From a virus, in IMG/VR virus record IMGVR_UViG_3300020459_000003, positions 1-37,035 of that record: 37,035 bases of DNA; one strand, 5' to 3'. The notes under the pieces were generated by a model. The model saw only the letters and a program-made list of their open reading frames with translations. It was not told where the DNA came from and searched no databases. This document shows, one piece after another, positions 1 to 37,035 of this stretch; the stretch's first letter is position 1; every line of letters starts with the position of its first letter. Position numbers and translations under genes: made by a program.

Positions 1-72
1 GAACTGCCAAGCTAAATACCACAACGGCGGGAATAACCGTTACTGGATCAGTTACCGATGATAAGGGTGATG
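1..72. repeat. Terminal direct repeat, left copy (circular-assembly overlap)
   Basis: These 72 bases are identical to 36964-37035. The fibre reading frame continues in phase across the join, which shows that the contig closes into a circle of about 36,963 bp. It is most likely an assembly overlap and not a biological terminus, because it lies inside a gene and far from the terminase. Confidence 0.95.
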
Positions 73-377
73 TAAGGAAGATAGTTCAAAATTATCAGAC
101 AGGTGCTTATGTCTTAGTAGTGGGTGATGCAGGCAAATGTATTACGATTACTACAGGAGGAGTGACAGTTAACCCGTCAATCTTTTCATCAGGCGATGCC
201 GTTTCAATAGTCAATCATAGTGGTTCTGATCAAACTATTACTCAAGGTTCTAGTTTTACTCTCTATAACACTGCTGATGGGGCAACAGGAAACCGCACGC
301 TTGCTGGAAGAGGTATGTGCACCCTATTCTTCACAGATAATAATATCGCCTACGTATCAGGGGCGGGGTTAAGCTAA
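1..377 (+). CDS. Tail fibre protein, C-terminal part (continues from 35553 through the junction)
   Basis: The frame is open from base 3 with no stop upstream, and it ends at 377. It is the 3' end of the gene that starts at 35553. Closed into a circle, the gene is 1788 bp and encodes 595 residues. This end is rich in Thr, Gly and Ser, as expected for a beta-structured distal fibre region. A methionine near base 120 is internal and is not the start. The stop overlaps the ATG of the next gene (TAATG at 375-379), so the two fibre genes are translationally coupled. See the entry at 35553 for the N-terminal domain and the repeats. Confidence 0.85.
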   Translation, partial: TAKLNTTTAGITVTGSVTDDKGDVRKIVQNYQTGAYVLVVGDAGKCITITTGGVTVNPSIFSSGDAVSIVNHSGSDQTITQGSSFTLYNTADGATGNRTLAGRGMCTLFFTDNNIAYVSGAGLS

Positions 378-1315
378 TGCCTATTCAACAGATGCTATGT
401 GGTGCAGGTGGTGGTATTAATTACGCAGTAGGTCAAGTTGTTTTTGATGGAGATAATGTAAACCAGACTTGGACTGTTCCGGCTGATGTCTATTCGATTA
501 GTGTCGTATGCGTGGGGCGAGGAGAACCTAACCCTGGCTCGACTTCCGGCGATGGTGGGGCTTTAGCTTGGGCTTCAAATATACCAGTAACGCCAGGGGC
601 TACGCTGACATATACAACACGTGCGGCCGCTGATAAAAGTAATCCTCCATCAGGTGATTCAATATTGTCTGGACCTGCTTCTGGCAGTCAGGCGGCGTGG
701 AGTGTAACGGGTACATCCTCAGTCAGTGGTAGTCAATCTAGTACTTATTTCACAGGTACCCCAGGTGCTTCTAGGCAGGGCAACCGTGGCGGTAATAGTC
801 AAACTGGAACTACTGGATGGATGAATAGTATGTATATAGCCGGTGGCGGTGGCGCGGGTGGCTATAGCGGGCAGGGGGGAGATGCTGGCGATACATCAAC
901 GAATACTGCATACAATAATAATGCTGCCGGTGGTGGTGGTGCTTGTGGTCATGGATCTACCAGAACCTGGCAAGCAAGAAGGGGTATTGGCGGAGGTGGT
1001 GGAGGCGTTGGCCTGTTAGGTGAGGGTTCTTCTGGCGATTGGACTGATAGCCAATGGACAGGCCATGATGATGGCTGGGGCGGCCCTCCTGGCTCTGGGG
1101 GTACGGTTGGCGATACGGCTGTTTATTGTTCTGACGGCACTTGGAATTGTAACGCTTTTGCTCAAGGACATGGAGGCGCATACGGCGGAGGCGCTGGCGG
1201 GAGTCATGGTGGTTACGCAGGTTATGCGGACCAAGAAGGCGCAGGGGGCGGCATTAGAATTATTTGGCCTGGTCATTTAAGGTTATACCCAAGCACAAGA
1301 ACTGCAGACGAGTAA
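377..1315 (+). CDS. Glycine-rich distal tail fibre or receptor-binding protein
   Basis: The protein has 312 residues. Its N-terminal ~120 residues look like a beta-sandwich with a VFDGDNVNQTWTVPADV segment, which resembles the start of glycine-rich phage adhesins. From about residue 150 to 300 it is dominated by runs such as AGGGGAGGYSG, AAGGGGACG and IGGGGGGVG. Such Gly-rich stretches can fold as polyglycine-II helices in phage tip adhesins, as in T2-like gp38 (family knowledge). The start ATG overlaps the stop of the fibre gene. Position and composition suggest that it is the adhesin at the fibre tip; the receptor cannot be inferred. Out-of-frame ORFs inside it come from its biased composition. 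Confidence 0.7.
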   Translation: MPIQQMLCGAGGGINYAVGQVVFDGDNVNQTWTVPADVYSISVVCVGRGEPNPGSTSGDGGALAWASNIPVTPGATLTYTTRAAADKSNPPSGDSILSGPASGSQAAWSVTGTSSVSGSQSSTYFTGTPGASRQGNRGGNSQTGTTGWMNSMYIAGGGGAGGYSGQGGDAGDTSTNTAYNNNAAGGGGACGHGSTRTWQARRGIGGGGGGVGLLGEGSSGDWTDSQWTGHDDGWGGPPGSGGTVGDTAVYCSDGTWNCNAFAQGHGGAYGGGAGGSHGGYAGYADQEGAGGGIRIIWPGHLRLYPSTRTADE

Positions 1316-1330
1316 ACTATTTTAAAAACC

Positions 1331-1468
1331 ATGGCTACTCCTTTTGTTGAATACACAGACAAAGACGGTGTTAAATCAAAACTTGAATTTAGTGATTCTC
1401 TAACTACAGAAGAATTTCTAGATTTTTATAAAAAGTATATAAAATCTCACGACCCATTTAGTGAATAA
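1331..1468 (+). CDS. 45-residue acidic protein upstream of the halogenase
   Basis: This short frame starts with MATPFVEYTDKDG and ends with KYIKSHDPFSE. It begins 15 bp after the glycine-rich fibre gene and overlaps the GTG start of the halogenase by 8 bp, so it is probably translated together with that gene. It is acidic and probably helical in its C-terminal half. I recognise no domain. Its location suggests either a small partner of the halogenase or simply a leader gene giving translational coupling, since the halogenase has no visible Shine-Dalgarno sequence of its own. Confidence 0.6.
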   Translation: MATPFVEYTDKDGVKSKLEFSDSLTTEEFLDFYKKYIKSHDPFSE

Positions 1469-2501
1469 ACTTGCCATTGTTGGGGCTGGAAATGCTGGCT
1501 GTATAAGTGCCTTACACTTTAGGAAATATCTACCAGAGTTAGAGATTGATTTATACCACGACTCAAGCCACCCAATAGAAAGAGTTGGCCAAGGTACAAC
1601 TGACCTTATAGCTGAATTAATCTCTAATGTTTTAGGTGGTGATTTTTACAAAAACAATCTTGGTGCAACAATAAAGACAGGGATTCTCTATAAAAATTGG
1701 GGGACAAAGAAAGACGAATTTTTCCACCCTTTTTATAACTTAAGTAATGTAGGCTTACATTTTACCCCTAAAAAATTTTCTGATACTGTTTTATCTAGTG
1801 GCTTGTTTAATATCAAGGAACAAGAAATAAACGACCCTGAAAAAGAAATTGATGCTGATTTTATAATTGATTGTAGAGGAAGAAAAAACATAGATAAAGA
1901 TAATATAAACAAACTTGTTAACCCTTTAAATTCTGTTTTACTTGCAAGCCTACCAAAAAAAGAAATGATATGGACTGAAAGTATAGCCCACCCAAATGGT
2001 TGGTGTTTTTGTGTTCCTGTTGAAGACAAATTAAGCTTAGGTTATTTATATAATAGCGGCTTAACTTCTAAGGAAGAAGCAATAAAAGATTTTCAACAAC
2101 GCTTTAAAATAGGGGAGATAGAACATTCAATGAAGTTCGACAACTACTGTTCTTTTAATCCATTCGTGGGTGAACGTACACTACTAAATGGTAATAGTGC
2201 GGCGTTTATTGAACCCCTTGAAACTACAGCGACTGGACTATATCTATGGATTGCTAGATGTGGTTATGATCGTTTTATTAATAAAGTAAATATTCCTAAA
2301 TGCTTAAATTTGATTCACGATGAAGTTTTTAAGATTGAGCAATTTATTTTATGGCACTATAAAACAGGCTCTAAATTTAATAGCCCTTTTTGGAATTACG
2401 TTAAAACACTACCTTTTACCCCTATTGAAAAACCTGTAGGAGAGGAAAATTACGGACAATGGGGCAGACCTTCATTTGATGTTTGGGAAAATAACACCTA
2501 A
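1461..2501 (+). CDS. Flavin-dependent (tryptophan-halogenase family) halogenase
   Basis: The protein has 346 residues and starts at GTG. The FAD-binding GxGxxG motif is GAGNAG at residues 8-13. ATIKTGI at 69-75 aligns with the segment holding the catalytic lysine of PrnA-type halogenases, which makes K72 the candidate. GWCFCVP at 180-186 sits where the family has WxWxIP but is degenerate (W-C-F-C-V-P). NSAAFIEPLETTATGL at 245-260 matches the flavin and halide-binding loop. Such enzymes use FADH2, O2 and halide to halogenate a substrate; a cyanophage member, VirX1, is known to iodinate. The protein is about 100 residues shorter than typical members, so the substrate-binding part is reduced. 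No flavin reductase is visible in the phage, so the host would have to supply reduced flavin. The substrate is unknown. Confidence 0.85.
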   Translation: MNKLAIVGAGNAGCISALHFRKYLPELEIDLYHDSSHPIERVGQGTTDLIAELISNVLGGDFYKNNLGATIKTGILYKNWGTKKDEFFHPFYNLSNVGLHFTPKKFSDTVLSSGLFNIKEQEINDPEKEIDADFIIDCRGRKNIDKDNINKLVNPLNSVLLASLPKKEMIWTESIAHPNGWCFCVPVEDKLSLGYLYNSGLTSKEEAIKDFQQRFKIGEIEHSMKFDNYCSFNPFVGERTLLNGNSAAFIEPLETTATGLYLWIARCGYDRFINKVNIPKCLNLIHDEVFKIEQFILWHYKTGSKFNSPFWNYVKTLPFTPIEKPVGEENYGQWGRPSFDVWENNT

Positions 2502-2650
2502 TTATTAACTAATCTTTCATAGCTTTTTTGTTGATGCACTCTAATTTCTACAATCTCTTTCATCATAAATAAAGGTAAGACCGCACAAAACGTCATTACA
2601 AAAGCTAAGACAATTCCATTTATTAATGTTCTATTGATCGACTCCCACAT
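2498..2650 (-). CDS. 50-residue single-pass membrane protein
   Basis: A complete frame on the minus strand runs from ATG at 2650 to TAG at 2498. It fills the gap between the halogenase and the next rightward gene. It starts MWESINRTLINGIVLAF, has one hydrophobic segment at about residues 11-29, and ends in a charged tail (EIVEIRVHQQKSYERLVNN). It converges on the halogenase with a 4-bp overlap. No good ribosome-binding site is visible. A holin-like or envelope role is possible but not shown. Confidence 0.55.
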   Translation of the reverse strand: MWESINRTLINGIVLAFVMTFCAVLPLFMMKEIVEIRVHQQKSYERLVNN

Positions 2651-2710
2651 AACAAAGGGGTTTTAATACGTCTTCATAGTAGCTAAGATTCATGGCAAAG
2701 CTTTAGTTTG

Positions 2711-2911
2711 ATGGTTAGGAAAGTACTTGACGGGTTTACGATTGCCACGTTTCTTATTGTCGTTGGTGGTTCTGTTACTGTTTATTTTCAGCGTGGAAAT
2801 ATCATGAAAGGAATAATGGAACAGGTCACAGAAAAATTACCTGAGTTAATAGAAGGATCAATGCCAAAGGTAGAAATACCCAAAACAACTGGTCCTGTGA
2901 TGCCTTTCTAA
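2711..2911 (+). CDS. 66-residue membrane-anchored protein of the accessory block
   Basis: I place the start at ATG 2711; a TTG one codon upstream is less likely. After MVRKVLDGF comes a hydrophobic segment at about residues 9-25 (TIATFLIVVGGSVTVYF), then an amphipathic helix and a Pro-rich end. The stop overlaps the next ATG by one base (TAATG), so the gene is coupled to 2911. Together with the two following genes it forms a rightward three-gene unit of the kind found in marine cyanophage genomes (recalled resemblance, not computed). The function is unknown. Confidence 0.7.
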   Translation: MVRKVLDGFTIATFLIVVGGSVTVYFQRGNIMKGIMEQVTEKLPELIEGSMPKVEIPKTTGPVMPF

Positions 2912-3432
2912 TGTTTAAATCTACATCACAATTAATCGCCATTATCCTTGGCGTTGGAATGGTTGGACAGAATTTCTTTGTTTTAAATATGCTTAGTAAA
3001 CGTGAAACAGATATGCCAAACTTAGCCCGATTAGCAACAACAGAAAACAGCTCTTCGCAAATGAAATATTCAAGGGATGGAGAAAAATTAGACGTTTTAG
3101 TAACACACCGTATGTTTGATCCTAAGACGGTAATGTTTACTTCTGAAAAGTCTAAATGGAACGGTAAAACAGATTACACGCATAGAGAATATATCCCGCA
3201 CGTACCAACAGAGAAAGCGCAGGAAATCGACTTAAAGTGTTTAGAGGCTGAAATAATCGCACGTAATAATGGCGGCCTTGTGGCGGCGGGTGTAGCAGGC
3301 GCGGCGGGTGCTTCTAAACTTTCTTCGATCCCAATAATAGGTTTTCTACTTGAACCATTCGCAAGAAACCGCGCTCAAAAAATTGGGCAAAATGTAGGCG
3401 GCAGTTTAGGCAAAGATTTATCTGATTGTTAA
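2911..3432 (+). CDS. Membrane-associated protein of the cyanophage-type accessory block
   Basis: The protein has 173 residues. Its N-terminal hydrophobic helix at about residues 7-27 (LIAIILGVGMVGQNFFVL) is a signal anchor. A soluble central domain is followed by a Gly/Ala-rich segment around 125-140 (GGLVAAGVAGAAGASKL) and a second moderately hydrophobic stretch (IPIIGFLLEPF). The Gly/Ala stretch resembles glycine-zipper segments that insert in membranes. It is packed directly between its neighbours with no gap, so the three are co-expressed. I do not recognise a named family. Confidence 0.7.
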   Translation: MFKSTSQLIAIILGVGMVGQNFFVLNMLSKRETDMPNLARLATTENSSSQMKYSRDGEKLDVLVTHRMFDPKTVMFTSEKSKWNGKTDYTHREYIPHVPTEKAQEIDLKCLEAEIIARNNGGLVAAGVAGAAGASKLSSIPIIGFLLEPFARNRAQKIGQNVGGSLGKDLSDC

Positions 3433-4266
3433 GTGCCAGAAATACCAGAGATCGGGATTCAATCAATAAGGTCTATACCTTCATGGGCGCAAAGACAATC
3501 TAGAAGTACTGCTTTACCTCCACCAATTACTAGCCGTTATGCAGTGGGAGGATTCCCCATTGTTGAAGTTCCCGGTTGCGTTCGGATGTGGGAAGATTTC
3601 ACAAAAAACTCTGAACTAGTCTTTGACGATCCGAAAGGTTCTGTCGTGTTGTGCGAAGGCCCAGTCCCTACCCTTGAAAGTATGGCGGTTGATTGGGATG
3701 CTCTTTCATATAGCAGTTCAGAACAAGAAGAGGAAGTAATAGAAATACCACCGCCACCCGTTCAGATTGTGCCACCCGTATCAAAGAAAAAGAAAACGAA
3801 CAAAGAGAAGAAAGAAGAAAAGGAACAACAAGGGAATCAGGAGCAAGGTTCATCTGATATTCCTACTGGAGATTTAAATTTAAATAATGCTTTTAATGTT
3901 GATCTTTTGCCCTGCCCTCGTCCTGATGATTTAAGCGTTGGTAGTAAGGGCAAGTTTGGAAGAGCGAGAGTTAAAGATCATAAATTAAATTCAGATAATG
4001 AGTGCGTGACCCTTTGGGAAGAAATACCAGTTCTAGAAACTGTTAACACTTATTTACCACCGCCGCCTTTGGTACTTACAACGGGAGCCGTGGCAGCTAC
4101 GGCGGTTACTGCCTCAGTATTAGTTAAACCTTTAAGTGATTATCTTTTAAAAATTGTTAAACCATTAGTTAAGAAAGTACTTAAAAAAGTATTAGCTAAG
4201 GTTGGAAAAAAACAAAAGGTACTTAGTCTTTCTGAACGTCGGAAACAGCAGAGGCAGAACCGATAG
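3433..4266 (+). CDS. Conserved marine-cyanophage protein with Pro-rich and Lys-rich linkers, unknown function
   Basis: The protein has 277 residues and starts at GTG immediately after the previous stop. Features in order: a Pro-rich start with EVPGCVRMW; a DDPKGSVVLCEGPVPTL motif near 57-80; a low-complexity linker of prolines then KKKKTNKEKKEEKEQQ (about 103-140); a conserved-looking segment, KDHKLNSDNECVTLWEEIPV; then TTGAVAATAVTASVLVKPL, a probable membrane helix; and a very basic C-terminus (KPLVKKVLKKVLAKVGKK). I recall this domain order from hypothetical proteins of T4-like marine cyanophages; no function is established. The last 44 bp overlap the end of the convergent gene at 4223-4996. 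Confidence 0.75.
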   Translation: MPEIPEIGIQSIRSIPSWAQRQSRSTALPPPITSRYAVGGFPIVEVPGCVRMWEDFTKNSELVFDDPKGSVVLCEGPVPTLESMAVDWDALSYSSSEQEEEVIEIPPPPVQIVPPVSKKKKTNKEKKEEKEQQGNQEQGSSDIPTGDLNLNNAFNVDLLPCPRPDDLSVGSKGKFGRARVKDHKLNSDNECVTLWEEIPVLETVNTYLPPPPLVLTTGAVAATAVTASVLVKPLSDYLLKIVKPLVKKVLKKVLAKVGKKQKVLSLSERRKQQRQNR

Positions 4267-4996
4267 AATGAGAATGTTGCGGGAGAGTATTTGGCGGGTT
4301 CAAAAGAATAATATCTTCGCAGATTTTGTAATATTCAGAAGATTTAGCAAAGGTAACGCCTAATTTTTTTTGCTCAGCGCAGACTTTCATTCTTGATAAT
4401 TCAAAGTCTAATCTTTTTGTATGGTAAGCCTGTTCAATCATCGCGATTCTTGCATTTGCGGCCCTCTTACATTGCTTTGATAATTTAAAATCTAAGGGTA
4501 CACTTATAGTTGCTGAAAATCCGTAATTAAAACTTAGATTGTTTCTAGGCTGCCCGGTTCTGATTGGCTTTGTATAAATAACATTACCGGGATATAAAAG
4601 GTTGCCGTCGTCGTCTGTTCGCTCGTCATATATATTCTCGTTGTAATAAGGTTCATAGGGTAATTTGTGAGTATCAACCCCATTTAAGAACGGCGTAATT
4701 GTTAATGTAGAACCCGCACATTGAATCCCATCACCAAAAGATTGCTCCATGAAAGAACCGCTCATTACTTGTATTCCACTATTTACGACGGAACCACTAC
4801 TAGAGGCACTAGGAGAGGCTACAGAGGTTGTATTAGCTAACGCTGGTGTACTTGTGACTATTGCACAAAGACTGAGACAGATTCCACTACCGATTCTATA
4901 TTTTCCTCTCTTTGTATTGTTGTTATATTCGTCAATCCGGGTGAGACAAGTGTTTCGCTGAAGTTGAAACTTACGCCCGGTGTTGTTAGTTGCCAT
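4223..4996 (-). CDS. Exported protein with SGIQV and FGDGIQC motifs (accessory trio, third gene)
   Basis: The protein has 257 residues. From ATG 4996 there is a ~36-residue N-terminal extension before a clear signal peptide (IGSGICLSLCAIVTSTPALA, cleavage after ALA). The mature part contains SGIQVMSGSFMEQSFGDGIQ, which resembles a motif in the protein at 5301-5819, then a Tyr-rich segment and a Cys-containing helical C-terminal half. The first 139 bp overlap the previous gene in another frame. No ATG, GTG or TTG nearer the signal peptide is in frame, so the start is uncertain. The protein probably acts in the periplasm or envelope, or is a virion protein using the Sec path. Function unknown. 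Confidence 0.65.
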   Translation of the reverse strand: MATNNTGRKFQLQRNTCLTRIDEYNNNTKRGKYRIGSGICLSLCAIVTSTPALANTTSVASPSASSSGSVVNSGIQVMSGSFMEQSFGDGIQCAGSTLTITPFLNGVDTHKLPYEPYYNENIYDERTDDDGNLLYPGNVIYTKPIRTGQPRNNLSFNYGFSATISVPLDFKLSKQCKRAANARIAMIEQAYHTKRLDFELSRMKVCAEQKKLGVTFAKSSEYYKICEDIILLNPPNTLPQHSHSIGSASAVSDVQKD

Positions 4997-5295
4997 TGCG
5001 GTTTATTTTCTGGGGTAATGTCAACGCTTGTATAAGAAAAAGTTGTTCCTTCAATTGTTTGTTCTTCTAAAAGTTTTGGTACTGGGCTAATAATTAAATC
5101 ATCATTTACAGGTTTTATTCCCGTACCTGAAACACTATATTGATAACCTGAATTTATATCATGGCTTACTATTGTCTCTTTGATAACGCTCTTTGTAGTT
5201 TGAGAACTGTTTAAGGTTCCTTGAGAGAACGATGGCGACACTGGAACAGATTTAACAGGGTCAGCTAAAAATAAAAGTAAAAATATTAAACGCAT
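4858..5295 (-). CDS. Small exported protein (accessory trio, second gene)
   Basis: The protein has 145 residues and a short signal peptide (MRLIFLLLFLADPVKS). The mature part is Ser/Thr-rich, probably beta, with YQYSVSGTGIKPV, which resembles SYSVSGTNIQV in the upstream protein. It lies 5 bp after 5301-5819 in the same leftward unit, and its 3' end overlaps the next gene. The shared SGxxI motif suggests that the three exported proteins are related or work together. Function unknown. Confidence 0.7.
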   Translation of the reverse strand: MRLIFLLLFLADPVKSVPVSPSFSQGTLNSSQTTKSVIKETIVSHDINSGYQYSVSGTGIKPVNDDLIISPVPKLLEEQTIEGTTFSYTSVDITPENKPQWQLTTPGVSFNFSETLVSPGLTNITTIQREENIESVVESVSVFVQ

Positions 5296-5300
5296 AAATA

Positions 5301-5819
5301 TTAATTTAAGACAGAGAGTTCGCTGACTGTTTGAATAATAGTTGATGTGCCTGGCCCTCCACCAACGCCAGTGACTAAACCCTCGCTTGTAAGGGTTATG
5401 GTTCCGGGTGTATGGCCTCCGGCTCCTGTTGTTGTTGTCCCGTAAAGCGGAAGATTTGGAACCGCCCCATTAGTAACCGTCGAACCACTCCCAACGGCTG
5501 CTATTCCGTCACCCTGAGTGAATGACTCTTGAAAAACAAAAGAACTGCCCTCAGTGTGAATCTTATAATTTGCATTTGCTTTTTGAGTCGCGGCGGTTGT
5601 TGAGCCATTGCCGGGTGTTAACCCTCCGAATACATCGCTGTTAGCTGTTCCAACTTGAATATTTGTACCTGACACGCTGTAAGAACTACCGATCCGGGAG
5701 GCAGTAGAAAAGGCGTTATCCATTCGCGCCTCTGCGCTTGTTGTAATGCGGTGGATCATATCGGCTTGCACTGGAGAAGACGCAAGCAAGAAAGCAAAGG
5801 GGATTAAAAGTTTTTTCAT
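5301..5819 (-). CDS. Exported Ser/Thr/Gly-rich protein (accessory trio, first gene)
   Basis: The protein has 172 residues. The signal peptide MKKLLIPFAFLLASSPVQA is followed by D, with a good AxA-type cleavage site. The mature protein is beta-prone and carries SYSVSGTNIQVGTAN, then SSFVFQESFTQGDGIAAVGS, then Gly/Thr repeats. The motifs match those in 4223-4996. I recall similar exported proteins in marine cyanophages, but no role is known; a secreted virion or envelope component is plausible. The start overlaps the stop of 5816-6268 (ATGA). Confidence 0.75.
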   Translation of the reverse strand: MKKLLIPFAFLLASSPVQADMIHRITTSAEARMDNAFSTASRIGSSYSVSGTNIQVGTANSDVFGGLTPGNGSTTAATQKANANYKIHTEGSSFVFQESFTQGDGIAAVGSGSTVTNGAVPNLPLYGTTTTGAGGHTPGTITLTSEGLVTGVGGGPGTSTIIQTVSELSVLN

Positions 5820-6268
5820 TGGAGTTTGCCTGTCTCTGGATCTATAGGACGTTGAGTTATCTCATCAACCTCAAGCCGTTCTTGTCTTGGTTGAATTGGA
5901 ATGATTTTAACCCCTGTTTCAAATCTCATTGTTGTTACTGAACCATTCGCTGCCTCTGCTTTTCTTTTTTCCTCTTCTGCCTTATAAGTTCCATCACCTC
6001 TTTTCTTTGCAGTCTCAAGTCCAAAGCTCGCAAGCGCTCCAGTAAAAACACTTGCAATAAATGTCGGGTCGATCCTTTCTTGTTTACCTAAGCCGGGTAA
6101 TTCTACATAGTTTAAAGTTAATATAAAACCTGACCAAACAACGACACCTAAACGAACAAAAGTAGAAAGTACCTGTAATTGTTCTTCTTTATCATCTAAA
6201 CCCTCTTTCAGTTTTTGTAGAGGATTCTTTTTTTCTTCCTCTGGTTTCTTTGTTGCTTGTTCAGTCAT
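5816..6268 (-). CDS. Membrane protein with charged termini, first gene of the leftward accessory unit
   Basis: The protein has 150 residues. The acidic/Lys-rich N-terminus (TEQATKKPEEEKKNP) and a probable coiled coil to about residue 38 are followed by two hydrophobic segments around 40-57 (VRLGVVVWSGFILTLNYV) and 67-82 (PTFIASVFTGALASFGL), with a soluble C-terminus ending PIDPETGKLQ. Two short membrane helices in a small phage protein would fit a holin, but the long cytosolic tails are unusual for one. It is led by the promoter at 6297-6325. Confidence 0.7.
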   Translation of the reverse strand: MTEQATKKPEEEKKNPLQKLKEGLDDKEEQLQVLSTFVRLGVVVWSGFILTLNYVELPGLGKQERIDPTFIASVFTGALASFGLETAKKRGDGTYKAEEEKRKAEAANGSVTTMRFETGVKIIPIQPRQERLEVDEITQRPIDPETGKLQ

Positions 6269-6296
6269 AGGCGTGTACGCAATACGCAGACATATT

Positions 6297-6325
6297 AATA
6301 TATATAAACTAATTACTTGTGTTAA
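6297..6325 (-). promoter_or_regulatory. Sigma-70 type promoter for the leftward accessory unit (5816-6268 onward)
   Basis: On the minus strand TTAACA (6320-6325) is followed after exactly 17 bp by TATATT (6297-6302). The predicted start is near 6290, about 20 bp before the ATG at 6268. The -35 box overlaps the start codon of the divergent gene at 6325. Confidence 0.65.
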
Positions 6326-6528
6326 TGAGTCAACCTCTGTCTATCTGGGAGAACGCAGCCCGTACAGAATTAATGGAGAAATTATATTTTTTAGATGGGC
6401 GTGACAACCCGGCACATCCTCACGCAAATACTTTTACAGGTTTAGGCGTAGAAATACAAATAAGAAATAGAGTTAACAAGGAAAAAGAAATTGCTGATAA
6501 ATGGAATAACTTACTAGGAAACCAATGA
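6325..6528 (+). CDS. Small conserved cyanophage-type protein (DGRDNPAHPH motif)
   Basis: The protein has 67 residues from ATG 6325; a GTG two codons upstream is the alternative. ARTELMEKLYFLDGRDNPAHPH is reminiscent of a small protein widespread in marine cyanophages (recalled resemblance). The rest is a charged helix. The stop overlaps the next ATG (ATGA at 6525-6528), so it is coupled to the following membrane protein. Function unknown. Confidence 0.7.
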   Translation: MSQPLSIWENAARTELMEKLYFLDGRDNPAHPHANTFTGLGVEIQIRNRVNKEKEIADKWNNLLGNQ

Positions 6529-6704
6529 CAGAAATTTATGCTGCGTTAATTGGTGCTATGGTTAGCGCCCTCCTGATGGTCTTAAGCCTTAAATCGTCAA
6601 AACGCCAATCAGACATAAGAGAAATCTTTCATAGGCTAAACGCTATAGAAAAGGAACAAGCGCGGTTAGAGCCTCCTAGGAATAAGAATTGGCGTAATAG
6701 GTAG
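6525..6704 (+). CDS. 59-residue membrane protein with coiled-coil tail
   Basis: A complete frame starts MTEIYAALIGAMVSALLM. Its hydrophobic segment (about residues 4-22) is followed by a charged helix (SDIREIFHRLNAIEKEQARLE) likely to be a coiled coil. It overlaps the preceding gene by 4 bp. One N-terminal membrane helix plus a coiled coil is the plan of many phage lysis or haemolysin-XhlA-like proteins, but nothing more specific can be said. It ends just before the leftward terminator at 6710-6745. Confidence 0.6.
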   Translation: MTEIYAALIGAMVSALLMVLSLKSSKRQSDIREIFHRLNAIEKEQARLEPPRNKNWRNR

Positions 6705-6709
6705 GCAAG

Positions 6710-6745
6710 AAAAAACCCCTCAACGTCGTGCAAGCGTCAAGAGGT
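6710..6745 (-). terminator. Intrinsic terminator for leftward transcription
   Basis: On the minus strand an 11-bp stem (ACCTCTTGACG with CGTTGAGGGGT, three G-U pairs) closes a 9-nt loop and is followed by six T. On the plus strand the G-U pairs become A-C mismatches and no T run follows, so the direction is clear. It ends the transcript carrying 6809-7003. Confidence 0.8.
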
Positions 6746-6808
6746 ATCTAATCCCTGTCGTCTAATGTTCTCTAATTAAAATTGTATTTTGTAAAGGACA
6801 GAATTATT

Positions 6809-7003
6809 CTACTTAAGATGCGACATTTCTTCATTGATATATCTACTCAATATGACTGCTTTAGAGTAATGAGCCGAATAACCTGTTAAGTCTCTTAATT
6901 GCCTTGATGACATATACATCGCATTGCGTCGCCATGCCTCTATTTTATTTGTCGGGGATCTATAAACAAAGCCTGAACCTAACCAATCCAAAAAGCGACG
7001 CAT
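6809..7003 (-). CDS. 64-residue basic protein, unknown
   Basis: It starts MRRFLDWLGSGFVYRSPTNK and is predicted to be mostly helical, with several basic residues (RRNAMYMSSRQLRDLTG). The fragment SSRQLRDLTGYSAHYSKAVIL could form a helix-turn-helix, which would fit a small DNA-binding regulator, but this is weak. It lies between two leftward terminators, so it must be read either by readthrough or from its own promoter in 7004-7126; none with good boxes is visible. Confidence 0.5.
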   Translation of the reverse strand: MRRFLDWLGSGFVYRSPTNKIEAWRRNAMYMSSRQLRDLTGYSAHYSKAVILSRYINEEMSHLK

Positions 7004-7126
7004 TAGACTTACTATGCTTGCGTATTATTAATATAGAGATACTTTTAGGTTGGGTCAGCAGCGGAGTGTTCCCCATCACCAAAGTTCGCAAAGCAGTGGT
7101 TGAGCTGGCCCATAATATTAACAGGC

Positions 7127-7150
7127 AAAAAAAAAGAGCCCTGCGGCCCT
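7127..7150 (-). terminator. Intrinsic terminator after 7149-7361 (minus strand)
   Basis: On the minus strand AGGGCC and GGCTCT pair (one G-U) around a GCAG loop, followed by nine T. The stem starts at the stop codon of 7149-7361. Orientation is set by the U run and the G-U pair. Confidence 0.8.
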
Positions 7151-7361
7151 AGTAATTTAAAAGCTGATTGATGGGCCATTCTGTAACCCATGCGTCGCCT
7201 TTGATTGGATTGGCTGGAGTTTCGATTTCTCTTACCCATGCCATACCCTGTCTTGCAGGCCTCCACATATCAGCATCATTTAAAAGAACTGCTTTGAAGC
7301 AATTACCGCAATGCTCGAAGCCTTTTGCGTTTTCTGCCCAAACTGTCTTTAAAACTTGCAT
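7149..7361 (-). CDS. 70-residue protein with a CxxC motif, operator-controlled
   Basis: The sequence starts MQVLKTVWAENAKGFEHCGN and ends WVTEWPINQLLNY. One CxxC (HCGNC, about residues 17-21) with neighbouring His could bind a metal or form part of a redox site, but a second Cys pair is missing. It stands alone between its own promoter (7391-7420, with operator) and its own terminator. That single-gene cassette layout recurs at 7858-8010 and at the RNA at 8118-8289. Function unknown; an early host-takeover or lysogeny-accessory protein fits the layout. Confidence 0.65.
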   Translation of the reverse strand: MQVLKTVWAENAKGFEHCGNCFKAVLLNDADMWRPARQGMAWVREIETPANPIKGDAWVTEWPINQLLNY

Positions 7362-7390
7362 TGGAACCGTCCCCGGTTGACTACTCTTTA

Positions 7391-7420
7391 ATTATATACT
7401 GGGGTTGACCCATACGTCTA
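7391..7420 (-). promoter_or_regulatory. Promoter with GGGTTGACCC operator, drives 7149-7361
   Basis: On the minus strand TAGACG (7415-7420), 18 bp, TATAAT (7391-7396). The palindromic operator GGGTTGACCC (7402-7411) lies inside the spacer, so a bound protein would exclude RNA polymerase. It is one of six such sites. Confidence 0.75.
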
Positions 7421-7444
7421 CATAGTAACAATTAATTAACAATA

Positions 7445-7657
7445 TTACGGCGCAGGTACAAGCATATGTTGAGCGTGTTCTGAAGTTCTACCGTCGGGCC
7501 ATTTTACTGTGCAGTAATAACCGGGAGTCCCTTTCTTATTGTGCTTAACCTTCATCGAAACGACGGTTCCAATAGATGAGCATATTTTTAAACAGACCCC
7601 AGTATTCCTTTTCTTGTTCACCTGATCGTTGATTTTATAGCGCGGAGTTGCTCCCAT
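7445..7657 (-). CDS. 70-residue protein, SH3/KOW-like fold suspected
   Basis: From ATG 7657 the sequence is MGATPRYKINDQVNKK...; a GTG at 7705 would add 16 residues that look less protein-like. The order YKINDQV, GTVVSMKV, GYYCTVKWPDGRTSEH is typical of small SH3-like beta barrels, where a Gly-Thr-Val strand is followed by a Val-Lys-Trp-Pro-Asp-Gly hairpin. Such domains bind nucleic acid or protein. No clear operator is found upstream. Fold assignment is inference from the pattern only. Confidence 0.6.
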   Translation of the reverse strand: MGATPRYKINDQVNKKRNTGVCLKICSSIGTVVSMKVKHNKKGTPGYYCTVKWPDGRTSEHAQHMLVPAP

Positions 7658-7827
7658 AGTTTTAGAAATAGCAAGGTAACAATTAAATGTCGGGGGATGG
7701 ATCACGTCGACTTATAAAAGCCGCCCAATTTGTGCCCTGTCTTTCCCTTGCGGGTCTTGTATAACTTTCAAACTGTTGGTTAACTTGTTGATTGGTCAAC
7801 AGCTATCAGGCTCCCCGACGTTGTAAT

Positions 7828-7849
7828 AAAAAACCCCCTATGAAGGGGG
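7828..7849 (-). terminator. Strong intrinsic terminator after 7858-8010
   Basis: On the minus strand CCCCCT pairs with AGGGGG around a 4-nt loop and is followed by six T. It sits 9 bp beyond the stop of the 50-residue gene at 7858-8010. Confidence 0.9.
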
Positions 7850-7857
7850 CGCGGTGG

Positions 7858-8010
7858 TTAAAAGATAAAGGCGGCTGAGATAGAGAAAGCTGCAAGGTAG
7901 AAAAGAAACATGGTTGCTTTTTCCTGATTGTTAGCTCTCTTATCTAATCCTTTAGCTGTCCTGAGTAATTCAGGCTTAAGCATCTTTGAAAGAACTTTTG
8001 TGGAAGTCAT
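7858..8010 (-). CDS. 50-residue protein with C-terminal membrane segment, operator-controlled
   Basis: A complete frame starts MTSTKVLSKMLKPELLRTAK and ends in a hydrophobic tail, MFLFYLAAFSISAAFIF (about residues 34-50), so it would be tail-anchored with its basic N-terminus inside. It has its own promoter (8048-8076 with operator 8060-8069) about 30 bp upstream and its own strong terminator. This isolated cassette suggests that expression under repressor control matters. A role in superinfection exclusion or host membrane change is possible but unproven. Confidence 0.6.
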   Translation of the reverse strand: MTSTKVLSKMLKPELLRTAKGLDKRANNQEKATMFLFYLAAFSISAAFIF

Positions 8011-8047
8011 TTAAAACTTTTGCAATTGGGTGTCTCTCGACTTCTTT

Positions 8048-8076
8048 AATATACATCAGGGGTTGACCCTTTACTA
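8048..8076 (-). promoter_or_regulatory. Promoter with GGGTTGACCC operator, drives 7858-8010
   Basis: On the minus strand TATATT (8048-8053) is a good -10 box; the -35 region (8071-8076, TAGTAA) is weak. The operator GGGTTGACCC is at 8060-8069 between them. A GTTACT element lies 23 bp upstream of the operator (8093-8098). Confidence 0.7.
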
Positions 8077-8117
8077 CGTCTCGTTAGCAATTAGTAACAC
8101 TTTCAAAAAATACGCAT

Positions 8118-8157
8118 AAAAAAGACCTCTGTGAGTATGTCGGTTCACTGAGGAGGT
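8118..8157 (-). terminator. Intrinsic terminator of the 8118-8289 RNA
   Basis: On the minus strand ACCTC and GAGGT form the outer stem, GTGA and TCAC the inner stem, followed by C and six T (8118-8123). No gene precedes it on that strand back to the promoter at 8296-8324. Confidence 0.85.
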
Positions 8158-8289
8158 AAGGCCGCTGAGTTAACTAGCCGCAGATCAGACCGTAAAGGCT
8201 GCGCTCACCATGTTTCGCAGTTTCAGGTGAAAGACTGACGCTTATCGTGTCCAGCGCGGAGAAGTCACGCCCGATATGTGACTTAAGGC
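8118..8289 (-). ncRNA. Candidate repressor-controlled small RNA, about 170 nt
   Basis: A promoter with operator (8296-8324) points leftward into 172 bp that hold no frame longer than about eight codons and end at a strong terminator. The predicted RNA can form a 7-bp perfect hairpin near its 5' end (AAGTCAC/GTGACTT). It could also form a possible pseudoknot in the middle (TCACC with GGTGA, interleaved with CTGCG and CGCAG). One central stem (CTGGACAC/GCGTCAG) carries an A-C mismatch on this strand. It is not a family I know. Confidence 0.65.
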
Positions 8290-8295
8290 CTAATA

Positions 8296-8324
8296 AATAT
8301 ATCAGGGGTAGACCCTTTAAGCAA
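8296..8324 (-). promoter_or_regulatory. Promoter with GGGTAGACCC operator, drives the 8118-8289 RNA
   Basis: On the minus strand TTGCTT (8319-8324), 17 bp, TATATT (8296-8301). The operator GGGTAGACCC (8306-8315) is in the spacer, three bases after the -35 box, the same phase as at 10512-10540 and 12749-12777. It lies just beyond the stop codon of the methyltransferase. Confidence 0.75.
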
Positions 8325-8329
8325 TAGGT

Positions 8330-9064
8330 CTAATTAGAAACAGTAAGTTTTTCTAAATCTAAAACCCTTTGTAGTGGTATCGCTGCAACTTGAGGACAAA
8401 CTGAATTTCCTAGGGCTTTAGTTCTGTGTATCCAATTGGATAGCCCATCGCTTCCTCTGTCCAACACGGGTTTACTCTTGTACCGTCGCCAGTCTGGGTT
8501 AATACGTCGGCTATCCTTTTGGCTCCATGTCTGGCTTGAAACCCCTGCCCTGATCTTCCTTTGTAATCCGAGGCAACTGGGGTAGGCAACAAGCCAAAAT
8601 CTGTCTCTTTTATGGCAGGCTCCCAAAGCACTTGCTGGTATGCATGCATATTCTGTGTCATACCCTGCCGAGGCCAACTCTCCGAGTACGATTCCCAACC
8701 CGTTAAAAAGGATCGCTGCGACGTTTTCCAAGACAATGTATTTTGGTCGAACCAAGCAAATGATTCGCATGAGCTGGAAAAACAAACCTGACCTAGTTTC
8801 TTTGGTGATACCGGCCTGCAAACCGGCTTGGCTGATGTCTTGGCAAGGAAATCCCCCGCAAATAACGTCTGCTGAATATGGTTCGGGGTTGTATGTTCTG
8901 ATGTCATGGAATTGTTCGACATGGGGCCAATGCTTTTTTAATACCTTTTGACAAAATGGTTCACACTCGACAAATGCAACTGTTTTAAATCCTCCAACTA
9001 ATTTTTCCGCCGAGAAACTAAAACCGCCAATACCGCTAAAGGTGTCGATAAGTCTAAGCGTCAT
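8330..9064 (-). CDS. C5-cytosine DNA methyltransferase (Dcm type)
   Basis: The protein has 244 residues. Motif I is DTFSGIGGFS (7-16). Motif IV is GGFPCQDIS with catalytic C74. Motif VI is ENV (113-115). Motif VIII is HKRDRFWLVA (151-160). Motif X is TKALGNSVCPQ near 215-226. It would methylate C5 of cytosine using S-adenosylmethionine. The target-recognition region between VIII and X is only about 50 residues, which is short even for phage enzymes. No partner restriction enzyme is present, so it is an orphan that probably shields phage DNA. The start overlaps the stop of RusA (ATGA). A second long frame lies wholly inside the gene (8410-8922). Confidence 0.9.
   Translation of the reverse strand: MTLRLIDTFSGIGGFSFSAEKLVGGFKTVAFVECEPFCQKVLKKHWPHVEQFHDIRTYNPEPYSADVICGGFPCQDISQAGLQAGITKETRSGLFFQLMRIICLVRPKYIVLENVAAILFNGLGIVLGELASAGYDTEYACIPASALGACHKRDRFWLVAYPSCLGLQRKIRAGVSSQTWSQKDSRRINPDWRRYKSKPVLDRGSDGLSNWIHRTKALGNSVCPQVAAIPLQRVLDLEKLTVSN
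8410..8922 (-). CDS. Nested frame inside the methyltransferase, LLPTP...GYPIGYTEL family
   Basis: This 170-residue frame lies entirely within 8330-9064 in another phase. It has a recognisable order: SPKKLGQVC, NTLSWKTSQRSFL, SESWPRQGMTQN, FGLLPTPVASDYKGR and finally RVNPCWTEEAMGYPIGYTEL. I recall proteins with this pattern (LWPTPTA..., LNPEWVEWLMGFPIGWTDL) in many phages, usually annotated vaguely as methyltransferase-related and apparently arising from the second frame of such methyltransferase genes. It is either a true overprinted gene or a conserved by-product of the methyltransferase sequence; sequence alone does not decide. Confidence 0.4.
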   Translation of the reverse strand: MSNNSMTSEHTTPNHIQQTLFAGDFLAKTSAKPVCRPVSPKKLGQVCFSSSCESFAWFDQNTLSWKTSQRSFLTGWESYSESWPRQGMTQNMHAYQQVLWEPAIKETDFGLLPTPVASDYKGRSGQGFQARHGAKRIADVLTQTGDGTRVNPCWTEEAMGYPIGYTELKP

Positions 9065-9498
9065 GGCTGACTACTTAACGTAATAGATGCCCCCGGACTT
9101 TCCCCCGGCTCGCAATATCGTTTACTTGCTATCCAATGAATAATCTGTGAATCATCTCTTACTAATCCTGATTGTTGTATCGAATCCCCTATTGATCTAA
9201 TTAATTTATCCGTGTCACTTTTTGTCGTTTTATATCTAGGGGCAGCAGGCCTCAACGTCCCTTTAGTTCCATAATGGGATTTAGGGCGCATAAAGCGAAA
9301 TTCACAAGAGACACTAAACGCACAATCAATATCCCAATCCTTTGGTTTAGCAGCTATTAGATAAGTCATCACATCCTGTCGCCAAGATTTCAATTCTTTA
9401 TCGTTGCTATAAATCACACCGAAAGCAGTACGTTTTAAACTCCCCTGCGCGACAGGTACACCAACAACATCAACGCTAATTATTTTCATAGTTTTCAT
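9061..9498 (-). CDS. rusA: RusA-like Holliday junction resolvase
   Basis: The protein has 145 residues. The RusA signature is clear: KSDTDKLIRSIGDSIQQSG (from residue 93, with D95 and D97), DDSQII (115-120) and K126, followed by the usual Pro-Gly-Ser C-terminal strand. RusA dimers cut four-way junctions; in phages they resolve recombination or replication intermediates before packaging. ATG at 9489 is an alternative start. It overlaps the genes on both sides, so it belongs to one leftward operon together with the exonuclease upstream. Confidence 0.85.
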   Translation of the reverse strand: MKTMKIISVDVVGVPVAQGSLKRTAFGVIYSNDKELKSWRQDVMTYLIAAKPKDWDIDCAFSVSCEFRFMRPKSHYGTKGTLRPAAPRYKTTKSDTDKLIRSIGDSIQQSGLVRDDSQIIHWIASKRYCEPGESPGASITLSSQP

Positions 9499-9715
9499 TT
9501 AAATCAATTTTTCTTCTAACTCTTAAAAATATCTCTTTTAAATATTCATTCTTTACTGGCTGGTTAGGCGGCTGTAATCGACTTAAAACCTCTTTCATTT
9601 TTTGCACCTTAAAATTAAAAGTTTCGTTGTTGTAAATATCATCTTCGTCAAAAAGTTCTTTGATTTGATTTGCAATAGTTTCTTCTGAATATGTTTTGCG
9701 TGTGTCGTCAGTCAT
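9476..9715 (-). CDS. 79-residue acidic helical protein, unknown
   Basis: It starts MTDDTRKTYSEETIANQIKE, has a strongly acidic middle (ELFDEDDIYNNE) and a basic C-terminal half (LKEIFLRVRRKIDLNENY). It has a ribosome-binding site (GAGG about 9 bp before ATG). It overlaps RusA by 23 bp. I recognise no domain; the charge pattern and its operon partners suggest a replication or recombination accessory protein. Confidence 0.65.
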   Translation of the reverse strand: MTDDTRKTYSEETIANQIKELFDEDDIYNNETFNFKVQKMKEVLSRLQPPNQPVKNEYLKEIFLRVRRKIDLNENYENN

Positions 9716-9797
9716 TGTTTTTCCTCCAATGTTGAATAAGTTTTTTTAGTTCAATAATTCGCTTTTCAGCGGCTTCGATTTTTTCTTTATTTGTCAA
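9708..9797 (-). CDS. 29-residue coiled-coil peptide (TTG start), tentative
   Basis: A short frame bridges the gap between 9787-10140 and 9476-9715, overlapping both by a few bases. It reads LTNKEKIEAAEKRIIELKKL and ends IQHWRKNND. The heptad pattern and the tight fit between neighbours favour a real gene, but the start codon is TTG with no ribosome-binding site. Confidence 0.4.
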   Translation of the reverse strand: MTNKEKIEAAEKRIIELKKLIQHWRKNND

Positions 9798-10140
9798 CGG
9801 TGATTCTCCAATAACTCTTAGTTTCAAGTTTCACCGCTTTATTATCTAAAATTTCTAGTTCTTTCCTCTGGTCAATTTCTGTTTTATAAGTTTCCTCTTG
9901 TTTCGTTAATTCCTCTGAGAATTGATATTTTTGGGTAGTTTGAAGCCTATTAGCTGTAACCCCATGAGATTGAAAAATCCCTTTAATCCGTCCGTCTTTT
10001 CTATGCTCTTCTAGTTCGTCTTTCAGAACAGATTCGCCAATAGTTAATGTTCTGATCTCTTGTTTAACCTTTACTAGTTCAGCAAGGATACGATCAGGGC
10101 TGTTTAGTATTTCGCTACTGAATTGCATCATCATAATCAA
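9787..10140 (-). CDS. 117-residue helical protein of the leftward DNA-metabolism operon
   Basis: The N-terminal half is a long coiled coil (RILAELVKVKQEIRTLTIGE), the middle has KGIFQSHGV, and the end is KAVKLETKSYWRITVDK. The ending resembles a family of hypothetical proteins in cyanobacteria and their phages that finish with a SYWRI-like strand (recalled). The first codons overlap the upstream gene by 26 bp; ATG codons at 10140, 10134, 10131 and 10128 all qualify. Function unknown. Confidence 0.65.
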   Translation of the reverse strand: MIMMMQFSSEILNSPDRILAELVKVKQEIRTLTIGESVLKDELEEHRKDGRIKGIFQSHGVTANRLQTTQKYQFSEELTKQEETYKTEIDQRKELEILDNKAVKLETKSYWRITVDK

Positions 10141-10306
10141 CGTCAGGAAATTTTTTTAGGTTGGTTTGCTCGTTGTTTTGCTCGTTTGGCAAATGAAAGT
10201 TGTATTCAGCGATATATCGAGCATTGCTTAAGGTCAAAGGATTATCGAAATTTTTTAACCACTCTTGAGTTTTTTTTTGCTCGTCGTTGTAATCTTCAGT
10301 TTCCAT
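10115..10306 (-). CDS. 63-residue acidic protein (METEDYNDEQ...)
   Basis: I start this gene at ATG 10306, in front of METEDYNDEQKKTQEWL; the frame stays open further upstream, but that part overlaps 10296-10490 and encodes an implausible Leu/Arg-rich stretch. The protein is acidic and Asn-rich, with NPLTLSNARYIAEYNF in the middle. It overlaps the previous gene by 11 bp, suggesting coupling. Function unknown. Confidence 0.6.
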   Translation of the reverse strand: METEDYNDEQKKTQEWLKNFDNPLTLSNARYIAEYNFHLPNEQNNEQTNLKKFPDVDYDDAIQ

Positions 10307-10490
10307 AGCTTCTAACCTGATAGTCCTTATAGGTTCCTTGATCATAGGCCTGCGTAGAAATAGTAACTGTATCAACAGCAAAGACCGCCGAATCAGGATA
10401 AGAACTAACGCTATTGGTAAGAGAATTAACCCCGTACAAAATAGGCGCAGAGATCGCCAAAAGGAAGATGGCTTTTGTAAGTTCGTGCAT
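10296..10490 (-). CDS. 64-residue exported or membrane-anchored protein, first gene after an operator promoter
   Basis: It starts MHELTKAIFLLAISAPILYG, a good signal anchor or signal peptide, followed by a soluble Ser/Thr/Tyr-rich tail. Its ATG lies about 20 bp after the -10 box of the promoter at 10512-10540, so it heads the leftward operon that ends with the methyltransferase. Function unknown. Confidence 0.6.
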   Translation of the reverse strand: MHELTKAIFLLAISAPILYGVNSLTNSVSSYPDSAVFAVDTVTISTQAYDQGTYKDYQVRSYGN

Positions 10491-10511
10491 TGTTTTTGTT
10501 TCATTAGTTAA

Positions 10512-10540
10512 ATAGTGGCATGGGTTGACCCTTTGTGCAA
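10512..10540 (-). promoter_or_regulatory. Promoter with GGGTTGACCC operator, heads the 10490-to-8330 operon
   Basis: On the minus strand TTGCAC (10535-10540), 17 bp, CACTAT (10512-10517; one base left, ACTATT, also fits). The operator GGGTTGACCC (10522-10531) lies in the spacer three bases after the -35 box. A GTTACT element is 23 bp upstream of the operator (10555-10560), the same distance as at 8093-8098. Confidence 0.7.
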
Positions 10541-10561
10541 GCCTACGTAGAAGAAGTAACG

Positions 10562-10870
10562 CTAATCAAATAAAGACACTTGCTTTGGTTCTAATAGGGG
10601 CAGTTCCCATAAATGTTCTGCCTTGCCATATAGCCCCTTGATCTGACGATCAGTTTTAACTATCTTGCCTAAGTTAGTTAGGTCAGTCATTGCTCGCCTA
10701 ATCGACGTAATAGGACAATTCAAGCCACTTTGACTTAATACCATTGATGGAGATAGAGGCCGATTTCTTTTAACAAATAGAGAATAAATTAAATCCTCTT
10801 GTTTTCTTGTTTTCTTCTTTGATTCCTTAAGCGCGGAATCTGTTTGATTGATTGTTTCGTAAAAAGCCAT
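10562..10870 (-). CDS. Winged-helix DNA-binding protein
   Basis: The protein has 102 residues. After a charged N-terminus comes a compact winged-helix pattern: QEDLIYSLFVKRNRPLSPSM (helix 1 and turn), then GLNCPITSIRRAMTDLTNLG (helix 2 and recognition helix) and KIVKTDRQIKGLYGK (wing). This layout is common in small phage proteins next to replication or recombination genes. It sits 1 bp after the exonuclease gene in the same operon. It may be a regulator or an adaptor. Confidence 0.7.
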   Translation of the reverse strand: MAFYETINQTDSALKESKKKTRKQEDLIYSLFVKRNRPLSPSMVLSQSGLNCPITSIRRAMTDLTNLGKIVKTDRQIKGLYGKAEHLWELPLLEPKQVSLFD

Positions 10871-10871
10871 T

Positions 10872-11555
10872 TTAAAAAGCGTGTAGTTCTCTTTGTTTGT
10901 CGAAATAAGCTCGACGGGCTAATTGATAGTCGCCTCGGCAACGTTCAATATCAGGGATGGTTTTATAAATCACTTGCCTTTGAGTCGAATAAACGATCAT
11001 CGCTTTATCTATCGAAATTTCAGGATGATTGATATATAAAAGATCGATATAGCCGCCTAATTGTTTTGAATGTGAGCTACTAGGTTTTGACCATTTACCT
11101 TTTGCCTCATCAAACTTTTCTTCAAATGTTTTTAAATCAATTAAAATGACTTCTTCTGTTTCGTTGTTATAAAACAGGCCGTCGAGTTTTCCAGCTATCC
11201 AAAATTTACGATCAACTAATTCATGCTCTAAAGCAATTGGGGTTAGCTGTTTCCATAAAGGATCATCAATCAAGATCGAAACCCAATCAGAATAAGGGCT
11301 TGAATTACCGGGGTGTCCTGTTTCTAAAAAGCGATTCCAACAAAGGTGAATGTGATCGCCTCTTTCCATCGCTGCTGTTTTCCCCTCCCACAAAGAAGAA
11401 CTACCACGGCAAACACTCGACACTGATAGCGGAACTATCCTCTTGTGTTTCTGGCAGTAATATTTGTGATCGCTCTCTCGAAACAGAAGGTTCGGATCTG
11501 GAGGAAGTCGGAAAGTCTCGTTCTTCTGTAACTTTGATTTCGTGAATAGGTTCAT
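10872..11555 (-). CDS. PD-(D/E)XK nuclease, RecB/Cas4-like recombination exonuclease
   Basis: The protein has 227 residues. A DHKYYC segment near 29-34 and ERGDHIH (64-70) match the conserved N-terminal part and GxxxH motif. AGKLDGLF (121-128, D125) and ILIDLKT (137-143, D140 and K142) form the metal-binding core, and SKQLGGYIDLL supplies the QxxxY motif. This is the exonuclease type that pairs with a phage annealing protein, here Sak3 at 13888-14586 on the opposite strand. The first 155 bp overlap the previous gene in another frame, yet the overlapped residues look conserved, so I keep this start. Confidence 0.8.
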   Translation of the reverse strand: MNLFTKSKLQKNETFRLPPDPNLLFRESDHKYYCQKHKRIVPLSVSSVCRGSSSLWEGKTAAMERGDHIHLCWNRFLETGHPGNSSPYSDWVSILIDDPLWKQLTPIALEHELVDRKFWIAGKLDGLFYNNETEEVILIDLKTFEEKFDEAKGKWSKPSSSHSKQLGGYIDLLYINHPEISIDKAMIVYSTQRQVIYKTIPDIERCRGDYQLARRAYFDKQRELHAF

Positions 11556-11760
11556 CAGGATGTTCTCTTAATAAATTTCGGTGAGGTTTCATAAAGCAAG
11601 CGGTTCCGTGATCACTAACAGGAACATTCCTTAATGCTTGTTTTCTCCAATACCTTGAATCGGGTGACTCGGTGTCTAAATCTTCAAGAGTCCAATAACC
11701 CTTAGAAATGCCATCACGTAGCGTCTTGATTGTTGATGCAAGATCAAATGCTTTATCCAT
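11401..11760 (-). CDS. Hypothetical protein of cyanobacterial/cyanophage type (GYWTLEDLD)
   Basis: The protein has 119 residues. ISKGYWTLEDLDTESPDSRY and FMKPHRNLLREHPDEPIHE resemble short proteins of unknown function in cyanobacteria and their phages (recalled). The last ~51 codons overlap the exonuclease gene in another frame and have the Ser/Arg-rich look of imposed sequence. A premature downstream stop or a shifted frame is possible. Its start overlaps the stop of 11753-12397 by 8 bp. Confidence 0.6.
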   Translation of the reverse strand: MDKAFDLASTIKTLRDGISKGYWTLEDLDTESPDSRYWRKQALRNVPVSDHGTACFMKPHRNLLREHPDEPIHEIKVTEERDFPTSSRSEPSVSRERSQILLPETQEDSSAISVECLPW

Positions 11761-12397
11761 TTAAAAGCGATTGCATAACGGGGTTAGTTGTTGGCCCTTT
11801 ATCGCCATAAACATCAGAAGCTTTAAAAACTTTGTATGCGGGGTGTTTAGATTCTGGCTCCTTAGTCTGCTTAGAAACATTAGGAGCAAGCCCAAAACGT
11901 TCGTAATTCTTAAGCGTTATTGATTCCCAACTATTAGCAGTTGCAAGAGCAATTTGTTCTAACGCGATTGACTCAGAATAATTAGCAGCAATTTTTGCAA
12001 CCTCAAGGAAAAGAAGTTTTGCAGCGTGTTCAGTTTTCTTACCTGTTTTTCCTTCTTTCCAATAGGTCGTTAAATCACCCTTACAAAAATCAAGGGTATG
12101 AGGAACAACGAATTGATAACGCTTAGTTTTGGTTTCCTTTCTCTCTCTTCCTCTCCCCTTATGAACGTTCGCTTCGCTCTCGTTCAACCCCTCTCTTTCT
12201 CTCTCAATCCTTTCCTCGTTAAGTGTTGGTTGGTGATGGGGGGATTGTAAGGGGGGAAGAGTCAAGTTTGCAACCTCGTCACTTACCACCCTGTCTAGCA
12301 AAAGTGCTATAAAGCTTGACAGGGGAATGTATCTCGGCTTGATTGCCTCAATCCTGTTAAGGACATCGGTATCTAATTTGATACCCGTGGTATCCAT
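11753..12397 (-). CDS. Ribbon-helix-helix protein with replication-type C-terminal domain
   Basis: The protein has 214 residues. IKLDTDVLNRIEAIKPRYIP and SSFIALLLDRVV (about 6-38) fit a ribbon-helix-helix DNA-binding unit. A charged linker follows, then a domain with DLTTYWKEGKTGKKTEHAAK, LEQIALATANSW and SITLKNYERFG, which resembles a domain I recall in cyanobacterial and cyanophage proteins near replication genes. It is the first gene of a leftward operon and could serve replication initiation or control. The intergenic region upstream is shared with the divergent 51-residue gene. Confidence 0.65.
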   Translation of the reverse strand: MDTTGIKLDTDVLNRIEAIKPRYIPLSSFIALLLDRVVSDEVANLTLPPLQSPHHQPTLNEERIEREREGLNESEANVHKGRGRERKETKTKRYQFVVPHTLDFCKGDLTTYWKEGKTGKKTEHAAKLLFLEVAKIAANYSESIALEQIALATANSWESITLKNYERFGLAPNVSKQTKEPESKHPAYKVFKASDVYGDKGPTTNPVMQSLLNG

Positions 12398-12427
12398 TGG
12401 GTAGCCTCTCGGTATGCTGGCAGTAGA

Positions 12428-12455
12428 AAATTAGCTGACTTTAAGGCGTTGTCAA
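12428..12455 (-). promoter_or_regulatory. Promoter for the leftward operon starting at 12397
   Basis: On the minus strand a consensus TTGACA (12450-12455), 16 bp, TAATTT (12428-12433). There is no full GGGTWGACCC operator in the spacer; one half-site (GGGTAG) lies at the start codon near 12398-12404. Confidence 0.6.
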
Positions 12456-12477
12456 TACGCTTACGTAGTAGAACATT

Positions 12478-12506
12478 TTAACAATATGTAACGTTAATGT
12501 TATAAT
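12478..12506 (+). promoter_or_regulatory. Near-consensus promoter driving 12537-12692
   Basis: TTAACA (12478-12483), 17 bp, TATAAT (12501-12506), with TG one base before the -10 box (extended -10). This is the best promoter match in the window. It lies back to back with the leftward promoter at 12428-12455. Confidence 0.75.
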
Positions 12507-12536
12507 TGATATGACCCATAGCGGAGGCAAAAGCCA

Positions 12537-12692
12537 ATGCACAATGAGGCCGATAATAGGAATTTATTGCGAGAAAATAAAGAATCTCTTAGGGCTTGCC
12601 AAAATGACATATTCGAGGTAGCACAAGAACTCTTAGAAGAAAATTATTATCTACGTAGGCGAATTAAAGATTTAACTGGTACGCAAAGATAA
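12537..12692 (+). CDS. 51-residue coiled-coil protein at the control region
   Basis: A complete frame with a good ribosome-binding site (GGAGG, 9 bp before ATG). It starts MHNEADNRNLLRENKESLRA and continues as one long helix (VAQELLEENYYLRRRIKDL) with leucine-zipper spacing and a basic end. It has its own near-consensus promoter and lies between the leftward operon and the HTH gene, a place where lambdoid phages keep small regulators. It has no visible HTH, so it might act by protein binding. Function unknown. Confidence 0.6.
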   Translation: MHNEADNRNLLRENKESLRACQNDIFEVAQELLEENYYLRRRIKDLTGTQR

Positions 12693-12748
12693 GTGTAACT
12701 AATGTCAGGGACTAGGAAAATAGTTTGACTAGATAAGTAATAGACCCC

Positions 12749-12777
12749 TTGCGTTTAGGGTTGACCCCTTATATATT
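12749..12777 (+). promoter_or_regulatory. Promoter with GGGTTGACCC operator, drives the HTH gene 12810
   Basis: TTGCGT (12749-12754), 17 bp, TATATT (12772-12777). The operator GGGTTGACCC (12758-12767) is in the spacer three bases after the -35 box. Half-sites flank it: TAGACCCC at 12741-12748 and TTGACCC near 12797-12803. If the HTH protein binds this motif, it controls itself. Confidence 0.75.
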
Positions 12778-12809
12778 TATCCCATACGTTCCTCTATTGA
12801 CCCTTTCTG

Positions 12810-13571
12810 ATGCCTACGCATACGCCACAAAGATCAGAACAATTGCAACAAGGTTTACAAAATTTTGCATTATTTATTCGTAGAGGCAGGGAATTAAATA
12901 ACTTATCGCAGCAAAATTTGCATGTATTTTTTAAGATCCTACTTGTCAATATTTATAATTCGCAACTATCACACATGGAACAAGGGAAATTAATTTTAAA
13001 ACCCGGCACTTTTGTTGAATTAGAAAAAGGTAATATTGCCATGGATGATAAAAAAAATATCCCACCAACTCAAAAAGATTTTAGTAAGGAAGTACGCGAG
13101 AAATTTTTACAAGCAACACCCTATTTAAATTGTGATGGCGAAGTATGCGACGCAACCGATTTTTTCCGTATCTTTGTTGGTATTGATGAACTACATAAAT
13201 CCTACTTAACAAAAGGCGTTGAAATGACGCAAGAAATGGCGCATAGATGCAGTGTTTATGATCGAAATATTTTCAGGGGATTCTGCGAAGAAAAAATGCT
13301 TGATCGTGACGAGGCTTGGGAAAAAATGTTACCTGAAATTGAAAAAGTTATGCCCCAGAAGAAACAACGTCAACACTTCCGTTTGATATGTGCCGGATTA
13401 GAGGAATGGTCGTTACCTGAAATCAAATCTTATACAAAGAACGGAACGATTGAAGTTTGTCCTGTTAATCAAATGTTCTCAAAAGTAATGAAAAGAAAGA
13501 TGCCCGATTGCATGACCGTTTGGACAAAAGGCGATCAAATCAAATACAGCCAGCTACAGCCTTTACGCTAA
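12810..13571 (+). CDS. HTH (XRE/Cro-CI type) transcription regulator, candidate lysogeny repressor
   Basis: The protein has 253 residues. FALFIRRGRELNNLSQQNLH (about 17-36) and VNIYNSQLSHMEQGKLILKP (about 47-66) fit the XRE layout, with NSQLSHMEQGK as the recognition-helix end. The C-terminal ~170 residues, with three Cys and two Trp-containing motifs, do not look like a LexA/CI self-cleaving peptidase; I see no Ala/Cys-Gly site or Ser-Lys pair. Its own promoter carries the GGGTTGACCC operator. This makes it the best candidate for the protein that binds the six operators, but that is inference. No other gene in the window looks like a phage repressor of this size. Confidence 0.6.
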   Translation: MPTHTPQRSEQLQQGLQNFALFIRRGRELNNLSQQNLHVFFKILLVNIYNSQLSHMEQGKLILKPGTFVELEKGNIAMDDKKNIPPTQKDFSKEVREKFLQATPYLNCDGEVCDATDFFRIFVGIDELHKSYLTKGVEMTQEMAHRCSVYDRNIFRGFCEEKMLDRDEAWEKMLPEIEKVMPQKKQRQHFRLICAGLEEWSLPEIKSYTKNGTIEVCPVNQMFSKVMKRKMPDCMTVWTKGDQIKYSQLQPLR

Positions 13572-13630
13572 CGAATGTAGTAATACGTACATTTATTTAA
13601 GCGTATGTGATATTTGATTGCTATTCATAC

Positions 13631-13659
13631 TTGACGGGTAGACCCCGCCTCGTTATAAG
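13631..13659 (+). promoter_or_regulatory. Promoter with GGGTAGACCC operator, drives the rightward recombination operon
   Basis: TTGACG (13631-13636), 17 bp, TATAAG (13654-13659). The operator GGGTAGACCC (13636-13645) starts in the -35 box and runs into the spacer. Transcription would begin near 13666, upstream of the Sak3 and SSB genes. Confidence 0.75.
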
Positions 13660-13687
13660 TAGTAAGAACTTCGACAATCATTTTCAT

Positions 13688-13888
13688 TTGACCCATGATC
13701 CTTCCCATTCACAGATCGAGTCAATAACTGAATCAACCGCTCACATTATTGAATCAGCATTAGAAGCTGTAAATATGTTGATCGACAAAGTTGAGTTAAA
13801 AAACCTTTCAGGTGAACAGAAAGTACAATTAAAAGACTTTCACAAAGGCCTTCAACAAGCTTCAACCGTTATTAGGAGGCCTGCTTAA
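13688..13888 (+). CDS. 66-residue helical protein, first gene of the recombination operon
   Basis: The frame is open from GTG 13607, but the operator promoter at 13631-13659 lies inside that longer version. I therefore choose TTG at 13688, which follows the predicted transcript start. The well-formed part is helical: IESITESTAHIIESALEAVN, then KVELKNLSGEQKVQLKDFHK. The stop overlaps the next ATG by one base (TAATG), so it is coupled to Sak3. Function unknown. If the GTG is used from the repressor transcript, the protein has 93 residues. Confidence 0.55.
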   Translation: MTHDPSHSQIESITESTAHIIESALEAVNMLIDKVELKNLSGEQKVQLKDFHKGLQQASTVIRRPA

Positions 13889-14586
13889 TGCCTGTCCCAT
13901 ATTTAGGCGGTGAATTAAAAAAAGGCGAAACAGAAAAGAAAGGGCGTTTTGATTACGCTGCATGGGCTGTTATTTGTAACAAGCTAAATAGCGAAAACGA
14001 GCGTTGGCAGCCTGGGATACGTTTCAACCCTGATGGCTTGCCTTATCACATTTGCGGTAATACAGCCGCCGTTCTGATCTATTTCAAAGAGTACGAAACA
14101 GGAAAAGAAACACCCAATTGGTTTTATCCAATTACTAATAATCAAAACAAACCTATTCCACTTGATCAGATAACTTGTTGGGATGTAAACAACGCACATA
14201 AGCGCGGTTTATGCAGCGCAGCGGCAGGGTTTTTCTCATTAGGTTATGAACTATGGGCAAAGGAAGAATTAGCTGACATGGAGGTCGAAACATCACCCCC
14301 TGTTAATAACGATTTAATTACTACGCCTAAGCAGAAAAAGGAACAGCCGTTAAACTCTGACGTAATACCAGAAGCACTTTCTAAATCTGAAAGGATGGCA
14401 CTAATAAACGAAATTACAAAATATGCAACGTCTGAAGTCAAAAAGGATCAAAATACCTTTAATAATCTTGAAGCCTATTGTCGTAAAAATTTCCCAATTC
14501 CCGATGATGGCAAATTTAGCGATTACATACAGGAAAAACGCCATGCGGTGATCATTAACGATTTCTTGAGGCCTTACAGAAAATGA
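13888..14586 (+). CDS. Sak3-type (DUF1071) single-strand annealing recombinase
   Basis: The protein has 232 residues. FDYAAWAVICNKL (21-33), a central WFYPITNNQNKPIPL, and DVNNAHKRGLCSAAAGFFSL followed by GYELWAKEEL (about 99-128) match the DUF1071 order: (L/F)xYAxAW, PVMDxxNKxI, and N(S/A)xxRCLxxAxxxxGLGL(Y/W)xGEDL. Members are phage single-strand annealing proteins that pair complementary DNA and act with an exonuclease and SSB. The C-terminal ~80 residues are charged and may contact partners. Neighbours overlap by 1 and 4 bp, and SSB follows two genes later. Confidence 0.8.
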   Translation: MPVPYLGGELKKGETEKKGRFDYAAWAVICNKLNSENERWQPGIRFNPDGLPYHICGNTAAVLIYFKEYETGKETPNWFYPITNNQNKPIPLDQITCWDVNNAHKRGLCSAAAGFFSLGYELWAKEELADMEVETSPPVNNDLITTPKQKKEQPLNSDVIPEALSKSERMALINEITKYATSEVKKDQNTFNNLEAYCRKNFPIPDDGKFSDYIQEKRHAVIINDFLRPYRK

Positions 14587-14819
14587 AAAAGATTTCTAAA
14601 AGCCTATTTGCTGATAATGATGAAAGACCTGATTGCTGTACTACAGAAGAATGGAAAAACCGTTTTCGTATTTCAGCAAAACTTGGTCAGATTAATTACA
14701 GAAGCGCTTTTATTTTTTTCACCCGTAACGGCTGGTCATGGTCATCAGGAATTAACAACCTGATCGCAACACATCCCGAAATTCAACAAATCCAACAGGA
14801 GCTACAAAACGATGCTTAA
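14583..14819 (+). CDS. 78-residue protein between Sak3 and SSB
   Basis: It overlaps Sak3 by 4 bp (ATGA) and SSB by 8 bp. The sequence contains CCTTEEWKNRFRISAKLGQI, YRSAFIFFTRNGWSWSSGI and a C-terminal Gln-rich helix (HPEIQQIQQELQNDA). I recognise no domain. Tight coupling with the annealing protein and SSB suggests a recombination or replication accessory role. Confidence 0.7.
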   Translation: MKKISKSLFADNDERPDCCTTEEWKNRFRISAKLGQINYRSAFIFFTRNGWSWSSGINNLIATHPEIQQIQQELQNDA

Positions 14820-15186
14820 CATCACCGCAACAGGAAATTTAGTCGCTGACCCTGAGCAAAACACCGTTCAAACATCACAAGGCAATTTAGAAGTTACAAA
14901 AATGCGCCTATTGGTTAACAAGAAAAAAGGTCAAGAGGAAATCGTTACTGCCCTTGATTGTTCCATCTGGGGTAATAAAGGAAATCCGGCAATGGCTTAT
15001 TTAAAGAAAGGTGATCAAGTCACAATCGCAGGGGCCGGAAATATCAACACATTTACTAAGCAAAACGGTGAAGCCGGGGCATCTATAGAGGTAAACGTAC
15101 AAGAGTATTCATTACCTCCAAAGCCAAAAGAAGTTAATTGGCAATCATCGCCAAGAGTTCCAGAAACAAACGAATTACCGTTTTAA
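14812..15186 (+). CDS. ssb: Single-stranded DNA-binding protein
   Basis: The protein has 124 residues. The OB-fold pattern is typical: MLNITATGNLVADPEQ at the start, then LEVTKMRLLVNKK, DCSIWGNKGNPAMAYLKKGD and QVTIAGAGNINTFTKQNG. The C-terminus ends in NELPF, equivalent to the DDIPF tip through which SSB recruits partner proteins. It is shorter than bacterial SSB because the flexible linker is reduced. It is the last gene of the rightward recombination operon. Confidence 0.9.
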   Translation: MLNITATGNLVADPEQNTVQTSQGNLEVTKMRLLVNKKKGQEEIVTALDCSIWGNKGNPAMAYLKKGDQVTIAGAGNINTFTKQNGEAGASIEVNVQEYSLPPKPKEVNWQSSPRVPETNELPF

Positions 15187-15203
15187 CAGGGTTTTGGCTT
15201 TCC

Positions 15204-15223
15204 CTAGATTACGCCTAGATTAC
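15204..15223 (+). repeat. Integrase arm-site pair, left (CTAGATTAC x2)
   Basis: Two direct copies of CTAGATTAC at 15204-15212 and 15215-15223, 11 bp apart (one helical turn). A matching pair lies at 15391-15410 in the same orientation, on the other side of the tRNA-like core. This is the layout of arm-type sites bound by the N-terminal domain of a tyrosine integrase. Confidence 0.75.
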
Positions 15224-15252
15224 AAGAGAAAAACCCATTCCTTGAAAACCCA

Positions 15253-15298
15253 ATCGGGGCGACAGGATTCGAACCTGCGACCTAGTGCTCCCAAAGCG
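15253..15298 (-). other. attP: attP core: 3' half of a tRNA-Pro(UGG)
   Basis: Read on the minus strand, the segment runs from the anticodon loop (CTTTGGGAG, anticodon TGG) through GCACTAGGTC and the T arm (GCAGGTTCGAATCCTGT) to CGCCCCGA. That is the 3' half of a proline tRNA without its 5' half, so it is not a working tRNA gene. Phages that integrate into tRNA genes carry this 3' end so that the host gene is restored. The match to any given host tRNA is unverified. Confidence 0.8.
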
Positions 15299-15390
15299 AA
15301 CACCTCAACCTTTGCTGTAACTGCTTTTTCAAGCTATAACTAGCCTCTATATCTCTATTGACTATCGTTTAATAGTGGGCAATACTTACA

Positions 15391-15410
15391 CTAGATTACA
15401 GCTAGATTAC
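15391..15410 (+). repeat. Integrase arm-site pair, right (CTAGATTAC x2)
   Basis: Direct copies at 15391-15399 and 15402-15410, again 11 bp apart. The second copy ends 2 bp before the integrase start codon, so integrase bound here would probably repress its own gene. Confidence 0.75.
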
Positions 15411-15412
15411 AC

Positions 15413-16630
15413 TTGCCAAAACTTAAGCGTAAATCAGGTGATTGGGCCGAATACTTTCAACGCGGCATTAAAGAGATTGGACAAGGTTGGTCTGTTGTAG
15501 ACCATAGAGGAAAAGTACTGTTATTTTTTAGACCTAAAGGGGCAAAACCTCAATCAGTAAAATTAGATTTCCTATGGGAACGCGGAGCAAGTAAAGACGC
15601 AGAAATAAGAATTAGAAAAATATATAACCTCACCCTTGAGGGCCATGATTTAAAAACCGCCTCAAAAATAGCGTCTGGTAATGCCCCTAAAATTGAACGG
15701 GATTGGTCACTGTGTTTAAAGAACTTCGAGCAATACAAAACAGAGCATGAAAACGCTATTACTCAAAAGACATTTAACCACGATTACAAAAGCGTTTTAT
15801 CTGATGCTGTTCAATTATTAGAATCTAAAAATCCACCAACTAACCCCGCTGATTTAATTGATTTAGTAATTCGTAAATGGCCCCCCGGAACACCAACAAG
15901 AAAGCGCCGCACAAATAACCTTTGTCAGTTTTTGGAGTACACAGTAACGAGAGAAAACGCCCCCGCCTCTTGGCTTCCTCCTACAAATAGACAAATACAT
16001 ATAGGAAGAAAAGTAGCTAAAGCAAAAACACAAAAAAAAGACCCGATAACTGATCAAGAAATACTAAATCTAATTGAACAAATCCAATCAACCGCCGCGG
16101 GCATCAAGTGGGCCAACACCCTAAAACTCATTGCTGAATATGGCCTTCGACCTGTCGAAATTAAATACATTCACGTAAGAACAGATAATAAAACTAATGA
16201 AGAATACCTTTGGTGCTCTTATGAGAAAAGGAGTGGTGGAGGAATAACAAAACCTAGAAGATTGGAACCGCTGCCAATAGAAAACACGCAATGGAATTTA
16301 TTACCCTTATTAAAAATTGGTCGTCTCGAATTACCTTCTTTAACTGCTAAAGGTAACGGCGTAGCGGAAGCAATTCGCAAATATTTAGAACGTCGTTCGG
16401 CGTGGGCATCATTAAAAGCAATAGTTGAATCAAGGAATGAGCAGCTAGGGACATATTCGTTTAGACATTCTTACAGCGTAAGAGGACATAGCAAATACGG
16501 TATTGATAGCGGTGCAATGTCGAACGCAATGGGGCACTCGCTGGAATGTCACCTTAGAGAATATCCATTTGCAACAACATCAACAACTGAATCAACTTTT
16601 AAAAAAGCAAGAAATAAAGTCCGATCTTAA
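15413..16630 (+). CDS. int: Tyrosine recombinase (phage integrase)
   Basis: The protein has 405 residues from TTG 15413; no ATG is available near it. The N-terminal ~100 residues form an arm-binding-like domain, and a SAM-like core-binding domain follows to about 205. In the catalytic domain, EYGLRPVEI gives R246, YSFRHSYS gives R351 (the usual HxxR His is Tyr348), AMGHS gives H375, and HLREYPF gives the nucleophile Y384. All residues needed for catalysis except the often-substituted first His are present, so it should be active. It lies next to attP. Its stop codon falls in the first hairpin of the repeated RNA element at 16619-16996. Confidence 0.9.
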   Translation: MPKLKRKSGDWAEYFQRGIKEIGQGWSVVDHRGKVLLFFRPKGAKPQSVKLDFLWERGASKDAEIRIRKIYNLTLEGHDLKTASKIASGNAPKIERDWSLCLKNFEQYKTEHENAITQKTFNHDYKSVLSDAVQLLESKNPPTNPADLIDLVIRKWPPGTPTRKRRTNNLCQFLEYTVTRENAPASWLPPTNRQIHIGRKVAKAKTQKKDPITDQEILNLIEQIQSTAAGIKWANTLKLIAEYGLRPVEIKYIHVRTDNKTNEEYLWCSYEKRSGGGITKPRRLEPLPIENTQWNLLPLLKIGRLELPSLTAKGNGVAEAIRKYLERRSAWASLKAIVESRNEQLGTYSFRHSYSVRGHSKYGIDSGAMSNAMGHSLECHLREYPFATTSTTESTFKKARNKVRS

Positions 16631-16996
16631 TCGTGGATCGGGAGCGATGGAGGAGAACCGAGTCGCAGCGAAACGTCCAGAATAGATGTGGCCAGAGGTG
16701 CAAATAGCCGAGGATCTAAGTTTCTCACTCATCACCACGTAGGGCTTAAGTGAGTTGAAACACTTTTAATCGTAAAGTGTGAACGATGGATTTGAGAGGA
16801 AGCGAATCGCTCAGAGTCGAATCGAGGCAAGCCGAAAAGAGCATCGCCGAGGCGAAGTGTTGCTCGTCTTTACCGCGTAGGGCTGACGAACATGAAACCA
16901 GTTCTTAATCGTTGAACTGGCAAGCGATGGAGGTGAGTAGAGGGGGGTTGATAGGAGCCGAGGTTCGGAGAAGTGAAACAAGCAGAGTTGTTTTTT
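16619..16996 (+). ncRNA. Tandemly repeated structured element downstream of int (three ~139-bp units), candidate RNA
   Basis: No gene is found here. Hairpin type I occurs three times with loop TAATCGT at 16628, 16767 and 16906, exactly 139 bp apart. Its stems differ but pair each time: CCGATC/GATCGG, ACACTTT/AAAGTGT, CCAGTTC/GAACTGG. Each is followed by CGATGGA 4-5 bp later, whose CGAT could pair with the loop ATCG. Hairpin type II occurs twice with loop ACCRCGTAGGGCT (16734 and 16872, 138 bp apart) and stems CTCACT/AGTGAG and TCGTC/GACGA. AGCCGARR is also in each unit. The run ends at an apparent plus-strand terminator. Strand is not fully settled. Family unknown. Confidence 0.7.
16976..16996 (+). 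terminator. Probable terminator of the repeated RNA element
   Basis: AAACAA (16976-16981) pairs with TTGTTT (16988-16993) around a 6-nt loop, followed by more T. The stem is A/T-rich and weak, so efficiency is doubtful, but the U run gives a plus-strand direction. Confidence 0.5.
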
Positions 16997-17489
16997 AGGG
17001 GTCAGAAACCCCTAGGTTTGATTTTTCTATCAACGATTTAGGAAGCCTTTCACCTTTCCTTTGCAACTGCAAAGAATGTTTCCTCGCGCCATCTGCTGAT
17101 GCTTCAATAAAAGCGTGATGAATCTGTTTTGTTTCTAAATCTCTTTGTTCTGATTCGTTTAATTTACTTTCGTCTATATGTGTAAAAAGCCTTCTTGTAT
17201 GTTTTCTATGTTTCTTAATTCCTGCGTTTGCTTGTGCGGCAGAATAATCAATTGCCTCTTTGTCATTTAAAACTTTTAATTCACCTTTTGATTCTCTTAA
17301 AATAATTGGCTCACTAATTTCCTCTCTTTGTTGTTCAATTTTTTCCTTAATCCTTTGTATTGAATAACGATCATCCCAGTCTTTATCTTTAAAGCATATT
17401 TTCCAATAATCAACAATTTCTAAATGTGAGATAATATCACCTTTTTTTAAGGCTTTCCAGTTAATCCCGTCAATGCGTGGGTTTTTCAT
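16995..17489 (-). CDS. 164-residue charged protein, unknown, paired with 17489-18145
   Basis: The N-terminal part (INWKALKKGDIISHLEIVDY) resembles the start of a fold with an early beta strand; the rest is helical and very charged (RIKEKIEQQREEISEPIILR). The end has KKHRKHTRRLFTH and SADGARKHSLQLQRKGERLP. It overlaps the preceding gene by one base (TAATG), so the two are an operon. No known motif is seen. It converges on the repeated RNA element, and its last bases form a GGGGTTTCTGACCCC hairpin that lacks a T run. Confidence 0.7.
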   Translation of the reverse strand: MKNPRIDGINWKALKKGDIISHLEIVDYWKICFKDKDWDDRYSIQRIKEKIEQQREEISEPIILRESKGELKVLNDKEAIDYSAAQANAGIKKHRKHTRRLFTHIDESKLNESEQRDLETKQIHHAFIEASADGARKHSLQLQRKGERLPKSLIEKSNLGVSDP

Positions 17490-18145
17490 TAGTTAGCACC
17501 TCCTTTAATTTCTTTTGGTAATTCTGCATCTTTAAATTTTGCGGTTTTAAATCTCCCATAACGAGGCCGCCAAGTGCCTAAACCTTCCGCTACCGCAGCC
17601 CTTGAAAGATATTTTTTTAAGTCTGATTTGCCAACTATCTCATCATTAACTAATAGGTTATAAGTAACTTGCCAATCAGGAAAACATAAACGACTGACCC
17701 AAACACCTCTGTTAGTAAAGGCGCGATTGATATGTTTTTGATTTGTAAACAGAACTGATGCGTCTTTTGAACCTTGATATTTAATCTCAGAATCATTAGT
17801 TACAACAACGCTTCTTTTAATATCTAATCCTTTCCTCCATGGGGCGGCTCCTTGTCTTAAACATCTTAGGAAGTTTGCACCGGGCAAAATGGGATTAGAA
17901 AAACCTTTAAATTCAACCGTGTTCTCATCCTCATCAATATCAATTTGCCCTTGCTTATCCCAATAGCCGGATTGAATCCAGTCTAATTTTTGCAAGGCTT
18001 CATGGTCTTTAGTTGTCTTTTTTCGTTTCGTATGAAAAATTGCTCTTAATTCTGATTCAGGCTTTAAGGGGTCTGAACTTTGCACGTTAGAGCAGATCAA
18101 AGTACCTGCTCCTACAAGTGTTACTTGATAACATCTGTTAGCCAT
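17489..18145 (-). CDS. Widespread phage protein of unknown function (SDPL...RKKT...WRPRYGRF)
   Basis: The protein has 218 residues. The order SSDPLKPESELRAIFHTKRK, then KTTKDHEALQKLDWIQSGYW, then NPILPGANFLRCLRQGA and finally AEGLGTWRPRYGRFKTAKF is a pattern I recall from hypothetical proteins in many siphophages, often near head genes or early genes. No biochemical role is established that I know of. Its ATG lies about 70 bp downstream of the leftward promoter at 18221-18249. The gene pair is separated from the other leftward operons, so it forms its own unit. Confidence 0.75.
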   Translation of the reverse strand: MANRCYQVTLVGAGTLICSNVQSSDPLKPESELRAIFHTKRKKTTKDHEALQKLDWIQSGYWDKQGQIDIDEDENTVEFKGFSNPILPGANFLRCLRQGAAPWRKGLDIKRSVVVTNDSEIKYQGSKDASVLFTNQKHINRAFTNRGVWVSRLCFPDWQVTYNLLVNDEIVGKSDLKKYLSRAAVAEGLGTWRPRYGRFKTAKFKDAELPKEIKGGAN

Positions 18146-18201
18146 AAATAAAATCCTTAACGGTGTTTTTTGTTAACCCCTTAATAGGGCGCAAATCAAA
18201 C

Positions 18202-18230
18202 TTGATATTGCTACTTATGCATAGTATAGT
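18202..18230 (+). promoter_or_regulatory. Rightward promoter for 18255 and following genes
   Basis: TTGATA (18202-18207), 17 bp, TATAGT (18225-18230). Transcription would start near 18237, 18 bp before the ATG at 18255. It overlaps the leftward promoter at 18221-18249; the two share the -10 region. Confidence 0.7.
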
Positions 18231-18249
18231 GTTCTTATCTATCGGTCAA
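18221..18249 (-). promoter_or_regulatory. Leftward promoter for 18145-to-16995
   Basis: On the minus strand TTGACC (18244-18249), 17 bp, TACTAT (18221-18226). It overlaps the rightward promoter, so polymerase can occupy only one of them at a time. No GGGTWGACCC operator is found here. Confidence 0.6.
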
Positions 18250-18254
18250 TAGTA

Positions 18255-18464
18255 ATGGCTATTAAATGGGTAACACAAGTAGAAGCATGCGAAGCGTTAG
18301 GAATGGGCAAATCTACAATTCAAAAATTACGCAACAAAGATAAGATCCTAGTAATTGGAAAGCATTACAGAAGAAAAACACCAACATCTAAAGTACTCTT
18401 ATACAACCTAGAAGCTTGCGATAAAACCCTTTCTAAGCTCTGTTCAACCCCGCTAGAAGCCTAA
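18255..18464 (+). CDS. Small HTH protein, excisionase/MerR-like
   Basis: The protein has 69 residues. AIKWVTQVEACEALGMGKST, then IQKLRNKDKIL, fits the winged-helix of excisionases and MerR-like proteins (Q-x-E-x-A-x-x-L-x-x-x-x-x-T-I-x-x-L-x). A positively charged wing follows (GKHYRRKTPTSKV). It could be an excisionase, although it lies about 1.6 kb from the integrase, or a regulator of the right-hand genes. It is the first gene after the rightward promoter. Confidence 0.65.
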   Translation: MAIKWVTQVEACEALGMGKSTIQKLRNKDKILVIGKHYRRKTPTSKVLLYNLEACDKTLSKLCSTPLEA

Positions 18465-18497
18465 TTGCTAGACTTAATACGTTGAGACAGTAAGACA

Positions 18498-18689
18498 ATG
18501 GAAAAATATTTTGATGCTGACCAATGGAGAAGGATATTTATAAGCTTTTCATCAGATAGCCCAGAGAACACAATTGGTATTGAAATACTTAGACAACATA
18601 TATACGAACATCAAAAAGACTTACTCACAGAAAACGCCCTTTGGTATAAGCACTTTTCACGTAACCCTTATAACCCTTACCTCAGATGA
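18498..18689 (+). CDS. 63-residue protein, unknown
   Basis: It reads MEKYFDADQWRRIFISFSSD at the start and ends HFSRNPYNPYLR. It is helical and aromatic-rich. It overlaps the next gene by 4 bp (ATGA). I recognise no domain; coupling to 18686-19483 suggests a shared role. Confidence 0.6.
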   Translation: MEKYFDADQWRRIFISFSSDSPENTIGIEILRQHIYEHQKDLLTENALWYKHFSRNPYNPYLR

Positions 18690-19483
18690 TGGAATTAGAC
18701 ATAGATCCTGATGCTCTTAAGCTCCCAAAGGGTCTAACAATCGCAATCAAAAACGACATTAAGTTCATTACCTCGCAGGCTCTTAATGCCACTATGTCAG
18801 GCTCTAGGTATATGCCAGGCACAAAGCAACGCAACGTAAGAACTAACATTGAAAAAAATAGTAAATCATATTTAGACAGACCGAAAAAAGTAATACAAGA
18901 AGGTTGGTTTTTAAATGAGACCGCTGATAAAAATTCTCTTGTCTCAGGCTTAAACTTTAAAGATAAACCATTTAACCGCTACAGGTTTTTAGCTCCAAAC
19001 ATTAAAGGCGGCAAGCGTAAACAAAAGAGCTTTGAGAAACTTTTAATTAATCATCCCCTAGCTTCTGGAGGTATTGGTTCAAACGCTCAATTAGTTCCTA
19101 ACGCTGATAACTTTGTTAACCCCCTACGTATTGATAAGTTCGGTAGCCCCTCCAAGTCCTCCATTAACTACATATATAAGAACGTACGGTCTACTAAACG
19201 CTCTAGCCAACGCCAAAGCTTAGACCCTATACGTAGAGGTAAAAAGGGCGTAGAGTCTGACCCTACCTTCTTGGTCGGTAAGCCTAAGTACGGTGATAGG
19301 CCCGCCGGTATATGGTGGCGCAGAAGAAACAACGAGAAACTCTGGCTAATCTTTAAAGCCGTTGAACAAACAGACTACAAGCCAATCTTTAAAGCAGAGA
19401 AGACAATGACAACAACAATAAAAAGAATATGGCCTAAGAATTTTGAGGCCTCTTACCGCAAGGAATTAAAACACTTCTTTTGA
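18686..19483 (+). CDS. 265-residue basic phage protein, possibly a minor virion protein
   Basis: The sequence is rich in Lys, Arg and Ser. It begins with ALKLPKGLTIAIKNDIKFIT, followed by NKT-like ALNATMSG. A YRFLAPNIKGGKRKQKSFEK stretch and a later PTFLVGKPKYGDRPAGIWWR segment resemble phage proteins in which a YLxPxxxGGxRxxKxFE stretch precedes an FVGKxxxGGIWxR strand; these are sometimes annotated as minor head or tail proteins (recalled). Its place just before the terminase genes fits a virion role. There are two methionines at the start. Function not assigned. Confidence 0.6.
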   Translation: MMELDIDPDALKLPKGLTIAIKNDIKFITSQALNATMSGSRYMPGTKQRNVRTNIEKNSKSYLDRPKKVIQEGWFLNETADKNSLVSGLNFKDKPFNRYRFLAPNIKGGKRKQKSFEKLLINHPLASGGIGSNAQLVPNADNFVNPLRIDKFGSPSKSSINYIYKNVRSTKRSSQRQSLDPIRRGKKGVESDPTFLVGKPKYGDRPAGIWWRRRNNEKLWLIFKAVEQTDYKPIFKAEKTMTTTIKRIWPKNFEASYRKELKHFF

Positions 19484-19677
19484 TTTATCCAACTAATAAA
19501 AAATCCATATATAGCGTACCCCCCTCTCATTCCGTTCGCTTATTGAGAATCAACGGGTCCTTTTGGGCCTGCCTCGTATGGGTCATCCGAAGGTCGCAGA
19601 ATTTTTTTAGCGTTACTTATTGAGAATTGGTTAACTGAGTTAATCCATATATAGTGTGTTTGGTTAATCAGAAGTTA
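19484..19677 (+). other. Probable cos region upstream of the small terminase
   Basis: This 194-bp gap holds nested direct repeats: AATCCATATATAG at 19502-19514 and 19642-19654, and CTTATTGAGAAT at 19539-19550 and 19616-19627, all in one orientation. Between them lie a G+C-richer stretch, a GGTCC/GGGCC hairpin (19556-19569) and a T7 run. Lambda places its cos site, with repeated R sequences bound by the small terminase, just before the terminase genes. The large terminase here is of the lambda GpA class, so the position fits. The cut site itself cannot be located by eye. Confidence 0.55.
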
Positions 19678-20193
19678 ATGCTTGTAACTTTTAAGGACTT
19701 AGCAAAGCTCAAAGGCGTGTCAGCGCCTGCGGTTACAAAGAAAATGAAGAAAGACTATATGCAACCTTGCATAGTTAACCACAACGGGCAAAAACTGGTT
19801 AACAAGGATATGGCTTTAGAGCTTTGGCATGGGAATAGCAATATTGCACAAACGCCGGTTACTGTGCCTGCTGAGACGAAGAAAGAACTAAAGAAACAGA
19901 TAGATGAGATGCCAGCGGATGAGATACCGGATTTTAACGTTAGTAGAGCTAGAAAAGAGCACTGGAACGCATCACTAGCGAAGTTACAAGTGCAACAACA
20001 GAAAAAGGAGTTAATACCTGTTACGGATATAAAGAAAAGTAGTTTTGAATTGGGTAGAGCTATAAGGGAAAGCTTGTCGAATATTGCTGATCGTTTAGCG
20101 CCTCAATGTGCGGGTGAAACTGATAGTCAGGTAATACATCGGTTGTTAACAGAAGAACATAGGAACGCATTAGAGGAGATTGCAAAGATATGA
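19678..20193 (+). CDS. terS: Terminase small subunit (Nu1-like)
   Basis: The protein has 171 residues from ATG 19678; a GTG at 19654 would overlap one of the repeats. FKDLAKLKGVSAPAVTKKMK (about 5-24) is a winged helix-turn-helix like that of Nu1. After a linker comes a helical part, SRARKEHWNASLAKLQVQQQ, then IRESLSNIADRLAPQCAGE and HRLLTEEHRNALEEIAKI, typical of this family. It would recognise cos and recruit the large subunit. The stop overlaps the next ATG by 4 bp. Confidence 0.85.
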   Translation: MLVTFKDLAKLKGVSAPAVTKKMKKDYMQPCIVNHNGQKLVNKDMALELWHGNSNIAQTPVTVPAETKKELKKQIDEMPADEIPDFNVSRARKEHWNASLAKLQVQQQKKELIPVTDIKKSSFELGRAIRESLSNIADRLAPQCAGETDSQVIHRLLTEEHRNALEEIAKI

Positions 20194-22079
20194 ACGCATG
20201 GAAAGAAGGCTTTTTAAATGGTTTAAGACCGCAAGAGAAATTAACTGTTGATCAGTGGTCAGATAAATACAGGGTTCTTTCGAGTCGCGGCTCTAGTGAA
20301 CCGGGAAAATTTAGGTCAAGCCGTACAAATTATCTTGTTGAACCCATGCGGGAATTATCAACGGATAGCCCGACTCAAAGGGTTGTTTTAATGTTCGCCG
20401 CGCAACTTGGTAAAACGGAAACTATGAACAATTGGGTCGGGTATTGCATCGATTATGCACCGGCTCCCATGTTGTTAATTCAGCCGAGTTTATCGATGGC
20501 GCAACGATTGAGCAAGCAACGACTGGAACCAATGTTGCAAGACACCCCGCGTCTAGCTGAAAAGATCCCACCCGCTAGAAGTCGTGATAGTGGTAATAGT
20601 CAGTACGCAAAAATCTTCCCTGGAGGGTTCCTCGCGATTGGTGGAAGTAATAGCGCAAGTTCTTTGCGTTCTATGCCGGCTCGTTATATCGGTCTTGATG
20701 AAATAGATGCCTATGTAGGGGATGTTCAGGGTGAGGGGGAACCGTGCGCTTTAGCAGAAAAAAGAGCTTCAACCTTTACAAGAAGAAAAATTTTACTTAC
20801 ATCAACTCCCACGATTTCCGAAGCATCGCGTATTGAGGATGAATATTTAAAAAGTGATCAACGTAAGTTTTTTTGTCCTTGTCCTCTGTGCGGTTTTTAT
20901 CAGGTCTTGAAGTTTAAGCAACTTAAATTTGATTCAAAAAAATTAGACAAAGTTGAATATGAATGTGAATCATGCAAAGAGCGTTTTGATGAGACTGCTA
21001 AAACAACGATGTTAAGAAAAGGGGAATGGAGAGCAACAAAACCAGAAAACAAAGGAAAGACGGCGGGGTTCTGGCTTAATGGTTTAAATAGTCCTCTTGG
21101 TTGGTTTAGTTGGTATGAAATGGCAGATGAATTTCTAAAAGCAAAAGATGATCCTTCTTTGTTAAGGACTTTTACCAATACCCGATTAGCCGAGACTTTT
21201 TCTTACGAATATCAATCGAAGTTAAACGCCGAGGCGTTGATGGAAACAAGGTCAGATTATTTACCGGGTACTATTCCCGAACCTGTTGTTTGTCTTTGTT
21301 TAGGAGTTGATGTTCAAGGCGGGATGGGTTCGGCTACTTCGAGATTAGAAGTTAGTTGTTGGGGTTATGCCCCCGACCCGTCGGGTTTAGCAGAAAACAT
21401 GTATTTAATAGATCACAATATTATTTATGGCGACCCGAATCAGGGGGAGGTTTGGACTGGTTTAGATGTCTTGTTAAATGCTGAATATGAACATCCAAGC
21501 GGCGCAAAGATGAGAATAAGCGGGTGTGCGGTTGACTCTGGCGGTTTAGCGACTAGTTCAGTTTATGACTGGTGCATGAGGCGCAGAAATAAAGGCGTAA
21601 TAGCAATCAAAGGTAGTTCTAGATCAGGCGGCCCGATAATTGGTAAAGGCTCAAGAGTTGATATTAATTACAGCGGGAGGGTAAGAAAAAAAAGCGGTGT
21701 TGTTTATTTATTGAATACGGAAGATATAAAAGACAGAATTTTCAGCAAAATAAAAGGTTCGGGAAAAATCTTTTTTCATTCAGAGACAACTAGTGAATAC
21801 TTCAAAGAATTGACGGGAGAGTATCGAACACAAAAAACAAATAGCAAAGGCTACCCAGTTAGTACATACGAAAAGAAACCAAATCAAGCGGTAGAAAAAT
21901 TGGATTGCTGCGTATACAGCTATTCTGCTTATCAATTACTTACTAAAACGACTCCAAAGGGGAAATTCTTTGATATTTACGCTAAAAAGCTTTTAAATTC
22001 ATCTAATCTTGAAAAAACAACGTTAAAAGAGGCTAAACTTAATACGTCTACGAAGAGAAATTATGTTAGTTCATGGTGA
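20190..22079 (+). CDS. terL: Terminase large subunit, lambda GpA type
   Basis: The protein has 629 residues. The start region (LTVDQWSDKYRVLSS) is typical. FAAQLGKTETM (69-79) is the Walker A variant of this class and YIGLDEID (166-173) is Walker B. A CPCPLCG and CESCKERF Cys set lies near 225-260. The nuclease domain shows GVDVQGG and AVDSGG with conserved Asp. It packages DNA into proheads and cuts at cos, driven by ATP. Length and motif order are normal, so it should work. GpA-type terminases belong to cos phages, which supports the cos interpretation of 19484-19677. Confidence 0.95.
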   Translation: MNAWKEGFLNGLRPQEKLTVDQWSDKYRVLSSRGSSEPGKFRSSRTNYLVEPMRELSTDSPTQRVVLMFAAQLGKTETMNNWVGYCIDYAPAPMLLIQPSLSMAQRLSKQRLEPMLQDTPRLAEKIPPARSRDSGNSQYAKIFPGGFLAIGGSNSASSLRSMPARYIGLDEIDAYVGDVQGEGEPCALAEKRASTFTRRKILLTSTPTISEASRIEDEYLKSDQRKFFCPCPLCGFYQVLKFKQLKFDSKKLDKVEYECESCKERFDETAKTTMLRKGEWRATKPENKGKTAGFWLNGLNSPLGWFSWYEMADEFLKAKDDPSLLRTFTNTRLAETFSYEYQSKLNAEALMETRSDYLPGTIPEPVVCLCLGVDVQGGMGSATSRLEVSCWGYAPDPSGLAENMYLIDHNIIYGDPNQGEVWTGLDVLLNAEYEHPSGAKMRISGCAVDSGGLATSSVYDWCMRRRNKGVIAIKGSSRSGGPIIGKGSRVDINYSGRVRKKSGVVYLLNTEDIKDRIFSKIKGSGKIFFHSETTSEYFKELTGEYRTQKTNSKGYPVSTYEKKPNQAVEKLDCCVYSYSAYQLLTKTTPKGKFFDIYAKKLLNSSNLEKTTLKEAKLNTSTKRNYVSSW

Positions 22080-22085
22080 TTTATT

Positions 22086-22664
22086 ATGACTTGGTTTTCT
22101 GACTTTCCGTCAATCATAACCGCTGGAACTACTGTTACTTGGGAAGATAGCTCAACTACAGTTGGTTTTAATCAGAATGCCACCTCTAGTGATTGGACTC
22201 TTACTTATTATTTGAGAACAAATACAGCCTCAGAAGGGGCGACAGTTGTGGGCAGTGCTTACAATGATGGTTGGCGTTTTACTCTTGCCTCGTCTGTAAG
22301 TACTAATTTTGATAAAGGCGATTGGATATGGGCAGCCGTAGTCACTAAGGCTTCAGAATCTTTTCAATTAGCAACAGGAAGATTCAAAGTAAAAGAAAGC
22401 TTGACATATTCAGGCACTCCAACGGCTCTAGATAATCGAAGTCAAAACAGAATAGATTTAGATAATGTAATAGCGGCTATTCGATCAATTATTGAGGATA
22501 AAGCTAAGTCTTATCAGATAGGAGGGAGGACATTTACAAGGATAGATCTTCCTGATTTATATCAGCAAAGAGATCATTTAAGTGGGGTTGTTATGCGGGA
22601 AGAAGTAGCGGAAAAAGTATCTCAAGGTTTAGGTAATCCAACTCGTTTCTTTGTCCGTTTTTAA
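22086..22664 (+). CDS. gpW-like head-tail connector with an N-terminal beta domain
   Basis: The protein has 192 residues. The C-terminal ~65 residues (AIRSIIEDKAKSYQIGGRTF, then RIDLPDLYQQRDHLSG) match the lambda gpW fold, whose gene also sits between terminase and portal. The first ~120 residues form a beta-rich domain with TVTWEDSSTTVGFNQ and GDWIWAAVVTKASESFQLAT, which gpW lacks; this may be a surface or linking domain. It follows TerL by 6 bp. The gpW part would complete the head so that tails can attach. Confidence 0.75.
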   Translation: MTWFSDFPSIITAGTTVTWEDSSTTVGFNQNATSSDWTLTYYLRTNTASEGATVVGSAYNDGWRFTLASSVSTNFDKGDWIWAAVVTKASESFQLATGRFKVKESLTYSGTPTALDNRSQNRIDLDNVIAAIRSIIEDKAKSYQIGGRTFTRIDLPDLYQQRDHLSGVVMREEVAEKVSQGLGNPTRFFVRF

Positions 22665-22666
22665 TC

Positions 22667-24217
22667 ATGGCTTTTTTAAATCTCCCCTTGTCTGATGTTC
22701 TTAATTCAACCCCAGAAGCAGAAGTGAAAACAATACCTAAAGTGCAAAAGAAACGTAGTTATTCTGGAGCTAATTCCACTCGTTACAATTACAGTTGGCT
22801 TACACCTTCAGATAGTGCTGATAGCAACATTTTAGGAGGTGGAAATAAATTATTATCAAGGGCAAGAGATCTTTGCCGAAATAATCCAAACGTACGGCAA
22901 GGACAAAGAAGTTTTGCTCTTAATGTTGTTGGTCAAGGAACAAGAGTACAAGCACAAACAAGAAAATCAAGAGGTGGAAAATTAGATAAAAAAATAAATG
23001 ATGCTATTGAAATGAAATGGAAAAAATGGTGTAGGTATGATTCTGTTTCAGCTAATGGTCGTGATTGCTTTTCAGATATAGAAAATATTATTGCAAAACA
23101 ATTATTTGAGGCGGGGGAAATTTTTGTTCGATTAGTAAAAAAACCTTTTGGGCGGTCTTCAATCCCTTTAGCTCTGGAATTGTTGGAGCCAGAACAATTG
23201 GACAGTGAATATAAAGGGCCTACAAAAAGTAAAAATAATACTTGGAGGATGGGAATTGAAAGAGATCAGTTTAATAGGGCTGTAAGATTTGCATTTTTTA
23301 AGAGACATCCCGGTGATACACCTTTTCCTATTTCAGTTGGACAAACAAGACACATGTTTATTCCAGCTAATGAAATTATGCATTTATTTGTTACTGATAG
23401 GCCTTCTCAAAGTAGGGGGTGTTCAATGCTTGCCCCTGTTTTAGAGTCAATGCATCAACTTTCGGGCATGACTGAGGCGACTTTAATTAAAGCCCGTGCA
23501 AGCAGTGCCTTGATGGCATTTATTCAAACAACTGACCCCGATGGGTTGATGGGTGATGGGGAAGTTATGGAAAACGAACGAGTGTCAAGCTTTGAGCCGG
23601 GAAAATTTGTCTACCTTAACCCAAACGAATCTATACAGGTTCCAGACTTAGACGCACCAAACGGGGAATTTGAGCCGTTTAATAAAATGATTCTGAGACA
23701 GTTAGCCGCTGGATGTGGAATAAGTTTTGAATCTGTAAGTAAAGATTTTTCAGAGACAAATTATTCAAGTTCAAGGCTAAGTTTGCTTGAGGATAGAGAT
23801 CATTACAGATGCATTCAAAAGTATTTAGAAGAAAGATTTTTACAGCCTTTGTTTGATTTATGGTTAGAACTTGCTGTGTTAAGTGGAAATTTAGATTTAC
23901 CAAATTATGAAATTGATCCTGAAAAATATAGAAAAGTACGTTGGCTATTTAGACAATGGCATTATGTAGACCCATTAAAAGAAGTATCAGCAGCTAAAGA
24001 AGCGGTAAAAGCAGGCTTTAAGACACAAGCGCAGGTAATAAGTGAAATGGGTTCGGGTGATATTGAAGAATTTATGCCCGCTAGAAAAAATGAGATTGAC
24101 CAACAAATTCAATTAGGATTATTTTTCGACACAACCGTAACTGATACGTCTAAACAGCAAAGTGAGGGTAATATAGATGAAAGTGATTCACAGACTAATG
24201 GAAAAGAAGCAACGTGA
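22667..24217 (+). CDS. Portal protein, lambda GpB type
   Basis: The protein has 516 residues. Typical points are YSWLTPSDSADSNIL near the start, RARDLCRNNPNVRQGQRSFA, LNVVGQGTRVQAQ, IPLALELLEPEQLD, then SRGCSMLAPVLESMHQL and FEPFNKMILRQLAAGCGISF with ETNYSSSRLSLLEDR. It forms the dodecamer at the head vertex through which DNA passes. The C-terminal tail contains TDTSKQQ, repeated in the next gene. It overlaps the protease-capsid gene by 41 bp. Confidence 0.9.
   Translation: MAFLNLPLSDVLNSTPEAEVKTIPKVQKKRSYSGANSTRYNYSWLTPSDSADSNILGGGNKLLSRARDLCRNNPNVRQGQRSFALNVVGQGTRVQAQTRKSRGGKLDKKINDAIEMKWKKWCRYDSVSANGRDCFSDIENIIAKQLFEAGEIFVRLVKKPFGRSSIPLALELLEPEQLDSEYKGPTKSKNNTWRMGIERDQFNRAVRFAFFKRHPGDTPFPISVGQTRHMFIPANEIMHLFVTDRPSQSRGCSMLAPVLESMHQLSGMTEATLIKARASSALMAFIQTTDPDGLMGDGEVMENERVSSFEPGKFVYLNPNESIQVPDLDAPNGEFEPFNKMILRQLAAGCGISFESVSKDFSETNYSSSRLSLLEDRDHYRCIQKYLEERFLQPLFDLWLELAVLSGNLDLPNYEIDPEKYRKVRWLFRQWHYVDPLKEVSAAKEAVKAGFKTQAQVISEMGSGDIEEFMPARKNEIDQQIQLGLFFDTTVTDTSKQQSEGNIDESDSQTNGKEAT
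24143..24160 (+). repeat. 18-bp direct repeat, copy 1 (end of portal)
   Basis: GATACGTCTAAACAGCAA, identical to 24699-24716 and 556 bp away. Both copies are read in the frame that gives TDTSKQQ. This copy is about 16 bp before the ATG of the protease-capsid gene. Confidence 0.85.
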
Positions 24218-26153
24218 TCTAGAAAACCAAATACAACATCGATCCCAACCCGTCGAATTTGACATTAAGGAAGATCGCACAATTGAGTTCCCGTTTAGTT
24301 CAGAAAAACCAGTTTATAGGGGTGTATTAGGTAACGAAATTCTTGATCATCGCGAGGGTGCAATAGATTTTTCACGTTTAAATGATGCGGCCCCTTTACT
24401 GTTTAACCATGATCCAAACAAGCCTATAGGAGTAGTAGAAAAAGCATGGACAAAAGACAAGCGCGGTTACGCCCGTGTACGTTTCAGCGATAATCCTTTC
24501 CCTACTGAAGTTTATAACGATGTAAAAAATGGGATACTGCGCGGGGTGTCAGTTGGGTATTCAGTAAACGAGTCACGAGACGAAAAGGATAAAGACGATT
24601 TTTACCGTGTAACCTCATGGACTCCGGCGGAAATTAGTATTGCGGTCGTAGCTGCTGACGAATCGGTTGGGGTAGGAAGAGCAAAAGAAATTAATACCGA
24701 TACGTCTAAACAGCAAGAACCTAGTAATATGGAAGCACAGCGTAATAACGCCGTTGCGTCTTCTGACGCGCCACATAGTAAACCTTCAGAAAACAAACCT
24801 GAAATGACTGACACACCCGATTTAACCGTGGTGCGTGATGAAGCCTCTAAAAAGGCGGCTTCTGATGAGCGCAACCGCATAAGATCAATTTCTCTTATAT
24901 GCAATGAGCATCAATTAGGAGAAGAGACAAAAGACACTTTAATCAGTGACGGTAAATCTATTAATGAAGCAAGAGAACTAGCTCTTAAAATCATTAGTGA
25001 CAAAGCGCAACAAATTGAATCAGTCCCCTCAGCTCCTGATGTTCCCGAAAAGGAATTGAGAGAGATGCGTTTAGTTGATGGTATTAGAGCCGTTCAAACA
25101 AACGATTGGTCATCAAGAGGCGCAGGCTTAGTAAGAGAAATCTCTGAAGAAGTTCAGTTGAAAGGGGGTAAAAGAACCTCTTCTAATAGCTTCATGATTC
25201 CTCTTTCAGCTTTAGTAGCTGAGAAAAGAGCTGTTTATCAAACTGGTACAGCTAACGTTGGAGGTAATTTAGTAGCGGATGAGTACAGACCACAGGATTT
25301 TGTGGAGTACTTATACAATAAGTCGGTTGCAATGCAGGCAGGTGTAAAAACCTTGACCGATTGTCAGGGTGATTTAGTGATACCTCAAAGAGCAACTACA
25401 GGTTCTACTTATTGGCTCAGTTCGCAAACTACGGCAATAACAGCGGGGAACAGTACTTTTGCGCAATTGACAGCAAGTCCAAAAAACGTCGCCAGTTTAG
25501 AAAAATATTCTAGACAACAGGTTTTACAAGGTCTTCCACAAATCGAAGACTTGATTAGGTCTGATATGACTCAGAATCTACAACTAGCGGTAGACGCTGC
25601 TGTATTGAATGGTTCTGGTAGTTCTGGCGAGCCGACCGGGATTTTAAATACCAGCAATGTGAATAGTATCGCCGTGGGCACTAATGGCGGTCCAGTCACA
25701 GCGGACATGTTGATTAATTTGGAAGGTAATGTCGTTATTGACAACGGTGTTGTTAATCCTGCATCAACGAAGTATGTAACCAATGGAAAAGTCGTCAATG
25801 ATTTGAAAAAATTAAAAGATACGACTAACCAGTATTTGTACAACCTTAATTATGCAGTTGGAGGCCGTGGCCCAACTCCTGCTAATTTCAATGGTTATCC
25901 AATATTGGATTCTATGCAGGTTCCAAGCACCTTAACAAAAGGGTCTTCTAGCAACAATTGCAGTGCTGTGATTTTCGGAGATTTCTCTCAATGCTTACTA
26001 TGCCTTTGGGGTGGTCTAGAAATCCAAATTGGAGAAGATAGCGACGACTTCTCGAAGCTTCTTAGCTCTATTAGAGGTGTCCTATCAATGGATGTAGTAG
26101 TTAGAAACCCTGTAAGTTTCGGGGTCATTAAAGATATAACTACAACTCTTTAA
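24177..26153 (+). CDS. Head maturation protease fused to HK97-type major capsid protein
   Basis: The protein has 658 residues. Residues 1-~170 are a prohead protease: VYRGVLGNEILDHREGAIDF, LFNHDP with candidate H78, GVSVGYSV with candidate S125, and WTPAEISIA with E152. A linker (TDTSKQQEPSNMEAQ) and a helical scaffold-like section (ERNRIRSISLICNEHQLGEE) follow to about 290. Then comes an HK97-fold capsid domain: GGNLVADEYRPQDFVEYLYN, LQLAVDAAVLNGSGSSGEPT, GYPILDSMQVPS and a C-terminal VRNPVSFGVIKDI. Such fusions would need cutting by the protease at or near the linker. An in-frame ATG at 24729 follows the second copy of the 18-bp repeat, so a separate scaffold-capsid product is possible. Confidence 0.9.
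   Translation: MKVIHRLMEKKQRDLENQIQHRSQPVEFDIKEDRTIEFPFSSEKPVYRGVLGNEILDHREGAIDFSRLNDAAPLLFNHDPNKPIGVVEKAWTKDKRGYARVRFSDNPFPTEVYNDVKNGILRGVSVGYSVNESRDEKDKDDFYRVTSWTPAEISIAVVAADESVGVGRAKEINTDTSKQQEPSNMEAQRNNAVASSDAPHSKPSENKPEMTDTPDLTVVRDEASKKAASDERNRIRSISLICNEHQLGEETKDTLISDGKSINEARELALKIISDKAQQIESVPSAPDVPEKELREMRLVDGIRAVQTNDWSSRGAGLVREISEEVQLKGGKRTSSNSFMIPLSALVAEKRAVYQTGTANVGGNLVADEYRPQDFVEYLYNKSVAMQAGVKTLTDCQGDLVIPQRATTGSTYWLSSQTTAITAGNSTFAQLTASPKNVASLEKYSRQQVLQGLPQIEDLIRSDMTQNLQLAVDAAVLNGSGSSGEPTGILNTSNVNSIAVGTNGGPVTADMLINLEGNVVIDNGVVNPASTKYVTNGKVVNDLKKLKDTTNQYLYNLNYAVGGRGPTPANFNGYPILDSMQVPSTLTKGSSSNNCSAVIFGDFSQCLLCLWGGLEIQIGEDSDDFSKLLSSIRGVLSMDVVVRNPVSFGVIKDITTTL
24699..24716 (+). repeat. 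18-bp direct repeat, copy 2 (protease-capsid linker)
   Basis: Identical to 24143-24160 and read in the same codon phase (TDTSKQQ). It lies about 13 bp before an in-frame ATG (24729). Confidence 0.85.
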
Positions 26154-26165
26154 TTAGTTAATCGT

Positions 26166-26190
26166 GGGGTCGGCAACGGCCCCTTTTTTT
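26166..26190 (+). terminator. Intrinsic terminator after the capsid gene
   Basis: GGGGTC (26166-26171) pairs with GGCCCC (26178-26183, one G-U) around GGCAAC, followed by seven T. It sits 13 bp after the capsid stop and just before the next start codon, so it would lower expression of the following genes relative to the capsid. Confidence 0.9.
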
Positions 26191-26193
26191 CTT

Positions 26194-26406
26194 ATGAAAA
26201 TTTTATTAAACAAATCTATTTTGATTAAGGGCGAACACTTCGCAGCAGGTGAAGTTCATGAAGTAGAAGAAACAGAGGCACAAAAGTTAATTACTGGAGG
26301 AAGGGCTATAGAAGCCAATGAAGCCCCCGCATGTCCTCCAACTGCAAAACCAAAGGCTAAAAAAGTAAAATCAATTTTAGAAGAAGTAAAAGATGGCGCT
26401 GAGTGA
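26194..26406 (+). CDS. 70-residue head protein, probable connector accessory
   Basis: I start at ATG 26194; a GTG at 26164 would place the start before the terminator hairpin. The pattern MKILLNKSILIKGEHFAAGE and VHEVEETEAQKLITGGRAIE resembles short phage proteins of the type MxVKxLKxFxxxGxxYxxGExxEVxxxxAxxLIxxGxA, found after capsid genes. The C-terminus is Pro/Lys/Ala-rich. It overlaps the next gene by 14 bp. Its role is unproven. Confidence 0.7.
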   Translation: MKILLNKSILIKGEHFAAGEVHEVEETEAQKLITGGRAIEANEAPACPPTAKPKAKKVKSILEEVKDGAE

Positions 26407-26671
26407 TGATCTAACCGCTTCATTTGCTGACTTTGGAGTTACCGCAACAAGTGGAGGCGCTAGCGGAAAAGTTATTCTTGATCAACCTGATGAGATGGTG
26501 TTAGATGGTCAAGTTATTTTTCGCGATTACAACGCTCACGCCAAAACCTCAGAGTTTGGAAGTTTGGCAGTAGGCAGCACGATCACTATTAGTTCGGTTG
26601 ATTATGAAGTTAGAAGCATTGATCAAGATCTAGACGGTCTTACTTGTCAAATTTCACTCTCTAAAACCTAA
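26393..26671 (+). CDS. Head-tail joining protein, gpFII-like
   Basis: The protein has 92 residues. The N-terminal DDLTASFADFGVTATSGGAS and the later GSTITISSVDYEVRSIDQDL, with LDGLTCQISLSKT at the end, match the plan of lambda gpFII relatives: a short helix and then a beta barrel. It would seal the portal-connector after DNA packaging and receive the tail. Position between capsid and tail-terminator genes is as in lambda. Confidence 0.75.
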   Translation: MALSDDLTASFADFGVTATSGGASGKVILDQPDEMVLDGQVIFRDYNAHAKTSEFGSLAVGSTITISSVDYEVRSIDQDLDGLTCQISLSKT

Positions 26672-27108
26672 TGACAACAATTAGAGAAAATATATTAGGC
26701 GAGATCAAAACAACTCTTGCAGGTACAGCGGGAGGAGTCGGTTCAAGAATCTATCGCGAAAGGACAACCCCTCTTGCTCGCAATGAATCACCGGCGATTG
26801 TCGTTGAACCTGTAAGTGATACGCCAGAAATCTCTGTTTCACATCAGCGCGTAGATTGGGATTTTAGAATTATTGTCAGTGTTATCGTTAGGGGTTCGGC
26901 CTCTAATACTCCGTATGAAATAGCTGATCCGATTTGTGAGTCTTTACATTCAAAATTATTAGCTGATTTATCTGTTGGTGGTTATGCAATAGACATTGAA
27001 CCTGCGGGCGTTTCTTTTGAAATGATTGACGCTGATCAACCCGCCGCAGTTATACAAAATACGTTCATGATTAAATATCGAACGACTTTAGGATCATTGT
27101 CTACATAA
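26671..27108 (+). CDS. Tail terminator / minor tail protein U-like
   Basis: The protein has 145 residues, in the position of lambda gpZ/gpU, directly before the major tail protein. Segments are IRENILGEIKTTLAG, SRIYRERTTPLARNESPAIV, then VDWDFRIIVSVIVRGS and a C-terminal QNTFMIKYRTT strand. This is typical of gpU-like proteins, which cap the growing tail at its final length and join it to the head. It starts on the last base of the previous gene. Confidence 0.75.
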   Translation: MTTIRENILGEIKTTLAGTAGGVGSRIYRERTTPLARNESPAIVVEPVSDTPEISVSHQRVDWDFRIIVSVIVRGSASNTPYEIADPICESLHSKLLADLSVGGYAIDIEPAGVSFEMIDADQPAAVIQNTFMIKYRTTLGSLST

Positions 27109-27113
27109 ATTTA

Positions 27114-27141
27114 TTAACACGTAGCAAATAAAGACTATTAT
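27114..27141 (+). promoter_or_regulatory. Promoter upstream of the major tail protein
   Basis: TTAACA (27114-27119), 16 bp, TATTAT (27136-27141). It lies in the 72-bp gap before the major tail gene, which has a GAGG ribosome-binding site at its start. It would give the tail genes transcription independent of the terminator at 26166-26190. Confidence 0.55.
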
Positions 27142-27180
27142 GTAAGCATAGTAAATTCATGGTTGAAAGAGGACTAAAAA

Positions 27181-28341
27181 ATGGCATTACTAGAAAGGGC
27201 CGCGCTCGTTCAAGTCAAAGCAGAATCTAGTTACGGAGTAGAACCAACTATTGCGGGCAGTGATGCGATGCTTGCTAGAAGTCTTACGGTAACGCCTTTA
27301 GAAAGTGACACAGTAAGTAGGGATTTGATCCGCAGCTGGTTGGGAAATTCAGAACAATTGCTCGCATTGACAAGGGTATCGGTAGAGATGGAGGTTGAAA
27401 TTGCAGGCTCTGGGACAGGCGGAACTGCAAGCCGAATAGATAGTTTGCTCAAAGCTTGCGGTATGGCTAGCACGGTTACTAGTTCAGCGGTTACAGGATC
27501 TTCGCAGGCTGGAAGTTCTGGCAGTATCACTCTTGCTAGTGGCGCAAATGCTACCGACGACTATTACAACGGGATGCAAATAACAATTACTAGCGGTACT
27601 GGTAACACTCATAAAGGTTTGATTGTCGATTACGTCGGAAGTACAAAAGTAGCAACAGTAAAACCAATCACAGCAACATTCGTTCCGGGTGCAAGTTCTG
27701 GTTATTCAATCGCGGCTAATGTTGGTTATGTACCTGTAAGTTCCAATTTTGCTTCTGTAGCGATTCAATACAACCTAGACGGAATCGAACATAAGATTTT
27801 AGGTGCAAGAGGTTCATATTCATTATCATTAGCGGTTGGTGAAGTTCCTTCAATTACTTTCTCCATGACGGGACTATATACGGAACCGACAGATACGACG
27901 GCTGACACAGCGGCATATTCATTACAAGCTACACCAGTTCTCTTTAAACAAGGCAACACAGTAGCTTCAAGTTTTGCGGGATATGACGGCGCAGCGATTC
28001 AAAGTTTTTCAGTTGATATGGCTAACGAGGTAATTGCTAGAGAACTGGTCGGGGCTGATAAATCTGTGATTCTTACGAACCGTCAACCTACAGGAGAGGC
28101 AGTGATAGAAACTCCTACTATCGCGGCTAAAAACTTCTTTTCTCAAGCCACATCAGACACTACAGGCCTTGTGTCCATGCAACATGGAACGACTGCTGGG
28201 AACATCGTTTCGATCCTATGCCCTACCGTTGATATTACTAACCCTAGTTACTCTTCGAGTGATGGAATTAGCATGTTGAATATCCCATTTACGCCGGTTC
28301 CTAATACAGGTAACGACGAAATTAAACTTGTATTTAGCTAA
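27181..28341 (+). CDS. Major tail (tube) protein with an inserted domain
   Basis: The protein has 386 residues. The start (MALLERAALVQVKAESSYGV) and SVEMEVEIAGSGTGGTASRI are typical of lambda-type tube proteins. Around residues 108-180 there is a Ser/Gly-bounded insert, GSITLASGANATDDYYNGMQ to VPGASSGYSI, which looks like a small beta domain added in a loop, as in other phages with decorated tails. The rest returns to a tube-protein pattern (EHKILGARGSYSLSLAVGEV). It has its own promoter and a clear ribosome-binding site, consistent with a need for many copies. Confidence 0.85.
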   Translation: MALLERAALVQVKAESSYGVEPTIAGSDAMLARSLTVTPLESDTVSRDLIRSWLGNSEQLLALTRVSVEMEVEIAGSGTGGTASRIDSLLKACGMASTVTSSAVTGSSQAGSSGSITLASGANATDDYYNGMQITITSGTGNTHKGLIVDYVGSTKVATVKPITATFVPGASSGYSIAANVGYVPVSSNFASVAIQYNLDGIEHKILGARGSYSLSLAVGEVPSITFSMTGLYTEPTDTTADTAAYSLQATPVLFKQGNTVASSFAGYDGAAIQSFSVDMANEVIARELVGADKSVILTNRQPTGEAVIETPTIAAKNFFSQATSDTTGLVSMQHGTTAGNIVSILCPTVDITNPSYSSSDGISMLNIPFTPVPNTGNDEIKLVFS

Positions 28342-28396
28342 TAGTTTGTTTTTTTGTTAAAAGTTCCTTAGTCTACGTAGGAATAAATATTATTTT

Positions 28397-28771
28397 ATGA
28401 GCTTTGTTTTAAAGCAAAAGGCTACTTTTACGTGGCCTGTAACAATCGTACTTCCCATTGATGGCGGGCATAAAGAGAAATCTACTTTTGATTGTGAATT
28501 TAAAAGATTACCTCAATCAAGAATCAACCAAATAATAAAAGTTGCAAGACTGATGGAAGTTGACGCAATAGACGAAGAAGAAAGGCTTGAAGATCAAGGC
28601 GCAGCTAAAGAAATCTTATGTGGATGGTCTGGAGTGGTAGACGATAAAGGAACAGAGATTAAATTTAGTGAGGCAAAGTTAAACGAATTACTTGAAATCC
28701 CCACTGTGGCCTCGCAAATTGTCAAAGCATGGTTTCAAAGTTTAGATATTAGCAAAAGAAAAAACTCCTAG
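28397..28771 (+). CDS. Tail assembly chaperone, gpG-like (frameshift donor)
   Basis: The protein has 124 residues. SFVLKQKATFTWPVTIVLPI opens it, EFKRLPQSRINQIIKVARLM follows, and ILCGWSGVVDDKGTEIKFSE, then LLEIPTVASQIVKAWFQSLD, end it, as in lambda-type chaperones. The last sense codons contain A AAA AAC (28759-28765) in frame, six bases before the stop. Ribosomes slipping by -1 there would read into the next frame and make the longer gpGT-like protein. Both products would be needed for tape-measure and tube assembly. Confidence 0.85.
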   Translation: MSFVLKQKATFTWPVTIVLPIDGGHKEKSTFDCEFKRLPQSRINQIIKVARLMEVDAIDEEERLEDQGAAKEILCGWSGVVDDKGTEIKFSEAKLNELLEIPTVASQIVKAWFQSLDISKRKNS

Positions 28772-29139
28772 GGGCCGTTGATTATCTCTTTAATCATGGG
28801 GGCGGCCATAACGAAGACATCATCAAAGATGCGGAAGTGTTGGGGATTGAATTACCCGACGATATGTTTAAAAACCACGATTACGAAGTTTGGCAAGAGC
28901 ATGAAAATGTAGTTTTAACTTTTCTTCGAGTTCAGACGCAATGGAGAACGGGCCCAAATGGCTATATAGGTTTAGACTATGGAGTAGTGTTTCAAGTTTG
29001 CAAACTCTATAAAATAAAAGACATGAAAACTCTTTTTGAAGATTTGCAGATTATGGAGATGAGGGCTTTGGAATTAATCGCCAAAGAACAAAAAAAAGCT
29101 AATCAAAAAACTGAAATGAGAAACAGGAGGGCAAACTAA
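28765..29139 (+). CDS. Tail assembly chaperone extension, gpT-like (-1 frameshift product)
   Basis: This is the -1 frame reached from A AAA AAC at 28759-28765. It is open from the slip site to 29139 and gives a fusion of about 247 residues with gpG. The extension begins LLGAVDYLFNHGGGH and includes FLRVQTQWRTGPNGYIGLDY, matching the DUF1799-like gpT region. It has no good start codon of its own, which supports the frameshift. Downstream of the slip site, TGATTA/TAATCA (28779-28796), supported by outer C/G pairs, can form a stimulating hairpin. Confidence 0.85.
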   Translation, partial: LLGAVDYLFNHGGGHNEDIIKDAEVLGIELPDDMFKNHDYEVWQEHENVVLTFLRVQTQWRTGPNGYIGLDYGVVFQVCKLYKIKDMKTLFEDLQIMEMRALELIAKEQKKANQKTEMRNRRAN

Positions 29140-31574
29140 TGGCATTAAATATAGAAAGCGCCCTTCGTTTAGTTGCAAAGGTAAAGGGATTAGGAGACGT
29201 TAAGAAACTAGAAAAAGCCTTCGGAGGCGTAGAGAGCGCAGCAAAAGGCGCGGCTAAGGGTTTTAAGTCAGTTGTAAGTTCTAAAGCCTTTCAAGGCATG
29301 GCGGTTGCTGCTACTGCTACTGCTACGGCAATTGCTTTATCTGCTAAGGCTGCTATTGATTTCGAGGACAAGATGGCAGGCGTATTGAAAGTAATGGATG
29401 ATATGGACACAAAAGGAGTAAAAGATTTAAGAAAAGAAATTTTAGATTTAGGGCAAGAACTACCAATTGCAATTAATGGGATTGCGGATATGTACGCCGC
29501 AGCAGGTCAGTCTGGGATAGCAAGAAAAGAGATGAAAGCCTTTGTTCTAGATGCGGGTCGAATTGCTACAGCGTTTGACATATCAGCAGCGGAAGCTGGA
29601 ACGTCTATGGCACAAATGCGGGCGGCGTTAAACAAAACACAACCTGAAGTTAGATTGCTATTTGATGCAATGAACCATTTAGGAAATAATACGGCGGCAT
29701 CATCTGCGGAAATCAATGAATTTATGAAAAGGGCTGCGGCTGCGGGACAAGTTGCAGGATTAGCCGCCGAACAAACCGCTGCGTTAGGTGCTGCAATGAT
29801 TGGTTCAGGTACAGAAAGCAGGGTCGCGGCAACTGCATTAAGAAGTTTAGTAAATGCTTTATCACAGGGGGCAAGTGCTACAGATGTACAAGTAGCAGCG
29901 TTAAGGCGTTTAGGTTTTGCACAAATCGACGCAAAGTTTGCAGAAAGAGAATTGACGGATGAAGTAAGACGACAATCAGAAGAAAGAATGGAAATTGCCA
30001 GAGGTGAAACTGACGAAGTATTAAAACAAATTAGGCGAAGATATGACGATCAATTAACAACGATTAGACGTGATTTAGAGGACGAATCAGACGCGGTAAG
30101 AGATGGCTTAAGAGATCAAGCAGATATAAGAATAAGAGAATTAACAGAGAGAATGTCGGGGGCTGACAATATAACTAGAAAACAAATTGAAGCGGAAATA
30201 AAACAAATAAGAAAGAAATTAAATACAGAATTAAAGATGTTAAGAAGAAGAGACGAAGATAGGATGACAGAAATTAATAGGAACTTAGCTGATCAAGAAG
30301 CAATTGAATTAAAAGCGCAAGAAGATAAATTTACAAAGATTGAAGAATTAGAAAAAGCATCACTAGAAAAACGATTTGCAGAAATTAAAACGCAAACGGA
30401 ACAGGCAGCATTTGAAGCAGGTCAAGCAATTTCTGAAAACTTACAAACTGACGCATTAGGAACTATTGAAGATATTTTCACAAGAATTGCAGATCTACCA
30501 AAGGCGGAAGTTGTCTCAACGATAAGTGACTTAATGGGAGAACAGGCCGCGCGAGGTATGACACAACTAATAGGAAATATGGAGAAATTTAGGGAAACAA
30601 TGCAATTAATTAATCAAGATACTAATTTTGCGGGTTCAACTTTAAAAGAATTTAATAAACAAAATGAGACAACAGCCGCGCAATTGCAAAGAACAAAAAA
30701 CGCGGGTGATGCGTTAGCAATTACTTTTGGTGAGCCATTCTCAAAAGCATTAAAAGAATTAGCAAAAGGGTTAACCCCAATCATTCAATTTGCAGCAGAT
30801 TTATTAAATAAATTTCCTGGGTTAACCGCAGCCGTAGCAGCATTTAGTGCAACCTTTGTAGGATTAACGGCGGGTATTCCTATCTTTGCAGCATTAAAAG
30901 TCGGCGTGGCAGTTTTAGGGATTGCATTAGGACCACTATTATTGCAATTTGGTTTAGTCGCTGCGGCTATTACGGGTATTGTTTTAGTTGGTAAGCATTT
31001 GATGGATAATTGGAAATTAATGGGAGATGGTTGGAATTTTATCGTTGATCAAATAAAAAATGTTACTACGGATATGGTCAAATGGATTGGTAAAGCATTT
31101 GATAACTTATTTGGCGGTTTAATAGGCAGAATTAAAGATTTTGTTGATTGGGGATTAAGGCAAATAGAGCGTATTAATAATTTCTTATTTAAATCAAGAA
31201 AGGCACAAGCAAGCAGTTCTAATAAAACTACTGCAACTGTTCCCGCATACGGCGAAGGCGGTTACGTTACAAGTCCTAGAATGGCTCTAATCGGAGAGGG
31301 GGGAAATAGTGAGTATGTTTTACCGTCAAATAAAATCAGTAAATTTATTAGCAATTATCAATCAGGATTAAGAGGACAGGCCGCAATCCCTTCAACTGGA
31401 GGCGGTGGATATAGCAGCGCGAATGTAAATATAAGTACAGGCCCAGTTATGGAGATGGGAGGGAACCAATATGTGACCGTTGATGATTTAGAAAACGCAT
31501 TACAAACTTTTTCATCGTCAATCTTCGCTAACTCTCGCAGTTATGGCGGGCGCAGATTCCAGGGGCTTAGTTAA
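29139..31574 (+). CDS. Tape measure protein
   Basis: The protein has 811 residues. The start has LRLVAKVKGLGDVKKLEKAF, followed by FEDKMAGVLKVMDDMDTKGV, a typical tape-measure TP901-like segment to about residue 240. Residues ~265-440 form a long charged coiled coil (EVLKQIRRRYDDQLTTIRRD). Residues ~556-630 hold hydrophobic segments (AVAAFSATFVGLTAGIPIFA) that may enter the host membrane at injection. GYVTSPRMALIGEGGNSEYV near 710-730 is common at the end of such proteins. Its length sets tail length; at about 0.15 nm per residue this suggests about 120 nm. Confidence 0.9.
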   Translation: MALNIESALRLVAKVKGLGDVKKLEKAFGGVESAAKGAAKGFKSVVSSKAFQGMAVAATATATAIALSAKAAIDFEDKMAGVLKVMDDMDTKGVKDLRKEILDLGQELPIAINGIADMYAAAGQSGIARKEMKAFVLDAGRIATAFDISAAEAGTSMAQMRAALNKTQPEVRLLFDAMNHLGNNTAASSAEINEFMKRAAAAGQVAGLAAEQTAALGAAMIGSGTESRVAATALRSLVNALSQGASATDVQVAALRRLGFAQIDAKFAERELTDEVRRQSEERMEIARGETDEVLKQIRRRYDDQLTTIRRDLEDESDAVRDGLRDQADIRIRELTERMSGADNITRKQIEAEIKQIRKKLNTELKMLRRRDEDRMTEINRNLADQEAIELKAQEDKFTKIEELEKASLEKRFAEIKTQTEQAAFEAGQAISENLQTDALGTIEDIFTRIADLPKAEVVSTISDLMGEQAARGMTQLIGNMEKFRETMQLINQDTNFAGSTLKEFNKQNETTAAQLQRTKNAGDALAITFGEPFSKALKELAKGLTPIIQFAADLLNKFPGLTAAVAAFSATFVGLTAGIPIFAALKVGVAVLGIALGPLLLQFGLVAAAITGIVLVGKHLMDNWKLMGDGWNFIVDQIKNVTTDMVKWIGKAFDNLFGGLIGRIKDFVDWGLRQIERINNFLFKSRKAQASSSNKTTATVPAYGEGGYVTSPRMALIGEGGNSEYVLPSNKISKFISNYQSGLRGQAAIPSTGGGGYSSANVNISTGPVMEMGGNQYVTVDDLENALQTFSSSIFANSRSYGGRRFQGLS

Positions 31575-32035
31575 TGGCTAGAGCGCAATCACAGTATTTA
31601 AGATTTTACACAGGGGGAACAAATCATTATTTGCTTCAAAGTTATTATGTTAATAGCACGATTTCCCTTGATTCTCTTAGTTGGACTTACTTCCCTTTTA
31701 ATGCTGATGGGTTGATGCAAAGTAGCGCGGCGGGTGGTAATGGTGTTTCGTTAACTGTTCCAGCGACTGAAAAGGCGGTTGATATATTTACACTTGCATT
31801 ATCTAGGGAATATTTAGTTCAACTAAAGATCTATGAATTTGATAGTCGTCTTTCTAATGTTGCCCCAGAAACTAGTCAAACTTTAATTGTTGATTTTATT
31901 GGAGTTATTAAAAGTATGAGCGGTGATTTTAATACGTTATCTGTAGAACTTGGTTCTAATTTATCGCCAGTCGGGGCGCAAGTGCCTCCGCGTAAATTTA
32001 CCTCTTATTTGATTGGTAGCCCTATAAGAATATGA
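31574..32035 (+). CDS. Minor tail protein (tail tip)
   Basis: The protein has 153 residues. It is beta-rich, with LRFYTGGTNHYLLQSYYVNS, WTYFPFNADGLMQSSAAGG and TLIVDFIGVIKSMSGDFNTL. ATG starts on the last base of the tape measure gene and the stop overlaps the next gene by 4 bp. The place after the tape measure corresponds to the lambda M/L genes; the protein is likely a distal tail or tip component. The family is not certain. Confidence 0.7.
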   Translation: MARAQSQYLRFYTGGTNHYLLQSYYVNSTISLDSLSWTYFPFNADGLMQSSAAGGNGVSLTVPATEKAVDIFTLALSREYLVQLKIYEFDSRLSNVAPETSQTLIVDFIGVIKSMSGDFNTLSVELGSNLSPVGAQVPPRKFTSYLIGSPIRI

Positions 32036-34671
32036 CCAAATATAGACCCGCTAGGATTTCCGATCCACTCGAACTTTTACCACATCAAAGCGGGATTATT
32101 GATAACCCAGTTTCTGAAGGTGCGGCGGCTGGAAACACACAATTAGATAAACAACAAAGGGCGGCGGTTATTGGTGAGCCTGTTCCTATTGTTTTCTGTC
32201 GTCGTACTGGTTCAGGAGCTAGCGCAATCGGTGGAGTATTAGCGGAACCCTTATGTACTGAAGGCCGTTTTGTTAATGATTCAACTACAAATGTTTTAAC
32301 TCTTGATTTTATGCTCGTCTTAAGTGAAGGCGATATGAATCAACTGCTTTTAAAAGATTGTTTTCAACGTAGTTGCAGAGTCGGGACATGGGAGCAAACA
32401 TATGATCGCCGGGCTGGTTCTTTCGTTCCTCTGTATTCAATTACTACAGTGGCAAATAAAACGCCGTGGAATTTACCCACGTATGTAGGGACTAGTGGCA
32501 GGTATGAAGATATGACGACGATACATTTTAGTAATACTTATGCGGATGGAAGTAACAACGCTTTAAAACAGGTCTTTTGCTTCGTGAGGGAGGGTATTAA
32601 TGTTGCTCGTATACTCGAAAGTAATTCTGTTGGTCCATCAAATAATTTTATTGATTTAGCGATCTATTTATTAAAAACCCGAATACCTGATGCGTTAATT
32701 GATACGACCTCTATGACGGCGGCGGCTACATTTTTAAATGCTAATAGTTTATTTTTTAACGGTGTTTTTAATCGTAGCTCTAACCTTGAAGATTATCTAA
32801 CAAGTACAGGAAATCATTTTTTACTACGTCTAAGTGAGAAGAACGGGAAGAAAACATTTAAACCAAGAGTCCCAACAAATACAGACGGAACCATAAAAGT
32901 AACGGCAATAACGCCCTCTTATAATTTCACTGAAGAACATATAATCCAAGGTTCTTTTCAAGTTTCATACATCCCGATAGAAGACCGTAAAAACTGCAAC
33001 GTACAAATTATTTATAGAGAACAGCCCGATGATGATATAGGCATAGTAAGAACAGCAGAAATCAAGTTTGACGGTGAAGCAAGTACAGGACCATATGAAT
33101 CACACGATTTAAGTACTTATTGTGCGACCGAAAACCACGCTGTAAAAGTTGGTTCTTATATTGCTATTAGAAAAAAAACAATCACTCATACATGCAGAAT
33201 TAGCGTCCGGCCTTCTACTTTTAACGCAACGCTAGCGCTAGGAGATATTGTTAGGGTCAAGCTTCGCAGAGAGACAGAGGCGGGTCTAAGTAGCCATGAT
33301 TATTTCTACGAAATTGAACGGATTGAAAAAAGTACAAGTGGATTAATCACATTAGATTTGACTCATTTCCCTATTGATAATCAAAAAAGAAGCATTGTTG
33401 CTTTACTTGTTAATTCTGCAACGGGTAGCGGGGCACTTGTCGGAACCTCTCGAACTGATTTCTCTTGCGACGTTTCAGGAAGAAGAACAGACACAAGCAC
33501 AACTCTTTCGGATGTAGGTATTGATTATGGAAGCTTACCCGTTAGTTTTGATGTTCCAAGTTTGGCAGAGGTTACAACGACATTAAACAAAACAAGCCTT
33601 GCGACTGCTGGCGGTGCTTCTACTGCTGACGGCTTGTCTTTTAACGTCGATTCATATGACATTGGTTCGTTCGGTTCAACGTACAACCTCAGTGCGTCGG
33701 GCGGGGTTGCTGGTGAGTTTGGCGCAGACTTAGGAGATGAAGCAAACGCAACAGATCCATTAGACAACCAAATTTCAACCTCGTTAACTGATAACAGGTC
33801 AACAAGTAGAAATTTAAGAGTTGGTGATCAAATAACGGCTACAGGTCCAACTTGTGCGGGTGGACGTATTCTTGCTTATAGTGGCTCTAGACCTTTAAAC
33901 GATGACGGCACACCGAACACTGATAGTGACGCGATTGTTTGGGATACAACCCCATTCCAGACAATAACCGCGGGTCAAATGTCAACACCGGGCGTGGGGA
34001 TAATGATATTATCGGCAAACGAAATTGATAAAATGATCAAGTGGGTCACAGAGTGTCCAGACGAAAGCAGCGACACAGGGTTTGGAACTCCTACAGAGAT
34101 CGGAAAAACAGATAAGCCAATAGAAATTAATGTTAATGATTATCGTTACGCAAGATTTACAGGAACGAAAACAAGAGCAATCGCGGCTAGTGATGCAGTT
34201 ACTGGATCAATCAATACAGTTGCTTTAAACTCTTCTTGGACTCAATACAACACCTATGATGGTTCAGGTAATAGAACTAGTTCAGATGGTTATCTCACAA
34301 TTGCCGGTTTAAATTCTTGTAATATCCTGGCATCATTTTTGGGTAACACAACAGACACAGGACATGTTAAAGGCTCTAGTAGTGGGACGGCGTGGCAGTC
34401 TTCTGTTAACGGGGTGCAATATACTGAGCAATTGAATGTTATGACTAGCGTCGGCGGTTTGGGAAATAACGCTGCAGGGGGCGGATGTGGTGGAACTGGT
34501 TTCCTTGGTTGGTATGAGTATCTACAAGGGAAAGGCTCTTACATTAGGATTACAGGAAAATGGGAATTTACAAATGATACAAGTGCAGGCGCCCAGGAGA
34601 CATGGGAGGGTATTAATAGCATCATAGAAAACCCTACAGACACAGCTTATAGCGATTATTCTTATGGCTGA
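32032..34671 (+). CDS. Tail tip hub protein, gpJ-like
   Basis: The protein has 879 residues. RAAVIGEPVPIVFCRRTGSG near 43-62 and GGVLAEPLCTEGRF resemble the start of gpJ-like hubs. A middle part (LEDYLTSTGNHFLLRLSEKN) fits the baseplate-hub fold, and ISVRPSTFNATLALGDIVRV is typical of its late part. The C-terminal ~250 residues are a Gly/Ser/Thr-rich beta region, with GGLGNNAAGGGCGGTGF, like a trailing fibre domain. It would carry the fibres and trigger DNA release. It overlaps genes on both sides. Confidence 0.8.
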   Translation: MTKYRPARISDPLELLPHQSGIIDNPVSEGAAAGNTQLDKQQRAAVIGEPVPIVFCRRTGSGASAIGGVLAEPLCTEGRFVNDSTTNVLTLDFMLVLSEGDMNQLLLKDCFQRSCRVGTWEQTYDRRAGSFVPLYSITTVANKTPWNLPTYVGTSGRYEDMTTIHFSNTYADGSNNALKQVFCFVREGINVARILESNSVGPSNNFIDLAIYLLKTRIPDALIDTTSMTAAATFLNANSLFFNGVFNRSSNLEDYLTSTGNHFLLRLSEKNGKKTFKPRVPTNTDGTIKVTAITPSYNFTEEHIIQGSFQVSYIPIEDRKNCNVQIIYREQPDDDIGIVRTAEIKFDGEASTGPYESHDLSTYCATENHAVKVGSYIAIRKKTITHTCRISVRPSTFNATLALGDIVRVKLRRETEAGLSSHDYFYEIERIEKSTSGLITLDLTHFPIDNQKRSIVALLVNSATGSGALVGTSRTDFSCDVSGRRTDTSTTLSDVGIDYGSLPVSFDVPSLAEVTTTLNKTSLATAGGASTADGLSFNVDSYDIGSFGSTYNLSASGGVAGEFGADLGDEANATDPLDNQISTSLTDNRSTSRNLRVGDQITATGPTCAGGRILAYSGSRPLNDDGTPNTDSDAIVWDTTPFQTITAGQMSTPGVGIMILSANEIDKMIKWVTECPDESSDTGFGTPTEIGKTDKPIEINVNDYRYARFTGTKTRAIAASDAVTGSINTVALNSSWTQYNTYDGSGNRTSSDGYLTIAGLNSCNILASFLGNTTDTGHVKGSSSGTAWQSSVNGVQYTEQLNVMTSVGGLGNNAAGGGCGGTGFLGWYEYLQGKGSYIRITGKWEFTNDTSAGAQETWEGINSIIENPTDTAYSDYSYG

Positions 34672-35032
34672 TTTTCCCTCTGTTGTCCCATCTGCAAGAA
34701 CTTATATCCCCGGTTCTTTTGCAAGTTCTACGCTTCCCGATATGAACGGAAACGAGACAAATATTCGCCATAGTTCGGCAAGTTATGGGCATCAATTAAA
34801 ACTCAGGTTTAAAAGTCTACCTAGAGCTGACTATGAAAGTATTTTGAATCATTACGTAATGCATGGGACATTTGAAAGCTTTGATTTAAATACGTCTGTT
34901 TTAGTTGCAACCAACTTAAGTTTTCCGAGTGGTTATAAGTGGAGGTATTCAGATAGACCTAACGTTAGTGAAAATAGAAGTCAAATTGATGTCACTGTAA
35001 GCCTTGAGCTTTTACCGCCTTACACTATTTGA
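34664..35032 (+). CDS. Minor tail protein, first of two paralogues
   Basis: The protein has 122 residues. SASYGHQLKLRFKSLPRADY, then ESILNHYVMHGTFESFDL, matches in order VNNHILNLSFTNRTQTEVSL, then IREHYYNAAGQHLSF, in the next protein: a His-containing strand, a Leu/Phe-rich strand, then a helix and HY motif. The pair probably arose by tandem duplication. It overlaps the hub gene by 8 bp. It is presumably a tail-tip component. Confidence 0.7.
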   Translation: MADFPSVVPSARTYIPGSFASSTLPDMNGNETNIRHSSASYGHQLKLRFKSLPRADYESILNHYVMHGTFESFDLNTSVLVATNLSFPSGYKWRYSDRPNVSENRSQIDVTVSLELLPPYTI

Positions 35033-35034
35033 TT

Positions 35035-35556
35035 ATGGATAGTTTTCCTTACTTAAGACCTAATTCTATTTCCTACGATTTAGGCGCGTTAAATGTATCT
35101 AAGAGTTCTACTTTATCAAGTGGCCCGATATGTTTTAGGCATTCATTAGCTGTAAATAATCACATATTAAATTTAAGTTTTACAAATAGAACACAAACTG
35201 AAGTTAGCTTGATTCGTGAGCATTATTACAACGCAGCGGGTCAACATTTATCTTTTACTGTTCCTGCGATTGTTTGGGGTAGTTCTAGCGTTGTCTCGTC
35301 TGGGTCAACCTATCGATATTTAGAACCGCCAGCAGAAAACCAGCGGGGCGTGATGCATGATATAGACATTAAGTTATTAATATTAACTGGACCTGAGTTG
35401 TTATTTACTTTAAATGGAGGCGGTGCGGCTTTGGCAAGTGAAGCGGCGTTTACTAGTTACGCCTTCAATGGACAAGATCCGTTTATCCTTAATCTTCAAG
35501 GCGCAACCAATTCAAGTACTACAATGATATTAAAAGGTGGCGGTAGTCGATTATGA
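35035..35556 (+). CDS. Minor tail protein, second of two paralogues, with a C-terminal extension
   Basis: The protein has 173 residues from ATG 35035; a TTG two codons upstream is possible. The first ~115 residues parallel the previous protein, with VNNHILNLSFTNRTQTEVSL and IREHYYNAAGQHLSF. The C-terminal ~55 residues are new, Gly/Ala/Ser-rich (TLNGGGAALASEAAFTSYAF), and may attach the fibre. The stop overlaps the fibre ATG by 4 bp. Confidence 0.7.
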   Translation: MDSFPYLRPNSISYDLGALNVSKSSTLSSGPICFRHSLAVNNHILNLSFTNRTQTEVSLIREHYYNAAGQHLSFTVPAIVWGSSSVVSSGSTYRYLEPPAENQRGVMHDIDIKLLILTGPELLFTLNGGGAALASEAAFTSYAFNGQDPFILNLQGATNSSTTMILKGGGSRL

Positions 35557-37035
35557 GCCAAACAACTGTAAAGGTACAACTGCAGCAGCGATACGACACC
35601 GCAGCAAATTGGACTTCAGCAAATCCAACTTTATTAGCTGGAGAGATTGGCTATGAGAGCAATACCAGTAAATTTAAGATCGGGGATGGAAATACCCAAT
35701 GGTCATCTTTAGCGTATGCCCCTGGATCTGGAGGATATACAGCAGGGACTGGAGTATCTATAAGCGCTTCTAATGTCATCAGCGCTAGTGCAGTTGCCTT
35801 AAGTCAGGTTTTCACGGCTGTTAATCAAACGGCTCATTTAGCATTAACGACGCAAGAAGGCGACATAGTTGTCAGGTCAGATGAAAACAAAAGCTACGTG
35901 AGAAATTCCGGCTCAGCCTCTGATATGACTGATTACACATTGTTGGCCACCCCGACTGACGCAGTACTCAGTATTAACGGCCAAACAGGTGCCATAACCG
36001 CTGATCAGCTCGCTGCTGCTATAGAAAGCGCAACAGATTCTAATACTTTCACGGACGCAGATCACACAAAGCTAAACGCAATTGAAGCTAGTGCTACTGC
36101 CGATCAAACTGGGGCCGAAATAAAAACTGCTTATGAAGCCGAGTCAGACACTAACGCCTATACAGACGCAGAAAAAACTAAGTTAGCGGGTATAGAAGCT
36201 TCAGCAACTGGCGATCAAACTGGAGCAGAAATCAAGACAGCCTATGAGGCAGAAGCAGATACTAATGCTTACACAGACGCAGAAAAAACAAAACTTTCAG
36301 GTGTTGCTACTTCTGCAAATAATTATTCACACCCAACTACTGCGGGTAATGTTCATGTGCCGACTGGTGGCAGCGCGGGGCAATTTTTAAAATATAGCTC
36401 TTCTGGGACTGCTGTTTGGGCTGCTGATAATGACACTACTTACTCAGTAGGTGATGGTGGTTTAACTACTAATGATTTTACAAACGCAGACCACACAAAA
36501 TTAGACGGCATTGCAGCGAGTGCTAATAATTACGCAATATCAACAGATCTATTAGATGAAGATAATTTTGCTACTAACTCAGCGACTAAAGTTCCTAGCC
36601 AACAATCAGTAAAAGCATATGTAGATACGGCTGATGCGTTAAAGGCTAATCTTAGCGGTGCAACTTTCACGGGTGCGATAGCTGGCCCTAGTGCAACCTT
36701 TACTGATGACGGGGCAACTGGTGCGGTTGTCAGTATTCAAGGCGACGACGCGCAGCAATGGGGCTTTCATATTGGCAATAGCACTTATCACAATTCTCAA
36801 GCTTCAGGGCTTAAATCTTATATACAAGATGACGGCGATTTAGAACTGGCACATTACGCAAACGCTGAATATAGGAACTGGTGGATCTCTCAGCATGATG
36901 GAACAACTGGTAGATATAACATTTATTGCACAGCGGCTGGTTCTATTTATTTATACAACGCAGGAACTGCCAAGCTAAATACCACAACGGCGGGAATAAC
37001 CGTTACTGGATCAGTTACCGATGATAAGGGTGATG
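35553..37035 (+). CDS. Tail fibre protein, N-terminal part (continues at base 1, ends at 377)
   Basis: The gene starts at ATG 35553, overlapping the previous stop, and is open to the window end. Closed into a circle it encodes 595 residues. Residues ~5-55 (QLQQRYDTAANWTSANPTLL, AGEIGYESNTSKFKIGDGNT) match the N-terminal domain of Mtd-like fibres that attaches to the tail. Residues 167-240 are two 37-residue repeats (TDAEKTKLAGIEASA, then GDQTGAEIKTAYEAE) and a partial third, a trimeric coiled-fibre pattern known in marine phages. A beta-rich end follows. The bases after 36963 duplicate bases 1-72. Confidence 0.85.
   Translation, partial: MSQTTVKVQLQQRYDTAANWTSANPTLLAGEIGYESNTSKFKIGDGNTQWSSLAYAPGSGGYTAGTGVSISASNVISASAVALSQVFTAVNQTAHLALTTQEGDIVVRSDENKSYVRNSGSASDMTDYTLLATPTDAVLSINGQTGAITADQLAAAIESATDSNTFTDADHTKLNAIEASATADQTGAEIKTAYEAESDTNAYTDAEKTKLAGIEASATGDQTGAEIKTAYEAEADTNAYTDAEKTKLSGVATSANNYSHPTTAGNVHVPTGGSAGQFLKYSSSGTAVWAADNDTTYSVGDGGLTTNDFTNADHTKLDGIAASANNYAISTDLLDEDNFATNSATKVPSQQSVKAYVDTADALKANLSGATFTGAIAGPSATFTDDGATGAVVSIQGDDAQQWGFHIGNSTYHNSQASGLKSYIQDDGDLELAHYANAEYRNWWISQHDGTTGRYNIYCTAAGSIYLYNAGTAKLNTTTAGITVTGSVTDDKGD
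36051..36300 (+). repeat. 111-bp tandem repeats in the fibre shaft
   Basis: Units start at 36051, 36162 and 36273 (the third is partial), each 111 bp (37 residues), with TDA(D/E)(H/K)TKL...IEASA.DQTGAEIKTAYEAE. Most differences are third-base changes, so the protein repeat is kept under selection while the DNA has drifted. Confidence 0.85.
36964..37035. repeat. Terminal direct repeat, right copy
   Basis: Identical to bases 1-72 and in the same reading frame of the fibre gene. It marks closure of the circular genome. Confidence 0.95.

Follow-up and report, generated by a model that had tools for sequence, protein, structure and literature searches.

A predicted operator-controlled RNA in a gene-free interval of an aquatic phage belongs to a widespread family with a covarying pseudoknot

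The window analyzed here is a 37,035-nucleotide stretch of DNA from a cyanobacterial virus, corresponding to positions 1-37,035 of IMG/VR record IMGVR_UViG_3300020459_000003 (abbreviated W where it is listed with other loci). Integrase and excisionase-like genes at 15413-16630 and 18255-18464 indicate that the phage is probably temperate. The locus of interest lies on the minus strand, where a RusA-like resolvase gene (9061-9498) is followed by a DNA cytosine methyltransferase gene (8330-9064; phrog_363, E 3e-63) and, directly downstream of the latter, by an interval bounded by a promoter and a terminator. Immediately behind the U-tract of that terminator, an ATG opens a mini-frame of four codons (MRIF; 8103-8117, minus strand); beyond it lie a second operator-promoter, GGGTCAACCC (8050-8078, minus strand, with its operator at 8060-8069), and an ORF of 50 amino acids with a hydrophobic C-terminus (7858-8010, minus strand), which matches no PHROG or Pfam family and is followed by a terminator at 7850-7833. 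An ATG at the place of the mini-frame recurs across most of the AT-rich clade of related phages to which the window belongs, and ORFs resembling the 50-residue one stand directly behind the operator-promoter in relatives. These relatives are collected loci, mostly IMG/VR contigs, and are denoted below by L-numbers.

A reading made from the window alone had proposed that a full leftward promoter with operator (8296-8324) drives a structured RNA that contains no frame over eight codons and ends at a strong terminator (8118-8157). Most of this description withstood comparison with related genomes. The sigma-70-type promoter comprises a -35 element TTGCTT (8324-8319), a 17-nt spacer and a -10 element TATATT (8301-8296), with a predicted start near 8290; the spacer holds the palindromic operator GGGTAGACCC at 8306-8315, which reads GGGTCTACCC on the minus strand (8315-8306), occurs six times in the window and is conserved in relatives. 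Although the -35 hexamer is poor, matching the consensus at three of six positions, relatives that carry the operator in the same place have better hexamers (TTGACA-AGGGTCAACCCCTGTGTG-TATAAT in L014, TTGACA...TATATT in L020, and consensus hexamers likewise in L010), so that the promoter assignment in the window is sound. The predicted transcript runs on the minus strand from about 8290 to 8118, some 173 nt. Its start codons open frames of only 8, 8 and 7 codons, the one exception being a GTG frame of 24 codons that begins within the terminator stem (8148) and runs beyond the transcript, and ARAGORN detected no tRNA or tmRNA in the region. An intrinsic terminator is indeed present at 8118-8157 (stem 8153-8126, U6 at 8123-8118, -8.3 kcal/mol), but its energy alone is unexceptional (z -0.94). 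Promoter and terminator signals of its own are present for the RNA, whose transcription is itself predicted; transcription, control by a repressor and an effect on genes are inferred.

The exact operator sequence GGGTNGACCC occurs six times in the window, at 7402, 8060, 8306, 10522, 12758 and 13636, against 0.04 occurrences expected. These sites appear to define one repressor regulon, in keeping with the sequence-only reading, which had placed the RNA under common control with the early genes. The RNA stands at one site of the six; another operator adjoins the gene of a 253-residue protein (12810-13571) that has no Pfam or PHROG match. In other phages, the promoter of the RNA contains different palindromes, GTTGCACCCCATGCAAC and, in the isolated phage S-CBS1, GACCTAGGCAGGTC (L045 1957-1973, L049 3969-3985, L059 3965-3978). 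These suggest that the RNA may be repressor-controlled there too; the stretches examined contained no further close copies of either palindrome.

Relatives of the RNA were gathered from IMG/VR by pattern scans that first used short segments from the 5' domain and then stepwise relaxed ones, and were supplemented by one exact match in a GTDB genome and by the isolate Synechococcus phage S-CBS1. Two alignments were used, A1 with 38 sequences and A2 with 65 rows, 53 of them distinct and with GC contents of 0.49-0.72, together with two covariance models, R1 and R2, the latter built from 24 GC-rich relatives alone, with the window and the AT-rich sequences excluded. The models delimit a conserved core of 89 nt at 8201-8289 (minus strand). 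From its 5' end this core comprises hairpin H1 (8262-8284; 8284-8278 paired with 8268-8262, AAGUCAC/GUGACUU, 7 bp, loop AUAUCGGGC), an unpaired CUCC at the H1-H2 joint that is conserved in A1 (8258-8261), and hairpin H2 (8238-8257; 8257-8253 paired with 8242-8238, GCGCU/AGCGU), with the conserved loop GGACACGAUA. A pseudoknot helix a:a' (8218-8237; CAGU 8237-8234 with ACUG 8221-8218) is crossed by hairpin H3 (8206-8229; CACC 8229-8226 with GGUG 8209-8206), the loop of which includes ACUGCGA (8221-8215); H3 is short in the window, with four pairs and an internal loop. The family consensus in A1 has the same anatomy, in the order GCC..AAG, H1 with a variable stem and an AUA.. loop, unpaired CUCC, H2 with the loop GGACAMGADA, strand CAGC (a), and an H3 with a variable stem and a heptaloop N4-CGA, in which N4 is a', the complement of strand a. 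Between core and terminator, an extra domain (8158-8200, minus strand) is confined to a long type of the RNA (window, L005, L033, L045 and L049), and its five sequences gave no settled structure.

The evidence for this fold is comparative. Three H1 pairs are changed on both sides among relatives, a single H2 pair occurs as C-G, U-A, A-U and G-C, and in A2 compensated changes affect all four pairs of the pseudoknot helix, for which CAGC/GCUG is replaced by CAGU/ACUG, CUGC/GCAG or CGGC/GCCG. Compensatory changes persist within the AT-rich clade as well, where the pseudoknot is CAGU/ACUG in the long type and CAGC/GCUG in the short type and an H2 pair is G-C, A-U or U-A. In A1, whose assembly by pattern search is biased toward the conserved core, H1, H2 and a:a' pair in 91% of cells, with a covariation of 0.456 against 0.157 in shuffled and at most 0.084 in slid controls; the shuffles ignore relatedness, while the slide control and the separately built R2 are independent of it. 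The model-fitted A2 gave 0.503 against 0.168 shuffled, and H3, counted separately in 22 gapless sequences trimmed around its loop, gave 0.569 against 0.153. RNAalifold, run unguided, recovered H1, H2 and the pseudoknot helix. Since both crossing helices covary, there is good support for an H-type pseudoknot or for two states that alternate, and comparison shows that the 89-nt core folds, as judged from sequence, into H1, H2 and an H-type pseudoknot. The 7-bp hairpin near the 5' end and the possible pseudoknot in the middle that had been noticed in the single sequence thereby gain the support of relatives. The folding energy of the window sequence by itself is no better than that of shuffles (z +0.68), so that the structure is visible only by comparison. 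A kissing contact of the H1 loop with that of H2 (UAUC/GAUA) was considered and rejected; it fits the AT-rich clade but is not conserved in the GC-rich family.

The search for homologues by structure that had been proposed as a check on the candidate RNA returned 65 copies with model R1 among the collected loci, nearly all of them IMG/VR contigs, and with them a family supported by covariation. Model R2, to which neither the window nor its AT-rich relatives contributed, detects the window RNA at 49.6 bits (E 3e-10; E-values of both models are rough), the next match in the window scoring 9.6, and also detects AT-rich, P2-like and S-CBS1-type members, L045 and L049 with lower scores. No Rfam 15 family reaches its gathering cut-off on the window RNA, permissive scans yielding only sub-threshold chance matches, and we found no description of the family in the open-licence literature. 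By its match to these models, the window RNA is a member of a previously undescribed family that occurs in dozens of aquatic viruses and usually precedes what appear to be small early genes.

The carriers include siphovirus-type genomes, a T7-like podovirus and P2-like myoviruses, with a single isolate, S-CBS1, whose host is Synechococcus. Each record has one copy, except L066, in which two tandem copies (7488-7656) lie directly upstream of the gene of a 593-residue serine integrase. Siphovirus-type copies are found near RusA or methyltransferase genes (window, L005, L029, L039, S-CBS1); RusA stands just upstream of the RNA in S-CBS1, L005, L029 and L039 and, by reading, in L047, L082 and L093. 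In the P2-like contig L043 and its near twin L040, the RNA lies behind a baseplate-hub gene. The GTDB scan, made with an exact marine pattern, found one contig, that of L051, where the RNA lies between a scaffold gene and hli-psbA. This contig (1-8000), binned in a 'Gammaproteobacteria' MAG, is a T7-like cyanopodovirus with hli and psbA; a group I intron is also present, and a glutamine-II riboswitch lies between psbA and the gene for the capsid. No copy was found in 19 genomes related to that MAG, in PLSDB plasmids (blastn), or by model search in the isolates S-CBS3, S-H1, P-SSP7, Syn5, P-SS2, S-CBS2, KBS-S-2A, S-RIP1 and S-SKS1; a match in S-CBS4 (10.8 bits, E 0.58) was not significant, and pattern matches in L034, L036, L038, L041 and L044 lacked the fold and were set aside as chance. 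The RNA is likewise absent from L014, L018 and L020, close relatives of the window with the same methyltransferase and operator.

The position of the RNA relative to genes differs between the GC-rich and AT-rich members. Of the 44 GC-rich copies, 36 are followed at a distance of 11-32 nt by an ORF of at least 40 codons, compared with 13-15% by a comparable ORF-proximity criterion at random positions in the same contigs. A Shine-Dalgarno sequence precedes none of these 36 ORFs but 20% of the long ORFs in those contigs. The contrast is weak; such absence is common in these genomes. The ORFs encode small proteins with a membrane stretch (predicted by eye), some with an added C-terminal helix-turn-helix, and others of no known function. 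Many copies stand immediately behind promoters; since some GC-rich ones follow an intergenic hairpin with no evident promoter, a position at the 5' end of a transcript is not universal. The AT-rich clade, which comprises a long version (W, L005, L033) and a short one (L008, L029, L032, L035, L037, L039), has the order core, terminator, second operator-promoter and gene in all of these loci. In near relatives the same operator-promoter runs straight into a small ORF or into other leaders, which marks the promoter-leader joint as a site where leader modules are exchanged. Five relatives devoid of the family RNA (L009, L010, L014, L015, L017) carry, from operator-promoter to small ORF, a leader of another kind with two hairpins, GUCAAUUCGACCCGUGGAGACACGG. 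In L033 (1125-1365) and L035 (2858-3105), the second operator-promoter is followed by a GC-rich, structured-looking RNA of about 230 nt, without an Rfam match, and then by the small ORF.

With a repressor-controlled promoter and a terminator of its own, and a second promoter serving the small gene, the window RNA is probably free, at about 173 nt. The sequence-only reading had taken it for a candidate regulatory RNA, naming action on host mRNA, antisense regulation and a protein sponge among the possibilities. Its view of a non-coding, operator-controlled, structured transcript holds, and the label of regulatory RNA is supported in part, but those modes of action found no support; since relatives mostly have this fold as the 5' leader of a small phage ORF, the RNA more likely originated as a cis-acting element. 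We accordingly give about even chances to an explanation in which the RNA, as a leader, modulates a small early gene in cis and was released secondarily, in this clade, as a free RNA. By this account, the RNA would be transcribed when the repressor is absent, upon infection or induction; the fold, then part of the 5' leader of a small early mRNA, would originally have governed in cis the translation or stability of that message, which lacks a Shine-Dalgarno sequence; and in the window's clade the terminator and second promoter would have separated leader from gene, so that most molecules would be free RNAs of about 173 nt retaining the folded core. Preservation of the fold in a detached leader suggests either a continuing function for the free RNA or some remaining importance of read-through. 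Several points run counter to this account: the window RNA no longer abuts its gene and yet keeps its fold, which is more easily explained by a role as free RNA; the genes downstream of the copies are diverse; some GC-rich copies have no evident promoter ahead of them; and ORFs lacking a Shine-Dalgarno sequence are common in these genomes.

The main rival, though on balance unlikely, is a trans-acting small RNA, about 173 nt in the long type and 110 nt in the short, that would act on host or phage by base pairing or by binding one of its proteins. Such a role is possible because the RNA would form a separate, terminated transcript in the window's own clade; terminator-ended units occur in the AT-rich siphoviruses and in P2-like L040 and L043, compensatory changes are kept within the AT-rich clade, and the unpaired CUCC between two hairpins has the layout of the cyanobacterial sRNA Yfr1 (PMC6778093). 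Most GC-rich copies are nevertheless 5' leaders immediately preceding ORFs, conserved loops common to phages of very different base composition suit a fold better than an mRNA seed, and L014, L018 and L020 manage without the RNA. A riboswitch or attenuator, in which the H1-H2-pseudoknot core would sense a small molecule or protein and thereby control termination (short type) or translation, seems to us improbable: no common pathway unites the downstream genes (small TM and TM-HTH ORFs, hli, serine integrase), and the GC-rich type has neither a U-tract nor a Shine-Dalgarno sequence to sequester, even if the compactness of the fold, its loops being conserved and its stems variable, the tandem copies in L066, the position before hli-psbA in L051 and the short type, in which H3 is itself the stem of the terminator formed by H3 and U5, would accord with it.

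The placement of the RNA, often directly behind an early-type promoter and, in W and L040, ahead of terminators, also recalls a put-like antiterminator that rides on host RNA polymerase past downstream terminators; put, too, is short, structured and close to early promoters (PMC9378689). The architecture is different, however, put consisting of two stem-loops with no reported pseudoknot, and in the window a new promoter comes after the terminator, while the RNA accompanies just one of the six operators; we regard this reading as very improbable. Least credible, and hardly to be entertained, is that there is no functional RNA and that the conserved block represents a DNA element or an accidental remnant between promoters. 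The single sequence does fold no better than shuffles, but conservation across the 53 distinct rows, with GC contents of 0.49-0.72, concerns base pairs rather than bases, and this covariation disfavors the idea.

The finding is real, and wider than the sequence-only reading stated. Returning to the cis-leader explanation, we tentatively extend it, with less than even confidence, to a new class of phage RNA: an interchangeable promoter-leader cassette in siphovirus-, podovirus- and myovirus-type aquatic phages, in which an H-type pseudoknot would control small early genes that lack Shine-Dalgarno sequences, and from which one clade may have made a repressor-controlled free RNA. Phages of cyanobacteria shape aquatic primary production, and to our knowledge few structured RNA families have been described from them; the present family is widespread, has a pseudoknot supported by covariation, lies outside the current RNA library, and may show a route from cis leader to free regulatory RNA. 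Its occurrence in an isolated, published phage, S-CBS1, makes expression and function directly testable.

Several known RNAs invite comparison. The lambda P-R' 6S leader RNA is promoter-proximal, about 190 nt long, ends at an intrinsic terminator and lies downstream of recombination genes. The window RNA is likewise promoter-proximal, terminator-ended and downstream of recombination genes, but no Q-like gene was seen here, and the 6S leader is not known to form a conserved pseudoknot. With Yfr1 the window RNA has in common a CU-rich unpaired motif between two hairpins; however, the Yfr1 motif ACUCCUCACAC is absent from it, its own being ACUUCUCCGCG, and Yfr1 is a host sRNA whereas the window RNA is phage-encoded. 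Yfr1 is not known to have a pseudoknot of the present type. In phage HK022, put RNA suppresses termination via the zinc-binding domain of RNA polymerase beta'. The putL and putR RNAs, about 70 nt long with two stem-loops and no protein product, are structured and lie at early promoters or close to them (PMC9378689). In its position near early promoters the window RNA is partly similar, but its core of H1, H2 and a covarying H-type pseudoknot is a different fold from that of put. Also comparable are manA, wcaG and PhotoRC-II, structured 5' leaders of cyanophages and marine metagenomes that precede metabolic and photosynthesis genes, manA and wcaG occurring in T4-like cyanophages (PMC2864571); those families are represented in Rfam, whereas the present one matches none of its entries and mostly precedes small ORFs.
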